Positions 1 to 58,506 of a stretch of 58,506 bases of DNA are shown here, piece by piece (position 1 is the first letter of the stretch; the number at the start of each line of letters is the position of its first letter). Both the position numbers and the translations under genes were made by a program. The stretch comes from an uncultured Eubacteriales bacterium (lineage in GTDB: Bacteria; Bacillota; Clostridia; Peptostreptococcales; Anaerovoracaceae): assembly GCA_902795135.1 (NCBI GenBank), contig CADBJW010000010.1, forward strand, positions 1-58,506, written 5' to 3'. The notes beneath the pieces were generated by a model. It saw only the letters and a list, made by a program, of their open reading frames with translations. It was not told the origin of the DNA and ran no database searches.

Positions 1-16
1 GAAAACGTTAAAACCT

Positions 17-51
17 AAAAAACGATCAGCATCGTCATGATACTGATCGTA
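17..51 (-). terminator. Rho-independent terminator of the 4-hydroxybutyrate operon
   Basis: Read on the minus strand, an 8-bp stem (ACGATCAG pairing with CTGATCGT, with further pairing inside) is followed directly by a run of six T. It lies about 105 nt past the stop codon of the 4-hydroxybutyrate dehydrogenase gene and is the only terminator-like structure there, so it probably ends the operon. The rest of positions 52-157 shows nothing I can name. Confidence 0.8.
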
Positions 52-157
52 CAAAAATCTTATTTTGTTTCACTGTCCGCTTGACGGGGAGCAGTTCACT
101 CGGGGAGTGGATGTGACGCTCTCTTATATGTGCTTTCAGTATGTACTGTATTACCGA

Positions 158-1282
158 TTAATACAGGTTCTGGAAGATTTCAGCGATTTCTTCTTCTGAA
201 AGTGGAACATAGTTGTTTCCAAGAAGTCTCTGCTGGTTGTCAACAGTTGACTTAGCAAATGCAGCAACCTGATCTTCTGTCATGCCATATTCCTTCAGCG
301 GCTTCTTTTCGAGGATCTTGCCGAGGAATGCATCCAGTTCTTCGTAAACAACCGCTTCTTCGCAGCCCAGAACATCGCAGAACAGCTTGTTTGCTTCCTG
401 GATCTTGCCGACCGGCTGTTTTCTCATGTACATCTTGAATACTTCTGTGAAGCAGATGAAGTTTGCTTCGCCATGAGGAATGTGGAATGCACCACCGTGT
501 GCATAGGACAGAGCGTGTACTGCACCGCATCCTGCATTACCAAATGCGATACCAGCATAGTTTGCAGCCAGGATGAAGTCCTTCAGCAGGTCTGCTCTGT
601 TTTCCTTTGTGTTGCCGCCTCTTTCAACGATCTTCTTGTATCCGCCCATAATCATTTCGATTGCCTTCTTAGAAAGAATCTCAGTCAGCGGTGAAGCCTT
701 TGGTGACAGGAAGCTTTCTACAGCGTGGATCAGAGCGTCAACGGATGAAGTAGCGAATACCTTGTCAGGAAGTCCCTGCAGGGATTCTGGAATCAGAACT
801 GCTTCATCAGCAAATGTATCCGGAGTTGCGATACCCTTCTTCAGACCGAGCTTTGGAAGTGATGCAACTGCTACGTTCGTAACTTCGGAACCGGTTCCGC
901 AAGTAGTAGGAACTGCGATGAGCTTCTTGATCTTCTTGCAAGGATATTTGTCTGTATACAGATCAGCAACCTTATCAGGAATTTCACAAGCCAGAACCTT
1001 GCAGCAGTCAACGATTGTGCCGCCACCGAAAGCGATGATTCTGTCATATTCATACTGATCCATCTCAGCCTTCATAGCATCCATCATTTCGTCCGTTGGT
1101 TCGCCTGCTCCGAACTTTTCCTGATATACAACTGGCATATCAAGTCCGAGGCCTTCAACATAAGGCTTATACATCCATTCGTTTGTAACGAGGATGTCGC
1201 CCTTGCCGAGCTTGAATTCTTCAGCGAATTCTTTGAACGTATCGAAATAATGGATATCTGGTACTAATTTCAGTGCTAACAT
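158..1282 (-). CDS. 4hbD: 4-hydroxybutyrate dehydrogenase (iron-type alcohol dehydrogenase)
   Basis: NAD-dependent interconversion of succinic semialdehyde and 4-hydroxybutyrate in the cytoplasm. The 374-residue protein has the iron-containing alcohol dehydrogenase layout: an N-terminal Rossmann-like half with GGGTIVD near residues 86-92 and VPTTCGTGSE near 124-133, and a helical C-terminal half with the expected metal ligands D182, H186, H256 and H270. Length agrees with the C. kluyveri 4HbD family. The start is supported by an AAGGAGG site 6-7 nt upstream. It is the last gene of the 4-hydroxybutyrate operon, 36 nt after the CoA-transferase. The assignment over other Fe-ADHs rests mainly on the company of abfD and the CoA-transferase; a related short-chain alcohol substrate cannot be excluded from sequence alone. 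Confidence 0.9.
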   Translation of the reverse strand: MLALKLVPDIHYFDTFKEFAEEFKLGKGDILVTNEWMYKPYVEGLGLDMPVVYQEKFGAGEPTDEMMDAMKAEMDQYEYDRIIAFGGGTIVDCCKVLACEIPDKVADLYTDKYPCKKIKKLIAVPTTCGTGSEVTNVAVASLPKLGLKKGIATPDTFADEAVLIPESLQGLPDKVFATSSVDALIHAVESFLSPKASPLTEILSKKAIEMIMGGYKKIVERGGNTKENRADLLKDFILAANYAGIAFGNAGCGAVHALSYAHGGAFHIPHGEANFICFTEVFKMYMRKQPVGKIQEANKLFCDVLGCEEAVVYEELDAFLGKILEKKPLKEYGMTEDQVAAFAKSTVDNQQRLLGNNYVPLSEEEIAEIFQNLY

Positions 1283-1318
1283 TCTATAACCTCCTTATGG
1301 TTAAATGATACAAATGCA

Positions 1319-2647
1319 TTATTCGTCATACTTGTGGTGGAAGATTTCTTCCATTTCTTCCTTCAGCTGTGGTCTGAAGTCAGGATGCGCGATGTCGATC
1401 AGAGCTCTTGCTCTGTCTGCGTTGCTCTTGCCCCACAGGTCTGCGATACCGTACTCTGTTACAACGAATTCTGTATCATTTCTGGAATCAGTTACAACCT
1501 GCTTGTCAGCTAAGTGAGCAGTGATCTTGGAGATTTTAGTTCCATCCTTCTTGACAGCCATGGAAGGCATTGCGATGATACCTTTTCCTTCGCCGTCTCT
1601 TGCCATGGCTGCGCCACGGATGAAGTCAACCTGACCGCCTACGCCTGAGAACTGTACGTCGCCGCCCAATGTGTCAGAAGCTACCTGTCCATAGAGGTCA
1701 CATCCCAGTGCTCCGTTGATGGCGATCATCTTTGAGCAATTCATAATGATTGTCGGGTCGTTTACATAGTCAACAGGCATGATCTTTACTGCATGGTTGT
1801 GATCGCAGAACTCGTAGAGTTCCTGAGTACCCATAACGAAGTTGGCAACCATGACGTCCTTATCAAAGGATTTCATTGTGTTGTCGATAACGCCTTCATA
1901 GTACAGATTCATTGCGCCATCACCAAGCATTTCTGAGTGAAGACCCAGATGCTTTTTGTTCTTCAGCTGTGCACATACAGCATCCGGAATGGATCCGATA
2001 CCAAGCTGCAGTGTAGCACCATCATCGATCAGGCTTGCGCAGTACTTACCGATTTCTTCTTCAACAGGACCGATCTTGGAAGCAGGAATCGTAGGCAGAT
2101 ATTCATCATATTCAACGATTGCATCCGCATATTCCATCAGAGGGAATACAACATCGCCATAGGAGAACGGAACGTGTTCGTTAACCTGCGCGATGACAGT
2201 CTTCGCGGATTTGATGGCCTGAACAGTATAGTCTCCGGAAACGCCTGTGGAAACATAGCCGAGTTTGTCTGGCTTTGATACCTGAATCAGAACAACGTCT
2301 ACCTTTACTCTGCCCTGTCTCATGAGCTCAGGGAGTTCATGGAAGAAGAAAGTTGTGTAATCGCCCCAATAATTACAAGCTTTTCTGGTCTGACCGGAAA
2401 TAAACCACATGTTTGGATGGAAGTTTTCTTTGTATTCTTCCTTGCAGTAATCTCCAGGCCCCAGGGAGAACATATGGGAGATTTCAACATTCTTGTAGTT
2501 CTTAGCATTTCTTACCATGGCTCTAACCAGTTCCGCCGGCTCGCCTACATCATGCTGGAAGACTACTTTGTCGTTTGATTTGATAAGTTTGACAGCCTCA
2601 TCTGAAGTCATCTTTTTGGAATCATATAATTCTTTCCAATTCTTCAT
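1319..2647 (-). CDS. abfT: 4-hydroxybutyrate CoA-transferase
   Basis: Transfers CoA from acetyl-CoA (or butyryl-CoA) to 4-hydroxybutyrate, making the substrate for the dehydratase encoded upstream. The 442-residue protein belongs to the acetyl-CoA hydrolase/transferase family. The catalytic glutamate sits in HSEML (E239 here, matching E238 of the C. aminobutyricum enzyme), and the glycine-rich GIGSIPDAV precedes it at about 216-224. The C-terminal half ends with the family's VVTEYGIADLWGKS segment. A GGAGG site stands 9 nt before the ATG and overlaps the stop of the preceding small gene (gap 4 nt), so the two are probably translationally coupled. The protein could also accept butyrate or propionate, as relatives do. 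Confidence 0.93.
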   Translation of the reverse strand: MKNWKELYDSKKMTSDEAVKLIKSNDKVVFQHDVGEPAELVRAMVRNAKNYKNVEISHMFSLGPGDYCKEEYKENFHPNMWFISGQTRKACNYWGDYTTFFFHELPELMRQGRVKVDVVLIQVSKPDKLGYVSTGVSGDYTVQAIKSAKTVIAQVNEHVPFSYGDVVFPLMEYADAIVEYDEYLPTIPASKIGPVEEEIGKYCASLIDDGATLQLGIGSIPDAVCAQLKNKKHLGLHSEMLGDGAMNLYYEGVIDNTMKSFDKDVMVANFVMGTQELYEFCDHNHAVKIMPVDYVNDPTIIMNCSKMIAINGALGCDLYGQVASDTLGGDVQFSGVGGQVDFIRGAAMARDGEGKGIIAMPSMAVKKDGTKISKITAHLADKQVVTDSRNDTEFVVTEYGIADLWGKSNADRARALIDIAHPDFRPQLKEEMEEIFHHKYDE

Positions 2648-2651
2648 TAAT

Positions 2652-2921
2652 TCAATCCTCCGTTATAGCTTTTAGTTTATTTTTTATATTTTCAATGTGA
2701 TCTTTATCCCACATCTTAAATACTTCATTCTTAACATCATACTGCTCATATGAAGCGCAGCAGGCGGTACAGCCGCCGATAACGAGCAGGTTATCGACCG
2801 GGACCCCTTCCTCTGCGTGAACGAATTCAATATTCTTCAGTTCATCTTTTATTTCTCTGTAAGCTGCTCCTCGGTCATATCTGGGGTTGCAGCCACCACA
2901 GAATTTAACGCCACACTTCAT
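2652..2921 (-). CDS. Small cysteine-rich protein of the 4-hydroxybutyrate operon, function unknown
   Basis: An 89-residue soluble protein I cannot assign to a named function. It has two cysteine clusters: C3, C8 and C11 in a CGVKFCGGCNPRYDR segment at the N-terminus, and C51, C54, C55 in GGCTACCASYEQY. The spacing suits a metal or Fe-S site or redox-active thiols. Between them lies an alpha/beta pattern reminiscent of a small thioredoxin- or ferredoxin-like fold, with a hydrophobic strand (NLLVIGG) just before the second cluster. The start is supported by a GAGG site 5 nt upstream. It sits between abfD and the CoA-transferase, overlapping the latter's ribosome-binding site, so a role in maturing, activating or protecting the oxygen-sensitive dehydratase is plausible inference only. 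Confidence 0.85.
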   Translation of the reverse strand: MKCGVKFCGGCNPRYDRGAAYREIKDELKNIEFVHAEEGVPVDNLLVIGGCTACCASYEQYDVKNEVFKMWDKDHIENIKNKLKAITED

Positions 2922-2966
2922 ACAAACCTCATAATGTTAATTATTTAACTTGCTTCTGTAAAGGTT

Positions 2967-2993
2967 AGGCCGCTTTGTTCATCAAAGCGGCCT
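2967..2993 (-). terminator. Intra-operon hairpin, possible attenuator or partial terminator
   Basis: A perfect 10-bp stem (AGGCCGCTTT against AAAGCGGCCT, 7-nt loop) lies between abfD and the small cysteine-rich gene. On the minus strand it is followed by AACCTTT rather than a clean T run, so it is more likely a partial terminator or mRNA-stabilising end that keeps abfD mRNA more abundant than the distal genes. Confidence 0.6.
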
Positions 2994-3027
2994 ATAAACA
3001 AGCCTTTGTTTTTTATTTTTGATTCAA

Positions 3028-4503
3028 TTATTCGATGCCTGCGATAGCCTTTGCGAGAGCCTTCTTGCCTTCGATGTTGCCCTGTCTCTGGATCATGATT
3101 CTCTGAGCCTGAGGGGAACCAGCACCGTGCATGGATTCTGTTCTGTAACCAACAGCTGCGGAACCAAGGCAAAGGTTTTCAACCAGTCTCATGATTCTCT
3201 GTCTCTGTTCAGTGTTGCAGGCAGCTTCGTTACCTACGAAGAACTTCTGGCAGAAGTCGCCAATTGTTTCACCGTTTCTACCAACAGCCAGGTCTGATTT
3301 GAAGTCTGTTTCGGATGGCATTGTTACCATAAGTCCGCCTGCGATGTCTTCTGCAAGTCTTACGATTTCGTAAGGGAATCTTGTAACGTTCTGCTTACAT
3401 ACGTTTGCCAGCAGCAGGTCGATCTGATAGTTACCAGCTTCTGTTGGGTATCCTTCTGCGGAGCATGCGATACCGCAGCAGTACAGAGTTTCGTTCAGGT
3501 GAGTCATTTCGATGAGCTTGTCCTTAATGTGGGAAGCTCTCTGAGCGCCATTGTATTCAGCAGCCAGAGCAGCAGCGCCGATCAGAACGTCACCAACGCC
3601 AACCTTGCAGCCGCCGTATGACTGTCTGTGATATCCAGCAAATCTTTCTACCAGCATTCCTGCGAAGTCATATTCGCCGCACATGAAGATGTATTCGTTT
3701 GGAATAAATACGTCGTCAAATACTACGAGGGCTTCCTGTCCGCCAAACTGAGCGTTACCCAGATCGATGTCAGCGCCTTCTTCCAGCTTTCTAGTGTCGC
3801 AGGACTGTCTGCCATATACCATGAACATGCCTTCTGCATCGGATGGGCAAGCAAATGCAACTGCATAGTCCTTATCTTCTTCTGTCATTGCCTGTGTAGG
3901 CATTACGATGTGCCAGTGTGAGTTGATGGAACCAGTCTGGTGAACCTTAGCGCCTCTTACTACGATACCATCTTCTCTCTTTTCCTTGATTCTTACGAAC
4001 AGATCAGGGTCAACCTGCTGTGAAGGTCTCTTACCTCTGTTTCCCTTAGGGTCAGTCATAGCACCGTCTACTACCAGGTCTTTTTCCTGTACCATCTTCA
4101 GGAAGTTTACGAAGTTTTCATGATACTTTGTTCCATAAGCTTTGTCGATTTCGAAAGTTGTGGAGAAAGTAGCGTTGAAAGCGTCCATACCAACGCATCT
4201 CTGGAAGCAGCCAGCAGTCTTCTGTCCGCAAAGTCTCTGCATTTTAACCTTGTTTCTCAGGTCTTCTGTACTCTGATGCAGATGAGCAAATCTGTTGATT
4301 GTTTCGCCAGTCAGGTTTGACTTTACAGTCATAAGGTCTTTGTATTCAGGATCCTGTGCCAGATCATAAGTAACCTTAACGCAGTTGATGGAAGGTCTGA
4401 TAATTGGATGGTCAACCCAGTTTTCAATCTTTTCACCAAACATGTAAACTCTTGTCTTTAACTGTCTTAAGCTTTCAACATACTGTTCGCCTGTCATTAA
4501 CAT
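3028..4503 (-). CDS. abfD: 4-hydroxybutyryl-CoA dehydratase / vinylacetyl-CoA delta-isomerase
   Basis: Radical FAD and [4Fe-4S] enzyme that dehydrates 4-hydroxybutyryl-CoA to crotonyl-CoA, the key step of 4-aminobutyrate and succinate fermentation to butyrate. The 491-residue protein aligns by eye without gaps to the C. aminobutyricum enzyme: the four cluster ligands fall at C99, C103, H292 and C299, exactly the published numbering, and the flavin-binding HQTGSINSHWH region is present at 188-198. The fold is that of 4-hydroxyphenylacetate 3-hydroxylase/acyl-CoA dehydrogenases. It starts MLMTGEQY after an AAGGAG site. Intact ligands argue for a fully active enzyme. It is followed by a hairpin and three more genes of the pathway, and preceded 66 nt upstream by a NifU-type gene. 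Confidence 0.97.
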   Translation of the reverse strand: MLMTGEQYVESLRQLKTRVYMFGEKIENWVDHPIIRPSINCVKVTYDLAQDPEYKDLMTVKSNLTGETINRFAHLHQSTEDLRNKVKMQRLCGQKTAGCFQRCVGMDAFNATFSTTFEIDKAYGTKYHENFVNFLKMVQEKDLVVDGAMTDPKGNRGKRPSQQVDPDLFVRIKEKREDGIVVRGAKVHQTGSINSHWHIVMPTQAMTEEDKDYAVAFACPSDAEGMFMVYGRQSCDTRKLEEGADIDLGNAQFGGQEALVVFDDVFIPNEYIFMCGEYDFAGMLVERFAGYHRQSYGGCKVGVGDVLIGAAALAAEYNGAQRASHIKDKLIEMTHLNETLYCCGIACSAEGYPTEAGNYQIDLLLANVCKQNVTRFPYEIVRLAEDIAGGLMVTMPSETDFKSDLAVGRNGETIGDFCQKFFVGNEAACNTEQRQRIMRLVENLCLGSAAVGYRTESMHGAGSPQAQRIMIQRQGNIEGKKALAKAIAGIE

Positions 4504-4569
4504 AATAAAATCACTCCTTTTTAATGAACTTATAACGTATTTGAAACAGAATGACTGCCGTCTATCCTG

Positions 4570-4857
4570 TTAATCAACTTTAATTTTACCGCTCAGGATG
4601 CCCCGTGCCATATCCATCAGTTCGTCACTGACCGACGTGTCCAGAACCACATCCTTTACCTCCGGAACGCCACCCATGACGAAGTCCTTGACAACGCTTT
4701 CCAGAGTATCCTGGGCCGACGGACACTGGGCACACGCACCGGTCAATTTCACATACGCGATGCCATCTTCATACCTTGATAAAGATGATCCGCCAAAATG
4801 CCCGGAAAGTACGGGATCTACTTTCTCTTTTAAAATCTGTTTGATTTTCTCTTCCAA
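4570..4857 (-). CDS. NifU C-terminal domain Fe-S scaffold-like protein
   Basis: A stand-alone NifU C-terminal domain, the type that carries or transfers Fe-S clusters, with the diagnostic CAQC pair followed by PSAQDTLESVVKDF. The open frame extends upstream to 4881, but I place the start at a TTG at 4857: an AGAGG site lies 6 nt before it, and the promoter at 4897-4925 would leave almost no leader for the longer form. This gives 95 residues, normal for the family. It lies upstream of and co-directional with abfD, whose [4Fe-4S] cluster would be a natural client; that link is inference. A general housekeeping Nfu role is the alternative. Confidence 0.85.
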   Translation of the reverse strand: MEEKIKQILKEKVDPVLSGHFGGSSLSRYEDGIAYVKLTGACAQCPSAQDTLESVVKDFVMGGVPEVKDVVLDTSVSDELMDMARGILSGKIKVD

Positions 4858-4896
4858 CTTATACCTCTGTAAAATCGTCAAATTTTTAGCACTCTA

Positions 4897-4925
4897 ATTA
4901 TAGACTCTGCAATTTGATTTTTCAA
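4897..4925 (-). promoter_or_regulatory. Sigma-A promoter of the nifU-like gene, possibly of the 4-hydroxybutyrate operon
   Basis: On the minus strand, TTGAAA and TATAAT are separated by exactly 17 nt. The predicted transcription start near 4890 supports the TTG start at 4857. No convincing separate promoter was seen before abfD, so this may drive nifU and abfD together. Confidence 0.7.
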
Positions 4926-4968
4926 GATAATATGCGCCATCAAATGAACATTTAATGCAAAAATGCAA

Positions 4969-6459
4969 TTAATGGCCGGGGATTATTCTTGCAACCGCTT
5001 CGTGCCATCCTGAAATCAGTTTCTCACGCCTTTCTTCATCCATTTTAGGATGAAAAATACGGTCGATTTTCCAGTTGGAAACAATATCGTCTTTTGATTT
5101 CCAAAACCCTGTCGCCAGCCCTGCCAGATAGGCCGCTCCCAGGGACGTTGTTTCGATGCAGACCGGCCGGTAAACGTCCTGACCCAGAATGTCTGCCTGG
5201 AATTCCAAAAGGAAATCATTGGCTGCGGCACCACCGTCGACCTTGAAGTTTTGGATTGCCTGCCCCATGTCTTCTTCGATGGCCTTCAGAAGATCGTAGG
5301 TCTGGTATGCCATGGATTCTAGTGTGGCCCGAACAATATGGTTCCTGCTGGTTCCCCGGGTGATTCCTAAAATCCCGCCACGGGCGTAAGGATCCCAGTA
5401 CGGCGCCCCAAGACCTGTAAAGGCAGGTACCACATACACGCCTGCGGTATCCTCTACCAGGCGGGCCATTCCATCCGTATCGGCTGCACTTTGGATGATG
5501 CCAAGCTCATCTCTCAGCCACTTGATGGCCGCTCCGGAAACAAATACCGAACCTTCCAGGGCATACTCCACGTGATCGCCGATGCCCCAGGCTATGGTGC
5601 TCAAAAGCCCGTTGCCGGAACGGACGATGTTGCTTCCCGTATTGACCAATACAAATCCACCGGTACCGAAGGTGTTTTTGGCGTCGCCTTCCCCAAAGCA
5701 AGTCTGTCCGAATAAGGCGGCCTGCTGGTCTCCGGCTGCTCCGCCAATGGCGATGGATCTACCAAAATACTCCGCGTCCGTTTCGCCGTATATACAACTT
5801 GATGGTCTGACTTCAGGGAGCATGGAAACCGGAATATTCAGCCTTTGCAAAATCTCCTCATCCCATTTTAGCGTCCGGATATTGAACATCATCGTTCTGG
5901 CCGCATTGGAGTAATCGGTAACGTGTACTCTGCCACCGGTCAGTTTCCAGATCAGCCAGGTTTCTATGGTTCCAAATAAAAGATCCCCGGATTCTGCCTT
6001 TGCTCTGGCATCCGGTACATGTTCCAGTATCCAGTTGAGTTTCGTGCCGCTAAAATAGGGGTCGATCAAAAGACCTGTTTTCTCCCGGTAGGAATCCATC
6101 AATCCTTCCGCTTTCAGATCCTCACAGAATCCGGCAGTCCGTCTGCACTGCCAGACAATGGCGTTATAGACGGGAAGCCCTGTACGTTTATCCCAAACGA
6201 CCGTGGTTTCCCTTTGATTGGTGATACCGATCGAATCAATGTCATCCGCCTTTGCGTTAATATGACGCAGCGCTTCCAGTGCAACTTCCAGTTGTGTCGA
6301 CCAGATTTCCATAGGGTCGTGCTCCACCCAGCCGGCTTCCGGAAAAATCTGCCGAAATTCCCGTTGTGCTGAGCTGATCTGCATTCCCTGTTTGTCATAT
6401 ATGATACATCTAGAACTGGTGGTTCCCTGATCGAGAGCCATGATATACTTTGCTGTCAT
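4969..6459 (-). CDS. glpK: Glycerol kinase
   Basis: ATP-dependent phosphorylation of glycerol to sn-glycerol 3-phosphate in the cytoplasm. The 496-residue length is typical of the FGGY carbohydrate kinase family. The N-terminal phosphate-binding DQGTTSSR (residues 10-17) is followed by [11 protein letters not shown], and the C-terminal half has the FGGY signature region with [15 protein letters not shown]. The start is supported by a CGGAG site. It follows hemW by 20 nt and may be the last gene of a deoD-lepA-hemW-glpK transcript; no glycerol facilitator or glycerol-3-phosphate dehydrogenase gene is adjacent, which is unusual for a catabolic glp operon. Confidence 0.95.
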
Positions 6460-6479
6460 TGATTCACTCCGGTTTGGTT

Positions 6480-7631
6480 TTATACGAACTCTGCCATAAT
6501 GCGATTGGAAATATCTCTGCCTTTGTCCGTTAATTTCAAACGATTGTCTTCGTAATCCAAATACCCGAAATAGGTGTTGATCACCGTTGGATCATAAACC
6601 TTGAAGAACTCTCTGCCGAAAATATCTTCGAATTCTCCCAGATCGAGTCCTTCCTTTTTTCTGAGGGCCGTAAAGGTATAGATTCCCATTTCCTCACGCT
6701 TGGTATACTTCTCAATATCCTCCGGATTAACCGGTGATTTACCCTCTTTGATGTGGTTCAGATAGTCGATCATATTGCTGCAGTTTTTGTATCTGACGCC
6801 GCCAATGAAGGAACTGGCACCCAAACCAAGACCCATATATTCTTCGTAAGACCAGTATTTAAGATTGTGTTTGCTTTCAAAGCCCGGAAGTGCGGCATTG
6901 GAGATTTCGTATTGGTTATAGCCTGCATCTTCCAGCATGATCAGTGCATCGTGATACATCTTCCGATCAACCAGTTCGGATGGTTCGGAAAGGATATGGT
7001 CTTCGTAGACCATTTTGTAAAACTGGGTTCCTTCTTCCAGCTGGAGACTATACAGCGAGATATGCTGCGGTCTGAGGAAAATACACTGCCGAATCGAGTC
7101 ACGCCACATTTTCATAGTCTGACCCGGAATTCCAAACATCAGATCCAGATTAATGTTTTTGAAGCCAGCTTTTTTGGCGCTTCGAACTGCCGTAAATGCG
7201 TCATTTTTATCGTGGGCTCTGCCCATCAATCTCAGCACCGAATTGTCCCAGGACTGGATGCCGATGCTGATCCGGTTGATGCCCGTTTCACGAAATGCCC
7301 GGAGCTTTTCTTCACTTGCCGTTGCAGGATTACACTCAATGGTAATCTCCGAATTCCGATCAACGTTAAAGTTGTCGTAGAGACTGCCCATAATGCGGGC
7401 GATGTTTTTCTCGGACAGCAGTGAAGGCGTGCCTCCGCCGATATAAATACTATCCGCAATCTTGTACGGCCATTCAGTGGATTTGATTTTGATTTCCCTG
7501 ATTAAAGCTTCGGTGTATTCAGATAAGATATTCTCATCCGCGCATGCGAAAGACAGAAAATCGCAATACCGGCATTTTCTTAAGCAAAACGGAATATGAA
7601 GATACAGACCAATTTTATTTGTTATCGTCAT
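6480..7631 (-). CDS. hemW: Radical SAM heme chaperone HemW
   Basis: HemW-type radical SAM protein, formerly annotated as oxygen-independent coproporphyrinogen III oxidase; family members bind heme and hand it to apoproteins. The cluster motif is in [14 protein letters not shown], followed by GGGTPSLL (SAM binding) and the C-terminal HemN-type domain with [20 protein letters not shown]. The open frame runs upstream to 7751 inside lepA, but the family begins at the [15 protein letters not shown] methionine at 7631, giving 383 residues and a 17-nt overlap with lepA. The lepA-hemW order is conserved in Firmicutes. I see no heme-synthesis genes nearby. Confidence 0.9.
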
Positions 7632-9426
7632 ATTTGAGCACCGCAGTGAATGCTTCCTGTGGTACTTCGACCGTACCAAACTGGCGCATTCGCTTCTTCC
7701 CTTCTTTTTGTTTTTCGAGCAGCTTCTTCTTTCTGGAAATGTCACCGCCATAGCACTTGGCTATAACGTCTTTTCTATAGGCCCTTACTGTCTCTCTGGC
7801 AATAATTTTCTGACCTATGCTGGCCTGGATCGGCACCTCAAACTGATGCTTCGGAATGATTTCCTTTAGCTTGGAGCACACAAACCGGCCCCGTGCATAA
7901 GCCTTTGATTCATGAACGATCATGCTAAACGCATCGACCATATCTTTATTCAAAAGGATATCGAGTTTTACAACCTTGGAAGGTTCATAGCGTGAAAACT
8001 CGTAATCCAGAGAACCGTAGCCTTTGGTCTTGGATTTGAGCGCGTCAAAGAAATCGTAGATTACTTCATTGAGAGGCATATCGTAGTGCAGGTTGACTCT
8101 CGTTTCGGTAATGTACTCCATGTTCTTGAGTTTGCCGCGCCGATCCTGACAGATTTCCATAATGCTTCCGACGTATTCCTTTGGAACCATGATATCGGCC
8201 TTGACCATTGGCTCCTCAATGTGATCGATTTCCATCGGATCCGGGAGATTGGACGGATTCTGCACCATCTCTATGGTGCCGTCTGTCTTTACGACCTTGT
8301 ATATAACACTCGGGGACGTAGTAATGACCCCAAGATCAAATTCTCTCTCCAGACGCTCCACAATGATTTCCATATGCAAAAGCCCCAAAAATCCACAGCG
8401 GAAACCAAACCCGAGAGCCGTCGAAGTCTCCGGTTCAAAATGAAACGCTGCGTCATTGACCTGAAGCTTCTCAAGGGCGTCTTTTACATTTTCATATTTT
8501 TCGCCTTCTGCCGGGTAAATGCCGCAGTAGACCATGGACTGGACCTTCTTATACCCAGGCAAAGGCTCTTCCGTCGGATCGGATGCCAAAGTAATCGTGT
8601 CACCAACTCTGGCATCGGCAACCTGCTTGATGCTGGCGCAGATGTACCCTACTTCACCAGCTCGGAGGCGTTCGCACTCCACAGGTCCCGGCGAATAGGT
8701 CCCGACTTCTGTGACTTCGTAATTCTTGCCGGAATTCATCAGACGTATCACATCACCTTCTTTCACCGTGCCCTCGAACACGCGGGTATAAATGACCACG
8801 CCTTTGTAATTGTCGTAATACGAGTCAAAGATCAGGGCTTTCAGTTTCCCTTTGTCATCTCCTTCGGGAGCCGGAATGTCCGTGACGATCTTCTCCAGCA
8901 GTTCCTCGATTCCAATGCCTTCTTTCGCAGAAATCAATGGTGCCTCGGAGGCCTCTACGCCAATGACGTCTTCGATTTCTTCTTTGACTTCGTCCGGCCG
9001 GGCGCTTGCCAAATCGATTTTGTTCAGAACGGGCAGAATCTCCAGATCCTCATCCATCGCCAAATACACATTGGCCAGGGTCTGGGCTTCAACGCCCTGG
9101 GTCGCATCCACAACAAGGACGGCCCCCTCGCATGCAGCAAGGGAACGCGAAACTTCATAAGTAAAGTCAACATGACCCGGTGTGTCTATGAGATTGAACA
9201 CGTATTCATTTCCATCCTTGGAATTGAATACTAATCGAGTCGTTTGGAGTTTTATGGTAATGCCCCGTTCCCGTTCCAGATCCATATTATCCAGAAACTG
9301 CTCACGCATATCCCGCTTGCTGACAAGGCCGGTTTTCTCAATGATTCGGTCCGCCAACGTCGACTTGCCGTGATCGATATGGGCAATGATGCTGAAATTC
9401 CTTATAAATTGTCTGTAGTCTTTCAT
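7615..9426 (-). CDS. lepA: Elongation factor 4 (ribosome back-translocase LepA)
   Basis: Ribosome-associated translational GTPase that remodels stalled or mistranslocated ribosomes. The 603-residue protein carries all G motifs: AHIDHGKST (G1, residues 15-23), DTPGHVDF (G3, about 82-89) and NKID (G4), then EF-Tu-like domain II, EF-G domains III and V, and the LepA-specific C-terminal domain ending around [22 protein letters not shown]. Length and start are normal for the family. It follows deoD by 25 nt and overlaps the start of hemW. Confidence 0.97.
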
Positions 9427-9451
9427 TCTATCTATGTGATATCTTTCGTAA

Positions 9452-10159
9452 TTATAGTATTGCAGTCTCCAGAGCCAGTTCCATCATATCGGTAAACTCG
9501 CGTTCTCTTTCCTGCGTAGTTGCTTTTTCTCCAGTAACGAAGTGGTCGCTGATGGTCATCATTGCAAGCGCATTCACTCCATGGAACGCAGCGTTCATGT
9601 ACAAAGCCGCCGTTTCCATTTCTACTGCCATAACCCCCATGTTTTCCCAACGTTTCCACCAGTCTTCCTGGACCTCATAAAAGGTATCGCAGGACACGAT
9701 GTTTCCGGCCTTAAAACGAATCCCGGACGCCTTGGATGCCTCATAAAGAGCAGCCATCAACCGGTAATTTACGCATGGTGCGTAGGTGCCCGGAAGATCA
9801 AATGTATGAGCGTAATTGGAATCTGTGGAAGCCGCTATGGCAACGACAATATCGCCAATCTTAATGTCTTCGTTAAAGGATCCTGCCGTTCCTATACGGA
9901 TCAGATTCTCAACGCCATACTCCGTGATCAGTTCCCAGGAATAAATGCCCATAGACGGCATTCCCATACCTGTTCCCTGTACAGAAATAGGAACGCCCTT
10001 ATAACTGCCGGTGTAGCCCAGCATATTTCTTATTTCTGAATAACAAACTGCGTTTTCCAGATAGTTCTCTGCGATGTATTTCGCTCTGAGGGGATCCCCC
10101 GGAAGAAGTACTGTGTTAGCTATTTGTCCTTTTTTTGCCGCATTAATATGAGTACTCAT
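9452..10159 (-). CDS. deoD: Purine nucleoside phosphorylase, DeoD type
   Basis: Phosphorolysis of purine (deoxy)nucleosides to base and pentose 1-phosphate, a salvage enzyme of the hexameric PNP-UDP family. Visible family segments are [17 protein letters not shown] (phosphate binding), the [16 protein letters not shown] loop and [12 protein letters not shown] near the C-terminus (ribose and base site). I start at the ATG at 10159 (MSTHINAAK), which has an AGGAGAGG site 5 nt upstream, rather than at the in-frame GTG two codons earlier. This gives 235 residues, the usual length. It is the first gene of the likely deoD-lepA-hemW-glpK transcript, downstream of the rpsT terminator. Confidence 0.95.
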
Positions 10160-10226
10160 AATCACCTCTCCTTAATTGACCCAAAAACTCACAGTAATTA
10201 TACCAAAAAATAGGCAAAAACACAAA

Positions 10227-10262
10227 GTAAAAACCACTCCGCTGAGACAATTCGGAGTGGTT
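10227..10262 (-). terminator. Terminator of rpsT
   Basis: A 10-bp stem (AACCACTCCG against CGGAGTGGTT) followed on the minus strand by a T-rich run, 44 nt after the rpsT stop codon. Confidence 0.85.
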
Positions 10263-10305
10263 ACTCATCGCATTTAACTTATGCGCCGGTGGGGACGGGT
10301 GAGAA

Positions 10306-10572
10306 TTAGGCGTTCGCCTTGTTGAATCTCTTTGTTAATCTTGACACTTTTCTGGATGCTGCGTTTTTGTGGATCGTTCCCTTAGCAGCGGCCTGCATGA
10401 GTTTCTTCTCAGCCTTTGCCAGTTCTTCCTTCGCTGCAGCCATGTCGCCAGCTTCGATTGCTGCATCAAAGTTCTTCAGGATCGCCTTCAGATGACCTTT
10501 GATTCTTCTGTTTCTAGCTGTCTTCTTGTCAATAACACGGATTCTTTTTTTTGCGGATTTAATATTAGCCAT
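10306..10572 (-). CDS. rpsT: 30S ribosomal protein S20
   Basis: Small-subunit protein that binds 16S rRNA early in assembly. The 88 residues start MANIKSAKKRIRVIDK and are rich in lysine and arginine, with the conserved NRRIKGHLKAILKNF helix and a C-terminal GTIHKNAASRKVSRLTKRFN segment. It is a single-gene unit with its own promoter (10639-10667) and terminator (10227-10262). The position just upstream of lepA and hemW is common in Firmicutes. Confidence 0.97.
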   Translation of the reverse strand: MANIKSAKKRIRVIDKKTARNRRIKGHLKAILKNFDAAIEAGDMAAAKEELAKAEKKLMQAAAKGTIHKNAASRKVSRLTKRFNKANA

Positions 10573-10638
10573 ATTTACCCCACTTTCTTAATAAAAGCCT
10601 GTCGCTCGTGATTGAGACGACATAAATTCGCAAGAAAT

Positions 10639-10667
10639 ATTATATACACTTGTTTCATGGATTTCAA
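10639..10667 (-). promoter_or_regulatory. Sigma-A promoter of rpsT
   Basis: TTGAAA and TATAAT on the minus strand with a 17-nt spacer. The expected start leaves a leader of about 60 nt before the rpsT ATG, room for the S20 autoregulation known in other bacteria, although I see no specific structure. Confidence 0.8.
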
Positions 10668-10681
10668 CTGTTTTTTATGGC

Positions 10682-11584
10682 CTAATAATCCATGTACTCT
10701 TCATCTTCCCAGTCTTCTTCTTCGCTGGATACGTATTGCACCACGTCACCCTCCTTGAGACCGCTCTTGATTTCGATATTATTATCGTCGCTGATGCCGG
10801 TCGTGACCTCGACTTCTTCTATATCAGTCGGATCATCGCTCTTTTGAAGGGTGACATAGCTCGTGCCTTCATTTTCGATGACTGCATCCACCGGTACTGC
10901 AATGACATTTTCTGCTTTTGCTAAGGTGATGCTGGCCTTGCCGTTCATACCGAGTTTCAGGTCCCCGTCGTTGTCAAAGTTCACCCGAACCGTAAAGGAG
11001 GAGTCTCCGTCGGAATACTCTCCAATGTCGCTGATGTAAGAGACGACGCCTTTGTACTTCTTGCCTGTCGCATTGACCTTAATCGTAGCAGGGTTCCCTT
11101 TCTTGACTTCGAGAATCTTGTTCTCACTGACGGACAGTTCCATCATCAGCACGTGAGATCCGGCAATCTTTACATAGTGGTCGTTGGTGATCTTCTGTTT
11201 CAGATCCGGAAGATCCCACTCCAGCACAACGCAGTCGTAAGGTGCTTCCATGATTTGCCCGTTTGTATAGGTCAGAATCGCACTGCCCTCTTTGACCTCC
11301 TGTCCCTGCTGGACGTTGATCTTCTCCAGAACGTACTGGGCATGAGGAGTTTTCTTTTCTTCCAAAGCGCTTTTGATTTCTCCGGTGGACGTTTCCCGTT
11401 TGTAAATATCCATCCGTTCCGCGGTAGCCGTCATGACCTGGCTTCCTTCTTCTTCATAATTGCTGTCGCTGTTCTCCGCTCCACAGGAGTGAATGAGAAG
11501 TATGATAACAGCAATCAGCACCGCAAGGCCAATTCCCAGTAGTATCTTTTTCTTTTTTGACATTTCCTTGATTTGGATTTTCAT
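10682..11584 (-). CDS. Short HlyD/RND-type membrane-fusion adaptor, last gene of ABC export operon
   Basis: Periplasmic-adaptor-type protein anchored by one N-terminal membrane helix (LLGIGLAVLIAVIILLIHSC). After it come a lipoyl-like segment (INVQQGQEVKEGSAILTYTNGQ, then APYDCVVLEWDL), a beta-barrel domain (KGNPATIKVNATGKKYKGVV) and a membrane-proximal domain (VIAVPVDAVIEN; GISDDNNIEIKSGLKEGDVV). The long coiled-coil hairpin of Gram-negative adaptors is missing, as expected in a Gram-positive such as YknX. Start chosen at the second ATG (11584), 6 nt after GGAG. It ends in an acidic tail. It is the second adaptor of the operon that also encodes the MacB-like permease and ATPase. Confidence 0.82.
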   Translation of the reverse strand: MKIQIKEMSKKKKILLGIGLAVLIAVIILLIHSCGAENSDSNYEEEGSQVMTATAERMDIYKRETSTGEIKSALEEKKTPHAQYVLEKINVQQGQEVKEGSAILTYTNGQIMEAPYDCVVLEWDLPDLKQKITNDHYVKIAGSHVLMMELSVSENKILEVKKGNPATIKVNATGKKYKGVVSYISDIGEYSDGDSSFTVRVNFDNDGDLKLGMNGKASITLAKAENVIAVPVDAVIENEGTSYVTLQKSDDPTDIEEVEVTTGISDDNNIEIKSGLKEGDVVQYVSSEEEDWEDEEYMDY

Positions 11585-11604
11585 TTCCATCTCCTGTTTA
11601 AGTC

Positions 11605-12567
11605 CTATTTATGTCTTACATAGATCGCGTACGTTCTCTTATCGCCATTCACCGCTCGTACATCGATGACGATTTTACCGTCGCCACCACTCAGGTTGTT
11701 GTTGCCGGCGATATCCACCCTTGCGCCTTTATCACACGGAACCGCGTTGACATCCAGACTGGACACATCCTCCGTAAGGTCGACGAAGTAAACCATTCTG
11801 GTCTTATGGAAGCTCTGGGTCAGTTCCTGACCGGAAACCGACAATTCTCTCAGGTAATTGTCGGAGGAACCATGATAGGCGTCCTTATCGTCTTCTTTCT
11901 CACCGCCGTCAAAACCGCCATGTTTCGGCTTGGACGGTTTCGTCGCTGCTGTAGTCGTCGTCGGCTCCGTTGGCTTGGCCGTAGAGGTTTCCGTCGGTTT
12001 CGTCGGTTCGGTGGTTGGCTCCGTTGGCTCTTCCTTTGGAATCAGTCTGAAGGTAAACCATTCCTCAAGAGCAGGAACGTCTTCGATCGCTGATTCTGGT
12101 CCGGCCAACACCTTTACATTCACCATATATAAATAGCTCTCGTCCTTTGCAAGCTCCAGATCATCATCTGCCATGGCAAAGAAGTTCAGTGCTTTTATAT
12201 TTTCAACGCTGGTATATTTTGCGGAGTAAGTATCTTTAACGTAATTGGCTTCGATTTTTACGTTTTCTTTTACATCCCAGTACATTGGCGGAGCGTCTTC
12301 TTTTCGAACGACCTGATCTTCGGTACTTTTCTCCTCATCCACAGCAAAAACTTCGAAAACGATGGTGTAATTACCATACAGTTCCGGATCTTCTTCGGGA
12401 GTCAATTGCTCCAAATTCACAGAGAATTTAATCTTTTCCCCAGGCTGGATCTCTTTTCCTGTATTGCCCTTTGGACTCAAAAAATCATCCTCTGCTGCAA
12501 AGGCCATCAGAGCGAATACCGATAGGATCAAGATTAGTATTGTCGCTATTATAATTTTTCTATTCAT
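11605..12567 (-). CDS. Exported protein with cohesin-like and cadherin-like domains in the ABC export operon
   Basis: A 320-residue secreted or surface protein. A signal peptide (IIIATILILILSVFALMAFAA) leads into a beta-rich region at about 30-175 that resembles a cohesin/Ig-like fold, then a 30-40-residue Pro/Thr/Lys linker (EPTEPTTEPTKPTETST and similar) typical of extracellular proteins, then a C-terminal domain (about 230-318) that looks like the cadherin-like beta-sandwich: LRELSVSGQELTQSF then VDLTEDVSSLDVNAVP and KRTYAIYVRHK. The upstream permease overlaps it by 8 nt, so it is translated from the same mRNA. It could be the exported cargo, a cell-wall scaffold, or an extracytoplasmic part of the transporter; I cannot tell which. 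Confidence 0.75.
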   Translation of the reverse strand: MNRKIIIATILILILSVFALMAFAAEDDFLSPKGNTGKEIQPGEKIKFSVNLEQLTPEEDPELYGNYTIVFEVFAVDEEKSTEDQVVRKEDAPPMYWDVKENVKIEANYVKDTYSAKYTSVENIKALNFFAMADDDLELAKDESYLYMVNVKVLAGPESAIEDVPALEEWFTFRLIPKEEPTEPTTEPTKPTETSTAKPTEPTTTTAATKPSKPKHGGFDGGEKEDDKDAYHGSSDNYLRELSVSGQELTQSFHKTRMVYFVDLTEDVSSLDVNAVPCDKGARVDIAGNNNLSGGDGKIVIDVRAVNGDKRTYAIYVRHK

Positions 12568-13729
12568 ATCTCAATGCCTCCACAGGTCTCAGACATGCCG
12601 CCCTGTAAGCCGGCAGGATTCCAAAGACCAATCCGACGGTAACGCTGACGCCGACCGATAGCAGAATCATACCGATACTCGGCGAAAAATACACATCCGG
12701 TATGATAGCCGCAATCCGTCCAAGCAGACATCCCGTTATGATTCCGATCAAGCCTCCCAGCATACTGAGCACCATGGACTCGATCAGGAATTGGTACATA
12801 ATATCTTTTCTTCTGGCTCCCAAGGCCTTTCGGATACCGATTTCTCTCGTTCTCTCTGTTACAGAAACCAGCATGACATTCATGACTCCGATTCCGCCGA
12901 CCAGCAGCGATATGGATGCAATGCCCCCAAGAACCAGCGCCATCATCCGGTTGAGTTCCGCCATGGCCTCCTGCTCCTGCTTTCCCGAAGATACCTCACA
13001 GGAGTCGGAGGACAAGCTCTTTTCCCTGCTCAGATAACTTTGGATGCTTTTGGTCGCCTCATCGACAACTTCATCGGATTCCGCTTTTACATATATTTCC
13101 GTGATCTTTGTACTTTCTCCCAGATAGCGGGCAGAAGTAAACGGGATGATCACCGTGTTATCCGCGTCGTTTCCAAAAGAACTGCCTTTGCTCTTGAGCA
13201 CGCCGACAACCATATAATTGTCCCCGTTCAGTTTGATTTCGCTGCCGCACGGGTCGCTGTTCTTCCAGAGTTTCTCCGCAATTTTACTTCCCACAATGGC
13301 GGCTTTTGTACCATTATTGATGTCGATTCTGGAGAACCTCCGTCCGGACTGAAGCTCATAGCCCATAACGTCAATGCACCCTTCTCCGGCCGCATAGACG
13401 CTGGCATTGGACGCCTTAACCCCGCCTCTGCCAACCGATGCATCCACAGTCGCGTACGGCGTGGCATCGGTGATGTAGTCCAGACGTTTGATGGCGTTCA
13501 TGTCCTCATACTGGAAGGAAAATGATTCATCATACGTATATACGGTGATGACATCGGTATTCAGGAAGGACAACTGGTCATTCATGCTTTTGGTCGCACC
13601 GTTGACGATACCAACCAGCAAAATCACCGACGCGATGCCGATGACAAGTCCCAAAATCGTCAGACCGGACCGCAGCCGGTTACCGACGATATTTTTCAGA
13701 GAAAGCTTGATGGTCAGTGATAGGTTCAT
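12560..13729 (-). CDS. MacB/FtsX-family ABC transporter permease
   Basis: Membrane component of a type VII (mechanotransmission) ABC system. The 389-residue protein has an N-terminal helix (GLTILGLVIGIASVILLVGIV), a large MacB-type extracytoplasmic domain at about 45-260, and three C-terminal helices containing ASISLLVGGIGVMNVMLVSV, the TREIGIRKALGARR coupling loop and a final helix pair. These are hallmarks of the macrolide-exporter/YknZ family. It overlaps the ATPase gene by 4 nt (ATGA). Such systems export peptides or antimicrobials, or transmit force to cell-wall enzymes; the substrate is not evident here. Confidence 0.92.
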   Translation of the reverse strand: MNLSLTIKLSLKNIVGNRLRSGLTILGLVIGIASVILLVGIVNGATKSMNDQLSFLNTDVITVYTYDESFSFQYEDMNAIKRLDYITDATPYATVDASVGRGGVKASNASVYAAGEGCIDVMGYELQSGRRFSRIDINNGTKAAIVGSKIAEKLWKNSDPCGSEIKLNGDNYMVVGVLKSKGSSFGNDADNTVIIPFTSARYLGESTKITEIYVKAESDEVVDEATKSIQSYLSREKSLSSDSCEVSSGKQEQEAMAELNRMMALVLGGIASISLLVGGIGVMNVMLVSVTERTREIGIRKALGARRKDIMYQFLIESMVLSMLGGLIGIITGCLLGRIAAIIPDVYFSPSIGMILLSVGVSVTVGLVFGILPAYRAACLRPVEALRYE

Positions 13730-14400
13730 TCCGCTTCCTCCTCTCTCAATCTGCCGTCTTCGATTCGGACGATGCGTTTTGCCTGGTGGGCGATAAAGTT
13801 ATCGTGGGTAATGATGATAATGGTCTGTCCGCCGCGATTCAGCTCCTGCAAAAGCTTCAGGATTTCTTTACCCGTTGTCTGATCCAGTGCTCCCGTCGGT
13901 TCGTCGGCCAGAATCAGCTCCGGATTTCCAACCAGTGCTCTGGCGATGGCAACACGCTGCTGCTGACCACCCGAAAGCTCTTTTGGCAGGTGGTTCATTC
14001 GGTCCTCCAGACCCAGTTTCTTAAGTATTTCTGCGGCTCGTTCCCGGGCTTCCTTTTCGCTTACCCCTCGATATAGCAGTGGCACCATGACGTTTTCGAT
14101 GGCATTGAGCTTTTGCAGCAGGAAAAAGCTTTGGAATACGAACCCGATTTTCTCGTTTCGAATGGCCGCCTGCTGGTTGTCTTCCAGACTGGTTACATCG
14201 ATGCCGTCAAAGGTATAGATTCCCTCATCCGCCTTGTCCAAAAGGCCGATGATGTTCATCAGTGTCGATTTTCCTGAACCGGAAGGCCCGACGATTGCAA
14301 TAAAATCACCCCGTTCCACGTGAAGTGAAACATGGTTGACCGCAACGATCGTTTCGTCACCCAATGTAAATGCTTTTACCAATGAATCAATATTTATCAT
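13726..14400 (-). CDS. ABC transporter ATP-binding protein (MacB/LolD type)
   Basis: Cytoplasmic ATPase partner of the downstream permease. The 224 residues hold Walker A GPSGSGKST (about 38-46), the Q-loop FQSFFLLQKLNAIENV, the signature LSGGQQQR, Walker B LILADEPTGALD and the H-loop ITHD. Length and the Q-loop region match the LolD/MacB ATPase subfamily (YknY). It overlaps the upstream adaptor gene by 15 nt and the permease by 4 nt, indicating translational coupling. Confidence 0.95.
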   Translation of the reverse strand: MINIDSLVKAFTLGDETIVAVNHVSLHVERGDFIAIVGPSGSGKSTLMNIIGLLDKADEGIYTFDGIDVTSLEDNQQAAIRNEKIGFVFQSFFLLQKLNAIENVMVPLLYRGVSEKEARERAAEILKKLGLEDRMNHLPKELSGGQQQRVAIARALVGNPELILADEPTGALDQTTGKEILKLLQELNRGGQTIIIITHDNFIAHQAKRIVRIEDGRLREEEAE

Positions 14401-15457
14401 ATCTGATCTTATCGCCTTTCTTGAGTCCGCTTACGATTTCAGCGTTCATCGCGTCACTGCTTCCGATTTTAACGTATGTTTTCTCGCCTTCTTTGGCGTT
14501 CTCCATATATACAAAAGCCTTACCTGTTTCATCAAAATACACGGCCTGTACCGGAACGGACAAAACGTCGTCTCTGCTTTGAATGGAAATGGTACAGTAA
14601 GCGCTCATGCCTGGCTTGATCGTTCCATCGTTTTCAAATCGGATATTCACCGAATAGTAGGAAAGACTGCCACCTCCAGAGCCGTCCTCTTCACCGTCAT
14701 CGCTCTCCACATCTTCTTCCGCGTCCAGATCCGGTGTATCCTCTTCACTATCCTCATCGCTGCTTTCCTCCTCATCGGAATCGTCTTCGGATTCTTCTTC
14801 GTCTTCACTCGAATCTTCTTTTTCATTTTCCTTTTTGTTGTTCTGAATTTCGGTCAGAAGGGTTGTCGACACATCTTTCTTTTCGATGATCTCACCGGAG
14901 TAAGTCTTATTCGGTCTGGCATTGATCGTGATTTGTGCCGTATCACCCTGTGATACATTGTTGATTTCATCCTCGGGCACGGTCACTTTCAGATACAGAT
15001 CGTTGGTGTCACTGTAAGCGATAGAATGTGAATCGGTAATGGTTTCTCCATTTTTTGGCGCATGAATGCCGGTAATGATGCAATCTGTCGGCGCATCCGT
15101 ATGGGTACCGTCCGTATAGTAAGCCAGTGCTTGTCCCCGCGCAACCGCCTCATTGGTACTGACGCTCAACGCCTTTAATTTCTTGCCTTTGGCCAGACTG
15201 ACCGTCTGTTTTTCACCAGTCGTCACCTTGCCGGCTGCCGTAAGATTTCGTTCCATGTGCACTACATCGACGGTTGCGACCGCATACTCGGAATCCTTGT
15301 CGCCATTGCCGCTTCCATCTCCACTGCCTGCTCCGGTTGCGCTAGCAATCAGAAAAACAACAAAAGCAATAACCACCGCGGCAACGATGGCCGCGATGAT
15401 TATTGCCATTTTTTTATTGTTTAAGATCTTATCGGTCAATCCCTTGGCAAACCCCAT
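14387..15457 (-). CDS. HlyD-type membrane-fusion adaptor with a long acidic insertion
   Basis: First gene of the export operon. I start it at the ATG at 15457 (MGFAKGLTDK), 6 nt after AGGAGG, 19 codons inside the open frame. One membrane helix (KKMAIIIAAIVAAVVIAFVV) is followed by a Gly/Ser-rich segment, a lipoyl-like domain (VSTNEAVARGQALAYY; DCIITGIHAPKNGET), a beta-barrel domain (NNVSQGDTAQITINARP) and a C-terminal membrane-proximal domain. Inside the barrel, at about residues 208-263, sits a stretch almost entirely of Asp, Glu and Ser, which I would not expect in this family. The coiled-coil hairpin is absent. It resembles YknX in position and architecture. The acidic stretch could bind divalent cations or wall polymers; that is speculation. 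Confidence 0.85.
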   Translation of the reverse strand: MGFAKGLTDKILNNKKMAIIIAAIVAAVVIAFVVFLIASATGAGSGDGSGNGDKDSEYAVATVDVVHMERNLTAAGKVTTGEKQTVSLAKGKKLKALSVSTNEAVARGQALAYYTDGTHTDAPTDCIITGIHAPKNGETITDSHSIAYSDTNDLYLKVTVPEDEINNVSQGDTAQITINARPNKTYSGEIIEKKDVSTTLLTEIQNNKKENEKEDSSEDEEESEDDSDEEESSDEDSEEDTPDLDAEEDVESDDGEEDGSGGGSLSYYSVNIRFENDGTIKPGMSAYCTISIQSRDDVLSVPVQAVYFDETGKAFVYMENAKEGEKTYVKIGSSDAMNAEIVSGLKKGDKIRYDKY

Positions 15458-15485
15458 TCGTGCCCTCCTAAATTCAGCTTCCGAC

Positions 15486-15514
15486 ATTATAGCACAAATG
15501 ATTTTATCTGTCAC
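15486..15514 (-). promoter_or_regulatory. Promoter of the ABC export operon
   Basis: GTGACA and TATAAT on the minus strand with a 17-nt spacer, about 30 nt upstream of the first adaptor's ATG. It lies in the 65-nt gap after the zinc-ribbon gene, so the export operon can be expressed independently of it. Confidence 0.65.
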
Positions 15515-15522
15515 TAACGGGG

Positions 15523-17313
15523 CTATTCTTCTTCATAAAAGAGAAAGGTGTAGCCGCCGTAATCTCCTCCATCCGGATTCAGCAGGTAATAAGTATCTGC
15601 CTGTGCCGGTATCTCGTTGGAACCCGTTGACATCTTGATCCATTCGAGGTAAGCCTCCTCGAGGTCAGGAAGCGGATACCCCGGTTCAATCACCGTAACC
15701 GTAGAACCGCTTGACAGGGTTTCCAGTCCATAAGGCTCCGAATAAATGATGTGGGTACCATCCTGCACCGCATCCGTATCCGCTGGATGCTCCAGCTCGA
15801 TATCTCCATCCAGCGTCATGGTGTATTCATGATCGCCGGTCTTCTTAACATCTTTGAATTTTCCTGAGAATTTGCATTCATAGATGGTCCCGTTTGGATA
15901 GGTTTCCATCTCCTCACCCATATTGCTGTCACGATAGATTCCAGAAAAGGATCCGTCCGGACCAAATTTTACATTGGTGGACCAGGCCCCCACTCCTGAA
16001 GCGAAGGTAAAGCCTCCTTGGCTCAATTTGCCAAACAAATCGTTAGCATTGGAGTCTGGTTTCTGACTCGTATCACTGGAAGCAGGTTCTTCCTGGACTG
16101 CTTCCGGTTTCAACTCCTGCATCATATCTTCGTAAGACATAGCAAGAATATCTTTTGATCCAGCGACATCCACGAACCTTTCGTACTCTTTCTTCTTATC
16201 CGTTCCATAGAGATTTGTCAAAAAGAGCACCTGATCCATATTGTCTAGCATGTCTTTTCGAAGATCCGCATATTCCCCATCAGAAATGCTGGAACCATTG
16301 TGGAAGTATTCCAGGACATAGGTTGCATCATCTCCATAGATATTCAAATTGGAATTGTAATCGATGACGTCTGTATTCTGGAAGGCACCATCGTCCCATT
16401 CGTATTTGTTAATCGTAATCAAAGTCGAATCATCAACAGCCTTGTTTACGATGGTGAACCCATTTTGGTCCTTCTCGGTAAATACCATATAATCGATTCC
16501 ACCGCCGGCTTCTGCATAATGATATCCCTCATCGGTGTCTTTACCATTGCCATCCCATTGGAAAACCCATTCATATGGCAGCGGAACGGCTCCGGCATCA
16601 CTGAAGGTGTAGATGATCAATTCCGCATTATACTCCCCAAAGGCAAAGAACATCAGCTCCGGCGTTCCATCCTGATTGAGGTCATACAGTGCGGTCGTAT
16701 TATCCTGCCTTTTGGAATATTCGGTCGGTCCCTCCTGATACTTGTGTATTTCATAATCGTATTGGCTCAGAACTTCCCGATACGCCGTCTTCCAGTTGTT
16801 TGAATACACGGCTTCTGCCTGTTTGATCGGTTGCTTAAATACGTCATCCTTGCCTGTTTTTTCAAGGCCTTGTTTCAGAATCGTAACGGACTTGCGGTAT
16901 TCTTTTTTCTGGATATACACATTTGACAGGGTCAAGTATGCCTGCGGCTCTTTTGGTCTCATTTCTATGGATTCGTTCAGGACCATTTCCGCACTGTCAT
17001 AATCCCCATTGGCTATGAGATCATTGACCGTTTGCATATTGCCGTCGTATTTGGCCTTTTCCGCGTGGGAATGCCAAAGAAAACCACCAATCAGGCAAAG
17101 GGCAAGAAACAAAACCGCCGCAATGATAATGATCACCAGACGATTGTTTCCTGTAAATAAAGAATCCAGAGAACCTGATGAAGGTTTCCGTGGTTTTTTC
17201 GGGCGTTGCGGTTTCACCGGCCGTTTTTGTCCAGCCACTTCAACGGGCGTTCCGCAGTTTTCACAAAAGCGGCTTCCTTCTTTGATTTCTGCTCCGCAAT
17301 TTTTGCAAATCAT
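15523..17313 (-). CDS. Zinc-ribbon, membrane-anchored TPR protein with a large extracytoplasmic region
   Basis: A 596-residue protein of unknown function. The N-terminal zinc ribbon (MICKNCGAEI ... FCENCGTPV) would face the cytoplasm, a basic Pro-rich segment leads to one membrane helix (LVIIIIAAVLFLALCLIGGFLW), then TPR-like helices at about 85-170 (NGDYDSAEMVLNESIEMRP) and a long outside region containing ALYDLNQDGTPELMFFAFGEY, an Asp-rich loop like the FG-GAP/EF-hand repeats. I start it at the ATG at 17313, since the longer frame has no better site; the GGAGGG stands 12 nt upstream, a long spacing. A TATAAT at 17373-17378 is a likely -10. It is a paralogue of the protein at 37775-39109. 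Confidence 0.8.
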   Translation of the reverse strand: MICKNCGAEIKEGSRFCENCGTPVEVAGQKRPVKPQRPKKPRKPSSGSLDSLFTGNNRLVIIIIAAVLFLALCLIGGFLWHSHAEKAKYDGNMQTVNDLIANGDYDSAEMVLNESIEMRPKEPQAYLTLSNVYIQKKEYRKSVTILKQGLEKTGKDDVFKQPIKQAEAVYSNNWKTAYREVLSQYDYEIHKYQEGPTEYSKRQDNTTALYDLNQDGTPELMFFAFGEYNAELIIYTFSDAGAVPLPYEWVFQWDGNGKDTDEGYHYAEAGGGIDYMVFTEKDQNGFTIVNKAVDDSTLITINKYEWDDGAFQNTDVIDYNSNLNIYGDDATYVLEYFHNGSSISDGEYADLRKDMLDNMDQVLFLTNLYGTDKKKEYERFVDVAGSKDILAMSYEDMMQELKPEAVQEEPASSDTSQKPDSNANDLFGKLSQGGFTFASGVGAWSTNVKFGPDGSFSGIYRDSNMGEEMETYPNGTIYECKFSGKFKDVKKTGDHEYTMTLDGDIELEHPADTDAVQDGTHIIYSEPYGLETLSSGSTVTVIEPGYPLPDLEEAYLEWIKMSTGSNEIPAQADTYYLLNPDGGDYGGYTFLFYEEE

Positions 17314-17441
17314 AACAATCTCATTCCCTCCGTAAATCCTATGAAGCACAAAAGAACTTTGTCTTTTTATATATTATACACATTAACGACTATGAATGTT
17401 ACATTCTGCGCATAATTAACTGAAAAACCGTAATAAAGTGT

Positions 17442-17470
17442 TTGACATTATTATCCATTATATGTAAAAT
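17442..17470 (+). promoter_or_regulatory. Sigma-A promoter of comEA
   Basis: TTGACA and TAAAAT with a 17-nt spacer, a near-consensus promoter whose start would lie about 20 nt before the comEA ATG. A competence-controlled gene would not usually need such a strong core promoter, suggesting constitutive expression. Confidence 0.75.
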
Positions 17471-17496
17471 ATTTACAAGTATTGGAGGTTAGAATT

Positions 17497-18222
17497 ATGA
17501 ATCTAAAAGAAATAATCAAGAACATGGATGTTTTCAGGAATGGCGAAAGACTCAAGAAGATCGCCATTCTCCTTTTATTGGTCTTGATCCTTGCTGCAGC
17601 CTTTGTCATAAAAGGCGGTGGCACGGACGATAGGCTGATCGATTCAGATGCACCGGAAATCGTGGCAGAATCCGGGGAAGACAACGAAACGCAAAGCAAC
17701 GATAAGGCCGGAGAGCAAAGCTCCACCGGTACGATTTTTGTGGATATTGGCGGTGCTGTCCAAGAGCCAAAACTGGCGGAGCTTCCGGATGGCAGCCGTG
17801 TAGAGGATGCGATCATCGAAGCAGGCGGACTGACCGCTGATGCGGATCTGTCTGGCATCAACCGTGCTGAATTTCTGCAGGACGGGATGAAAATCTATAT
17901 CCCGGAACAGTCCGATAATTCACAAATGGATGGGAATGCCGGTTCTGTATCCGGCACGGATGGGTCTTCGTCAGGAACTGGAGGCGTTTCCTCCGGAACC
18001 GGCGGTGTCTCGTCAGGAACCGGTACGGGCGGAAAAATCAACATCAATACGGCCGATGCCACGGAACTGCAACAGCTCAACGGGGTCGGCCCTGCTACCG
18101 CACAAAAGATCATCGATTACAGAAATTCCAACGGCCGGTTTCAATCCATTGAAGATCTCAAGAACGTCTCCGGCATCGGAGACAAAACCTTCGAAAAACT
18201 AAAGGATCACATCGGGATATAA
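17497..18222 (+). CDS. comEA: ComEA-type DNA-binding competence protein
   Basis: Membrane-anchored receptor that binds incoming double-stranded DNA on the outer face during transformation. One N-terminal membrane helix (IAILLLLVLILAAAFVI), then an SLBB domain (IFVDIGGAVQEPKLAELP to KIYIPEQ, about 78-140), a Gly/Ser/Thr linker of about 35 residues made of short SSGTGG repeats, and two helix-hairpin-helix motifs (ININTADATELQQLNGVG; FQSIEDLKNVSGIG). Start chosen at the ATG at 17497 with GGAGG 8 nt upstream rather than the in-frame TTG five codons earlier. comEB and comEC are not next to it, so it is an orphan copy. Its 3' end overlaps the converging DUF2344 gene by 24 nt. Confidence 0.9.
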   Translation: MNLKEIIKNMDVFRNGERLKKIAILLLLVLILAAAFVIKGGGTDDRLIDSDAPEIVAESGEDNETQSNDKAGEQSSTGTIFVDIGGAVQEPKLAELPDGSRVEDAIIEAGGLTADADLSGINRAEFLQDGMKIYIPEQSDNSQMDGNAGSVSGTDGSSSGTGGVSSGTGGVSSGTGTGGKININTADATELQQLNGVGPATAQKIIDYRNSNGRFQSIEDLKNVSGIGDKTFEKLKDHIGI

Positions 18223-18933
18223 TCTGGACTGGATATCCTCCTTGAAAATCAAACGCTTTCTGGCAACGTTGATGTCCGACCGGCAGACCGGTAATTTCAG
18301 AAAGTCCAGCAGACTGGTGATCAAAAGTTCCGGACTTAAATTGGACTCACTTCCGGCATCCAGCAATGCGTTGATGTATAAGGTCTCGTTTAAGCATTGA
18401 AAGTCAAGGGTTTGGATCTTGGGTTTGATATCGATCAGGATCGGTTCTTTCTTTTTCTTTTGTTTTTTCAGGGTCTGTATTTGCGGCTGATCCATAAAAG
18501 TTTCCCAACGATCGTTCAAAGTCTGCACCGCCTCTGAACCCAGCGGGATCTCGATCATGTACTCTGCTGCGATGTTTTCTGCGGCCAGCGTTTTCTTTAG
18601 CCATGGTGCTTCCAGGATTCGTTTCAGTTCCAGTCCTTCCGGCATAATCGCGGAAAGAGCGGCAAGCAGATTCTCTGGATCCGCAGGATGAGCGTCTGCA
18701 GCCTGGGAATCCATATTCTCTTCTGCCGTTTCAAATTCCACGTATTCCTGCAAACCCCAATAACCCAAAGACAAAGGCTGTGCAAAGCCCATCTTTGGGT
18801 GGGGATTAAACCCTTGTGAATACGCAATATTGATCCCCGCCTTTTTGAATGCTCTCTTGAAGACTTTCATGATGTCCAGGTGGGACGTATAGCAAATGAT
18901 TCCTGTTTTACTGAATTCGATGATATATTTCAT
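18199..18933 (-). CDS. DUF2344 (TIGR03936) radical-SAM-linked protein
   Basis: A 244-residue member of the family always found beside, or fused to, the B12-binding-like radical SAM protein encoded just upstream. It begins with the characteristic KYIIEFSKTGIICYTSHLDIMKVFKRAFKKAGI and contains YSQGFNPHPKMGFAQPLSLG, both hallmarks. The exact reaction is not known; a role of the pair in RNA or ribosome modification is suspected from its habitual location near rng, rplU and obg. The stop codon lies inside the 3' end of comEA on the other strand. Confidence 0.9.
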   Translation of the reverse strand: MKYIIEFSKTGIICYTSHLDIMKVFKRAFKKAGINIAYSQGFNPHPKMGFAQPLSLGYWGLQEYVEFETAEENMDSQAADAHPADPENLLAALSAIMPEGLELKRILEAPWLKKTLAAENIAAEYMIEIPLGSEAVQTLNDRWETFMDQPQIQTLKKQKKKKEPILIDIKPKIQTLDFQCLNETLYINALLDAGSESNLSPELLITSLLDFLKLPVCRSDINVARKRLIFKEDIQSRLYPDVIL

Positions 18934-18949
18934 TCTGTTGATTCCTAAT

Positions 18950-20878
18950 TTATGAGCGCTCCATGTTTACGAAACATTCGGTGTGCTGATTCATACCACA
19001 GCCAACACAGCCTTCTCTGCAGTCATGGGTCGTTGTTTCACGAACCGCCTTCTGTGCTTCCGATTTGAAAAACTCCTTCGTGACAAAGGAATCGATTATG
19101 TCCCATGGCAGGATTTCATCTTCCCCAAACCGGCGGTAGTTAAAGAAGGCTTCCATGCTGCTGCCATTTTCAAATCCGGCACCGGAGGCAACCTTCTCAA
19201 AGGCCTCCGTCCATTTACCGGCATCAAAGTACTCTGTCCAGGCATCGAAACTGCAGCCAGATTTCCAGGCTTCTTCGATGACCCGACCAATCCTGCGGTC
19301 TCCCCTTGCCAGCACGCATTCCAGATTGCTGGTAAAGGTCTCATGGTAATTAAACGTAACCCCTTTGATCCGGAGTTTCCCCGATAGATAATTGTGCTTT
19401 TCGATAAACTCTTCCGGTCGGTTCTGGGGTTCCCACTGGAACGGCGTATGCGGCTTTGGCACGAAATTGGAAACGCTGACGGTGACTCTGAACCGGCCGC
19501 CTTTGCGGCCACGAATCTCGTAATTGATATTCATAATGTTCCGTGCGATTTCCGCGATGCCATCCAAATCCTCATAGGTTTCCGTCGGCAGACCGATCAT
19601 AAAATACAGTTTGATATGCTCCCATCCAAGGCCGATGGCCTGACGGACGGCTCCATAGATGTCCTCTTCGGTGATGTTCTTGTTGATCACATCCCGAAGC
19701 CGCTGGGTGCCTGCTTCCGGCGCGAAGGTCAGACCGGATTTGCGGTATCCCTGAATCTCATTCAAAACGTTGAATGAGAATGAATCAAGCCGCAACGACG
19801 GCAGGGACAGTGCTACATTCTGTTTTTTGCAAAGGCCCATCAGTTCCGTTGCCATAGGCTCAAACCGCGAATAATCGCTGGTCGAAAGAGACAGCAGAGA
19901 CAGTTCATCATGGCCTGTATTGCGAAGCTGCTCCTGGGCAAGTCCGATGATCGTTTCCGGTTTCCGCTCACGGACCGGCCGGTAGATCATGCCCGCCTGG
20001 CAAAAACGGCAGCCGCGGGTACAGCCGCGGAAGGTTTCTACCACCGCCCGGTCGTGGACCGTATCGATAAACGGCACAATGTTATGAACCGGGAATTCAG
20101 CTTGCTCAATATCTTTGACCAGAGCCCTGGGCACCGGCTGAGGAGCATGGGCTCTGTTTTTGGTATAACTCTTAATGGTGTTGTCCGGATTGTATGCTAC
20201 GTCATAGAATTCCGGAATATACACACCGTCTATGTCGCAAAGGGACGACAAAAAAACCTCGCGCAGCTCTGTGCCGCCAGCTTCTGTTTCATCTGCAGCG
20301 CAGGCCGAAGCCTTTGCATCCCGGTACATCCGGCACACTTCCGGCAGGAGCTCTTCCCCGTCGCCAATGAGAAAGACGTCCACAAAGTCAGCCAGCGGTT
20401 CCGGATTATAGGCGCACGGGCCGCCTGCGATGACCAGTGGGTAATGGACCCCCTTCTCTTGCTGCTCCCGTACGCGGTCTTCCCGCCGTACCGGAATGCC
20501 GCCCAGATCCAACATGTTCAGAATGTTCGTATAGGACATTTCATACTGAAGTGTAACGGCAAAAAAATCCAGGTTGCTAATGGGCTCAAAGGTTTCCAAG
20601 GTAAACAGCCGTCTCCCCTGCTCCCGCATGATCTGCTCCATATCCTTGGCTGGCGCAAACACGCGCTCACAATAGATGTGCTCATCCTGGTTGAGGATAT
20701 GATACAAAATCTGCAGGCCCATATAGGACATACCGATTTCATAAGTATCCGGGAACGCAAAACCAACCCTGACCATATCGCCGGCAGGGTCTTTGCGAAC
20801 CATATTTACTTCACCGCCAATGTATCTTGCCGGCTTTTCTACGCGCTTTAATATGGCGTCAAGTTCTCGATCAATCAT
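18950..20878 (-). CDS. B12-binding-type radical SAM protein (TIGR03960 family)
   Basis: Radical SAM protein of 642 residues. An N-terminal cobalamin-binding-like domain (VRVGFAFPDTYEIGMSYMGLQILYHILN, then VIAGGPCAYNPEPLADFVD) precedes the cluster motif in TFRGCTRGCRFCQAGMIYRP, where the CxxxCxxC lies at about 285-292, and a C-terminal cysteine-rich tail (HDCREGCVGCGMNQH) that may bind a second cluster. The reaction is unknown. It overlaps the HD-domain gene by 8 nt and precedes its partner DUF2344 gene by 16 nt, forming one unit. The rng gene usually in this neighbourhood is not present in the window. Confidence 0.93.
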   Translation of the reverse strand: MIDRELDAILKRVEKPARYIGGEVNMVRKDPAGDMVRVGFAFPDTYEIGMSYMGLQILYHILNQDEHIYCERVFAPAKDMEQIMREQGRRLFTLETFEPISNLDFFAVTLQYEMSYTNILNMLDLGGIPVRREDRVREQQEKGVHYPLVIAGGPCAYNPEPLADFVDVFLIGDGEELLPEVCRMYRDAKASACAADETEAGGTELREVFLSSLCDIDGVYIPEFYDVAYNPDNTIKSYTKNRAHAPQPVPRALVKDIEQAEFPVHNIVPFIDTVHDRAVVETFRGCTRGCRFCQAGMIYRPVRERKPETIIGLAQEQLRNTGHDELSLLSLSTSDYSRFEPMATELMGLCKKQNVALSLPSLRLDSFSFNVLNEIQGYRKSGLTFAPEAGTQRLRDVINKNITEEDIYGAVRQAIGLGWEHIKLYFMIGLPTETYEDLDGIAEIARNIMNINYEIRGRKGGRFRVTVSVSNFVPKPHTPFQWEPQNRPEEFIEKHNYLSGKLRIKGVTFNYHETFTSNLECVLARGDRRIGRVIEEAWKSGCSFDAWTEYFDAGKWTEAFEKVASGAGFENGSSMEAFFNYRRFGEDEILPWDIIDSFVTKEFFKSEAQKAVRETTTHDCREGCVGCGMNQHTECFVNMERS

Positions 20879-21521
20879 AATTTAGGTTTTCCATCAGTTC
20901 GTCGATGGAACCGATTCGTTTCTCTATTTCACTAAGCAGTACTTTTGTCTGCGCCTTCTTTTCTAAAATCCGTGGCTCGGCTTCCGGAAAGCCATTCTTA
21001 ATGGCCTTCTGTATAATATAATCCATCCGTTTGTCGATGCCCGCATACCGGTCCTCAAGCGTCAGCCGGTCTCCCAGGCAAACCAAATCGATCTCCGTCA
21101 GGTGCTCCGCATCATTGGTAAATTCATAGCGCATGTGGCACCGAATTGCTTTTGCCTCTTCCAGATAGCCTTTCTCCACGCAAAAATCTGCTGCCACGTC
21201 CCAGTGGTTTTCATCCACTCTGGCCATATCATGCAAAAGCCCCGCCGCCTCAATCAATTCCAGATCAAAAGCCCGCGGCGGATAGACCTGGCCGTCTGCA
21301 TCGGCCTGCCGATAATACTCCCGTGCTGCGTCTTCTTCCTGCACCAGTTTCTCGATGACGATATCACGGATCGGCGCTGCCTTTGTTCCGCCGGCCGCAT
21401 TCAGTGCCTCCCCGAACTTATATGCAACGGCAGCAACGGATTTGCAATGTCCGACAACGTGAGCCGGTGTGCCGTATTCTTTTAGATAGTTCAGACATTC
21501 TTCTCGATTCGGATGAATCAT
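20871..21521 (-). CDS. HD-domain phosphohydrolase-like protein
   Basis: A 216-residue soluble protein with the HD metal-dependent phosphohydrolase layout: an early histidine in AHVVGHCKSVAAVAY (about 18-32), the HD pair in GLLHDMARV and a late aspartate in LVCLGDRLT. A YqeK-like nucleotide hydrolase (Ap4A or similar) is possible because that family is often encoded near obg, but the sequence differs enough that I leave the substrate open. It overlaps obg by 4 nt upstream and the radical SAM gene by 8 nt downstream. Confidence 0.8.
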   Translation of the reverse strand: MIHPNREECLNYLKEYGTPAHVVGHCKSVAAVAYKFGEALNAAGGTKAAPIRDIVIEKLVQEEDAAREYYRQADADGQVYPPRAFDLELIEAAGLLHDMARVDENHWDVAADFCVEKGYLEEAKAIRCHMRYEFTNDAEHLTEIDLVCLGDRLTLEDRYAGIDKRMDYIIQKAIKNGFPEAEPRILEKKAQTKVLLSEIEKRIGSIDELMENLNYD

Positions 21522-22852
21522 ATCAGTTCCTCGTCAATATAATCTTCGTCGTAGTATTCAAATTCCTGATCAAAGAGCTTGATCGTATCCCCTTCCTGCA
21601 ATCCGATTTCCTTCAATGCATCGTAAGCACCGCTTTCTTCAATATACCGGAACAGGTATCTTCTCGACCCATGGTCATAGAAGTTGGTGGAATTATAAAT
21701 CTGTTCAAGCTGTTTGCCCGTAATCGTATAGTTTTCTCCATCGAAATCAACGAATACTTTTTTGTAATCCGGATCCGCGTCATCCAGCTCAAAGTCGAAG
21801 TATTCATAGTACTCGTCAAAGTCGTCGTCACTGGTTTCATCCAAAAGCCGCGCGGCTTCCGCAATGACTTCCTGTATACCTTGACCTGCCGGCGCCGACA
21901 TTGGAAATACCTTATAGCCTTTCGCCTCTACGTATGCTTTGAACTCGATGTATTCGTCGCAGATTTCCAGATCTTCCGGGTCAGCACTGCATCCAAGTAC
22001 GTCGATTTTATTGGCCACGACGATTTGTGGTTTTTGTAAAAGTTTCTCGTTATATTTTAACAGTTCTTCATTGATTTTATCAAAATCTTCTTTCGGATCT
22101 CTGCCTTCGCACCCTGAAACATCGACCACATGAATCAGGACCTTGGTCCGTTCAATGTGCTTCAGGAAATAGTGTCCCAGGCCTGCCCCTTCATGGGCAC
22201 CTTCGATGATGCCGGCAATATCGGCCATTACAAAGGCCTTGTCATAGTACTGAACCACACCCAGATTCGGATCAATGGTCGTGAAGTGGTAATTGGCGAC
22301 TTTTGGTCTGGCACTGGTGCACGCGGTCAGAATCGATGACTTGCCCACATTGGGAAAGCCAACCAATCCAACATCCGCAATCAGTTTCATTTCAAGGATC
22401 ACGTCTCGTTCTTTCGCAAAGCCTCCGGCCTGAGCGAAGTTCGGCGCCTGCCTTGTCGGCGTAGCAAACTTGGCGTTGCCCTTACCTCCCTTGCCACCTT
22501 TTGCCGCAATCAAAGTCTGTCCGTGCTCTTTCATGTCCATCATGACCTTGCCGGACTTTTCATCTATGATCATGGTCCCAACGGGAACCTTAATGATAAG
22601 GTCTTCCCCATTTTTGCCGAACCGCTTCTTTTTCATTCCGTTTTGGCCGCTTTCGGCTTCGTATTTTCTCTTGTATCGGAAGTCCATGAGGGTTCTCATG
22701 TTCTCATCGGCTTCAAACACAACATCGCCGCCCTTGCCGCCGTCTCCGCCATCGGGTCCGCCTTCGGGAACAAATGGTTCTCTGCGGAATGTTACAGCGC
22801 CATTACCGCCTTTTCCTGATTTGATTGTTATTTTCGCTCTGTCTACAAACAT
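21518..22852 (-). CDS. obg: GTPase Obg/CgtA
   Basis: Ribosome-associated GTPase acting in 50S maturation and stress signalling. The glycine-rich Obg fold (MFVDRAKITIKSGKGGNGAV, about 1-158) is followed by the G domain with GFPNVGKSS (G1), DIAGIIEGAHEGAG (G3) and NKID (G4), and a C-terminal OCT domain at about 350-425. The open frame extends 15 codons upstream, but those codons lie in the rpmA terminator hairpin and the family begins MFVDRA, so the start is 22852 (444 residues). It follows rpmA, the usual order. Confidence 0.96.
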   Translation of the reverse strand: MFVDRAKITIKSGKGGNGAVTFRREPFVPEGGPDGGDGGKGGDVVFEADENMRTLMDFRYKRKYEAESGQNGMKKKRFGKNGEDLIIKVPVGTMIIDEKSGKVMMDMKEHGQTLIAAKGGKGGKGNAKFATPTRQAPNFAQAGGFAKERDVILEMKLIADVGLVGFPNVGKSSILTACTSARPKVANYHFTTIDPNLGVVQYYDKAFVMADIAGIIEGAHEGAGLGHYFLKHIERTKVLIHVVDVSGCEGRDPKEDFDKINEELLKYNEKLLQKPQIVVANKIDVLGCSADPEDLEICDEYIEFKAYVEAKGYKVFPMSAPAGQGIQEVIAEAARLLDETSDDDFDEYYEYFDFELDDADPDYKKVFVDFDGENYTITGKQLEQIYNSTNFYDHGSRRYLFRYIEESGAYDALKEIGLQEGDTIKLFDQEFEYYDEDYIDEELI

Positions 22853-22872
22853 TTTACTACTTAATTGCCCAT

Positions 22873-22904
22873 AAAAAACAAAGCCCCTATATTCCATAGG
22901 GGCT
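22873..22904 (-). terminator. Terminator of rplU-rpmA
   Basis: A stem of nine base pairs (AGCCCCTAT with ATAGGGGCT) followed on the minus strand by TTGTTTTTT, directly after rpmA and ending about 20 nt before the obg start. It separates ribosomal protein expression from obg, at least partly. Confidence 0.85.
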
Positions 22905-22913
22905 CAGAAAAAC

Positions 22914-23174
22914 TTACGCTTCTTTTGGATATACGCTTACTTGCTTTCTCTTCTTGTCGTATCTTTCGAACTTTACAGCTCCGTCGATCTTAGCAAATAA
23001 TGTATCATCTCCGCCTTTACCAACATTGTTGCCAGGGTGGAACTTGGTTCCTCTCTGTCTTACGAGAATGCTGCCGGCGCTAACGAATTCGCCATTGCCA
23101 GTCTTAACGCCTAAACGTTTGGACTCGGAATCACGACCGTTCTTCGAGCTACCTACACCTTTTTTACTTGCCAT
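22914..23174 (-). CDS. rpmA: 50S ribosomal protein L27, without the Firmicute N-terminal extension
   Basis: Large-subunit protein whose N-terminus reaches the peptidyl-transferase centre. 86 residues beginning [23 protein letters not shown]; the conserved core continues through [21 protein letters not shown]. In most Firmicutes L27 begins with a hydrophobic extension (such as MLKLNLQFF) cut off before ASKKG by the protease Prp. Here an AAGGAGG site 6 nt upstream fixes the ATG so that the protein starts directly at MASKKG, and no prp gene lies between rplU and rpmA. Confidence 0.97.
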
Positions 23175-23218
23175 GGTATGCCTCCTTCTATACTAAATCC
23201 TAACTCTAAATTCCAAAA

Positions 23219-23737
23219 TTATTTGATTGCAGCTTCGATTGTTTCAATCATTTCAGCGTTTGTTGCTTTCTCATCGAGTTCAATGCCGTTTTCCTTAGCG
23301 TATTCGATCAGTTCAGCCTTCTTCATGGACTTCAATGATTTTGCAGGAGCTACAACCTTCTTTTCTTCAGCAGCCTCTACCGGTGCTTCTTCTGCAGCAG
23401 GAGCTTCTTCCTTAACCGGAGCTTTTTCTCCAGCAACAGCAGTGATCTCTACGAGAGTGTACGGCTGTCTGTGTCCCTGCTTCTTTCTGTAATCCTTCTT
23501 AGCCTTGTACTTGAAGATAATAACCTTCTGGCCTTTTCCTGATTCTACGGCTTTGCCTTCAACAGTGATTCCTTCCAGGTAAGGAGTGCCAACCTTGATG
23601 TCAGCTCCTTCGCCTGCTGCGAGAACCTTATCAAATACAACTGCTGCGCCATCTTCAACGTTGAGCTTTTCAACCTTGATCTGATCGCCATTCTGTACTT
23701 TGTACTGTTTTCCGCCTGTTTCAATAATTGCGTACAT
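23219..23737 (-). CDS. rplU: 50S ribosomal protein L21 with a C-terminal SAP/Rho-N-like extension
   Basis: Residues 1-102 are a complete L21 ([14 protein letters not shown] ... [14 protein letters not shown]), which binds 23S rRNA. The usual protein stops near 103 residues; this one continues to 172. Residues 103-133 form an Ala/Glu/Pro-rich linker and 134-172 ([21 protein letters not shown] and onward) look like a small helix-extended-loop-helix domain of the SAP/LEM/Rho-N type, which often binds nucleic acid. There is no frameshift: reading is continuous to a single stop. It is the first gene of the rplU-rpmA unit. Confidence 0.95.
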
Positions 23738-23832
23738 TAATTATTTCCTCCTCTATCCAGTCTCGCCTAAAGGGGTAGAAACGCTGTCTTGCATTTCTTT
23801 CAAAACCCGGTTCGTGCGGCTCGTACCCAAAT

Positions 23833-23861
23833 ATAATACAACAATTGAAATTGCTTGTAAA
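23833..23861 (-). promoter_or_regulatory. Promoter and leader of rplU
   Basis: TTTACA and TATTAT on the minus strand with a 17-nt spacer. The transcript would have a leader of about 90 nt before the rplU ATG, with GC-rich segments (ACGAGCCGCACGAACCGGG) that could form an autoregulatory L21-type leader; I could not fit it to a known model by eye. Confidence 0.65.
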
Positions 23862-23871
23862 GTACTATTTT

Positions 23872-24984
23872 TTATTCGATGATTACGCCATCTTCATCGA
23901 TCATAACGCCATCAAAACCTTCTTCAGCTTCATTGTTTCGATCCGGATGACGTTCTGCATCCAGTTTATCCAGCAACATCTGCTGAACTTCTTCCAAAAT
24001 GTCCGGGTTGTTCTTAAGATAGTCTTTAACGTTTTCTCTGCCCTGTCCGATTCGGTCTCCATTGAAGCTATACCAGGAACCGGCTTTTTCGATGATTTTG
24101 GCATCTACGGCACAATCCAGAACATCTCCTTCTTTGGAGATTCCCGTTCCGTACATAATATCAAACTCTGCTTGTTTAAATGGAGGCGCGACTTTGTTCT
24201 TTACGATTTTCGCTCTTGTCCGATTGCCAAGAACCTGATCTCCGGACTTAATGCTTTCGACCCGTCTGACATCGATTCGCATGGAGGAGAAGAACTTCAG
24301 TGCCCTGCCGCCGGTGGTTGTTTCCGGATTCCCGAACATAACGCCGATTTTTTCTCTCAGCTGATTGATGAAAATAATCGTCGTGTTCGTCTTGTTAATG
24401 ACGCCGGCCAATTTCCGAAGAGCCTGTGACATTAACCTTGCCTGCATTCCTACCGTGGCCTCTCCCATAGCCCCGTCGATTTCGTGCTTGGGAACCAGTG
24501 CCGCAACGGAGTCGACAACCACTACATCGATGGCACCGCTGCGAACGAGCATTTCGGCGATTTCCAGAGCCTGTTCCCCGTAATCCGGCTGTGAAACCAG
24601 AAGTTCGTCTACATCAACGCCAAGATTTCTGGCATATTCCGGATCCAGCGCGTGCTCCGCGTCGATAAAGGCAGCCCTGCCGCCGTTCTTCTGCGCTTCC
24701 GCAATGATGTGAAGCGTCAAGGTCGTCTTACCAGATGATTCTGGTCCATAGATCTCAACGATTCGCCCTCTCGGAACGCCGCCGATTCCAGTGGCGATAT
24801 CCAAGCTCATGGATCCCGTTGAAATCGCCTCTATGTTCAGCATAGCACTGTCATCGCCCAATTTCATAACGGCGCCTTTGCCAAAGGTTTTCTGTATATT
24901 ATCCAGTGCGCTCTGAAGCGCTTTTTCCCTGTCGTCTTTGCTTGCTGGCTGCATGTTTTTATTACTACTATTTCTCGTTGCCAT
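23872..24984 (-). CDS. recA: Recombinase RecA
   Basis: ATP-dependent strand-exchange protein and co-protease for LexA. 370 residues with Walker [10 protein letters not shown], the MAW-type core [22 protein letters not shown], the VVVDSVAAL Walker B, loop L2 [22 protein letters not shown] and the C-terminal domain ending in an acidic tail. I start at the ATG at 24984 (MATRNSS), 8 nt after GGAGG; the frame extends eight codons further. Its own SOS promoter lies upstream. The usual cinA-recA pair is interrupted here by a secreted-protein gene. Confidence 0.97.
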
Positions 24985-25002
24985 TTTATTAACCTCCATA
25001 GT

Positions 25003-25014
25003 GAACATTTGTTC
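25003..25014 (-). promoter_or_regulatory. LexA (SOS) box of recA
   Basis: A perfect GAAC-N4-GTTC palindrome (GAACAAATGTTC on the minus strand), matching the Gram-positive LexA/DinR consensus including the RNRY centre. It lies just downstream of the -10 element, covering the expected transcription start, an arrangement that would block initiation. Confidence 0.88.
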
Positions 25015-25022
25015 TTTTTTAT

Positions 25023-25051
25023 ATAATACTCTAAGTATCGAATCCCGTCAA
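25023..25051 (-). promoter_or_regulatory. Sigma-A promoter of recA
   Basis: TTGACG and TATTAT on the minus strand with a 17-nt spacer, immediately upstream of the LexA box. Confidence 0.8.
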
Positions 25052-25123
25052 TACCTTTTTATGTTTTCCATATTTTACCATTCAGGACGCCGCCCTTGCA
25101 AGTCTTTCTTCCCCAAATGTAAC

Positions 25124-25158
25124 AAAAAACCCACTGCTGTTTCCATCGACCAGCAGTG
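25124..25158 (-). terminator. Terminator of the uppP-ftsK-rimO-pgsA-cinA operon
   Basis: Stem CACTGCTG/CAGCAGTG with an 11-nt loop, followed on the minus strand by GG and six T. It lies about 40 nt after the secreted lysine-rich protein gene and before the recA promoter. Confidence 0.88.
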
Positions 25159-25196
25159 AGTTCCACATTTCAATCTTGTTTCACCGTGTTTGGTTC

Positions 25197-25856
25197 TTAT
25201 TTTCCTTCATGGCTGCGGTATACCTGGGGCACCATTTTGACGGTTCCGAGCGGATATTTTCCCTTTGGTGTTACCAAATAATCATATGCGTAGCCTTTTG
25301 ATTCCCTGATATCCATCCGATACCCTTTCGCATTGGTAAACACGTCCGTCATCCTGACCTTCGTCTTGGTCTCTTTCTTTTTCTTGCCGGTGAGCGTCAT
25401 TTTGTAATAATGAACGATAAAATCCCTGTAGTAAGTTGGATCCGGCTCATATTCCGTCGTATAGAGTTTCTTGCCTTTGATTACATACCAACCGGTATTG
25501 GTGATATGCTTTTTGCTCTTCCCGTTTGTCTTGATGCGAAACAGCATGGCTTCATCCGAATTGTTTTCTCCGGAAACAAAGTAGATATACTTTCCTTTTT
25601 TCTTCATCTTCCCAACGTTGGAATAACACCCATCCACGTCCGGTCCTCGGAATATGAGCTTCTTGCTTTTGACTTTTCCTTTCTTAAGCTTGACTTTGTA
25701 GAGTCCTGCCGCACCGGCGCAATAGACTGTATTCTTGCTTTTGAGGACATCGTTATAGGTCTTCATTTTTACCTTGTGTGCTGCAAAGGCTGCCGTCGGC
25801 ATAAAGGCTACAGCCACCGCCAATACCAACATACATGCGATGATTTTCTTTCTCAT
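25197..25856 (-). CDS. Secreted lysine-rich protein of unknown function
   Basis: Begins with a clear signal peptide (RKKIIACMLVLAVAVAFM then AAFAA) at the ATG at 25856; the frame extends eight codons upstream without a better site. The mature part of about 195 residues is extremely lysine-rich and made of short repeated strands (LYKVKLKKGKVKSKKLIF; GKYIYFVSGENNSDEAMLF; KKLYTTEYEPDP), a pattern that resembles blades of a beta-propeller, as in DUF5050-like surface proteins. The high positive charge suits binding to anionic wall polymers. It sits between cinA and the operon terminator, 7 nt after the cinA stop, breaking the widely conserved cinA-recA pair. Confidence 0.75.
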   Translation of the reverse strand: MRKKIIACMLVLAVAVAFMPTAAFAAHKVKMKTYNDVLKSKNTVYCAGAAGLYKVKLKKGKVKSKKLIFRGPDVDGCYSNVGKMKKKGKYIYFVSGENNSDEAMLFRIKTNGKSKKHITNTGWYVIKGKKLYTTEYEPDPTYYRDFIVHYYKMTLTGKKKKETKTKVRMTDVFTNAKGYRMDIRESKGYAYDYLVTPKGKYPLGTVKMVPQVYRSHEGK

Positions 25857-25887
25857 AACTAGTTTCCCCCAATCTGCCATGTGTCAT

Positions 25888-27153
25888 CTATCGATCATTG
25901 AGCTTCCGATTCAGCATATCGAACATGCTGAGCATAGCATACTGCCTGTTTCGGTTCCGTTCTTTAATGCGGCGATCGATCTTACGGCATTCTGTTTGGC
26001 CGTCGAAATCGAGACCGATATATACAAGACCCACCGGTTTTTCCGGCGTTCCGCCATCCGGTCCAGCGATGCCGGTCACAGAAATACCGATGTCCGTTCC
26101 GCTCACCCGGCGCACGCCTTTGGCCATTTCCAGTGCCGTTTCTTCGCTGACCGCACCAAAGGCATCCAGCGTCTCCTGTTTCACACCCAGTTCTTCGACT
26201 TTCGCGCGGTTGCTGTAGGTCACGATGCCCCGGTCAAAACACGCAGAGATCCCTGGAATGTCCGTCAATGCCGATGCAAACATCCCTCCTGTGCAGGACT
26301 CGGCGCAAGCGATGGTCAGGCCTTTTTCCTTAAGTTTTTCACCCACCACGTTTGCGATTTCTTGGTTGTCATAACTATATATACTGTCGCCAATAATCTT
26401 ATCGACTTCTGCGATCATTTCATTGACGGCGCGTTCTGCTTCTTCCCGCGTCGGCCTTTTGGAAGCCACGCGTACGGAGCATTCACCGGATTTGGCGTAG
26501 GTAGCGATGGTCGGGTCCGTCTGCCCGTCGATCAAAGGCAGCAGTCTGGTCTCCAGATCCGATTCTCCGATTCCAAACACGCGCAGCTCTCTGAAGTACA
26601 GCACGCCGTCGCTCATAGACTCTAGCCACGGCCGAAGGGACTTCTCAAACATGCGCTTCATTTCCCGCGGAGGCCCAGGCATACAGGCAATAGACTGGGT
26701 CTTCTCTCCGCCCTCTTCTCCGGTAACGGTCCTGCCGAGTGCAAACCCCGGCGCCGTTCCTGCATCATTATGAAACACAAAGGCCCTCTTTGGCATCTCG
26801 GCCTGTTTGAGATTGTTCTCCGTCATGTGCGACTTATAGGCCAGCATGCGTTTCTTCAGTTCCTCAAGCAAGTCCTTCCGCATTTCCAGTTCATCACCCA
26901 TAACCTGACAGGCGATTTCCTTGGTCATATCATCCTGCGTTGGACCCAAACCGCCGGTTGTTATGATCAGATCGCAGTCCTTGAATGCCATCTCAATCAT
27001 TTCCGCCAGACGTTTCGGATTGTCCCCCACAGTGTAATGGTACATAACATCGATGCCCATCATATTCAGTTCCCGGGAAAGATATACCACGTTGGTATTG
27101 GTGATTTCCCCAAGCAAAAGCTCCGTTCCTACACTTAATAATGCTGCTCTCAT
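25888..27153 (-). CDS. cinA: CinA-like competence/damage-inducible protein, probable nicotinamide-nucleotide amidase
   Basis: A two-domain 421-residue protein. The N-terminal MoCF-like domain (about 1-170) starts MRAALLSVGTELLLGEITNTN and contains TTGGLGPTQDDMT; the C-terminal CinA domain (about 255-415) has CAESCTGGMFASALTDIPG and SVTGIAGPDGGTPEKPVG, the catalytic region of NMN deamidase/ADP-ribose pyrophosphatase. It recycles pyridine nucleotides; the competence name is historical. It follows pgsA by 6 nt. Confidence 0.94.
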   Translation of the reverse strand: MRAALLSVGTELLLGEITNTNVVYLSRELNMMGIDVMYHYTVGDNPKRLAEMIEMAFKDCDLIITTGGLGPTQDDMTKEIACQVMGDELEMRKDLLEELKKRMLAYKSHMTENNLKQAEMPKRAFVFHNDAGTAPGFALGRTVTGEEGGEKTQSIACMPGPPREMKRMFEKSLRPWLESMSDGVLYFRELRVFGIGESDLETRLLPLIDGQTDPTIATYAKSGECSVRVASKRPTREEAERAVNEMIAEVDKIIGDSIYSYDNQEIANVVGEKLKEKGLTIACAESCTGGMFASALTDIPGISACFDRGIVTYSNRAKVEELGVKQETLDAFGAVSEETALEMAKGVRRVSGTDIGISVTGIAGPDGGTPEKPVGLVYIGLDFDGQTECRKIDRRIKERNRNRQYAMLSMFDMLNRKLNDR

Positions 27154-27159
27154 GGTTCC

Positions 27160-27738
27160 CTACGCTTTGTTCTTCATAGAAAAAACTTCTTTGTTTTTAA
27201 TAATGTATTCTGCTCCAGACCAAATGGTCATAACCAGTGCCGCCCAAAGAGCGATCTGATCCATCGGAATCACGACCGGAAGCAATGTAAACGGCCAATT
27301 GTTAAGCATGATCAGCGGAATGGCAACCATCTGGCAGACGGTCTTGATTTTACCGGACCAGCCTGCTGCGATAACGATACCTTCTGCAGCTGCAACCTGA
27401 CGCATGCCGGTAATGATAAATTCACGTCCCAGAATCACGATAACCATCCATGCCGGCACGTCCCCCAAACCGACAAAGCAGATAAAGGCCGACATGGTCA
27501 ACAGCTTATCCGCCAGCGGATCCATCAACTTTCCGAAATTGGTAACCAGATTGTATTTTCTGGCGATCTTTCCATCCAGCATATCCGTCAATGCAGCGGC
27601 GATAAATATAATGGTCGCTGTAACGCGGAATCCCATCATCAGCACGATGATAAACACAGGAATGGCAAAAATCCTCGCCATCGTAAGCTGGTTTGGTAAA
27701 TTCTTATTTTTGATCGTTTTTACTTCATTTTCCATCAT
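27160..27738 (-). CDS. pgsA: CDP-diacylglycerol-glycerol-3-phosphate 3-phosphatidyltransferase
   Basis: Makes phosphatidylglycerophosphate, the committed step of phosphatidylglycerol synthesis, in the cytoplasmic membrane. The CDP-alcohol phosphatidyltransferase motif DGx2ARx8Gx3Dx3D is visible as DGKIARKYNLVTNFGKLMDP LAD (about 59-80). The protein is short and hydrophobic, as expected (192 residues, several helices). The ATG at 27738 overlaps the rimO stop in a TGATG junction and has an AAGGA site, pointing to translational coupling. Confidence 0.94.
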   Translation of the reverse strand: MMENEVKTIKNKNLPNQLTMARIFAIPVFIIVLMMGFRVTATIIFIAAALTDMLDGKIARKYNLVTNFGKLMDPLADKLLTMSAFICFVGLGDVPAWMVIVILGREFIITGMRQVAAAEGIVIAAGWSGKIKTVCQMVAIPLIMLNNWPFTLLPVVIPMDQIALWAALVMTIWSGAEYIIKNKEVFSMKNKA

Positions 27739-29108
27739 CAAACCGTCCTTGTTCCTATAAGATCATAATCAAAGGCATCTTCTATCAAAACGTTTACGAA
27801 ATCTCCCGGCTGCAGACTGGTGCTTGCTCCACCATCTGAATCTGCCTGAAGATCTCTGAATATCACGGTGCCATCTATTTCCGGCGCATCGTACTGGGTC
27901 CTGCCGATCCATGCGCCTTCCTCATCCTGTCCATCCACGATCACTTCCAGAATCTTGCCAATCATGGTCTGGTTGTGTTCTCTGGATATTTCCACCTGCA
28001 TCCGCATGATGGAATCCGCCCGGACATCCTTCACATCGTCATCGATCTGGTCTTCCATATCGCCGGCCACGGTTCCTTCCTCTCTGGAATAGGCAAAAAC
28101 CCCAAGCCGTTCGAACTGGTATTCCTCTACGAAATCTGCCAGTTCTTCAAAATCCTCCTCCGTCTCTCCCGGAAATCCCGTAATAAACGTTGTTCGGATG
28201 TGAATATCCGGAATGGCTTTTCGCAGCCTTTGGATCGTATTGCGAATCGAAAGTGACGTGGATCTGCGCCGCATAGCCCGCAGCACATGGTCGGATATAT
28301 GCTGCAAAGGAATGTCAATATAATTGCAGATCTTTTCTTCAGCGGCCATGACCTTGATCAGCTCATCGGTGATTTTATCTTCGTAGCAGTACATGAGCCG
28401 GATCCACCGGATGCCTTCCACCTTGCAAAGCTTTTGCAAAAGCTCCGGAAGTGCCAGCCGGCCATAGAGGTCGCGGCCGTATTCTGTTACATCCTGGGCA
28501 ATCAGGATCAGTTCTTTGACGCCGGCAGATGCAAGGCTTTGTGCCTCCTGAAGGATGTTTTCCATGGGACGGCTTCGATATCCACCCCGAATCTGCGGAA
28601 TCACGCAGTATGCGCAATGGTTGTTGCACCCTTCTGCAATACGCAGTGTCTCCGTGTAATGAGAGTCCGCCAGCTTCCGCGCGGTGAACTCCTCAAATTC
28701 ATTGGGACAGGTGCTCAAGAAAACGCGTTGTTCCTTTGCCTGCTTGTACTGATCGATGATCTGAGGAAACTGCTCGTATTCGTTCACGCCCAAAAAGAGA
28801 TCCACTTCCGGGATTTCTTCGGACAGTTCTTTGCCATACCTCTGACTCAGACATCCGCTTACCACGATGATTGGAAGGGTTCCCGTGTCATACCCGTCGA
28901 ATTCCTCCCGAAATCGAATCATATCGAAGATCTTATCGATGGATTCCCGTTTCGCGTCGTTGATGAACCCGCAGGTATTGACCACGATCACGTCTGCATC
29001 TTTGATTTTCGTTGTTACCTGATGTCCTGCCGCTTCCCAAATGCCTGCTAAACCTTCCGAGTCATTAAAGTTCTTCGGACATCCCAGTGTTTCTATATAC
29101 AATCTCAT
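27738..29108 (-). CDS. rimO: Ribosomal protein S12 methylthiotransferase RimO
   Basis: Radical SAM enzyme that adds a methylthio group to an aspartate of S12. N-terminal UPF0004 domain starts RLYIETLGCPKNFNDSE with further cysteines in VVNTCGF and VVSGCLSQRYG (first cluster); the radical SAM motif is EGCNNHCAYCVIPQIRG (about 150-166); a TRAM domain closes the protein (IGKILEVIVDGQDEEG to the end). RimO rather than MiaB is indicated by the N-terminal GCPKN and overall length of 456. It overlaps ftsK by 4 nt. Confidence 0.94.
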   Translation of the reverse strand: MRLYIETLGCPKNFNDSEGLAGIWEAAGHQVTTKIKDADVIVVNTCGFINDAKRESIDKIFDMIRFREEFDGYDTGTLPIIVVSGCLSQRYGKELSEEIPEVDLFLGVNEYEQFPQIIDQYKQAKEQRVFLSTCPNEFEEFTARKLADSHYTETLRIAEGCNNHCAYCVIPQIRGGYRSRPMENILQEAQSLASAGVKELILIAQDVTEYGRDLYGRLALPELLQKLCKVEGIRWIRLMYCYEDKITDELIKVMAAEEKICNYIDIPLQHISDHVLRAMRRRSTSLSIRNTIQRLRKAIPDIHIRTTFITGFPGETEEDFEELADFVEEYQFERLGVFAYSREEGTVAGDMEDQIDDDVKDVRADSIMRMQVEISREHNQTMIGKILEVIVDGQDEEGAWIGRTQYDAPEIDGTVIFRDLQADSDGGASTSLQPGDFVNVLIEDAFDYDLIGTRTV

Positions 29109-31702
29109 GATTCTTCCATGTCTCCTGTTGACCCTTTCATGACTTCCAGGTCTTCTTCCGTAATCAGAACCTGTCTCGGTCTGCTTCCGTCCTGCGGACC
29201 GACGATTTGCCGTTCTTCCATCATATCAATAATGCGTGCGGCCCGGTTGTATCCGATGCGGAACCTTCGTTGCAGCATCGATACGGAAGCCTGCCCGGCG
29301 CCGACAACCAATTCAATGGCATCCGGAAGGAGTTCATCCTCCCACTCGCTCTTATCGCCCTTCTCCGCATCCGGCAGATTCACATTCTTGATTCGGTCGA
29401 GCACATCGTTGGCCGCCTCTTCATCGGCCTTTCCCTGTGTTTTAACAAAATCGATCAGATTGTTGACTTCGGAATCGGATATGAAAGCGCCCTGAATTCT
29501 TGTCGGTTTACCGGTTCCAAGCGGATTAAAGAGCATATCGCCCCGGCCAACCAGTTTCTCGGCGCCGCCCATATCCAGAATCGTTCTGGAATCCACCTGT
29601 GAAGAAACTGCAAAGGCAATTCTGGACGGTACATTGGCCTTGATCAGACCAGTAATAACGTCGACCGACGGTCTCTGGGTTGCAACGATCAGATGCATGC
29701 CTGCTGCCCTGGCCTTTTGTGCCAATCTGCAGATGGATTCTTCGACCTGGGACGGCGCAGCCATCATCAGATCGGCCAACTCGTCGATGATAATGACCAC
29801 CTGTGGCATCTTTGGTTCAAGGGCAACGTTTTCACTGTTCTCGTCCCCTGCTCCGGTCTGCGGATTGCGGCCGGCGGCCTTCAAAGCCTTTTGGTTTCTC
29901 TGTTCGATTTTCTTATTGAACCCGGAAAGATCGCGCACGTTCTCGTCGGCGAATTTCTTATACCGCTCGTCCATCTCTGCAACGGCCCAGTTCAAGGCCG
30001 CCGCTGCCTTTGACGGATCCGTTACGACCGGAATGAGAAGATGCGGAATCCCGTTATAATTGCTCAGTTCTACAACCTTCGGGTCAATCATGACCAGCTT
30101 GACTTCATCCGGTCTGGCCTTATACATGATGCTGGCAATGATGCTGTTGATGCAGACGGATTTACCGGAACCGGTAGAACCGGCAATCAACAGGTGTGGC
30201 ATCTTCTTCAGATCTGCCACGATGGCCTTGCCTGCAATGTCTTTGCCCACCACGAAGCTCAGTCTGGACTGGGCGGACTTAAAGGCGTCGGAATCGATCA
30301 TTTCCCGAATGGTAACCACGCTGATGTTGTCATTTTCGATTTCAATACCGACGGCCGGTTTGCCAGGAATCGGTGCCTCAATACGAATGCTTTTTGCTTC
30401 CATGTTAAGGGCAATGTCATCGGCCAGACTCTTAATGCCTTTGACTTTTACGCCGCTGTTCGGATGGACTTCATACCTAGTGACGGCAGGTCCCTGTGTC
30501 ACATTGGTTACCGTCGCGTCTATATTGAAACTGCGGAGGGTTTCTTCCAACTTCATGGCCTTTTGCTTAAGGGAAGATGGTGTTTCTCCGGTAATATTTG
30601 TCTTGTTCTTTTTCAGCAGATCGATGGATGGGAACTGATAGTTCTCATTGGTGGTAGACTCAATAAAATCATCTGCATTGAGCTTTGCCGCCGCCGCTGT
30701 CTTATTATCCAGTGGAATCGTATCTTCGTCTGCTCCGATTGTGATAACTTTTTCCGGCTTGCCCAGCTTTTCGGTTTTTTTGCGGTCGCGAACCGGCTTT
30801 GGTGGTTTTTCTTTGGTCCCGGTATCGCCCGGTCCATCGCTTTCCATATACTGCATGATCTGCTTTTGCCCATCGGTAAGAGGCTGCGATACCGTAGGTG
30901 GACTCCAGCGTTCCCGATCTCTGGCCCGCTCCCGTTCTCTTTCACGTTCCAGTTCCTCTTCTGCTGCCCTTGCCTTTTCCCGTTCTTCGCGTTCGATCTG
31001 CTTTCTTCTTCTCTTAAGCTTGATATTCTCAAAGAATCTGGAAATCGGCGTGTTGACAAGCAAAAGCACGAAAATGATCAGCACCAGGAAGGATAAAATA
31101 TACAGTCCCGATATGCCGATCCACTTGGTGATCAGCGATCCGACACCCATGCCGAATACGCCGGCACCATCCAGATTGATGCCGTCTGAGAAGGCTTTCG
31201 AAACGCCCTCAAAACTGCCGCCTTCTGAAATCGGCTTCATAAACCGTCCCGCATTGATGAGGGCGATCATAAAGAAGATGACCACCAGATAAATGATCGA
31301 TTTCAGACTGGTGTGAATGGTCTTTTTCAAGAACAAAAGCACGCCATAGACGAGGAAATAATATGGCAGGAAAAATGCCACAAATCCAAAGCATCCTTTC
31401 AGGACATTGGAGATTCCTTCCCCTGCGATGCCTGTGGTTTGGGTCTGCAGTGCGAGAATCAGGAAAATGCCCAGCGCAATGATGATACAGGAAATGATCG
31501 TATCCTTTACGACGGCCTTTGATTCATCCATATTTTCCACGTCACGGACGTTCTTTTCGATGTTGGTTCTGCCTGACTTGCTGCCGGAGGAATTGCCGGA
31601 GGCTGTACGGCTATTTGACTTTTGCTTTGTCCGTGTACCGTTGTTTGTTTTTTTGTTTTTGCTGCCCGGAGGTCTTCCGGGTCCCCGTTTTGTTTGTGCC
31701 AT
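29105..31702 (-). CDS. ftsK: DNA translocase FtsK/SpoIIIE with an AT-hook-like N-terminus
   Basis: Septal DNA pump that clears chromosomes from the division plane. The 865-residue protein has a basic N-terminal tail, four membrane helices at about 70-215, a charged Glu/Arg linker (about 235-345), the FtsK alpha-beta motor with Walker A GSTGSGKSVCINSI and Walker B VVIIIDELADLMM, and the C-terminal winged-helix gamma domain that reads KOPS-type sequences (GQASVSMLQRRFRIGYNRAARI). The first 18 residues contain KRGPGRPPGSKNKK, which matches an AT-hook, an unusual addition. It precedes rimO and pgsA and follows uppP by 15 nt. Confidence 0.95.
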   Translation of the reverse strand: MAQTKRGPGRPPGSKNKKTNNGTRTKQKSNSRTASGNSSGSKSGRTNIEKNVRDVENMDESKAVVKDTIISCIIIALGIFLILALQTQTTGIAGEGISNVLKGCFGFVAFFLPYYFLVYGVLLFLKKTIHTSLKSIIYLVVIFFMIALINAGRFMKPISEGGSFEGVSKAFSDGINLDGAGVFGMGVGSLITKWIGISGLYILSFLVLIIFVLLLVNTPISRFFENIKLKRRRKQIEREEREKARAAEEELERERERERARDRERWSPPTVSQPLTDGQKQIMQYMESDGPGDTGTKEKPPKPVRDRKKTEKLGKPEKVITIGADEDTIPLDNKTAAAAKLNADDFIESTTNENYQFPSIDLLKKNKTNITGETPSSLKQKAMKLEETLRSFNIDATVTNVTQGPAVTRYEVHPNSGVKVKGIKSLADDIALNMEAKSIRIEAPIPGKPAVGIEIENDNISVVTIREMIDSDAFKSAQSRLSFVVGKDIAGKAIVADLKKMPHLLIAGSTGSGKSVCINSIIASIMYKARPDEVKLVMIDPKVVELSNYNGIPHLLIPVVTDPSKAAAALNWAVAEMDERYKKFADENVRDLSGFNKKIEQRNQKALKAAGRNPQTGAGDENSENVALEPKMPQVVIIIDELADLMMAAPSQVEESICRLAQKARAAGMHLIVATQRPSVDVITGLIKANVPSRIAFAVSSQVDSRTILDMGGAEKLVGRGDMLFNPLGTGKPTRIQGAFISDSEVNNLIDFVKTQGKADEEAANDVLDRIKNVNLPDAEKGDKSEWEDELLPDAIELVVGAGQASVSMLQRRFRIGYNRAARIIDMMEERQIVGPQDGSRPRQVLITEEDLEVMKGSTGDMEES

Positions 31703-31717
31703 CTCTAACCTCTTTGT

Positions 31718-32554
31718 TTATCCCGTAATCAGAACGTATGCAAACACTGCAATTGCTACGAGCCAAACGTAAATCGTAAATCCTATCAAACGTTTATTTG
31801 AAACGACGCGAATCATGGTTTTAATTGCAAATATACCCGAAAGGGCTGCTATGATCACGCCGGCAATAATCGGTCCTGCCAGTGACCCGTCGATGTCTTC
31901 TGCAAAGGCTTTTGGTGCTTCCAGCACAACGGATCCCAGAATGGATGGAATGGAAATCAGGAAGGCGAACTTGACCGCCAGTTTCCGCTCCAGTCCGGAC
32001 ATCAAACTTCCAAACAGCGTGGAGCCGGATCTGGATACGCCCGGGCAAATGGCAATGCCCTGCATAATGCCGACAAAAATGGCATGGCGGAATTTCATCT
32101 CCATAATGCCCTTATCTTCTTTGCCCGACCGCTCTGCGATCAGCAGTATAAATCCTGTGAAAACCAGACCCAGCGCAATGGACGCGATGGAGGAATACAA
32201 GCTCTCGAAGAAATCCTCAAAAAGCAATCCAATGATTGCCGTCGGAATGGTCGCCACGATGATCATAAAGCCAAGTCGTCTCGTAGGGCTGGAATTGATG
32301 CGAAGACCTTTGCCCGTGCACAGGTCTTTGATGGTGCGGAACAGCTCCACCACGAGTTCCACAATATCTTTCCAATAGATGATGAAAACGGATACCAATG
32401 TGCCCACGTGCAACAATACCGTAAACAGCAGCACACTGTCCGATTCAACGCCAAAAAACGCCTGCAAAAGGGCCAAATGTCCCGAGCTGCTGATTGGCAG
32501 AAACTCTGCCAGTCCCTGTACAAGTCCTAAAATAATTGCCTGAAAAAAACTCAT
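31718..32554 (-). CDS. uppP: Undecaprenyl-diphosphatase
   Basis: Integral membrane phosphatase (BacA type) that recycles undecaprenyl pyrophosphate for wall synthesis and gives intrinsic bacitracin tolerance. 278 residues, mostly membrane helices, with both family signatures: EFLPISSSGHLAL (about 17-29) and CPGVSRSGST (about 164-173). The start follows GGAGAC. It leads an operon with ftsK, rimO, pgsA and cinA. The upstream region has several hairpins (see the inverted repeats at 32578-32607 and 32652-32713), suggesting regulation. Confidence 0.95.
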   Translation of the reverse strand: MSFFQAIILGLVQGLAEFLPISSSGHLALLQAFFGVESDSVLLFTVLLHVGTLVSVFIIYWKDIVELVVELFRTIKDLCTGKGLRINSSPTRRLGFMIIVATIPTAIIGLLFEDFFESLYSSIASIALGLVFTGFILLIAERSGKEDKGIMEMKFRHAIFVGIMQGIAICPGVSRSGSTLFGSLMSGLERKLAVKFAFLISIPSILGSVVLEAPKAFAEDIDGSLAGPIIAGVIIAALSGIFAIKTMIRVVSNKRLIGFTIYVWLVAIAVFAYVLITG

Positions 32555-32577
32555 AAATATATGTCTCCAAAAAAGTA

Positions 32578-32607
32578 ATTCTGTATAAGCACGTTCTTAT
32601 ACAGAAT
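32578..32607 (-). promoter_or_regulatory. Perfect inverted repeat in front of uppP, operator or attenuator
   Basis: Two perfect 12-nt arms (ATTCTGTATAAG and CTTATACAGAAT) around a 6-nt centre, just upstream of the uppP ribosome-binding site. On the minus strand the repeat is followed by TACTTTTTT, like an intrinsic terminator, and the left arm contains TATAAG, which could be a -10 element. It may be an attenuator hairpin or the operator of a dimeric repressor. Confidence 0.6.
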
Positions 32608-32651
32608 ACATTCTAACACAAAAGCACAATCAATGGTAGCCTTAACCATTA

Positions 32652-32713
32652 AAAACACACCATTTGGTGTGTTTTGTAAAAGGGAGCGCCCGCAGGTGTC
32701 GCAGGCTCCCTTT
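32652..32713. repeat. Two consecutive hairpins between uppP and asd
   Basis: Hairpin A (32652-32675) has a perfect 10-bp stem with a 4-nt loop and is followed by five T on the minus strand. Hairpin B (32679-32713) has a 9-bp stem AAAGGGAGC/GCTCCCTTT with further pairing inside. They lie upstream of the asd promoter, so they are not part of the asd leader. On the minus strand they look like a tandem terminator for a short transcript that would start near 32745, or an early part of the uppP leader. Confidence 0.55.
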
Positions 32714-32770
32714 AGATGAAACGATCAAAATAAAAGACAGCCCAATCTAGTATTCCAGCACCTCCAGCCC

Positions 32771-32799
32771 TTGCAATTCCCCCGTTTGAGTTGTATAAT
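32771..32799 (+). promoter_or_regulatory. Sigma-A promoter of asd
   Basis: TTGCAA and TATAAT with a 17-nt spacer. Transcription would start near 32806, leaving about 38 nt before the ATG with an AGGAGG site. The leader is too short for a lysine riboswitch. Confidence 0.78.
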
Positions 32800-32843
32800 T
32801 TCCGATGTATGTAAAAATTTTATTAGGAGGTCAGTAAAACAAA

Positions 32844-33851
32844 ATGAAAAGAAAACCGAACATTGCAGTAGTAGGAGCTACAGGAGTTGTTGGTTCAACC
32901 TTCCTGAAGGTCCTCGAAGAGAGAGATTTCCCTTTTGAAAACATTTACATGATGGCATCTAAGAAGTCAGCCGGCAAGAAGCTGACCTTTAAGGGCAAAG
33001 AATACACCGTAGAAGAACTGACCGAGCATTCCTTTGATAAACCAATCGATATCGCTTTATTCTCTGCAGGCGGCAGCACAAGCGCCAAATTCGCTCCGAT
33101 TGCGGCAGCGCATGGTGTTACCGTTGTTGACAACAGCAGCCAGTGGAGAATGGAAAAAGATGTTCCACTCGTAGTTCCGGAAGTAAATCCGCAGGACATT
33201 TCCTGGAATAACGGCATCATCGCCAATCCGAATTGCTCCACGATTCAGGCAATGGTAGCCCTGAAGCCTTTGCAGGATAAATACGGAATCAAGAGAGTTG
33301 TTTATTCGACTTATCAGGCTGTTTCCGGATCCGGTGTCAAAGGCATCAACGACCTTAAGAACGGACTGGCCGGCAATGACGAAGAACTTCAGGCTTATGC
33401 TCATCCAATCGCAGGCAACTGCCTTCCTCACATTGATGTATTCTTAGACAATGGATACACCAAGGAAGAAATGAAGATGATCAACGAAACCCATAAGATT
33501 CTTGGCGACGATAACATTAAAGTTACTGCTACGACCGTACGAGTTCCTGTTTTTGATTCCCACAGCGAATCCATCAACATCGAACTGGAGAAACCATTTG
33601 AACTGGAAGATATCGTTAAGCTATTCCAGGAATCTCCTGGAATTATCGTACAGGACGACGTAAAGAACAACGTATACCCTCTCGCCCGGGATGCTGCCGG
33701 AACCGACGAAGTATACATCGGTAGAATCCGTCGTGACTTCTCCGTAGAAAACGGTCTGAACATCTGGGTCGTTGCGGACAACATCCGCAAAGGCGCTGCT
33801 ACAAACGCTGTCCAGATCGCCGAAAAGCTTTTGGAAGAAATGCCGGACTAA
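32844..33851 (+). CDS. asd: Aspartate-semialdehyde dehydrogenase
   Basis: NADPH-dependent reduction of aspartyl phosphate to aspartate semialdehyde, the branch point to lysine/diaminopimelate, threonine and methionine. 335 residues with the nucleotide-binding VVGATGVVGSTF (about 9-20), the catalytic cysteine in NPNCSTIQ (about 131-138) and the substrate-binding RVPVF region. It is a single-gene unit on the plus strand with its own promoter and terminator. No other aspartate-pathway gene lies nearby. Confidence 0.96.
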   Translation: MKRKPNIAVVGATGVVGSTFLKVLEERDFPFENIYMMASKKSAGKKLTFKGKEYTVEELTEHSFDKPIDIALFSAGGSTSAKFAPIAAAHGVTVVDNSSQWRMEKDVPLVVPEVNPQDISWNNGIIANPNCSTIQAMVALKPLQDKYGIKRVVYSTYQAVSGSGVKGINDLKNGLAGNDEELQAYAHPIAGNCLPHIDVFLDNGYTKEEMKMINETHKILGDDNIKVTATTVRVPVFDSHSESINIELEKPFELEDIVKLFQESPGIIVQDDVKNNVYPLARDAAGTDEVYIGRIRRDFSVENGLNIWVVADNIRKGAATNAVQIAEKLLEEMPD

Positions 33852-33882
33852 TCGCAGGATTGGAACCAAAAAACGAAACACA

Positions 33883-33920
33883 AAAGGCGTATTGCAAACC
33901 GATTGCAACACGCCTTTTTG
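33883..33920 (+). terminator. Bidirectional terminator between asd and the kinase operon
   Basis: Stem GGCGT-A-TTGCAA/TTGCAA-C-ACGCC flanked by A and T runs on both sides. It ends asd on the plus strand and the Ser/Thr kinase operon on the minus strand, which converge here. Confidence 0.88.
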
Positions 33921-33936
33921 ATTGCTTTTGCTGTGA

Positions 33937-34494
33937 CTATTTATAGATTTCTTCAATGATCACCTTGTCGTCTTCTTTGTAAATATTCCGGTTCTTATTG
34001 TTCCGGTAGATCCACCAGAACATGATTGCGCCTGCCGCGATCATCAGGACGTAAACCAATACCCAAATGACAAAAGGCAGCGGTTTCATCCATGCCTGAT
34101 GTCCCAAAACCGTCAGCTCGTCGATGGCGCTGATCCCAAGTCGCATGATCATAATCGTAATGGCTCCGTTGAGAACCAGGGATGCCCATCCGATGATCAG
34201 TACGTAGACATCCCGGATCATGATGAGCAGCAGGCATTCGATGATATGCATGGTCATAAACACAACGCATACAATAAAGAATCGCCGGAAAATCCAACTT
34301 ACACTCTCATCCACGTGATCCGTAAACCCAGCCATTATGCCTTTGCATACGCTAAAACTGTACTGATCACATTGCATAAACCCGAAAAAACACCCTATGA
34401 GACCGATCACAATGAGACCGATCATCACATAACTGTAATTGGTGTAACTGATTGTAAGATACTTGTTAATAGTTGTTGTTCGATATTCTTTCAT
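33937..34494 (-). CDS. Four-helix membrane protein, last gene of the kinase operon
   Basis: A 185-residue integral membrane protein I do not recognise. Four hydrophobic segments are visible (YVMIGLIVIGLIGCFFGFM; FFIVCVVFMTMHIIECLLLI; VLIIGWASLVLNGAITIMIM; FVIWVLVYVLMIAAGAIMFW), then a charged C-terminal tail (YRNNKNRNIYKEDDKV). The start at the ATG at 34494 lies inside the 3' end of the kinase gene (29-nt overlap), so its translation is probably coupled to the kinase. Loop residues between helices 1 and 2 include Cys and Asp residues that may face outside. A partner or target of the kinase is a reasonable guess from position only. Confidence 0.75.
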   Translation of the reverse strand: MKEYRTTTINKYLTISYTNYSYVMIGLIVIGLIGCFFGFMQCDQYSFSVCKGIMAGFTDHVDESVSWIFRRFFIVCVVFMTMHIIECLLLIMIRDVYVLIIGWASLVLNGAITIMIMRLGISAIDELTVLGHQAWMKPLPFVIWVLVYVLMIAAGAIMFWWIYRNNKNRNIYKEDDKVIIEEIYK

Positions 34495-36475
34495 AGACAC
34501 CACTTAAATCTGCCATTGCCTCTGCGGTTTCTGAATCAGACCGTCTCTGTGCTTCCGAATAATACTGGTAAAAGAGCGATCCGTTGTTTGTCCGGTTCTG
34601 GCCAATATCGATGGCTTCCGCCAAGGCCAACAGCCGGAAGTAGTAAAAGTCTTCTTTTCCCTGAAGCACTTCATTCTTTCTTCGTTCCGCGATTTCCCTG
34701 ACTTGGGATGCTTGATTTTTTGCTACGTAACACTCTCCCAAATATTCATAATCGTCGGCATTGGCCTGTCCGGTACCGATGATCTGCTCGAAGCAGCGGA
34801 TTGCTTCGTTATATTCCTTTGAACCGTAATCCCAGATTCCCAGATTGCGGTTTGCCGTGATCTGCCCGCCAAGCTGCAGATTCTCGACCGCATCCTGCAT
34901 GAGTTTTTTGGCCTGCCCGGTATTCCCATGCTCCGCAAACATATAGGCTTCTGACATATACGTATTGCGCAAAAGGCTTTCTTCGGGACTGGTTCGGCTT
35001 TTGTTCTGTTTTAGGGTATGGATGCACCGGTCAAAGTACTTGGCTGCATCGCTGACGTTGCCTTCCGCTTTGCAGATTTCACCCCGGGTGTTGTCCGATT
35101 GGGGGCTGCCTTCGCCACCATCCTTTTGGTCGGCTTTATTCAACACGTCCCACGCCTCCTCATTTCTGCCGGTTCTAGCCAGAGCAACGGCGTATTGGCG
35201 ATATTCATTGGAATCCATTTCCGGATAATGGCTAATGGCCTCATCAAAGGCTTTGACCGCCTCCTGATTGAATTTCGATTCGCCAATGGCCAAAAGCGCC
35301 GAGCCTTTTAATACATAGAGATCGGCGATTCCCTTGCGGCTATCGGAAGAGGAAGATTCTTTGATGAATTGGAAACTGTCTTCGACTTTTGCGATGCACT
35401 GCAAATAGTCTCCGCAGGAATAATCCGCATAAGCATGCCAGTAATAGGCTGTCGGTTCATGGGGTTTTTTCTCGACGGCCTGGGTGTAATAATCCACTTC
35501 ACGGTCATAATTGCCATCCCGGATGCTGTTGCTCTGTTTCTCCACAAGTTGCGCATAGACACTGGATTGATGATGCTTGAAAAGAAGGATTCCTCCGGCA
35601 ATGGCCGCAATGGCGAGAAGGACTGCAATGATAATTGCGGCTAGCTTCGCACCTGCAATGTGATTTTTGCGGTTGTGCTGCCTTCCCTTTTCGGGAACTG
35701 CCTGCAGCGCTTTGTACATATCGTAGGCACTTTGATACCGCCTTCTCGGATCGATTTCCATGGACTTCTGAATGACTTCCGCAAAAGCCGGACCGATCCG
35801 TTCGCTCAGAAGATCCATATCGATTTCCTGTTCGTACTCTCTAAGCTGCCCGGTTGCCAGATAATACAGGGTTGCGCCGATGCTGTAAATATCCGTTGTT
35901 TCATCCAGCACATAACCGGTTGGCAGGTGGTTTTTGCGATTTAAGACAGCCTGGTACTGCTCCGGTGAGGTGTATCCCCTCGTACAGCCCAATACCGTCT
36001 GTTCTTCCATGTACATGGATATGTTGAAATCGATAATGCAAATATTGCCCTCGGGCGTGAGCATAACGTTCGAAGGCTTAATGTCTCCATGAATGATTGG
36101 CTGCGAAAGCGTGTGTAGATAGTGGACCGCATTGCACATCTGCAAAGCCCACTTGAGCAGATCTTCTTTCGAAAAATCCCCGTCCCCATCCTGCATGATT
36201 TCCTTGAAAGACCTACCGGGAACGAAACTCATAACAGTAAAAACACCCGCATCGGTATTCAGAAAATCGATTACCTGCGGCAGGTATGTGTTATTCAGTT
36301 CTTTGAGAATATTGACTTCTCTGCGGTTGGCCTCCATGGACTGTTTCGGATTAATCAGTTTCTTGAGGACGACCATTTTCTGCAAGCGTTTGTGATAGGC
36401 TTTATAGATCGTACCTCCACTGCCTTGACCGATTTTGCCAACAATCTCGTAGGTATTTAGAATTTCGTTATCCAT
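34466..36475 (-). CDS. Membrane Ser/Thr protein kinase with an extracytoplasmic TPR domain
   Basis: Eukaryotic-type protein kinase of 669 residues. Kinase domain 8-260: glycine loop GQGSGGTIY (17-24), lysine K38, alpha-C glutamate about E53, catalytic loop HGDIKPSN (D131, N136), metal-binding motif DFN at 149-151 in place of DFG, and an activation segment GCTRGYTSPEQY. A membrane helix at 275-299 follows, then a long TPR-rich region (about 315-660) that would lie outside, in place of the PASTA repeats of PknB. It begins 9 nt after the FHA gene without a visible ribosome-binding site, so it probably depends on reinitiation. The catalytic aspartate and lysine are intact, so activity is likely despite DFN. 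Confidence 0.88.
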   Translation of the reverse strand: MDNEILNTYEIVGKIGQGSGGTIYKAYHKRLQKMVVLKKLINPKQSMEANRREVNILKELNNTYLPQVIDFLNTDAGVFTVMSFVPGRSFKEIMQDGDGDFSKEDLLKWALQMCNAVHYLHTLSQPIIHGDIKPSNVMLTPEGNICIIDFNISMYMEEQTVLGCTRGYTSPEQYQAVLNRKNHLPTGYVLDETTDIYSIGATLYYLATGQLREYEQEIDMDLLSERIGPAFAEVIQKSMEIDPRRRYQSAYDMYKALQAVPEKGRQHNRKNHIAGAKLAAIIIAVLLAIAAIAGGILLFKHHQSSVYAQLVEKQSNSIRDGNYDREVDYYTQAVEKKPHEPTAYYWHAYADYSCGDYLQCIAKVEDSFQFIKESSSSDSRKGIADLYVLKGSALLAIGESKFNQEAVKAFDEAISHYPEMDSNEYRQYAVALARTGRNEEAWDVLNKADQKDGGEGSPQSDNTRGEICKAEGNVSDAAKYFDRCIHTLKQNKSRTSPEESLLRNTYMSEAYMFAEHGNTGQAKKLMQDAVENLQLGGQITANRNLGIWDYGSKEYNEAIRCFEQIIGTGQANADDYEYLGECYVAKNQASQVREIAERRKNEVLQGKEDFYYFRLLALAEAIDIGQNRTNNGSLFYQYYSEAQRRSDSETAEAMADLSGVYERISNNNY

Positions 36476-36484
36476 TTGCAGAAT

Positions 36485-37747
36485 TTAAGATTCGATTTCA
36501 ACAACAAACTCTTTGAGTCCGATTTTTATAACGTCACCCTGGTGGATCTCAACCCGATCCATTGGTGCGATTTTTTCATCGTTTAAGGTTACTCCGTTGG
36601 TGGAGTTCAGATCCGTTGCGTAATACACTCCATCCTCAAAGTCGATCTGCATATGTTTTTTGCTGACGCCTCGGGATTCCACAATATGATCCATATCTTC
36701 AGCTCTGCCTATGACATACGGCGTGGACGAAACGCTAAATGCTTCGCCTTCCTCATCTTTATCGCAGATTTCCGTCATCCGAAGGACTGGTCCGATGTTT
36801 ACGGGTTCACCGACCAGAAGTTCGGTCACATCGTCCTGCAGGTCGGACAAATCATCCGTATCATCGGAAACACCAGCAGACAAGTCGTCGGTCGGCTCGT
36901 TCTGCTCTATATTCAGGCGTGATTTGTCCGTAATAATCGTTTCTTCCAGCTTGTGATTGTCTTGCATTGGCTCCACATATGGTTCCGGTTCGACATAAGG
37001 CTGATTTTCTGGTTCCTGGAGCTTCTGTTCCTGGAAAACTTCCTCTTCTAAGGACGGAAGCTTGTATTCTTCGATCTGTTTTGATGGTGCCACCGGTGAT
37101 CCGCACTGTCTGCAGAATTTTGCGGTCTTGCTGATTTTGGCACCGCAATGTCCGCAGAACTTATAATCCCGTTCCGATTCCGGTTCTACATGAGGCCGCC
37201 TCCTGACTGCCTGCTCCCCAGCTCCGGCGCCATTGACCTGCACACCGGAAGCCGCCGCCGGATTCCCACCAGGGTTGATCTGCACGTTCGGAACTTTTTC
37301 CGGATCTACGTTATCGCCATAGTTGTAATTGTACTGATTGATGACAACCGTCTGACCGATCTGGCCATCCGGTCCAATGTATTCGCTGTCCCCAAATCCC
37401 AAAATAGGATAAAAAATATAAGGCAGGAAAAACAGTCCCAGGGCAAAACCATCGCTTTTGCCAAAGGCTCTTGCCAACTTAAACTGCACCATCAATAAAA
37501 TGACAATGTCCACCGCCGGAACGAAAAGCAATAAACACATGATGCCGGTTCCCCAGGCGATTTCGAATAAGGTCCATACATTCAGAATCGGGATCAGGGA
37601 CTTCCACCCTGCATGTCCCGCTTTGGTGAAGATTTTCCAATAACCTATGATGACCGTAATCGAAATGGCGATGGAAATAATCCAAATCATAATTATGGCA
37701 AAGCTGATTCCTGTTGAAACGCCATCATACATGCTGTCGTCGTACAT
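36485..37747 (-). CDS. Membrane protein with DUF5684-like, zinc-ribbon and FHA domains
   Basis: A 420-residue protein in three parts. The N-terminal helices (ISFAIIMIWIISIAISITVIIGYW and others, about 12-125) with AGWKSLIPILNVWTLFEIAWG look like the DUF5684 membrane domain. A zinc ribbon follows at about 192-222 (KFCGHCGAKI, FCRQCGSPV). After an acidic linker comes a C-terminal FHA domain with YVIGRAEDMDHIVESRGVSK, KHMQIDF and LNSTNGVTLND, holding the Arg, Ser, His and Asn that bind phosphothreonine. The protein is the likely phospho-reader for the downstream kinase. AGGAGGG 6 nt before the ATG supports the start. Confidence 0.88.
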   Translation of the reverse strand: MYDDSMYDGVSTGISFAIIMIWIISIAISITVIIGYWKIFTKAGHAGWKSLIPILNVWTLFEIAWGTGIMCLLLFVPAVDIVILLMVQFKLARAFGKSDGFALGLFFLPYIFYPILGFGDSEYIGPDGQIGQTVVINQYNYNYGDNVDPEKVPNVQINPGGNPAAASGVQVNGAGAGEQAVRRRPHVEPESERDYKFCGHCGAKISKTAKFCRQCGSPVAPSKQIEEYKLPSLEEEVFQEQKLQEPENQPYVEPEPYVEPMQDNHKLEETIITDKSRLNIEQNEPTDDLSAGVSDDTDDLSDLQDDVTELLVGEPVNIGPVLRMTEICDKDEEGEAFSVSSTPYVIGRAEDMDHIVESRGVSKKHMQIDFEDGVYYATDLNSTNGVTLNDEKIAPMDRVEIHQGDVIKIGLKEFVVEIES

Positions 37748-37774
37748 CTTATTCCCTCCTGTTATGCTTCGTCT

Positions 37775-39109
37775 TTATTCTACCGCCAACTCCGTAAAGT
37801 CTTCGATGAATAACTTGTCGCCGGAAACATAGTCTTCATCACTGCCCCGTTTGATGCGGCAGATATGTTCCTGCGTTTCATCATCGCTATCAAATGACGG
37901 GAGATTGTTTTCGATCCCGCTGTGAACCGTGTTGACATCCGGAATGTCTCCATTGCACTCCAGTCCGGCATCACTGAGCTGAGAATTGATTTCGTCTGCC
38001 CACCAGCTCATGTCTTCCTTCACCTTCTGATTATCCAGCTGTCCGGAAGGCGTTTGGGCAGCGGCGTTGCTATCCCGCGTGTCTTCGTTGACCGTTAATT
38101 TGTATCCCACTGTTGATTCAACGGCTGCCGTGTCCAGTGTCTTTTCGAACTCACCGTCGATTTTGTAAAGCAAGCCGCCTTTTTCTCCTGCGTCAGTTCC
38201 AAGGATCCTGTCTCTCTGAATGTACAGATAGGTTTCTTCATCCTCGTTGGACTTGAGGAACAGATCATACTCACCTTTTGGATTGTCGGCATCATCAAAA
38301 TCAACCGTTTCACTGTCCAGCTTGACGATTTCGTCTTCCTCATGTCCATACAGTTCCAGTTCCAAAACCATCTTTTTATTGTCTTTGCAGCTAACCGTCA
38401 GCAGTTCGTCTTCGCCGTCATTATCCATATCCCTGACAGACGCACTGACAAGTCCCACCTTACCGGTTGCAGCGCTGTACTCCTGATCCAAAAGCACTCG
38501 TCCCTGATTTTCTTTTTCCTTGACGATGTCCGCATAGGTTTTCTTCGGCTTAGCTGGCGTTGTTGCCGGCTGGGTTGGTTCCGTCTTACCTACATTGTTC
38601 GGTGTCTGGTCCGTACCCGTATTGGATCCGGTCTCCCTATTTGAAACCTCTACCGTAACATTGGTTTCCTTTTTCTTGGTAATGATTTCTATTTTTTCCG
38701 TATCACCGGTTTCCTGATATACTTTTTTGACCTTGTCATAGGCAACCGGAATGTTCGGTCGGATGTTTATGGCCTCATTAAAGGCCAGTTCCGCCTGTTC
38801 GTAATCCCCGTTCGCCAGGTACTGATCCCCTAAGGCAACGGATTTATTGTATTCCGCCGCTGTAACGTTCGCGTTTACGTTTATCGCCAGGCCTGCAATC
38901 ATGACCCCCACAACCAGAACCGCTGCCAGCGAGGCAATCATGACCTTACGCTCTTTCGTATCCTTTGAAAACCGTTCCAAAAGCCCAGAAGGCCATTCTA
39001 TTTTCCGCCTTTGTTTCTTAGAAGCCGTCTCCAATCTGGCGCCGCACTCTTCACAAAAACGAGTACCAGCCTCATTTTCATGTCCGCATTGTTCACAAAA
39101 TAAACCCAT
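37775..39109 (-). CDS. Zinc-ribbon, membrane-anchored TPR protein of the kinase operon
   Basis: First gene of the kinase operon, 444 residues, function unknown. The N-terminal zinc ribbon (FCEQCGHENEAGTRFCEECG) is followed by a basic segment, a membrane helix (VMIASLAAVLVVGVMIAGLAI), a TPR-like repeat (NGDYEQAELAFNEAINIRP), a Thr/Pro/Lys linker, and an outside domain with VRDMDNDGEDELLTVSC. The order of parts and these two motifs match the protein at 15523-17313, so the two are paralogues. Upstream TAAAAT near 39140 could be a -10 but I see no good -35. The cytoplasmic zinc ribbon plus outside domain suggests a sensor or substrate of the neighbouring kinase. Confidence 0.82.
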   Translation of the reverse strand: MGLFCEQCGHENEAGTRFCEECGARLETASKKQRRKIEWPSGLLERFSKDTKERKVMIASLAAVLVVGVMIAGLAINVNANVTAAEYNKSVALGDQYLANGDYEQAELAFNEAINIRPNIPVAYDKVKKVYQETGDTEKIEIITKKKETNVTVEVSNRETGSNTGTDQTPNNVGKTEPTQPATTPAKPKKTYADIVKEKENQGRVLLDQEYSAATGKVGLVSASVRDMDNDGEDELLTVSCKDNKKMVLELELYGHEEDEIVKLDSETVDFDDADNPKGEYDLFLKSNEDEETYLYIQRDRILGTDAGEKGGLLYKIDGEFEKTLDTAAVESTVGYKLTVNEDTRDSNAAAQTPSGQLDNQKVKEDMSWWADEINSQLSDAGLECNGDIPDVNTVHSGIENNLPSFDSDDETQEHICRIKRGSDEDYVSGDKLFIEDFTELAVE

Positions 39110-39251
39110 ATCTACCCTTCCTTTAATTCATCCGCCTTTTAACCACTGTATATTTTACCATACTGTCACGTACATTGCCATGCCTAACAGCGCGAGCCAG
39201 TGGTATTCCAATTGTATGTCATTCGTTGCGATTTTTGTGTTTGGGTTTTTG

Positions 39252-39454
39252 CAAAGGGCCGGCGGGGCCGTGCCCGTGCGAATCCGCAAGAGCTGTAGCA
39301 ATCACCGGCGAAAGGAGCCAGGAGAATAGCAAAACGCCACCGACTGTTTGAGGGAGGTCGTCCCGAGTTTCGGTGGCGTTCTATTCTCCGCGAGTAAGCC
39401 GTAGGGATTGTCAGCGATGAGGACAACGCGCGGGCACGGTCCGCCGGCCCTTTG
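39252..39454 (+). ncRNA. Candidate large structured RNA, raiA-motif-like in size and GC content
   Basis: The 418-nt gap between the zinc-ribbon gene and rpmF is GC-rich, lacks a credible gene and folds strongly. A closing stem of about 27 bp joins 39252-39280 to 39427-39454. Within it a 9-bp stem (39321-39329 with 39381-39389) stacks on an 11-bp stem (39333-39343 with 39370-39380), capped by a small GGGA/TCCC hairpin at 39352-39364, and a further 5-bp hairpin lies at 39408-39426. The two imperfect positions of the closing stem (39266/67 with 39440, and 39277 with 39430) are G-U pairs in the plus-strand RNA but A-C mismatches on the minus strand, so I assign the plus strand. The length of about 205 nt and the high GC recall the raiA motif of Clostridia; I cannot confirm the family. 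I found no convincing promoter. Confidence 0.6.
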
Positions 39455-39471
39455 GCGAACTAATCAAACAC

Positions 39472-39510
39472 AAAAAAACTGTCACACCAACCTTCGTCAA
39501 TGTGACAGTT
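39472..39510 (-). terminator. Terminator of rpmF
   Basis: A perfect 10-bp stem (AACTGTCACA/TGTGACAGTT) followed by seven T on the minus strand, directly after rpmF and just outside the structured RNA candidate. Confidence 0.88.
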
Positions 39511-39527
39511 CCTCATTGTTTTAATTC

Positions 39528-39710
39528 TTAAGCTTCTTCAGCCATGATGTCTCTGCCGTCATAATAGTTGCAGTTCGGGCAAACTCTGTGTGGAAGCTTT
39601 GGTTCGTGGCACTGCGGGCAAATTGAAACGCCAGGTGCCTTCATCTTCATGTTTGCTGCCTTTCTCTGATGAGTCTTAGCCTTTGAAGTTTTTCTCTTAG
39701 GTACTGCCAT
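39528..39710 (-). CDS. rpmF: 50S ribosomal protein L32, zinc-binding form
   Basis: Large-subunit protein of 60 residues, MAVPKRKTSKAKTHQRKA at the start and a zinc ribbon formed by CPQC and CPNC. The zinc-containing (C+) form implies normal growth under zinc sufficiency. The DUF177 (YceD) gene that usually precedes rpmF is absent; ackA lies upstream instead. Confidence 0.97.
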   Translation of the reverse strand: MAVPKRKTSKAKTHQRKAANMKMKAPGVSICPQCHEPKLPHRVCPNCNYYDGRDIMAEEA

Positions 39711-39799
39711 TGTTACACCTCCTTCGTGCCATTTTCTAAAAGCACGCCTCCGCCGAATGGCATCGGCGACTGTATAATTCTTAAATTCGCAACATTGAA

Positions 39800-39829
39800 A
39801 GTATACACGTCCTTGACGGTATTTGTCAA
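39800..39829 (-). promoter_or_regulatory. Promoter of rpmF
   Basis: TTGACA and TATACT with an 18-nt spacer on the minus strand, starting 4 nt past the ackA stop codon. The leader of about 85 nt contains a GC hairpin (GCCGA/TCGGC near 39758-39775) that could be a regulatory element. Confidence 0.72.
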
Positions 39830-39832
39830 CAA

Positions 39833-41038
39833 CTATTTACGCTTTCCTGTTACGATATTGTAAGTATCTCTTGCGATCATCAATTCTTCGTTCGTAGGGA
39901 TCATGATCAGCTTGATCTTGGAATCGTCTCTGGAAATGATGGTTTCTTTTCCTCTTACTCTGTTTTTAACAACGTCGAGCTTGATTCCCAGGTTGCCAAG
40001 GTCGTTGCAGATGATGTCTCTCATGCCGATATCATTTTCACCAACGCCTGCCGTAAATACGATTGCATCGCAGCCGTTCATCTCAGCAATGTATGCGCCA
40101 ATGTAGAATCTTACCTTATGTGCAAATACTTTCAGTGCCAGCTGAGCTCTTTCATTTCCTTCTTCGGCTGCTCTTTCCAGATCTCTGAAGTCACTGGAAA
40201 CGCCTGAGATACCCAGAACACCGGATTTCTTATTGAGGATTTCGTTCGCAACACCCGCATCGAGATGTTCCACTTGTCTCATGTAAGTAACGATAGCCGG
40301 GTCGATGTCGCCGGATCTTGTTCCCATTACGAGACCTTCCAGTGGAGTAAATCCCATGGATGTATCGATGCACTTACCTCTCTTGATTGCGGATACGGAT
40401 GCTCCGTTACCAAGGTGACATGTAATCAGCTTCAGGTCGTCCAGATTAACATTCAGAATATCGGCTGCTCTTTCAGCAACATACTTATGGGATGTTCCGT
40501 GGAAACCATATCTTCTGATTCCGTGCTTTGTATAGAACTCATAAGGAATCGCGTAAATAAATGATTCAGGAGGCATTGTCTGGTGGAATGCTGTATCGAA
40601 TACACCAACCATCGGTGTTCCCGGCATCAGTTCCTGACATGCTGCGATACCAAGAAGGTTTGGCGGATTGTGCAGAGGTGCCAGCGGTGTACATTCTTCC
40701 AGAGCCTTGATAACTTCATCTGTAATCAAAACGGACTTCGCAAACTTTTCGCCTGCATGAACAACTCTGTGTCCTACAGCACCGATTTCGCTCATGTCTT
40801 TTACAACACCGTGTTCCGCATCCTGAATCGCATCCAGAACATGGCCAATGGCGTCCTTATGATTCTCCATCGGAGTGATCAGATGGAATTTGTCCTGTCC
40901 GATCTTTTCGTGGGTGATTTCGGAACCTTCCATGCCGATTCTTTCAACTAAGCCCTTACATTCCAGAACTTCATTGGTCATATCCAGAACCTGATACTTT
41001 AATGAAGAACTTCCGCAGTTGATAACTAAAACTTTCAT
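39833..41038 (-). CDS. ackA: Acetate kinase
   Basis: Converts acetyl phosphate and ADP to acetate and ATP, the energy-yielding end of acetate fermentation. 401 residues with the ASKHA-fold phosphate segments: [16 protein letters not shown] at the start, [11 protein letters not shown], the [11 protein letters not shown] motif and [10 protein letters not shown]. Length is normal. It is expressed from its own promoter and, unusually, has no adjacent phosphotransacetylase gene. It fits the acetyl-CoA by-product of the 4-hydroxybutyrate pathway at the other end of the window. Confidence 0.97.
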
Positions 41039-41108
41039 TTAATGTCCTCCTGTATAATATTTATATTCCCAGCGCAAAACAGCGCCGCCATCGTACGTTC
41101 GCCAATCC

Positions 41109-41137
41109 ATTATACCCCTGCAATAACGGTTTTTCAA
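41109..41137 (-). promoter_or_regulatory. Sigma-A promoter of ackA
   Basis: TTGAAA and TATAAT with a 17-nt spacer on the minus strand. The -35 element overlaps the end of tmcAL, so ackA is uncoupled from it. The leader contains CAGCGC/GCGCTG, a small hairpin. Confidence 0.75.
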
Positions 41138-42408
41138 GAATCAATATACGGCGTTCTGACGCGATCGGAATAATCATAGAGCCTCTTTCCATGAAGGGCA
41201 TTGTACAAATCTGCCGCCTTTCCATCCAGCTCGATCATGTCACGCAAAAGCCCCGCTTCCGGCATCTGCCGGTTGATATTGGTTACTACTTCTGCCGCCT
41301 TCGTCTCATCCTTCTTTAAGAAGTGCAAATACTTCCGGCCCGGTCCACTAACTGCCAGGACCCGCAAGTACGACCTTGCCATGCCGCCCAGCAAACGGTC
41401 CCCATCCCTTCCCTTTAATCCCAGTGCAACGTAGGTCAGCATCCGATTTACGGCGGCCCTGGTATACCGCTTCGAAACAAGGGACGAAATCAAATCCTGC
41501 AGGTTTTCTGCCTTCGCAATCTCACTTTTGAATTTATGCTCCAGTCCTTCCCCTACACAGTAGATTCCTGCGATTTCTTCTGCCCCGCTGCGAATCAGGA
41601 TGCCGCGCAGAATCTCAAAAAAGCGTTGCTCGGCCAGCCGGATCTCTCCGCTTAAAGACTCAATTGCTTCCCCCGAAAACCCATTCGAAGCAACGGTTTG
41701 AGGCATCAGCTTCCTTAAAATCCTGCAAAGTTCTTCGGCTTCCTCTGACGTCTGGACGGCACGGATCCGCTCCCGGATCCTGCCTGCTCCGGCATATCCT
41801 TCCGACTCATTCCATCCTTTGTAACCGGAACCCCTTCGGAGAATCGGAACGGCCTCTAGGGAAACGCCCTTCTGGTTCCACTCCATGATCCGCTTCATAT
41901 ATTCCACCGCCAGAATGTTATTGGGATGGAGCAGCAGGTCTGCCGGTCCGTCCCCCACGTGCTCCCGAACAGCTGCTTCATAAGCCTTTGCATAGGAGCG
42001 TCCTTCTTTTTTGATTTCCCCTGCGAGCTGCTCCAGCTGGGCGGCCTCGCGGTGCAGGGCCTTTGCAGTGTCCCAAAGGTCCTGCGGATTTCCGGCTTCA
42101 CATCCAAAGGCAATGTGGGTGGCCCCGGCATGAACCAACAGGTCCACGCCTCCGGCCGCAAAGATCCTGGCCCGGTTGCACGCAAAAATAAACGGCAGCT
42201 CAAAGACCACATCGATACCATTGCATACGGCATATTTTGCCCGGGTCCATTTATCCATTAGTGCGATTTCCCCACGCTGGGTAAAATCCCCGCTCATCGC
42301 CGCAATGGTGTAATCCGCCTTGGTCTGTTCCAACGCCGCTTCAATGTGGTATCGGTGGCCGTTATGAAACGGATTGTATTCTGCTGTAATGCCTAAAACC
42401 TTTGTCAT
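41134..42408 (-). CDS. tmcAL: tRNA(Met) cytidine acetate ligase TmcAL
   Basis: Uses acetate and ATP to acetylate the wobble cytidine of elongator tRNA-Met. 424 residues with the nucleotidyltransferase motif GITAEYNPFHNGHRYHI at residues 6-22, including the HxxH, and a C-terminal helical domain. The family, formerly YlbM/DUF795, is found in Firmicutes next to ackA, coaD and rpmF, as here. It follows a terminator-like hairpin. Confidence 0.92.
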   Translation of the reverse strand: MTKVLGITAEYNPFHNGHRYHIEAALEQTKADYTIAAMSGDFTQRGEIALMDKWTRAKYAVCNGIDVVFELPFIFACNRARIFAAGGVDLLVHAGATHIAFGCEAGNPQDLWDTAKALHREAAQLEQLAGEIKKEGRSYAKAYEAAVREHVGDGPADLLLHPNNILAVEYMKRIMEWNQKGVSLEAVPILRRGSGYKGWNESEGYAGAGRIRERIRAVQTSEEAEELCRILRKLMPQTVASNGFSGEAIESLSGEIRLAEQRFFEILRGILIRSGAEEIAGIYCVGEGLEHKFKSEIAKAENLQDLISSLVSKRYTRAAVNRMLTYVALGLKGRDGDRLLGGMARSYLRVLAVSGPGRKYLHFLKKDETKAAEVVTNINRQMPEAGLLRDMIELDGKAADLYNALHGKRLYDYSDRVRTPYIDS

Positions 42409-42421
42409 GGTTCCTTTCGTG

Positions 42422-42461
42422 CAAAAGGCCTTCTCAGACAGTGGATCCGTCTAAAAAGGCC
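42422..42461 (-). terminator. Terminator after the coiled-coil protein gene
   Basis: Hairpin with GGCCTT and AGAC arms pairing to GTCT and AAGGCC, followed on the minus strand by TTTT. It lies 25 nt after the stop of the upstream gene. Confidence 0.75.
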
Positions 42462-42485
42462 CGTATTACTCGTTGGTTATAAAAC

Positions 42486-43070
42486 TTATTCCATTTCGTC
42501 CATATCCGGAGGCAGAGGTTTTTCTTCCTGCTCAGGAATTTCTTCCTCAGAATCGATCTGCGCTCTGTATGCCATATCCTTAAGCTCATCTCTGTTTGCA
42601 GCCAGTGCTGAATTGATATCATCAAAGGCCTTCTCGATGCTTGAGAACATTTCGCCGAAGTAGATAGAACTGAGATGATCCATTTTACCCTGGAAATTGT
42701 AGAGGATGCCATCCAGATACTCATAGGTTCCGATCTTAAGCTTCTTTGCTGACTCCTCCGTCACCTTCATGAGTTCATCGGCTCTGAGCTTGGACTTAAC
42801 GGTTATGTCGTTATTCTCGATAAGAGCATCTGCTTGCTGCTGAGCATCTTCGATCACACGTTCATACTCGTTTCTGGCTTCCTGCATGATTCGTTCTCTT
42901 TCATTCTTGATCCACTGTGCCTGCTGGATTTCATCAGGAAGCTCTGCTCTGATTTCTCTGACGATCTCGAGCAGTTCGCCTGAGTCGATCATGATCTTAC
43001 CTGTAAGTGGAAATCCTGCGGCTGTATCAACGATTTCTTCAATTTCTTCCAGCAGTTCTAAAACTCTCAT
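42486..43070 (-). CDS. Coiled-coil protein related to V-type ATPase subunit H-like family
   Basis: A 194-residue soluble, strongly charged, mostly helical protein with no enzyme motif. The central part (about 50-120), with NERERIMQEARNEYERVIED, forms a predicted coiled coil; the tail is acidic and Pro-rich (EEEIPEQEEKPLPPDMDEME). Proteins like this are encoded beside coaD in many Clostridia and are often annotated as ATPase-like. Function unknown; a scaffold or cell-division role, as for DivIVA-type coiled coils, is possible but unsupported. Confidence 0.75.
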   Translation of the reverse strand: MRVLELLEEIEEIVDTAAGFPLTGKIMIDSGELLEIVREIRAELPDEIQQAQWIKNERERIMQEARNEYERVIEDAQQQADALIENNDITVKSKLRADELMKVTEESAKKLKIGTYEYLDGILYNFQGKMDHLSSIYFGEMFSSIEKAFDDINSALAANRDELKDMAYRAQIDSEEEIPEQEEKPLPPDMDEME

Positions 43071-43091
43071 ATTATCCTATCCTCCTATGTA

Positions 43092-43571
43092 TCATGCGTT
43101 TCGTTTCATATATTCCAGAATCGTATCCGGAACCAACCCTTCAATGCTTCCGCCAAGCAAAAATACTTCTTTGATCACACTCGAGCTGATAAACGAATAT
43201 TTCGGATCCGCCATCAGAAAAACCGTCTCGACCCCGTCCCGAAACAAGGTGTCATTCATTTGGGCCATCTGCAGTTCATATCCAAAGTCCGCTGCATTCC
43301 GAAGACCTCTTACGACGACATCATATCCGTTGTCATTGACATAATCCGCAGTCAATCCCGAAAAATGATCCACTTTAACATTCTCAATACTCTTGAGAGC
43401 CTCGATGAGCATTTGCTGCCGTTCTTCCAGCGTAAACATGGACTTCTTCTGGGGATTCACAATGATCCCGAGTGTCAGCTCATCATACAGCCTGGCAGCC
43501 CTTTTGATGATGTCCAAATGCCCATTTGTGAGCGGGTCGAATGATCCTGTGTATAGAGCTTTTGTTTTCAC
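43092..43571 (-). CDS. coaD: Phosphopantetheine adenylyltransferase
   Basis: Fourth step of coenzyme A synthesis: 4'-phosphopantetheine plus ATP to dephospho-CoA. The HIGH-type motif appears as YTGSFDPLTNGHLDII, and the ISSSVIKEVFLLGG segment lies near the C-terminus. The open frame extends to 43628, but a GTG at 43571 has GGGAGGTG five nt upstream and gives 159 residues, the family length, so I use that start. It follows rsmD, the order seen in most Firmicutes. Confidence 0.95.
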   Translation of the reverse strand: MKTKALYTGSFDPLTNGHLDIIKRAARLYDELTLGIIVNPQKKSMFTLEERQQMLIEALKSIENVKVDHFSGLTADYVNDNGYDVVVRGLRNAADFGYELQMAQMNDTLFRDGVETVFLMADPKYSFISSSVIKEVFLLGGSIEGLVPDTILEYMKRNA

Positions 43572-43633
43572 CTGCGCACCTCCCATAAAGTACGTCCATA
43601 TTTTAACATAATATAAAAGCCATGGCAATAAAG

Positions 43634-44194
43634 CTATTTATAAATTGACAGCTTAACTATACCATATCTTCTGTCTTTTTCTTTGTGGTATCTACCTATT
43701 GTGTCAGGAAGCTCTTCTTCCTTCCGGTGCTCTGCGACGATGATCCCATCTTCCGCCAGGATATTTCCCTCCGAAATGAGCTGGATTGCATCCACCAAAA
43801 GGCCCTTATTATAAGGAGGATCCAGAAGTATGATCCCCGGAGGTTCTTCCAGCCCGTCCCCTATTTTTGCGGATAGATTGGCCAGTACCTTTCGGTAATC
43901 CCCAACCAGAACCTTTGTCTCCTCTTCCACGGCGCAGTGCTCCAAATTTGACTTGACCAGTTTCACCCCCGCCCTGGATGCATCGGCAAAGAGGCAGCGC
44001 CGTGCGCCGCGGCTTAATGCCTCGATTCCCAGGCTTCCCGTTCCGGCAAACAGATCCAGCACGCTACTGTCATAAATGTCCGCCGTCAGGATGCTGAACA
44101 TGGCTTCCTTGACCTTGTCTGAGGTAGGTCTGATATCGTAATTGTCCGGTGAGTAGAGTTTCCTGCCTTTGTATTTTCCTGCTATGACTCTCAT
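43634..44194 (-). CDS. rsmD: 16S rRNA (guanine(966)-N2)-methyltransferase RsmD
   Basis: SAM-dependent methyltransferase acting on 16S rRNA during 30S assembly. 186 residues: MRVIAGKYKGRKL and RPTSDKVKEAMFSIL at the N-terminus, SAM-binding DLFAGTGSLGIEALSRGA, and the N6/N2 methyltransferase motif DPPYNKG. It lies between recG and coaD as usual. Confidence 0.95.
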   Translation of the reverse strand: MRVIAGKYKGRKLYSPDNYDIRPTSDKVKEAMFSILTADIYDSSVLDLFAGTGSLGIEALSRGARRCLFADASRAGVKLVKSNLEHCAVEEETKVLVGDYRKVLANLSAKIGDGLEEPPGIILLDPPYNKGLLVDAIQLISEGNILAEDGIIVAEHRKEEELPDTIGRYHKEKDRRYGIVKLSIYK

Positions 44195-44218
44195 TTCCGG
44201 CCTCCTTCTTTTGCTCCA

Positions 44219-46276
44219 TTACAACGTTAACGTCATATCTTCTCCAAACAGATCCGTCACACGCTCTTTGAGCTTTTGATTTTCATCCTTCGTAAGCTCC
44301 GGATCCTGCTCCAAAATCCGCACCGCTTCATTCCGCGCTCCGGAAAGCACGTCCATGTGTCTGGACATATCCGCGATTTTCATATCCGGAAGTCCATGCT
44401 GCCTGGTTCCGAATATTTCACCCGGTCCGCGAAGCTTCAAGTCTTCTTCGGCGATATAAAACCCGTCCGACGAATCCTCCATGATCTTTCCCCGCTTTCG
44501 GGCCAGTTCCGTATTATTTCCGATCATCAGAAAACAATAGGATTGGTGCTGTCCTCTGCCAACGCGTCCTCTAAGCTGGTGCAACTGAGCCAGCCCGAAT
44601 CGTTCCGCGTTTTCGACGACCATCACCGTGGCGTTGGGAACATTGATTCCGACTTCGATCACAACGGTTGCAACGAGGATATCGATCTTGCCCTCCGCAA
44701 ATGCCTCCATGATGCGGTCTTTTTCTTCCTGCTTCATGCTCCCGTGCAGCAAAGCCACCTTTTCAAATCGGACAGAGAGTTCCTCGTAGATTTCCGTAGC
44801 CGACCGTGCATCGATTGCCTCGGAATCATCGATCAGCGGCGCTACCACATAGGCCTGGCGGCCCGCTTTGATCTGCCGGTCAACAAAATCGTAGCACTTT
44901 TGCCGGAGCACTTCGGCACTGTTTTGTTTTCCGGGAACGGCACATCTGGTAATGATTTCTTTTCGTCCCGGTGGAAGTTCATCGATGATGGAAACATCAA
45001 GATCGCCATAGAGCACCACCGCCAGCGTCCGCGGAATCGGTGTTGCCGTCATCACCATGACGTTGATATTTTTGCCTTTGTTTTTTAACAGCACCCTCTG
45101 ATTGACACCAAACCGGTGCTGCTCATCGGTGATCACAAGTCCCAGGTTGGCAAACTCCACCCCTTCCTGGATCACCGCATGGGTTCCGATCAATACGTCC
45201 AGGTCATGTCCGGCGATGCGTTCCAGCACCTGTCTCTTTTCGGACACCTTCATGGATCCAGACAGGAATCCGGTTTTGATTCCATGGGCCGCAAAGCTTT
45301 TGCGGATGCCCTCGTAATGCTGTCTGGCCAGAATCTCCGTTGGTGCCATCATGACGGCCTGATAGCCGTTTCGCACCGCTTTATACATGGCAATCTCGGC
45401 TACGGCAGTCTTTCCGGATCCCACATCGCCCTGCAAAAGCCGGTTCATCGCCCGCTGACTTTCCAGATCCGCCTTGATTTCTGCCACGCATCGCTGCTGG
45501 GCGGTCGTCAGCGTATAGGTTAATGATTCGATGTATTCCTGCTCCCAGTCGTTTTTTGCAAAGGCAATGCCCCCGGCTCCGCCGGTCCGGTTCTTTGCCG
45601 CCAGCAGTCCCAGTTCCAAAATCAGAAACTCGTCAAAGATAAGCCGGTATTTTGCCTCTTTGAGCTTTTGTCCGTCTTCCGGAAAATGCATGTTGTGAAG
45701 CGCGTATCCAATATCACAGAGATTGCTTCTGTCCATGGTCTGGGGCGGAAGATACTCCTCCAGCTCATCATAAAGAGGCCGGATCGACGCCTGAATGCGG
45801 CGCATTTCCCGCTGGGTGATTCCCTTTGTCAGAGGGTAAATCGGAACTATGCCCTGTTCGAAGTCCCCGGCTTTTGCAAAATCCGGGTGAATGACCTGCA
45901 AGACTCTGGTCCGGTTGCTTCTGGAGGGTCTTCCGTAAAAAGCATACTCTTTACCCGGTGTAAATGCCCGCTTCAGATAAGACGCATTAAAAAATACAAC
46001 CTCCACAGAGCCTGTATCATCCGAAACAAGCAGCTTGAGGACCTGGCCGCGTCTGCCACGAAACCGGCTGGGAACGATGCGGTCCACCATGCCCTGAAAG
46101 ACTGCTGCTTCTCCTTCTTTTAAGTTTTCGATGCTGACGGTGTCCCTTCTGTCTTCATAGCTTCTGGGAACGGTAAGCGCCAGATCTCTGAGCGTATGTA
46201 TATCAAGCCGCCCGAAGGCTTCGGCTTTTTTTGGTCCAACGCCTTTGAGCGTTGTGATGCTGTCATGAAGGTTCAT
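44219..46276 (-). CDS. recG: ATP-dependent DNA helicase RecG
   Basis: Remodels stalled replication forks and branched DNA. 685 residues: an N-terminal wedge (OB-fold) domain, then helicase motifs I (LLQGDVGSGKTAVAEIA), II (ITDEQHRFG, a DEQH box), III (MTATPIPRTLA), and V-VI (VATVVIEVGINVPNA; HQLRGRVGRGQHQSYC). Length normal. It overlaps the Asp23 gene by 14 nt; the DAK/FakA-type gene usually found between asp23 and recG is missing. Confidence 0.97.
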   Translation of the reverse strand: MNLHDSITTLKGVGPKKAEAFGRLDIHTLRDLALTVPRSYEDRRDTVSIENLKEGEAAVFQGMVDRIVPSRFRGRRGQVLKLLVSDDTGSVEVVFFNASYLKRAFTPGKEYAFYGRPSRSNRTRVLQVIHPDFAKAGDFEQGIVPIYPLTKGITQREMRRIQASIRPLYDELEEYLPPQTMDRSNLCDIGYALHNMHFPEDGQKLKEAKYRLIFDEFLILELGLLAAKNRTGGAGGIAFAKNDWEQEYIESLTYTLTTAQQRCVAEIKADLESQRAMNRLLQGDVGSGKTAVAEIAMYKAVRNGYQAVMMAPTEILARQHYEGIRKSFAAHGIKTGFLSGSMKVSEKRQVLERIAGHDLDVLIGTHAVIQEGVEFANLGLVITDEQHRFGVNQRVLLKNKGKNINVMVMTATPIPRTLAVVLYGDLDVSIIDELPPGRKEIITRCAVPGKQNSAEVLRQKCYDFVDRQIKAGRQAYVVAPLIDDSEAIDARSATEIYEELSVRFEKVALLHGSMKQEEKDRIMEAFAEGKIDILVATVVIEVGINVPNATVMVVENAERFGLAQLHQLRGRVGRGQHQSYCFLMIGNNTELARKRGKIMEDSSDGFYIAEEDLKLRGPGEIFGTRQHGLPDMKIADMSRHMDVLSGARNEAVRILEQDPELTKDENQKLKERVTDLFGEDMTLTL

Positions 46277-46709
46277 TGATCACACCCGGCATTCTGGAAT
46301 CCATGCTGTACTCCAAATGTCTTCTGGCAATCTGGTTGGATTCCACACCTGTTACGATAACTCTAATGGTTGAAGCCTTTGCTCCCATAACCTTCTCTAC
46401 GTTTTGGTCGATGTACTGAAGGATGCTGATACAGGAGCTTCGGATGCTGGTACCGAATTTGACGACGACGTAGACCGTAATATCCAGACCGACCTCATCG
46501 TCGCTGACTTCGATGCTTCCCGGATCGCCCCAATCACCATTGTATAAAGACATTCGCGAACCGATGCCGCTGACGGCATTCTGGTATTTCCCCTTATGGT
46601 GGTAGATGTATACCTTGCCATCCAATTCATGCACTGCATCCGTTACGATTTTTTTTATGACGTTTGTTGAAAAACGTATTTCTCCAAGGTCTGTCTTGAT
46701 CTTAAGCAT
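46263..46709 (-). CDS. Asp23/Gls24 family protein (YloU-like), probable leaderless mRNA
   Basis: A 148-residue Asp23 domain protein: LKIKTDLGEIRFSTNVIKKI at the start, a central GLDITVYVVVKFGTSIRSSC and VIVTGVE near the end, as in YloU. Family members are alkaline-shock or envelope-stress proteins often near rpmB. The open frame extends nine codons further upstream, but the TATAAT promoter lies within it; the ATG at 46709 is only 6 nt after the -10 element, so the transcript appears to begin at or near the start codon, and there is no ribosome-binding site. The 3' end overlaps recG by 14 nt. Confidence 0.85.
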   Translation of the reverse strand: MLKIKTDLGEIRFSTNVIKKIVTDAVHELDGKVYIYHHKGKYQNAVSGIGSRMSLYNGDWGDPGSIEVSDDEVGLDITVYVVVKFGTSIRSSCISILQYIDQNVEKVMGAKASTIRVIVTGVESNQIARRHLEYSMDSRMPGVINEPS

Positions 46710-46715
46710 AAATGG

Positions 46716-46744
46716 ATTATAACATAAAAAAAACACCTGCTCAA
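46716..46744 (-). promoter_or_regulatory. Promoter of the asp23-recG unit, overlapping the rpmB terminator
   Basis: TTGAGC and TATAAT with a 17-nt spacer on the minus strand. The -35 lies in the descending arm region of the rpmB terminator and the -10 just after its T run. Transcription from it would start at about the A of the asp23 ATG. Confidence 0.65.
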
Positions 46745-46770
46745 CGGAACCATCCGGTTCTTGGCAGGTG
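46726..46770 (-). terminator. Terminator of rpmB
   Basis: CACCTGC/GCAGGTG stem with inner pairing and eight T on the minus strand, 16 nt after rpmB. Confidence 0.9.
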
Positions 46771-46785
46771 CTGACTCACGAAGCA

Positions 46786-46974
46786 TTACGCACGCTTAAC
46801 TTTGCCAGATCTAAGGCATCTTGTGCAAACCTTAGCTTTTCTGACTGTGCCGTCTTCTTCGATTCTTACAGTCTGAATATTAGCATCCCACTTTCTTCTA
46901 GTGTGTCTATTTGAATGAGATACATTATTTCCGGAAACCTGTCCCTTTCCGCAAATTTCACATTTTCTTGACAT
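46786..46974 (-). CDS. rpmB: 50S ribosomal protein L28, zinc-binding form
   Basis: 62-residue large-subunit protein. [29 protein letters not shown] is the conserved start and the second pair CTRC completes a zinc ribbon, so this is the C+ form. It is a single-gene unit with promoter 47013-47041 and terminator 46726-46770. Confidence 0.97.
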
Positions 46975-47012
46975 TACTGCACCTCCTTACTTTCTGCGCT
47001 CGAACATCAAAG

Positions 47013-47041
47013 ATTATAGCATAACCGAAAACCCATTACAA
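47013..47041 (-). promoter_or_regulatory. Sigma-A promoter of rpmB
   Basis: TTGTAA and TATAAT with a 17-nt spacer on the minus strand, about 40 nt upstream of the ATG with an AAGGAGG site between. Confidence 0.75.
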
Positions 47042-47061
47042 GAAGTTTTTTGCATTCTGAT

Positions 47062-47607
47062 TTATTCTTGTTTCCACAGGGTCACGTGGCCTGTTTCCCG
47101 TGTTTTTTTCATGTCGATGACCCTCTGGTTTCGGCTCCCGCAAAAGGTCAGCGTAAGATCCCTCTGAGCAGCCACATAAGGACCATCGATGAGGATATCC
47201 GCAAGTTCCAGAAGTTCCAGGGTAGCCTTTCGCTGCTCCACATCCAGGTCTTTTCCGGACCCCTGTCCTTTGATACGGTCGATTAGCTGCTCCAGGGTAT
47301 AACCGGAGTAGATGGTGATGTTCAGCCCACGCTCCTTGACCGCCTTCCCCAAAGCGCTAAAGGCCACCGGCTGGCACATGGGTTCCCCACCGGAAAAGGT
47401 TACCCCGGCCAGCATGGGATCCCGATCTATTTCTTCTAATAGTTTTTCTATACTGCAATCATATCCACCGGCAAAGTCATGAGTTTCCGGATTGTGACAT
47501 CCCGGGCAATCATGGGGACAGCCCTGACAAAAGATCGCAAATCTAATGCCCGGGCCGTCAACGATAGATTCTCTCATAATACCGGCTATTCGAATCGAAT
47601 CAGCCAT
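47062..47607 (-). CDS. nrdG: Anaerobic ribonucleotide reductase activase
   Basis: Radical SAM enzyme that makes the glycyl radical on NrdD. 181 residues with the cluster motif in FCQGCPHDCPGCHNPETHDF and the downstream GGEPM motif for SAM binding. It follows nrdD by 18 nt on the same transcript, as usual. Confidence 0.95.
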   Translation of the reverse strand: MADSIRIAGIMRESIVDGPGIRFAIFCQGCPHDCPGCHNPETHDFAGGYDCSIEKLLEEIDRDPMLAGVTFSGGEPMCQPVAFSALGKAVKERGLNITIYSGYTLEQLIDRIKGQGSGKDLDVEQRKATLELLELADILIDGPYVAAQRDLTLTFCGSRNQRVIDMKKTRETGHVTLWKQE

Positions 47608-47625
47608 TGATATCTCCTATTTGAT

Positions 47626-49977
47626 TTATTGTATCTCTTCCATTTTTTCATCACCCAGACTATGCTTTACACGGTCCTTTTCTTCGGCCGTCTTCGCATC
47701 GTTCCAGTGATCCATCGTTCCTACCAGATACCCGGTGATTCTGCGAATTCTTTCAAAACCGACGTCGGAAGTGTCTTCGGTTCTGCCACAGCACGGGCAT
47801 TCGTTATCGATGATTCCTGTATATCCGCAGATTGGGTCTCTGTCAACCGGGTGGTTGATGGAACCATATCCAATGCCGCTTTCCTTCATGCATCGTACGA
47901 CCTGTTCAAAGGCATCCAGATTCTTCGTCGGGTCTCCATCCAGCTCGATGTAGCTGATATGACCTGCATTGGTCAGCGTATGATACGGTGCCTCGAGCTT
48001 GATCTTATCAAAGGCATTGATGTTATAGTAAACCGGAATGTGGAAGGAATTCGTATAGTATTCCCGATCGGTAACGCCTTCAATCTCTCCGTATCTTTCC
48101 TTGTCGATGCGAACGAACCGGCCGCTGAGTCCTTCTGCTGGAGTTGCCAGAAGTGTATAGTTGAACCCGGTTTTCTTAGACTGGTCGTCCAGTTTCTTTC
48201 GCATGTAACCGATGATTTCCAGTCCCAGGGTCTGGGCTTCATGGCTTTCTCCGTGATGCTTGCCGATGAGAGCTTTGAGTGTCTCAGCAAGTCCGATAAA
48301 GCCAACGCTTAGCGTACCATGCTTCAGGACTTCGCCAACGGTATCATCTTCTTTTAACTTATCGGAATCGATCCATACGCCCTGTCCCATCAGGAATGGA
48401 TAGTTCCGGACTTTTTTCTGTGCCTGGATCTTATAGCGTTCCATCAGCTGATCCATGGCCAGTTCCATTTTGCGGTCAAGTTCTTCAAAGAACCAGTCGA
48501 TATCGCCGTGTGCCTTGATGGCGATCCTTGGCAGGTTGATGGATGTAAAGCTCAGGTTACCTCTGCCTCCAACCACCTGTCTGGTAGGGTCATAAACGTT
48601 TCCGATGACTCTGGTTCTGCATCCCATATAAGCGATTTCCGTATTCGGGTCGCCCGGCTTGTAGAACTGCAGATTGAACGGCGCATCGATGAACGCAAAG
48701 TTCGGGAACAGTCTCTTCGCCGAAACGCGCATTGCCAGCTTAAACAGATCGTAGTTCGGATCTTCTGGATTGTAGTTGATGCCTTCCTTGACCTTGAAGA
48801 TGCTTACCGGGAAGATCGCAGTCTCGCCGTTACCAAGACCTGCTTCGATGGAGAGCAGAATGTTCTTAATGACCAGTCTGCCTTCCGGAGATGTATCCGT
48901 TCCAAAGTTAATGGATGAGAACGGTACCTGGGCACCGGCTCTGGAATGCATGGTGTTCAGGTTATGTACAAAGGCTTCCATGGCCTGGAATGTAGCGCGG
49001 TCGATTTCTTCGAGGGCATACTTCGTTGCCTTTTGCTGAAGCGTCGGGATGTACTTTTCCCCGATCAGTTTCTTCAGATATTCTGCTTCCAGTTCCTTAT
49101 AACCATTATCATCGGCCATGATCGGGTAGATCCCCTTTTCTTCCATGATCATCTTGCCGATTTCTTTGATTCTCTCAACGCCGTCTTCGATATCAAAGAG
49201 CAGATTGAGCATTTTTCCCATATTGGTCCAGTACAGTTTCCGGTAAGTCTTTACTACGCCATGAGCCATGCCGTAATCAAAATCCGGAATGCTCTGACCG
49301 CCGTGCTGGTCGTTCTGGTTTGACTGGATCGCAATACATGCCAGAGCTGCGTAACTTTGGATATCGTTGGGCTCTCTCAAATGACCGTGACCGGTTGAGA
49401 AACCGCCCTTGAATAATTTTTCGATATCGATTTGACAACAAGTCGTAGTAAGTGTCAGAAAGTCCATATCATGGATGTGGATATCGCCTTCTCTATGTGC
49501 CTTTGCATGCTCCGGCTTCAGAACAAACATTTCATAGAACTGTTTCGCACCTTCGGATCCATACTTGAGCATGGTGCCCATAGCTGTATCGCCATCGATA
49601 TTCGCGTTCTCACGCTTGGTATCGTTATCCTTGGCATCTTTGAACGTCAGGTCTTCATAGGTCTTCATCAGACGGGTGTTCATATCCCTGACTCTGGTAC
49701 GTTCTGCTCTATAAAGGATAAATTCCTTTGCTGTTCTGGCGTGTCCGTTTTTAATCAGTACCTTTTCTACTGCATCCTGGATCTGTTCTACAGAAGGAGT
49801 CTCGTTGTGACACACTTCCAATAAATATAATTCAACCTGTCTGGCCAGATAATTCGATGTATCCCTATCCTGTCCACCAAGAACCTCTGCTGCTTTGTAA
49901 ATCGCATCGGAAATCTTGGAAATGTCAAAGTCTACGGTTCTACCATCTCTTTTTACAATTTGCTTGATTCCATCCAT
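47626..49977 (-). CDS. nrdD: Anaerobic (class III) ribonucleoside-triphosphate reductase
   Basis: Makes deoxynucleotides under strict anaerobiosis. 783 residues: an N-terminal ATP-cone (IKQIVKRDGRTVDFDISKIS) for allosteric control, the large glycyl-radical barrel, a C-terminal four-cysteine zinc site (ICGYTGI then CPCCG) and the glycyl-radical loop RRITGYLVG near residue 757-765. It is transcribed with nrdG from a promoter at 50024-50051 and a candidate NrdR site lies in its leader. Confidence 0.96.
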   Translation of the reverse strand: MDGIKQIVKRDGRTVDFDISKISDAIYKAAEVLGGQDRDTSNYLARQVELYLLEVCHNETPSVEQIQDAVEKVLIKNGHARTAKEFILYRAERTRVRDMNTRLMKTYEDLTFKDAKDNDTKRENANIDGDTAMGTMLKYGSEGAKQFYEMFVLKPEHAKAHREGDIHIHDMDFLTLTTTCCQIDIEKLFKGGFSTGHGHLREPNDIQSYAALACIAIQSNQNDQHGGQSIPDFDYGMAHGVVKTYRKLYWTNMGKMLNLLFDIEDGVERIKEIGKMIMEEKGIYPIMADDNGYKELEAEYLKKLIGEKYIPTLQQKATKYALEEIDRATFQAMEAFVHNLNTMHSRAGAQVPFSSINFGTDTSPEGRLVIKNILLSIEAGLGNGETAIFPVSIFKVKEGINYNPEDPNYDLFKLAMRVSAKRLFPNFAFIDAPFNLQFYKPGDPNTEIAYMGCRTRVIGNVYDPTRQVVGGRGNLSFTSINLPRIAIKAHGDIDWFFEELDRKMELAMDQLMERYKIQAQKKVRNYPFLMGQGVWIDSDKLKEDDTVGEVLKHGTLSVGFIGLAETLKALIGKHHGESHEAQTLGLEIIGYMRKKLDDQSKKTGFNYTLLATPAEGLSGRFVRIDKERYGEIEGVTDREYYTNSFHIPVYYNINAFDKIKLEAPYHTLTNAGHISYIELDGDPTKNLDAFEQVVRCMKESGIGYGSINHPVDRDPICGYTGIIDNECPCCGRTEDTSDVGFERIRRITGYLVGTMDHWNDAKTAEEKDRVKHSLGDEKMEEIQ

Positions 49978-49986
49978 AATTCCTCA

Positions 49987-50002
49987 CCTCTATATCTTGT
50001 GG
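49987..50002 (-). promoter_or_regulatory. Candidate NrdR box in the nrdD leader
   Basis: CCACAAGATATAGAGG (minus strand) agrees with the NrdR consensus (acaCwAtATaTwGwgt) at 13 of 16 positions, including all the strongly conserved ones. A weaker match lies 42 nt upstream, overlapping the promoter spacer. Paired NrdR boxes usually stand three turns apart; four turns is less usual. Confidence 0.45.
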
Positions 50003-50023
50003 TTATTCTCATATCCATTGAAG

Positions 50024-50051
50024 ATTATACACCAAATATTCAACCCGTCAA
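50024..50051 (-). promoter_or_regulatory. Sigma-A promoter of nrdDG
   Basis: TTGACG and TATAAT with a 16-nt spacer on the minus strand, about 40 nt upstream of the nrdD ATG. The AT-rich stretch 50060-50100 upstream may act as an UP element. Confidence 0.75.
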
Positions 50052-50140
50052 TAACAATTACACATATTTTATATTTATTTTTTTTAAGTATTTTTTTGCC
50101 ATTTTTCCGGTTAAAACGAGCAAAACCATTGCAATTAAAT

Positions 50141-50163
50141 AGCTCCATCCGACGGATGGAGCT
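50141..50163 (-). terminator. Terminator of the GNAT gene
   Basis: Perfect palindrome with AGCTCCATCCG and CGGATGGAGCT arms, followed on the minus strand by ATTTAATT. The T run is weak, so termination may be partial. Confidence 0.6.
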
Positions 50164-50199
50164 ACGTTGCTAAATTCTGTTTACATAAAATGTGCGATG

Positions 50200-50745
50200 T
50201 TAACTATTCTTCGCGTTATATTTTTCGAAGAATTCGCTTTTTAACATGGACATCAGATTCAGATCGTAGTACTTTCCATCTTTTTTCGTGGAATTTCTTG
50301 CCACGCCTTCATTCTTGAATCCGAGCTTTTCATACAGTGCGGAGGCTCGGTCATTCCCCGTATAGTAATCCAGACTTACCCGTTCCATATGCATAAAGAT
50401 GAAACAGTACCGCAAGATCTCGATCATGACTTCTTTGGCAACGCCTTTGCCTCTGTAATCCTTGTCCCCGATATACAGTTTCGTTATGTCCAGAGAATCA
50501 GAATGACGATCGATTCTGGAGATGTATACACGTCCAATCGGTTTGTTCAGGTTCTTATCTACTATAGTATAGTCTATTTTCGTGTCGTCGCTTTTATTCG
50601 CATAGGCTTCGGCAACGACATCTTCATAGGTCCTTCCCTCATCGTAAGAAAGGAATTCGGTAACAGCCGGATCAATCTCCCACTTGGCAAAATATTCGTA
50701 ATCACTGAATTGAGATTCCCTGATCAAATAGTTTTGTGTTTCCAT
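50200..50745 (-). CDS. GNAT-family N-acetyltransferase
   Basis: A 181-residue acetyl-CoA-dependent transferase of the RimJ/RimL type. The acetyl-CoA-binding strand and loop are visible as LYIGDKDYRGKGVAKEVMIE (RGKGVA being the pyrophosphate loop), followed by SLDYYTGNDRASALYEKLGFK, the usual last alpha-beta segment. The substrate is unknown: N-terminal protein acetylation, aminoglycoside or polyamine acetylation are all possible. It is divergent from the lipoprotein gene across a 112-nt AT-rich gap containing several TATAAT-like sequences. Confidence 0.88.
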   Translation of the reverse strand: METQNYLIRESQFSDYEYFAKWEIDPAVTEFLSYDEGRTYEDVVAEAYANKSDDTKIDYTIVDKNLNKPIGRVYISRIDRHSDSLDITKLYIGDKDYRGKGVAKEVMIEILRYCFIFMHMERVSLDYYTGNDRASALYEKLGFKNEGVARNSTKKDGKYYDLNLMSMLKSEFFEKYNAKNS

Positions 50746-50857
50746 TTTTCTCTCCTAAGCTTCATCTAATCTTTACATTCTTCCATTATATTGTAGTATA
50801 ATGACGTTATCTTTATTATATAGCATTTACGTTTTTTAACAAGGAGTAATCATATTT

Positions 50858-52252
50858 ATGAAACGACTGTTACCTGTTATACTTTCTTTTTTGCTTATTT
50901 CCATGACCATTATGACGGGATGTTCCGATACGAAAATCAATCGAAACGAAGAATTAAAAGATGCCTACGAGACGGCCTACGCAACCCTCAAAGAATCTTT
51001 TGAAGAGGATTCCTGCGACTACGATCTCATTTCTGACTTTCTCAAATCCTGGGCGGAAAGCAGCGGCGTTGAAGTAGAGGCTCAGGCCGACCACTATACG
51101 GTTCTTATGAATCCGGCCAGCGAAGGCAATTCCGCAAAACACACCACTGTTCTGCAGCTCTCTCTGGATACGGAAGATATCCAGCCGGACCTGAAGACCC
51201 TTTCTCTGGGACTTGCCAGCCTGCTTGGACCGGAGGAACACGACAACATACGGCTCATCGTTACAGAAATCCAGGACGGTAATTTCCTCGGAGCCAATGA
51301 TGTCAGCGCCAAATACTTAAAGTGTGATGATTTCATCAACCTTTCCAAGTCCAGCAACTACTGTGTCTTTGTTTCCGGTTCGGATACTGCAACCGCCACG
51401 ATCACCGAAAAAGCCGGCCGAAGAGCCCCAAAGTATTCCAAAGCCTTTGAAATCAGCATGAGCTTTAATAAATACGCGGATCCGTTCAAATTCGATAAGA
51501 ATAACAATTATCCGGATCCAATCGATACGGTGGGCAATTTGCTGGCTACGGCCAAAAGCGCCGGCCGGTTGTTTGAGATTGCTTCCTTTAACAGCGAAGC
51601 CAACGACGGGTATATGCCATACAGCGTGAAGACGGTCATCGTCATTGACGAAAACAATATCGAAGGGTTCAAAAGCCGATTTGACAAATCCTACTCTTCC
51701 ATCGAGTCCCGGTTTGATAAAATCGATAGCCCATTTGTTTATACCATGACGGAGACGGAACTTCCGGAAACCGTTTTCTCCGATTCCGCAACCAACGGTC
51801 TGATCAGTCTGATGTATACGCTGAACACAGGAATCTGTGAACAGGACGAGGATACCGGACTGATCAAGGCAGCATCCTATATCAAATCGGTCAATACGAA
51901 GAAAAACATCGAAGTACAGGTCGATATGCGTGCCAGAGATTCGGAAATACTATCCACTTTGATCAGTGACTACCAGACGACGTCCGGCCTTTGCAACATG
52001 AAATGTTCCATCTCGGATCCGTATTTGGTTTGGACATCCTCCGATGACAGCAATCTGGCCAATTATTTCTCCGGCATCGTACCTTTGGCGGAAAATGAGT
52101 CCAACATAATGCTCGCCCATAACGAGTTGGATCTTTTCGCAGCAAAGAATAAAAAACTCAATGCGATTTCCTACTGTTTCGTCAAAGACGTTTCCAAAAA
52201 CACATTGAGAAATATTGTGAATTATATGGATAAGAGCAGATCAGAAGACTGA
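50858..52252 (+). CDS. Exported lipoprotein resembling a catalytically inactive PepD (M20) dipeptidase
   Basis: A 464-residue plus-strand gene with an AAGGAG site. The signal peptide (LLPVILSFLLISMTIM) ends in TGC, so C22 is probably lipidated. Beyond it, the pattern follows PepD (aminoacyl-histidine dipeptidase) along its whole length: DLISDFLKSWAESSGVEVEA matches the N-terminal helix; VLQLSLDTED stands where PepD has the metal ligands HLD; VTEIQDGNFLGA where it has DEETGMTGA; YSVKTVIVIDENN and the lid domain follow; and LAHNELDLFAAKNKKLNAIS matches the C-terminal HAGLECG region. The metal-binding His, Asp and Glu residues and the catalytic Glu are not conserved, so it is probably a pseudo-enzyme, perhaps a peptide-binding lipoprotein. 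The PepD match is my reading by eye. Confidence 0.72.
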   Translation: MKRLLPVILSFLLISMTIMTGCSDTKINRNEELKDAYETAYATLKESFEEDSCDYDLISDFLKSWAESSGVEVEAQADHYTVLMNPASEGNSAKHTTVLQLSLDTEDIQPDLKTLSLGLASLLGPEEHDNIRLIVTEIQDGNFLGANDVSAKYLKCDDFINLSKSSNYCVFVSGSDTATATITEKAGRRAPKYSKAFEISMSFNKYADPFKFDKNNNYPDPIDTVGNLLATAKSAGRLFEIASFNSEANDGYMPYSVKTVIVIDENNIEGFKSRFDKSYSSIESRFDKIDSPFVYTMTETELPETVFSDSATNGLISLMYTLNTGICEQDEDTGLIKAASYIKSVNTKKNIEVQVDMRARDSEILSTLISDYQTTSGLCNMKCSISDPYLVWTSSDDSNLANYFSGIVPLAENESNIMLAHNELDLFAAKNKKLNAISYCFVKDVSKNTLRNIVNYMDKSRSED

Positions 52253-52270
52253 TCTGCTCTCTTTTTTTTA
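52233..52270 (+). terminator. Terminator overlapping the end of the lipoprotein gene
   Basis: 11-bp perfect stem AGAGCAGATCA/TGATCTGCTCT followed by C and eight T. The stop codon (TGA, 52250-52252) lies inside the hairpin, so translation ends within the terminator. Confidence 0.92.
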
Positions 52271-52280
52271 TTTCCTTTAT

Positions 52281-53552
52281 TTATTCTTCAATTCTCATAA
52301 TATTGGCACCGAGAGCCTTTAATTTGTCTACGAAATTCTCATAGCCCCGGTCGATATGATAGATCTGGGACACTTCTGTCGTCCCCTCTGCAACCAGTCC
52401 CGTCAGAACAACCGCTGCCCCGGCTCTCAGGTCGGTGGCAACCACCTGCGCTCCCTTGAGCTGTTTGCCTCCAGGAATGATGGCACACTTGCCTTCGATT
52501 TTAATATTCGCACCCATTCGATTGAATTCCGCTACATGCATAAACCGGTTTTCAAATACGGTTTCAATGACCACACTCGGCCCATCGGCCACCGTCAGCA
52601 GCGCCATGAACGGGGACTGCATATCCGTTGGAAATCCCGGATACGGCAATGTCTTAATATCTGTAGAAACGATCTTGTTGACACTTCCGTCTACGAGAAC
52701 GCCTTCTTCCGTCATGGTAATTTCCACACCGCACTCCCGCAGCTTGGCGATGACTGCCTTCAGATGATCCGGCAGCATGTTCTTAACGAGGATCTTGCCG
52801 TGGGTAATCGCAGCGCTTACCATGAACGTTCCTGCTTCAATACGGTCCGGGATCACGTGATGTGATACACCATGCAGTTTTTCCACGCCTTCGATTTTGA
52901 CTGTATCGGTTCCCGCGCCTTTGATCTTCGCTCCCATCTTGTTGAGGAAGTTGGCCAGATCGACGATCTCAGGTTCCTGGGCAGCGTTTTCCAGAATGGT
53001 CGTGCCCTCTGCAAGACAGGCAGCCATAATAATCACTTCTGTCGCTCCGACACTTGGAAAATCAAGATAGATGTCACTGCCCTTCAATTTTCCTGCCTTT
53101 GCATCTACAATCCCTTTCGCCAGCTGCGCCTGGTCAATGGTCGCACCCAATGCTTTTAAGCCCTTCAGATGCAGTTCCACCGGTCTCTCTCCGATGGCAC
53201 AGCCGCCCGGCAAATGAATCAGGGCTCTGCCGGTTCTCAAAAGCAACGCACCGAGTACCAGAATCGAAGCTCGCATCATCTTTACGAGATCGAAAGGAGC
53301 TTCGCAGTTCACTTCGTTTTTCGCTGTTACTTCAACGATATTTTCATCCAGTTTTTTGGATACATCCGCACCAAGACTTACGAGAAGATCGCACATTACA
53401 TCTACGTCCCGCAATGCCGGAACATCTTTGATCGTGCACTTTTCTTCTGTAAGAAGGGTCGCTGCCATAATCGGCAGAACCGCATTCTTTGATCCGCTTA
53501 TTGATACTTCACCATGTAATGGCCCGCTTTTTTGTACAAGAAACTTTGCCAC
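52281..53552 (-). CDS. murA: UDP-N-acetylglucosamine 1-carboxyvinyltransferase
   Basis: First committed step of peptidoglycan synthesis: adds enolpyruvate from PEP to UDP-GlcNAc. 423 residues of the EPSP synthase fold. The catalytic cysteine is present in HLPGGCAIGERPVELH (about residue 118), so the protein should be sensitive to fosfomycin. The N-terminal SGSKNAVLPIMAATLL and the final RIEE are typical. It is a single gene between two terminators. Confidence 0.96.
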   Translation of the reverse strand: MAKFLVQKSGPLHGEVSISGSKNAVLPIMAATLLTEEKCTIKDVPALRDVDVMCDLLVSLGADVSKKLDENIVEVTAKNEVNCEAPFDLVKMMRASILVLGALLLRTGRALIHLPGGCAIGERPVELHLKGLKALGATIDQAQLAKGIVDAKAGKLKGSDIYLDFPSVGATEVIIMAACLAEGTTILENAAQEPEIVDLANFLNKMGAKIKGAGTDTVKIEGVEKLHGVSHHVIPDRIEAGTFMVSAAITHGKILVKNMLPDHLKAVIAKLRECGVEITMTEEGVLVDGSVNKIVSTDIKTLPYPGFPTDMQSPFMALLTVADGPSVVIETVFENRFMHVAEFNRMGANIKIEGKCAIIPGGKQLKGAQVVATDLRAGAAVVLTGLVAEGTTEVSQIYHIDRGYENFVDKLKALGANIMRIEE

Positions 53553-53594
53553 TGTTTACCCTCCGCTAAATTCCAGATGTTGATTTCATGCGTA

Positions 53595-53618
53595 AAAAAA
53601 GGGCAATAAATTGCTCCT
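53595..53618 (-). terminator. Terminator of the AbrB gene
   Basis: Stem GGAGCAA/TTGCCC with one bulge, followed on the minus strand by seven T, about 20 nt after the stop codon. Confidence 0.72.
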
Positions 53619-53636
53619 TTTCTGTGTTTCGTTATA

Positions 53637-53879
53637 CTATAATTCCTGAAGTTCTTTGACACATTTCGCACATACATTTTTGCCGTGTATTTGCTTGATG
53701 CCGTCGGAACTGCCGCAGAATATACATGCAGGCTGATACTTCTTCAGCATAATCGACTCGCCATCAACGTATATTTCCAACGGGTCTCTGATTTCAATAT
53801 TCAGTGTTCTTCTAAGTTCAATTGGCAGAACAATCCTGCCAAGTTCATCCACTTTTCTAACAATGCCTGTAGCTTTCAT
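53637..53879 (-). CDS. abrB: AbrB/SpoVT-type transition-state regulator with a zinc site
   Basis: Small DNA-binding protein of 80 residues. The N-terminal swapped-hairpin domain (MKATGIVRKVDELGRIVLPIE LRRTLNI) is nearly canonical AbrB, and the C-terminal half holds CIFC and CAKC, a zinc-binding pair common in clostridial members. The start at 53879 follows GGAG and begins with the family's MKATGIVR; the frame goes 7 codons further. Likely a global repressor of stationary-phase genes. It lies near ricT and murA, a usual Firmicute position. Confidence 0.9.
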   Translation of the reverse strand: MKATGIVRKVDELGRIVLPIELRRTLNIEIRDPLEIYVDGESIMLKKYQPACIFCGSSDGIKQIHGKNVCAKCVKELQEL

Positions 53880-53927
53880 GAATCGCTCAGCTCCTTTCAA
53901 CGAATCTATTTTAACCAGTTTATATGG

Positions 53928-54248
53928 TTAATCCTCTTTTTTCTTATCAAATGCTCCTTTGATCGAAGCAATCGATTTGGCAAAACCCATAACGGCACTG
54001 ATTGTGCTCTCATTCCCCTTTATCGCACCGGATATCTCAGAAACGGATCCGGAGACATTCTCGACGATGCCGTCGATATCCTTGCTTCGAGACGCTGCAA
54101 TTTCGGATATCACCTCAATATCCTCCAGCACTGTATTCGCATGGTCTAACGTAACCATGAGCTTCCGAATCAGGAAGATTGCAAATACAATCAGTACGAC
54201 CAAAGCAATCAGTACTAAAATGATCAGTAGTGTTTTTGCATCAATCAT
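53928..54248 (-). CDS. DUF948-like membrane-anchored helical protein
   Basis: 106 residues: one N-terminal membrane helix (TLLIILVLIALVVLIVFAIFLI) and a helical remainder rich in Ile/Ser/Glu heptads (VLEDIEVISEIAASRSKDID and SVSEISGAIKG), typical of DUF948 general-stress proteins. The C-terminus is Lys/Glu/Asp-rich. Function unknown; such proteins may act as membrane-tethered coiled-coil linkers. Confidence 0.75.
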   Translation of the reverse strand: MIDAKTLLIILVLIALVVLIVFAIFLIRKLMVTLDHANTVLEDIEVISEIAASRSKDIDGIVENVSGSVSEISGAIKGNESTISAVMGFAKSIASIKGAFDKKKED

Positions 54249-54328
54249 TTTGAACCTCCATCAATGTAATCATATTATTACATGAAATGGAAAAATTTTC
54301 AACCTGTTTTTTGGCATCTCGGCCCGAT

Positions 54329-55078
54329 TTAACGCTCGTATACGCGGTTGATTTCAGATGTGTAGAGCCCATTGCTTTCCCGTACCGGGAGCTCTTTTCT
54401 GACCTGTAACTCTTTCCCTGCGCCCCGTATACAATGCAGCAGCAGAATATTCGGTTTTTCCCCTCTGTGTGGCGTGACCAGCTGCATGGTTTTTGGTTCC
54501 AGACCATACTTCCTGCAGTAATAGAACAGATCCGCCATGCGAGACGGCCGGTACACAATAAAGAAATGGCCTCGGTCCTTGAGCATACGCACTGCGGTTC
54601 TGATAAAACACTCCAGATCCGCCGTCGTTTCCTGTCTGGCTATATATTTGGGGCTCTCTGCATTTACGATCCCGCTCCCCGCTTCTACATAAGGGGGATT
54701 TGTGACTACGGCGTCAAAGGCATTGTCCAAATCTGCGTGCTCACCTTCCAGTTTGCTGATGTCGGCACGGATAAAATCCAGTCTCTCTTCCAGCCGGTTG
54801 AGGGCAACGCTCCGTTTCGCTGCTTCAATGGAACGGTCCTGCACATCGATGCCTGTAATCTTACAGCTTTTGTTTTTATGACTGATGATAAGGGGGATGA
54901 TTCCATTGCCGGTTCCCAGATCTGCGATCCTCCGTGCTCTGGGAGCCAGACTGCACGCGAAATCGGCCAGCAGGACGGCATCAATGCCAAACTTGAAGCT
55001 GCCTTCATATTGGACCAGTTTCAATCCGCCAAAACCTATCTCTTCGATTCTTTCTCCCTGCTCGATTTGTTTCATCAT
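54329..55078 (-). CDS. tRNA1(Val) (adenine(37)-N6)-methyltransferase-like protein
   Basis: SAM-dependent methyltransferase of the TrmN6/YfiC/YabB group, 249 residues. Motif I is IADLGTGNGIIPLI, motif II follows with TGIDVQDRSIEAAKRSV, and the catalytic NPPY is in VVTNPPYVEAGSG. The family modifies A37 of tRNA-Val in E. coli; the Firmicute YabB function is inferred. Its stop is overlapped by nothing, and its start abuts ricT (1-nt overlap), as in the holB-ricT-yabB order of Bacilli. The yabA gene usually between them is missing. Confidence 0.88.
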   Translation of the reverse strand: MMKQIEQGERIEEIGFGGLKLVQYEGSFKFGIDAVLLADFACSLAPRARRIADLGTGNGIIPLIISHKNKSCKITGIDVQDRSIEAAKRSVALNRLEERLDFIRADISKLEGEHADLDNAFDAVVTNPPYVEAGSGIVNAESPKYIARQETTADLECFIRTAVRMLKDRGHFFIVYRPSRMADLFYYCRKYGLEPKTMQLVTPHRGEKPNILLLHCIRGAGKELQVRKELPVRESNGLYTSEINRVYER

Positions 55079-56022
55079 CAGTCTTTCATCAGTTCTTCGA
55101 TTTCTTTCAGAAGTTCACCGTCCAGTTTCTCGTATTCCGAATCCGAACTCGTTTCTTTTTTCTTACGGCCGTTGTTTTTCTTTCCAAACCGCTTGATTTC
55201 TTCTTTGCCGTAGGTATAGAACTCTGTGCTGAGTTTTTCTTCGTTCCCGTTGCTTTCGGAAGCCTCTTCAAGAACCAGCCGCGTTTTAACCAGATTTTCC
55301 AGAATATTGACATCCGTCACGATGCCGATGCCGTCCGGCGTACGGATTCGTTCGCCCGTATTTGGCATTCCCTTCTTCATCTGTGTGTAAATATCGTTTT
55401 CATACTTCAGGCAGCACATCAGCCGTCCGCAGATGCCGGATATTTTAGAAGGATTCAGGGAAAGATTCTGGATCTTCGCCATCTTGATCGAGACGGGTTC
55501 AAAATCTGTGAGCCAGGTATTGCAGCAAAGGCCTCTGCCGCAATTTCCCACGCCGCCAATCATTTTGGCTTCATCTCTGACACCGATCTGCCTGAGCTCG
55601 ATTCGCATTCTGAAGACCGCTGCCAGATCCTTGACCAGTTCTCTGAAATCCACACGCCCATCCGCTGTGAAATAGAAAACAACCTTACTGTTATCAAAGG
55701 TGTACTCCACATCGATCAGCTTCATTTCGAGCTTATGTGCATCTATCTTTTGCTGGCAGATTCTTAAAGCTTCACTCTTTTTTGCCAGGTTGCTTTCATG
55801 TTTCTTTACGTCCTCCGGTGTAGCGATTCGGATAATGCTTTTCAGAGGCGCAACCAGAGAGGAGTCGTTGACCGTCGTTTCACCCATCGTAACGGTTCCG
55901 AATTCAATTCCCCGCGCTGTCTCAACGATCACATGATCCCCGGCTTTGGCTTTCACATTGCCGGGACTGAAATAATACATTTTACCGGCGTCTTTAAATT
56001 TTACGCCTACCACATTTGCCAT
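55078..56022 (-). CDS. ricT: PSP1-domain protein RicT (YaaT)
   Basis: Iron-sulfur-binding member of the Y-complex (RicA-RicF-RicT) that influences RNase Y specificity in Bacillus. 314 residues with the PSP1 C-terminal core (RIELRQIGVRDEAKMIGGVG, then CGRGLCC and CGRLMCC cysteines at about 160 and 196). The last 60 residues are charged and Lys-rich, as in other clostridial members. ricA and ricF are not in the window. Confidence 0.92.
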   Translation of the reverse strand: MANVVGVKFKDAGKMYYFSPGNVKAKAGDHVIVETARGIEFGTVTMGETTVNDSSLVAPLKSIIRIATPEDVKKHESNLAKKSEALRICQQKIDAHKLEMKLIDVEYTFDNSKVVFYFTADGRVDFRELVKDLAAVFRMRIELRQIGVRDEAKMIGGVGNCGRGLCCNTWLTDFEPVSIKMAKIQNLSLNPSKISGICGRLMCCLKYENDIYTQMKKGMPNTGERIRTPDGIGIVTDVNILENLVKTRLVLEEASESNGNEEKLSTEFYTYGKEEIKRFGKKNNGRKKKETSSDSEYEKLDGELLKEIEELMKD

Positions 56023-56036
56023 TGTATATCCTCCAA

Positions 56037-56876
56037 TTATCTATCTAATTTCAAAATCAGATTTCCAAGCGCATATTTCACAGACACATTGCTTCTGATT
56101 TCATTTTTTGTATGTTCAACGGTGTAAATTCCATCATACAACCGATCAAAATCGTAAAGCGGCACTTCTTCACTGCTGTTGTCAATAATAATATTTCTGT
56201 AAACCAATTCCATTTCATCCAACAGCTTGATGGCTTCCTCGTTAGAAAGCTTCCCCATGGGAATCAGGCTCCTGATTTTGTAATAGGGTTCTCCCCGAAG
56301 GCTCATATCGACGATATCCGCAGCTTTTGCTCTTAGGTTCGACGCTTTTCTTGACGACTTCCCGGTACCGCTGTTGATCCGGTATTTCACGCATCTGGAC
56401 CGTATGGTGTCTACGAGATTCTCCATATTTTCGGCAAACAAAATCATGACCGCATTTCCCAAAGGTTCTTCCAACGTCTTCAGAAGCCGGTTCTGGGCCC
56501 GTAGTGTCATGGATCCGCTGTCAAAGATTACGGTAACATTCCGGTCCATCACCGGTTTTACTTTTAAGTGCTCCTGCATGGCAATGATCGCCTCATCTTT
56601 GATGGAGTTTCCGTCTTTGGCAATGTACAGAATATCTTCGTGATTGTCGTGGTCGATCTTGCTGCATAGTTCGCATCGGCCGCAGTTCTCTCCTCTCCCG
56701 TCCGGCGATAGCTCTGCAGGACACAAAATGCCCTTTACAAAGGCTTTTGCAAAAGCCATGGTATCTGTATTCGGCGAAGCCTCAAACAGATAGGCATGGG
56801 AAATACGTCCGTCCTGTACGGATTTTTCAAGCCGCTCGATCAGTTTTTTATTCTCGCTGCTCTCAGGAAAATTCAT
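56037..56876 (-). CDS. holB: DNA polymerase III subunit delta-prime
   Basis: Clamp-loader subunit of 279 residues. The N-terminal AAA+ domain includes SHAYLFEAS and a Cys-rich zinc loop (CPAELSPDGRGENCGRCELC, about 52-71); the sensor-1-like TLEEPLGNAVMILFAEN is present. The Walker A lysine is absent, as is normal for delta-prime. It overlaps tmk by 4 nt and precedes ricT. Confidence 0.92.
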   Translation of the reverse strand: MNFPESSENKKLIERLEKSVQDGRISHAYLFEASPNTDTMAFAKAFVKGILCPAELSPDGRGENCGRCELCSKIDHDNHEDILYIAKDGNSIKDEAIIAMQEHLKVKPVMDRNVTVIFDSGSMTLRAQNRLLKTLEEPLGNAVMILFAENMENLVDTIRSRCVKYRINSGTGKSSRKASNLRAKAADIVDMSLRGEPYYKIRSLIPMGKLSNEEAIKLLDEMELVYRNIIIDNSSEEVPLYDFDRLYDGIYTVEHTKNEIRSNVSVKYALGNLILKLDR

Positions 56877-57493
56877 CGGTTTATAAGATCCTCTACTAAA
56901 TCTCTGATTTGTTCTGCTATCCTATCGATTCCCTGGGAAGCATCGATGCCTTTGATCCGGTCCGAATCCATTGCTTCCAGATTGAGATAGCCTTCATATA
57001 CTTTCCTGTGAAAATCATCTGAGGAAAGTTCAATTCTGTCCTGCTCCCTGCTTTTGATGCGCTTCATACCCTGCATCGGATCCAGCTTCAGCAGAATGGT
57101 CAGATCCGGCATATAATCGCCGACGGCATGCCGGTTGATATCCCATACAAGATCTCCCAGTCCTCTTCCCCATGCCTGGTAGGCAATGCTGGAATCCACA
57201 AACCGGTCGCAGATCACGATATCACCACCGTCCACTGCAGGCTTTATGACCTGCTGAACCAGCTGGGCCCGGGCCGCCGCATAGAGCATCGTTTCTGTCA
57301 TATCACACATTTCAGCATTCTTCTTGTCCAGTATGATGTCTCTGATTTTTTCGCTGATGGCCGTGCCTCCCGGTTCCCGGGTCAAAAGAACGTGATAGCC
57401 TTGTTCCGTCAGGAAATCCTGTAGCAATTTGATTTGTGTCGATTTACCGGAGCCATCTCCGCCTTCAAACGTTATAAAATATCCGCGCTTCAT
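56873..57493 (-). CDS. tmk: Thymidylate kinase
   Basis: Phosphorylates dTMP to dTDP. 206 residues: P-loop FEGGDGSGKSTQIKLL, the DRx motif CDRFVDSSIAYQAWGRGLG, and the ArgLid region about 150. The start at 57493 (MKRGYF) follows AAGGA and avoids overlap with the upstream gene; the frame extends nine codons. The tmk-holB-ricT order is conserved in Firmicutes, although the yaaQ and yaaR genes that usually lie between tmk and holB are missing. Confidence 0.95.
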   Translation of the reverse strand: MKRGYFITFEGGDGSGKSTQIKLLQDFLTEQGYHVLLTREPGGTAISEKIRDIILDKKNAEMCDMTETMLYAAARAQLVQQVIKPAVDGGDIVICDRFVDSSIAYQAWGRGLGDLVWDINRHAVGDYMPDLTILLKLDPMQGMKRIKSREQDRIELSSDDFHRKVYEGYLNLEAMDSDRIKGIDASQGIDRIAEQIRDLVEDLINR

Positions 57494-57500
57494 AGTCCTT

Positions 57501-58001
57501 TTATTTCTTTCTCTTTCCATATAACGTATCGAAACCCTTTAAGGATGGTTTCCGGCCCTGATAAGCAGGTTTTGCAGAGTTGGAATAACGTGATTTGTTT
57601 TCCAGTTCTTCTCTGCGGCGTTTGTATTCTTCTATATAGGCCCTGCTGTTGTCCTGTACCGGCACATTGGCTGGTTCCGAATGACTGGAGGCGTATTGTC
57701 TGGAAGCCGCTTTCTGAGAAGCCGGATGTCTCGCAGCAGACCGGCGTTTCTTCTTTCGAGCAGTTTTCTTTGCTGTTTTTCGAGCCGTTTCCTGAGCGGT
57801 TTTCTTGGCTGTGCCTCCGACGGAGCGAATCATTTCCTGACGCTTCTTTCTCTTATCCGCTCTGCGTTTTTCTTCTTGCATCTCATCGATATCGATCGTA
57901 TTATCACTCGCATCCTTCGAAAGATTATCTATCATAAACATCATTACAAATGCAATCGGCAATATTATTAAAATTACAAACAACAATTTCAGTAATGTCA
58001 T
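57501..58001 (-). CDS. Membrane-anchored protein with a very basic histone-H1-like tail
   Basis: 166 residues. The start at 58001 has GGAGG 7 nt upstream. One membrane helix (LLKLLFVILIILPIAFVMMF) is followed by an acidic patch and a long Lys/Arg/Ala/Thr tail with repeats of KKTAQETARKTAKKTARKKK, like histone-H1 or chlamydial Hc1 tails, then a Tyr/Arg-rich C-terminus. The tail could bind DNA, rRNA or acidic polymers. I do not recognise the family. It lies between the 5S gene and tmk; a TATAAT at about 58039 marks its probable promoter. Confidence 0.75.
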   Translation of the reverse strand: MTLLKLLFVILIILPIAFVMMFMIDNLSKDASDNTIDIDEMQEEKRRADKRKKRQEMIRSVGGTAKKTAQETARKTAKKTARKKKRRSAARHPASQKAASRQYASSHSEPANVPVQDNSRAYIEEYKRRREELENKSRYSNSAKPAYQGRKPSLKGFDTLYGKRKK

Positions 58002-58099
58002 CGATGTCCCTCCAGACCACAAAAAATCATTATATATTATACCATAGAATCATGGAACTGCGTGTCATGGATAGATAAAAAAGCCTTATCAAAGCAAAA

Positions 58100-58122
58100 T
58101 AAAAAGGAGCACTCCAGCTCCC
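58100..58122 (-). terminator. Terminator of the rRNA operon
   Basis: GGAGC/GCTCC stem with a 6-nt loop, followed on the minus strand by five T, about 25 nt after the 5S gene. Confidence 0.8.
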
Positions 58123-58146
58123 CGAAAAAATATACAAAAAAACAAA

Positions 58147-58263
58147 TAAGCGGCAACGTCTTGCTTTCCCAGGCAGTCACCCGCCAAGTATCATCAGCGC
58201 AAAGGAGCTTAACTACTGTGTTCGGTATGGGAACAGGTGTGACCGCTATAGTCACCGCATATT
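58147..58263 (-). rRNA. rrf: 5S ribosomal RNA
   Basis: On the minus strand the conserved 5S core is plain: the loop C region CCCATACCGAACACAG, then AAGCTCCTTTGCGC, GGCGGGTGACTGCCTGGGA and terminal stem sequences TGCGGTGA and the matching 3' end. About 117 nt. It follows the 23S gene by about 100 nt and precedes the operon terminator. Exact ends are estimated within a few bases. Confidence 0.93.
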
Positions 58264-58362
58264 TGTCTGTGAGTGTATGCACACTCAAAACTGAATAAAA
58301 TCCATGATCCATCTGAATCATCTGTGTAAAGCAAAAGTCTTTTGCTTCCTTAAAAACCTCTC

Positions 58363-58506
58363 TGGTCAAGTATTCGACCTATTAGTATCGGTCAGCTAAA
58401 TACATTACTGCACTTACACCTCCGACCTATCAACGTGATAGTCTCTCACGGGTCTTACCCAAAAGGGAGGAGATCTATTCTTGTGGGGGGCTTCGTACTT
58501 AGATGC
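58363..58506 (-). rRNA. rrl: 23S ribosomal RNA, 3' end (truncated by the window edge)
   Basis: The minus-strand sequence matches the end of domain VI of 23S rRNA: GTGATAGGTCGG-like segments, ACGTTGATAGGTCGGAGGTG, GTATTTAGCTGACCGATACT and the final AATAGGTCGAATACTTGACC. Only the last ~144 nt are in the window; the rest lies beyond 58506. Confidence 0.95.

Follow-up and report, generated by a model that had tools for sequence, protein, structure and literature searches.

A palindromic, strongly folded sequence beside rpmF as a probable copy of a non-autonomous hairpin repeat family of the Clostridia

The palindrome beside rpmF and its dispersed copies

The window, which here means the whole stretch of 58,506 nt that was analysed from an uncultured member of the Eubacteriales, carries the gene for ribosomal protein L32 (rpmF) and a zinc-ribbon protein gene in tandem on the minus strand (Table 1), the TPR matches within the latter product falling under the Pfam cut-off. 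The two genes are separated by a gap at 39110–39527, the 418 nt that the first-pass annotation had given, and within this gap, antisense to both neighbours, lies an imperfect palindrome with terminal inverted repeats. The outermost of these, TTTTTGTGTTTG and CAAACACAAAAA, bear out the weaker symmetry that had been described outside the two main arms. Similarity to paralogues runs from about 39222 or 39229 to 39476 or 39477, and an R2 match spans 39251–39457 (189.5 bits), nothing else in the window reaching E≤1. The right-hand end of the window carries a 5S rRNA and the 3′ end of a 23S rRNA (58148–58506, minus strand).

Table 1. Features of the element and its neighbourhood (positions are those of the window)
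Feature	Position	Strand	Basis or remark
Zinc-ribbon protein gene	37775–39109	−	Pfam Zn_Ribbon_1; neighbour
Whole element copy, weak outer arms included	39232–39476	+ (motif orientation)	Inverted repeats, paralogue similarity
Closing stem, 5′ arm (approximately helices 1–2 of A4)	39252–39280	+	Inverted repeats, fold; two-sided changes at 27/27 pairs of helices 1–2
Conserved 5′ internal-loop motif	39281–39295	+	AATCCGCAAGAGCTG in the window, usual form in relatives TTCCGCAGGAGCAG; alignments, pattern scan of genome contigs
Inner covarying helix 9, 5′ arm	39333–39343	+	A4
Apical module ACTGTTTGA-hairpin-GAGTTT	39343–39370	+	Alignments; among the best conserved sequence of the family
Inner covarying helix 9, 3′ arm	39370–39380	+	A4
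Conserved 3′ partner of the 5′ internal loop	39412–39424	+	CAGCGATGAGGAC in the window, usual form in relatives CCTGCGACGAGGAC; alignments
Closing stem, 3′ arm	39427–39454	+	Inverted repeats, fold, A4
Terminator-like site 3′ of the L32 gene	39473–39514	−	Adjoins the outer arm; taken as outside the element
rpmF (ribosomal protein L32)	39528–39710	−	Pfam Ribosomal_L32p; neighbour

When the plus strand of 39232–39476 was folded as RNA, a nested rod of −141.9 kcal/mol was obtained (z −11.1, with none of 200 shuffles folding as well), in agreement with the strong nested fold proposed previously. The minus strand (−128.3 kcal/mol) is equally far from its own shuffles (z −11.9), so that the strand is not fixed by the window alone. 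Between 39050 and 39760 one terminator-like site was found, against 1.0 expected from shuffles, and one promoter-like site, on the minus strand, against 0.5 expected by chance; a search with the sigma-70 consensus gave no plus-strand promoter-like site in this interval.

The element is present in many copies. In its own genome, a draft that is 91% complete, DNA similarity gave 11 matches, seven of which (the window copy among them) were near full-length and were used as paralogues for a first covariance model; the other six are 79–83% identical to the window copy. With this model at least 14 dispersed copies were detected in the same genome, and the dispersed copies found by both routes rule out a unique RNA gene. 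Across the family, the first model found copies in 16 of 148 genomes (own genome counted), carriers with many copies including G142 with 11, G127 with nine and G004 with seven. A second, refined model, built from 41 matches and run over the class, detected copies in 21 of 391 genomes, the own genome and G004 included; both searches were run with strict filters, at which weak matches are lost. Copy size ranges from about 170 to 290 nt across the family. A pattern scan of genome contigs with the 5′ motif returned five stretches on four contigs, titled uncultured Eubacterium, Clostridiales, Firmicutes or Bacillota, and the second model placed an element in every one of them, that in L130 being partial. 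Some copies lie close together as inverted pairs (e.g. L013, L076, L087, L088 and L063). The window element had no match in the plasmid or phage collections and the 5′ motif no exact match in viral contigs, and a common form of the apical motif matched three viral contigs exactly, of which the covariance model supported L302, supported L301 weakly and did not support L300. Shorter hairpins in two genomes of another family (L115 and L116) match the inner part of the model only and carry an apical ACTGTTTGAGC..GCGAGTTT module; this module may be older than the rod.

Covariation, wobble pairs and strand

In A4, an alignment of 41 copies to the covariance model, two-sided changes occur at 74 of 77 pairs, and 92.5% of cells are paired as against 35–44% when the partner is slid. 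Helix 9 has 99.1% of cells paired, two-sided changes at all 11 of its pairs and G-U in four of 449 cells. As A4 was fitted to the model and leans towards the model structure, a structure-free alignment (A6) was made with MAFFT from 15 copies, none of them of the subfamily of the window copy. RNAalifold gave the same core fold from A6, without the outer stem, which MAFFT aligned poorly, and two-sided changes were found at 40 of 48 pairs, 95.7% of cells being paired as against 30–47% when slid. The stems vary freely while the sequence of the internal loops stays, the common forms of the kept loops being UUCCGCAGGAGCAG facing CCUGCGACGAGGAC, the apical ACUGUYUGA-hairpin-GAGUUU and CGAGGAC. Across the homologues in these alignments selection for pairing is very strong, and to this extent the earlier claim of selection on structure stands; that the structure is one of RNA is not proved by the wobble pairs on which that claim had been founded.

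The same wobble pairs had been taken to fix the transcribed strand, for which the family gives a mixed answer. Measured against shuffles, 45 of 55 copies fold more stably as the motif strand than as the complementary one (mean −4.8 kcal/mol), although the 55 copies are related and these counts are not independent events; in the same comparison the 6S RNA of relatives favoured its own strand in 29 of 29 cases, by −6.9 kcal/mol. Over all helices of the A4 consensus structure the ratio of G-U to A-C is 108:44. This strand bias suggests that one strand may well be the working strand. The outer helices (63:20) do look RNA-like, but in the inner helices the ratio is 28:19 in 1391 cells, as against 68:12 in 889 cells of the 6S RNA control, and the share of G-U is 2.0% against 7.6%, that is, about a quarter as frequent (columns with a majority of G-U, of which A4 had one and 6S three, were left out, and 25 of the 29 6S sequences were used). 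In A6, with one column dropped, G-U to A-C is 20:10 of 704 cells; compared with 6S RNA, the G-U share differs at P 1e-5 and the G-U:A-C ratio at P 0.058. An earlier hairpin alignment with equal mismatch scores had given G-T to A-C of 80:51 for 55 elements and 42:29 for 6S, and a stricter scan about 1:1 for both; since the hairpin-alignment counts were alike for elements and 6S, that method could not separate RNA from non-RNA, and the consensus-structure counts were used instead. The inner helices switch among all four Watson–Crick pairs with few wobble intermediates, unlike those of 6S RNA. A palindrome kept as DNA, or copying from arm to arm that renews the pairs, would fit this pattern better than an RNA helix.

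Comparison with Rfam gave no match at 39252–39454 at gathering scores and none in the region at E≤10, on which account raiA, OLE, ROOL, GOLLD and HEARO were rejected. The likeness to the raiA motif RNA noted previously is therefore one of length and GC-richness, from which the dispersed, multi-copy nature of the element also sets it apart. When 18 loci from relatives and the own genome were compared with Rfam at gathering scores, the only match was a group II intron (RF00029; L073, 381–446, minus strand), which directly adjoins an element copy of the own genome. Group IIC introns also favour terminators, and terminator-like hairpins were seen by eye to adjoin several of the copies.

Genomic placement, ends and candidate enzymes

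To classify the neighbourhoods, ORFs of at least 100 aa were taken as genes; nine of 54 loci had no such ORF on one side and were dropped, and the remaining 45 comprised 24 convergent, 18 tandem and three divergent pairs. Convergent neighbours are thus far more frequent than in the window itself, where four of 50 ORF pairs converge when the threshold is matched (P 1.1e-6, the loci being related and not independent events), and the picture is unchanged at thresholds of 90–150 aa, where 22–25 of 39–45 loci are convergent, although the orientation of L005, L062 and L063 had been labelled differently in an earlier 90-aa assignment. In L048, L060 and L067 no more than about 15 nt separates either arm from the end of the ORF beside it, and in these three and L049 the 5′ arm starts at most about 40 nt from where the adjacent convergent ORF ends. 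Nine flanking proteins from six loci, of which seven matched Pfam, differ in family. Among 29 L32 loci of relatives, several of them cut by a contig end, one (L157, in G540) holds an element, in the same orientation to rpmF as in the window. The sequence after L32 differs between the window and these loci, so that no clean empty site was found there; nor was one obtained from the LemA and ABC loci. Pneumococcal BOX, RUP, SPRITE and IS elements are reported to show the same bias towards convergent genes, which is read there as the mark of a mobile element (PMC3049150).

Several copies in the own genome, belonging to the subfamily of the window copy, are flanked by inverted GGGACGGTTC/GAACCGTCCC-like ends. 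Such ends also occur without the rod, a 12-mer of this type giving 28 matches at up to one mismatch, some of which look like coding sequence, against four for the control. The window copy is without them, and the copies of relatives that were read, together with the G265 units, have other ends. In G265, a one-contig genome, pairing of matches by hand delimited 13 segments of 1.1–1.8 kb between the same inverted 18-mer, which has 34 matches at up to two mismatches against none for the reversed control. Of 16 spans inspected in this genome, 15 lack any ORF reaching 80 aa and the remaining one has an ORF of 94 aa, so that the units inspected hold no transposase-sized ORF. A pair of mosaic units shares 97% identity over 1818 nt between unlike flanks, which is the best sign of movement. 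The many near-identical dispersed copies that had been named as the mark of a MITE are accordingly seen in part, as these two units of G265; in the own genome the copies are dispersed without being near-identical, and their 79–83% identity to the window copy does not show recent movement there. The non-coding mosaics of about 1.8 kb at L216 (983–2799) and L213 (1075–2898), with common ends, nearly fill the space between convergent ORFs in G265.

Inspection of G265 segments showed no autonomous partner with the same ends. Two longer segments between common ends, of 2.8 and 3.6 kb, were considered for this role and rejected: by eye they hold a MerR-like regulator and an ArsR-like gene with a reductase gene, and no transposase, and we read them as chance or cargo. 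Among 17 carrier genomes, nine have matches to the Y1 transposase, the own genome among them, and eight, including G265, G127, G142 and G004, have none (most are drafts). The own genome has a single Y1_Tnp match (L014, 1178–1513, plus strand), to a protein that we take to be an IS200-like TnpA. Over 44 loci, the likeness between the two flanks was greater than between mismatched flanks in the inverted sense (mean 17.7 against 14.0) and less markedly so in the direct sense (15.75 against 14.2), and one clear long direct repeat was found, of 26 nt, in L302. On this viral contig the two perfect copies of the repeat, itself a terminator-like hairpin, lie on either side of the element (about 4047–4232) and are possibly a target-site duplication.

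Interpretation and comparison with known systems

Our working explanation, which we hold to be probable, is that the stretch is one copy of a non-autonomous, hairpin-structured family of interspersed repeats of the MITE/REPIN/BOX kind, the folded single strand of which is recognised in trans; the family is apparently uncatalogued and is scattered over a number of Clostridia genomes. The reasons are its multi-copy dispersal, the G265 units, the covariation, the convergent bias, the inverted likeness of the flanks and the wobble-poor inner helices; of the origins proposed in the first-pass annotation, the MITE-like one is thus the best supported. A trans-acting recombinase or transposase would recognise the folded single strand, with the kept internal loops as recognition points, and the pairing of the stems would be preserved as a DNA palindrome; copies multiply within some genomes and are commoner than expected between convergent genes, where insertion harms least. 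That the family spreads by transposition, that it is recognised as single-stranded DNA and that a mobilising enzyme acts on it are all three things that we infer. Against this explanation stand the lack of a mobilising gene or empty site among the sequences searched, the single clear long direct repeat among 44 loci, the divergence of the own-genome copies, the energetic preference for the motif strand and the wobble bias of the outer helices.

These last two points are what a new class of structured RNA would predict, with the plus (motif) strand transcribed, its kept loops binding a protein or ligand, and its many copies there by happenstance. The conserved loops between covarying stems and the excess of G-U over all helices agree with such an RNA, yet in the inner helices wobble pairs are hardly strand-biased and fall well below the 6S rate, no plus-strand promoter-like site of the sigma-70 type was seen near the window copy, in four loci the 5′ arm leaves hardly any space after the ORF beside it, the flanking proteins are of unlike families, and at the strict filters used the distribution within the family is sporadic. 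We regard an RNA class, perhaps of trans-acting RNA, as rather unlikely. The same lack of space, and the position of the sole promoter-like site on the minus strand, make a dedicated antisense RNA gene unlikely, and a passive mobile element is a closer likeness for the stretch than a one-off regulatory RNA gene. It might instead be of the REPIN/TIRYT type, with a Y1 (HUH) tyrosine transposase to move it, the GGGACGGTTC ends as terminal repeats and the rod as their cargo. The ends that flank several own copies and occur alone elsewhere fit this, as does their resemblance to the GGGGWSAS that TIRYT repeats are reported to share (PMC3733652, PMC6006769); the different ends of the copies in relatives and of the G265 units, the lack of such ends on the window copy itself and the eight carriers without a Y1 match make it improbable. 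Even less probable, in our view, is that the element is no parasite but a 3′-end device kept by the host, acting as a barrier or terminator where genes converge. The excess of convergent sites, the closeness to ORF ends and the adjoining terminator-like hairpins would speak for such a device, but it is not kept at the same gene, a single one of 29 relatives' L32 loci having an element, and it accords poorly with the tandem and divergent loci (18 and three of 45 at the 100-aa threshold).

Beyond the preferred reading of a non-autonomous repeat, we suggest more tentatively that these could be mobile nucleic-acid structures found across the class, with a conserved, probably protein-binding core and inner Watson–Crick pairing that is nearly wobble-free, spread by an as yet unrecognised enzyme (not Y1 in several carriers, and none seen within the units). 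In one genome the units form mosaics that share their ends and reach 1.8 kb. The family raises the testable question of how long hairpins spread in those Clostridia that gave no Y1 transposase match, and its kept loops and free stems make this new repeat family a clean bait for the handling protein. In scans for structured RNA, covariation is often accepted as proof that the structure is one of RNA, and such massive covariation in a family resembling a dispersed DNA element is a warning case.

The family was undescribed in the titles and abstracts searched, which, most subscription papers being outside reach, is weak evidence of absence. Like BOX, RUP and SPRITE as they are described, it consists of short folded repeats without coding capacity, present in many copies, favouring sites between convergent genes and regarded as mobile without autonomy; by description, the long rod, kept internal loops and compensating stems set it apart, and those elements are reported from pneumococcus and close relatives whereas the present family occurs in several families of one class (PMC3049150). 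The stem-loop families Bcr1, Efa-1 and Clop-1 are likewise repeated, foldable and from Firmicutes, the Clostridium families measuring 31–93 nt in the one table consulted and being compared here by description only (PMC2267715). REP/REPIN and TIRYT repeats are described as interspersed palindromes that are believed to be processed in single-stranded, hairpin form; REPs are reported to measure 20–40 bp, so that the present rod is several times longer, relatives have other ends, and the TIRYT repeats resemble the GGGACGGTTC ends of several own copies and not the window copy (PMC6006769, PMC3733652). Unlike these systems, the present family occurs in several high-copy genomes that gave no Y1 match. 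Integron attC sites are imperfect palindromes in single-stranded form, the unpaired bases of which are fixed while the stems vary, and the kept loops and changing stems of the present family may be seen as analogous to them.
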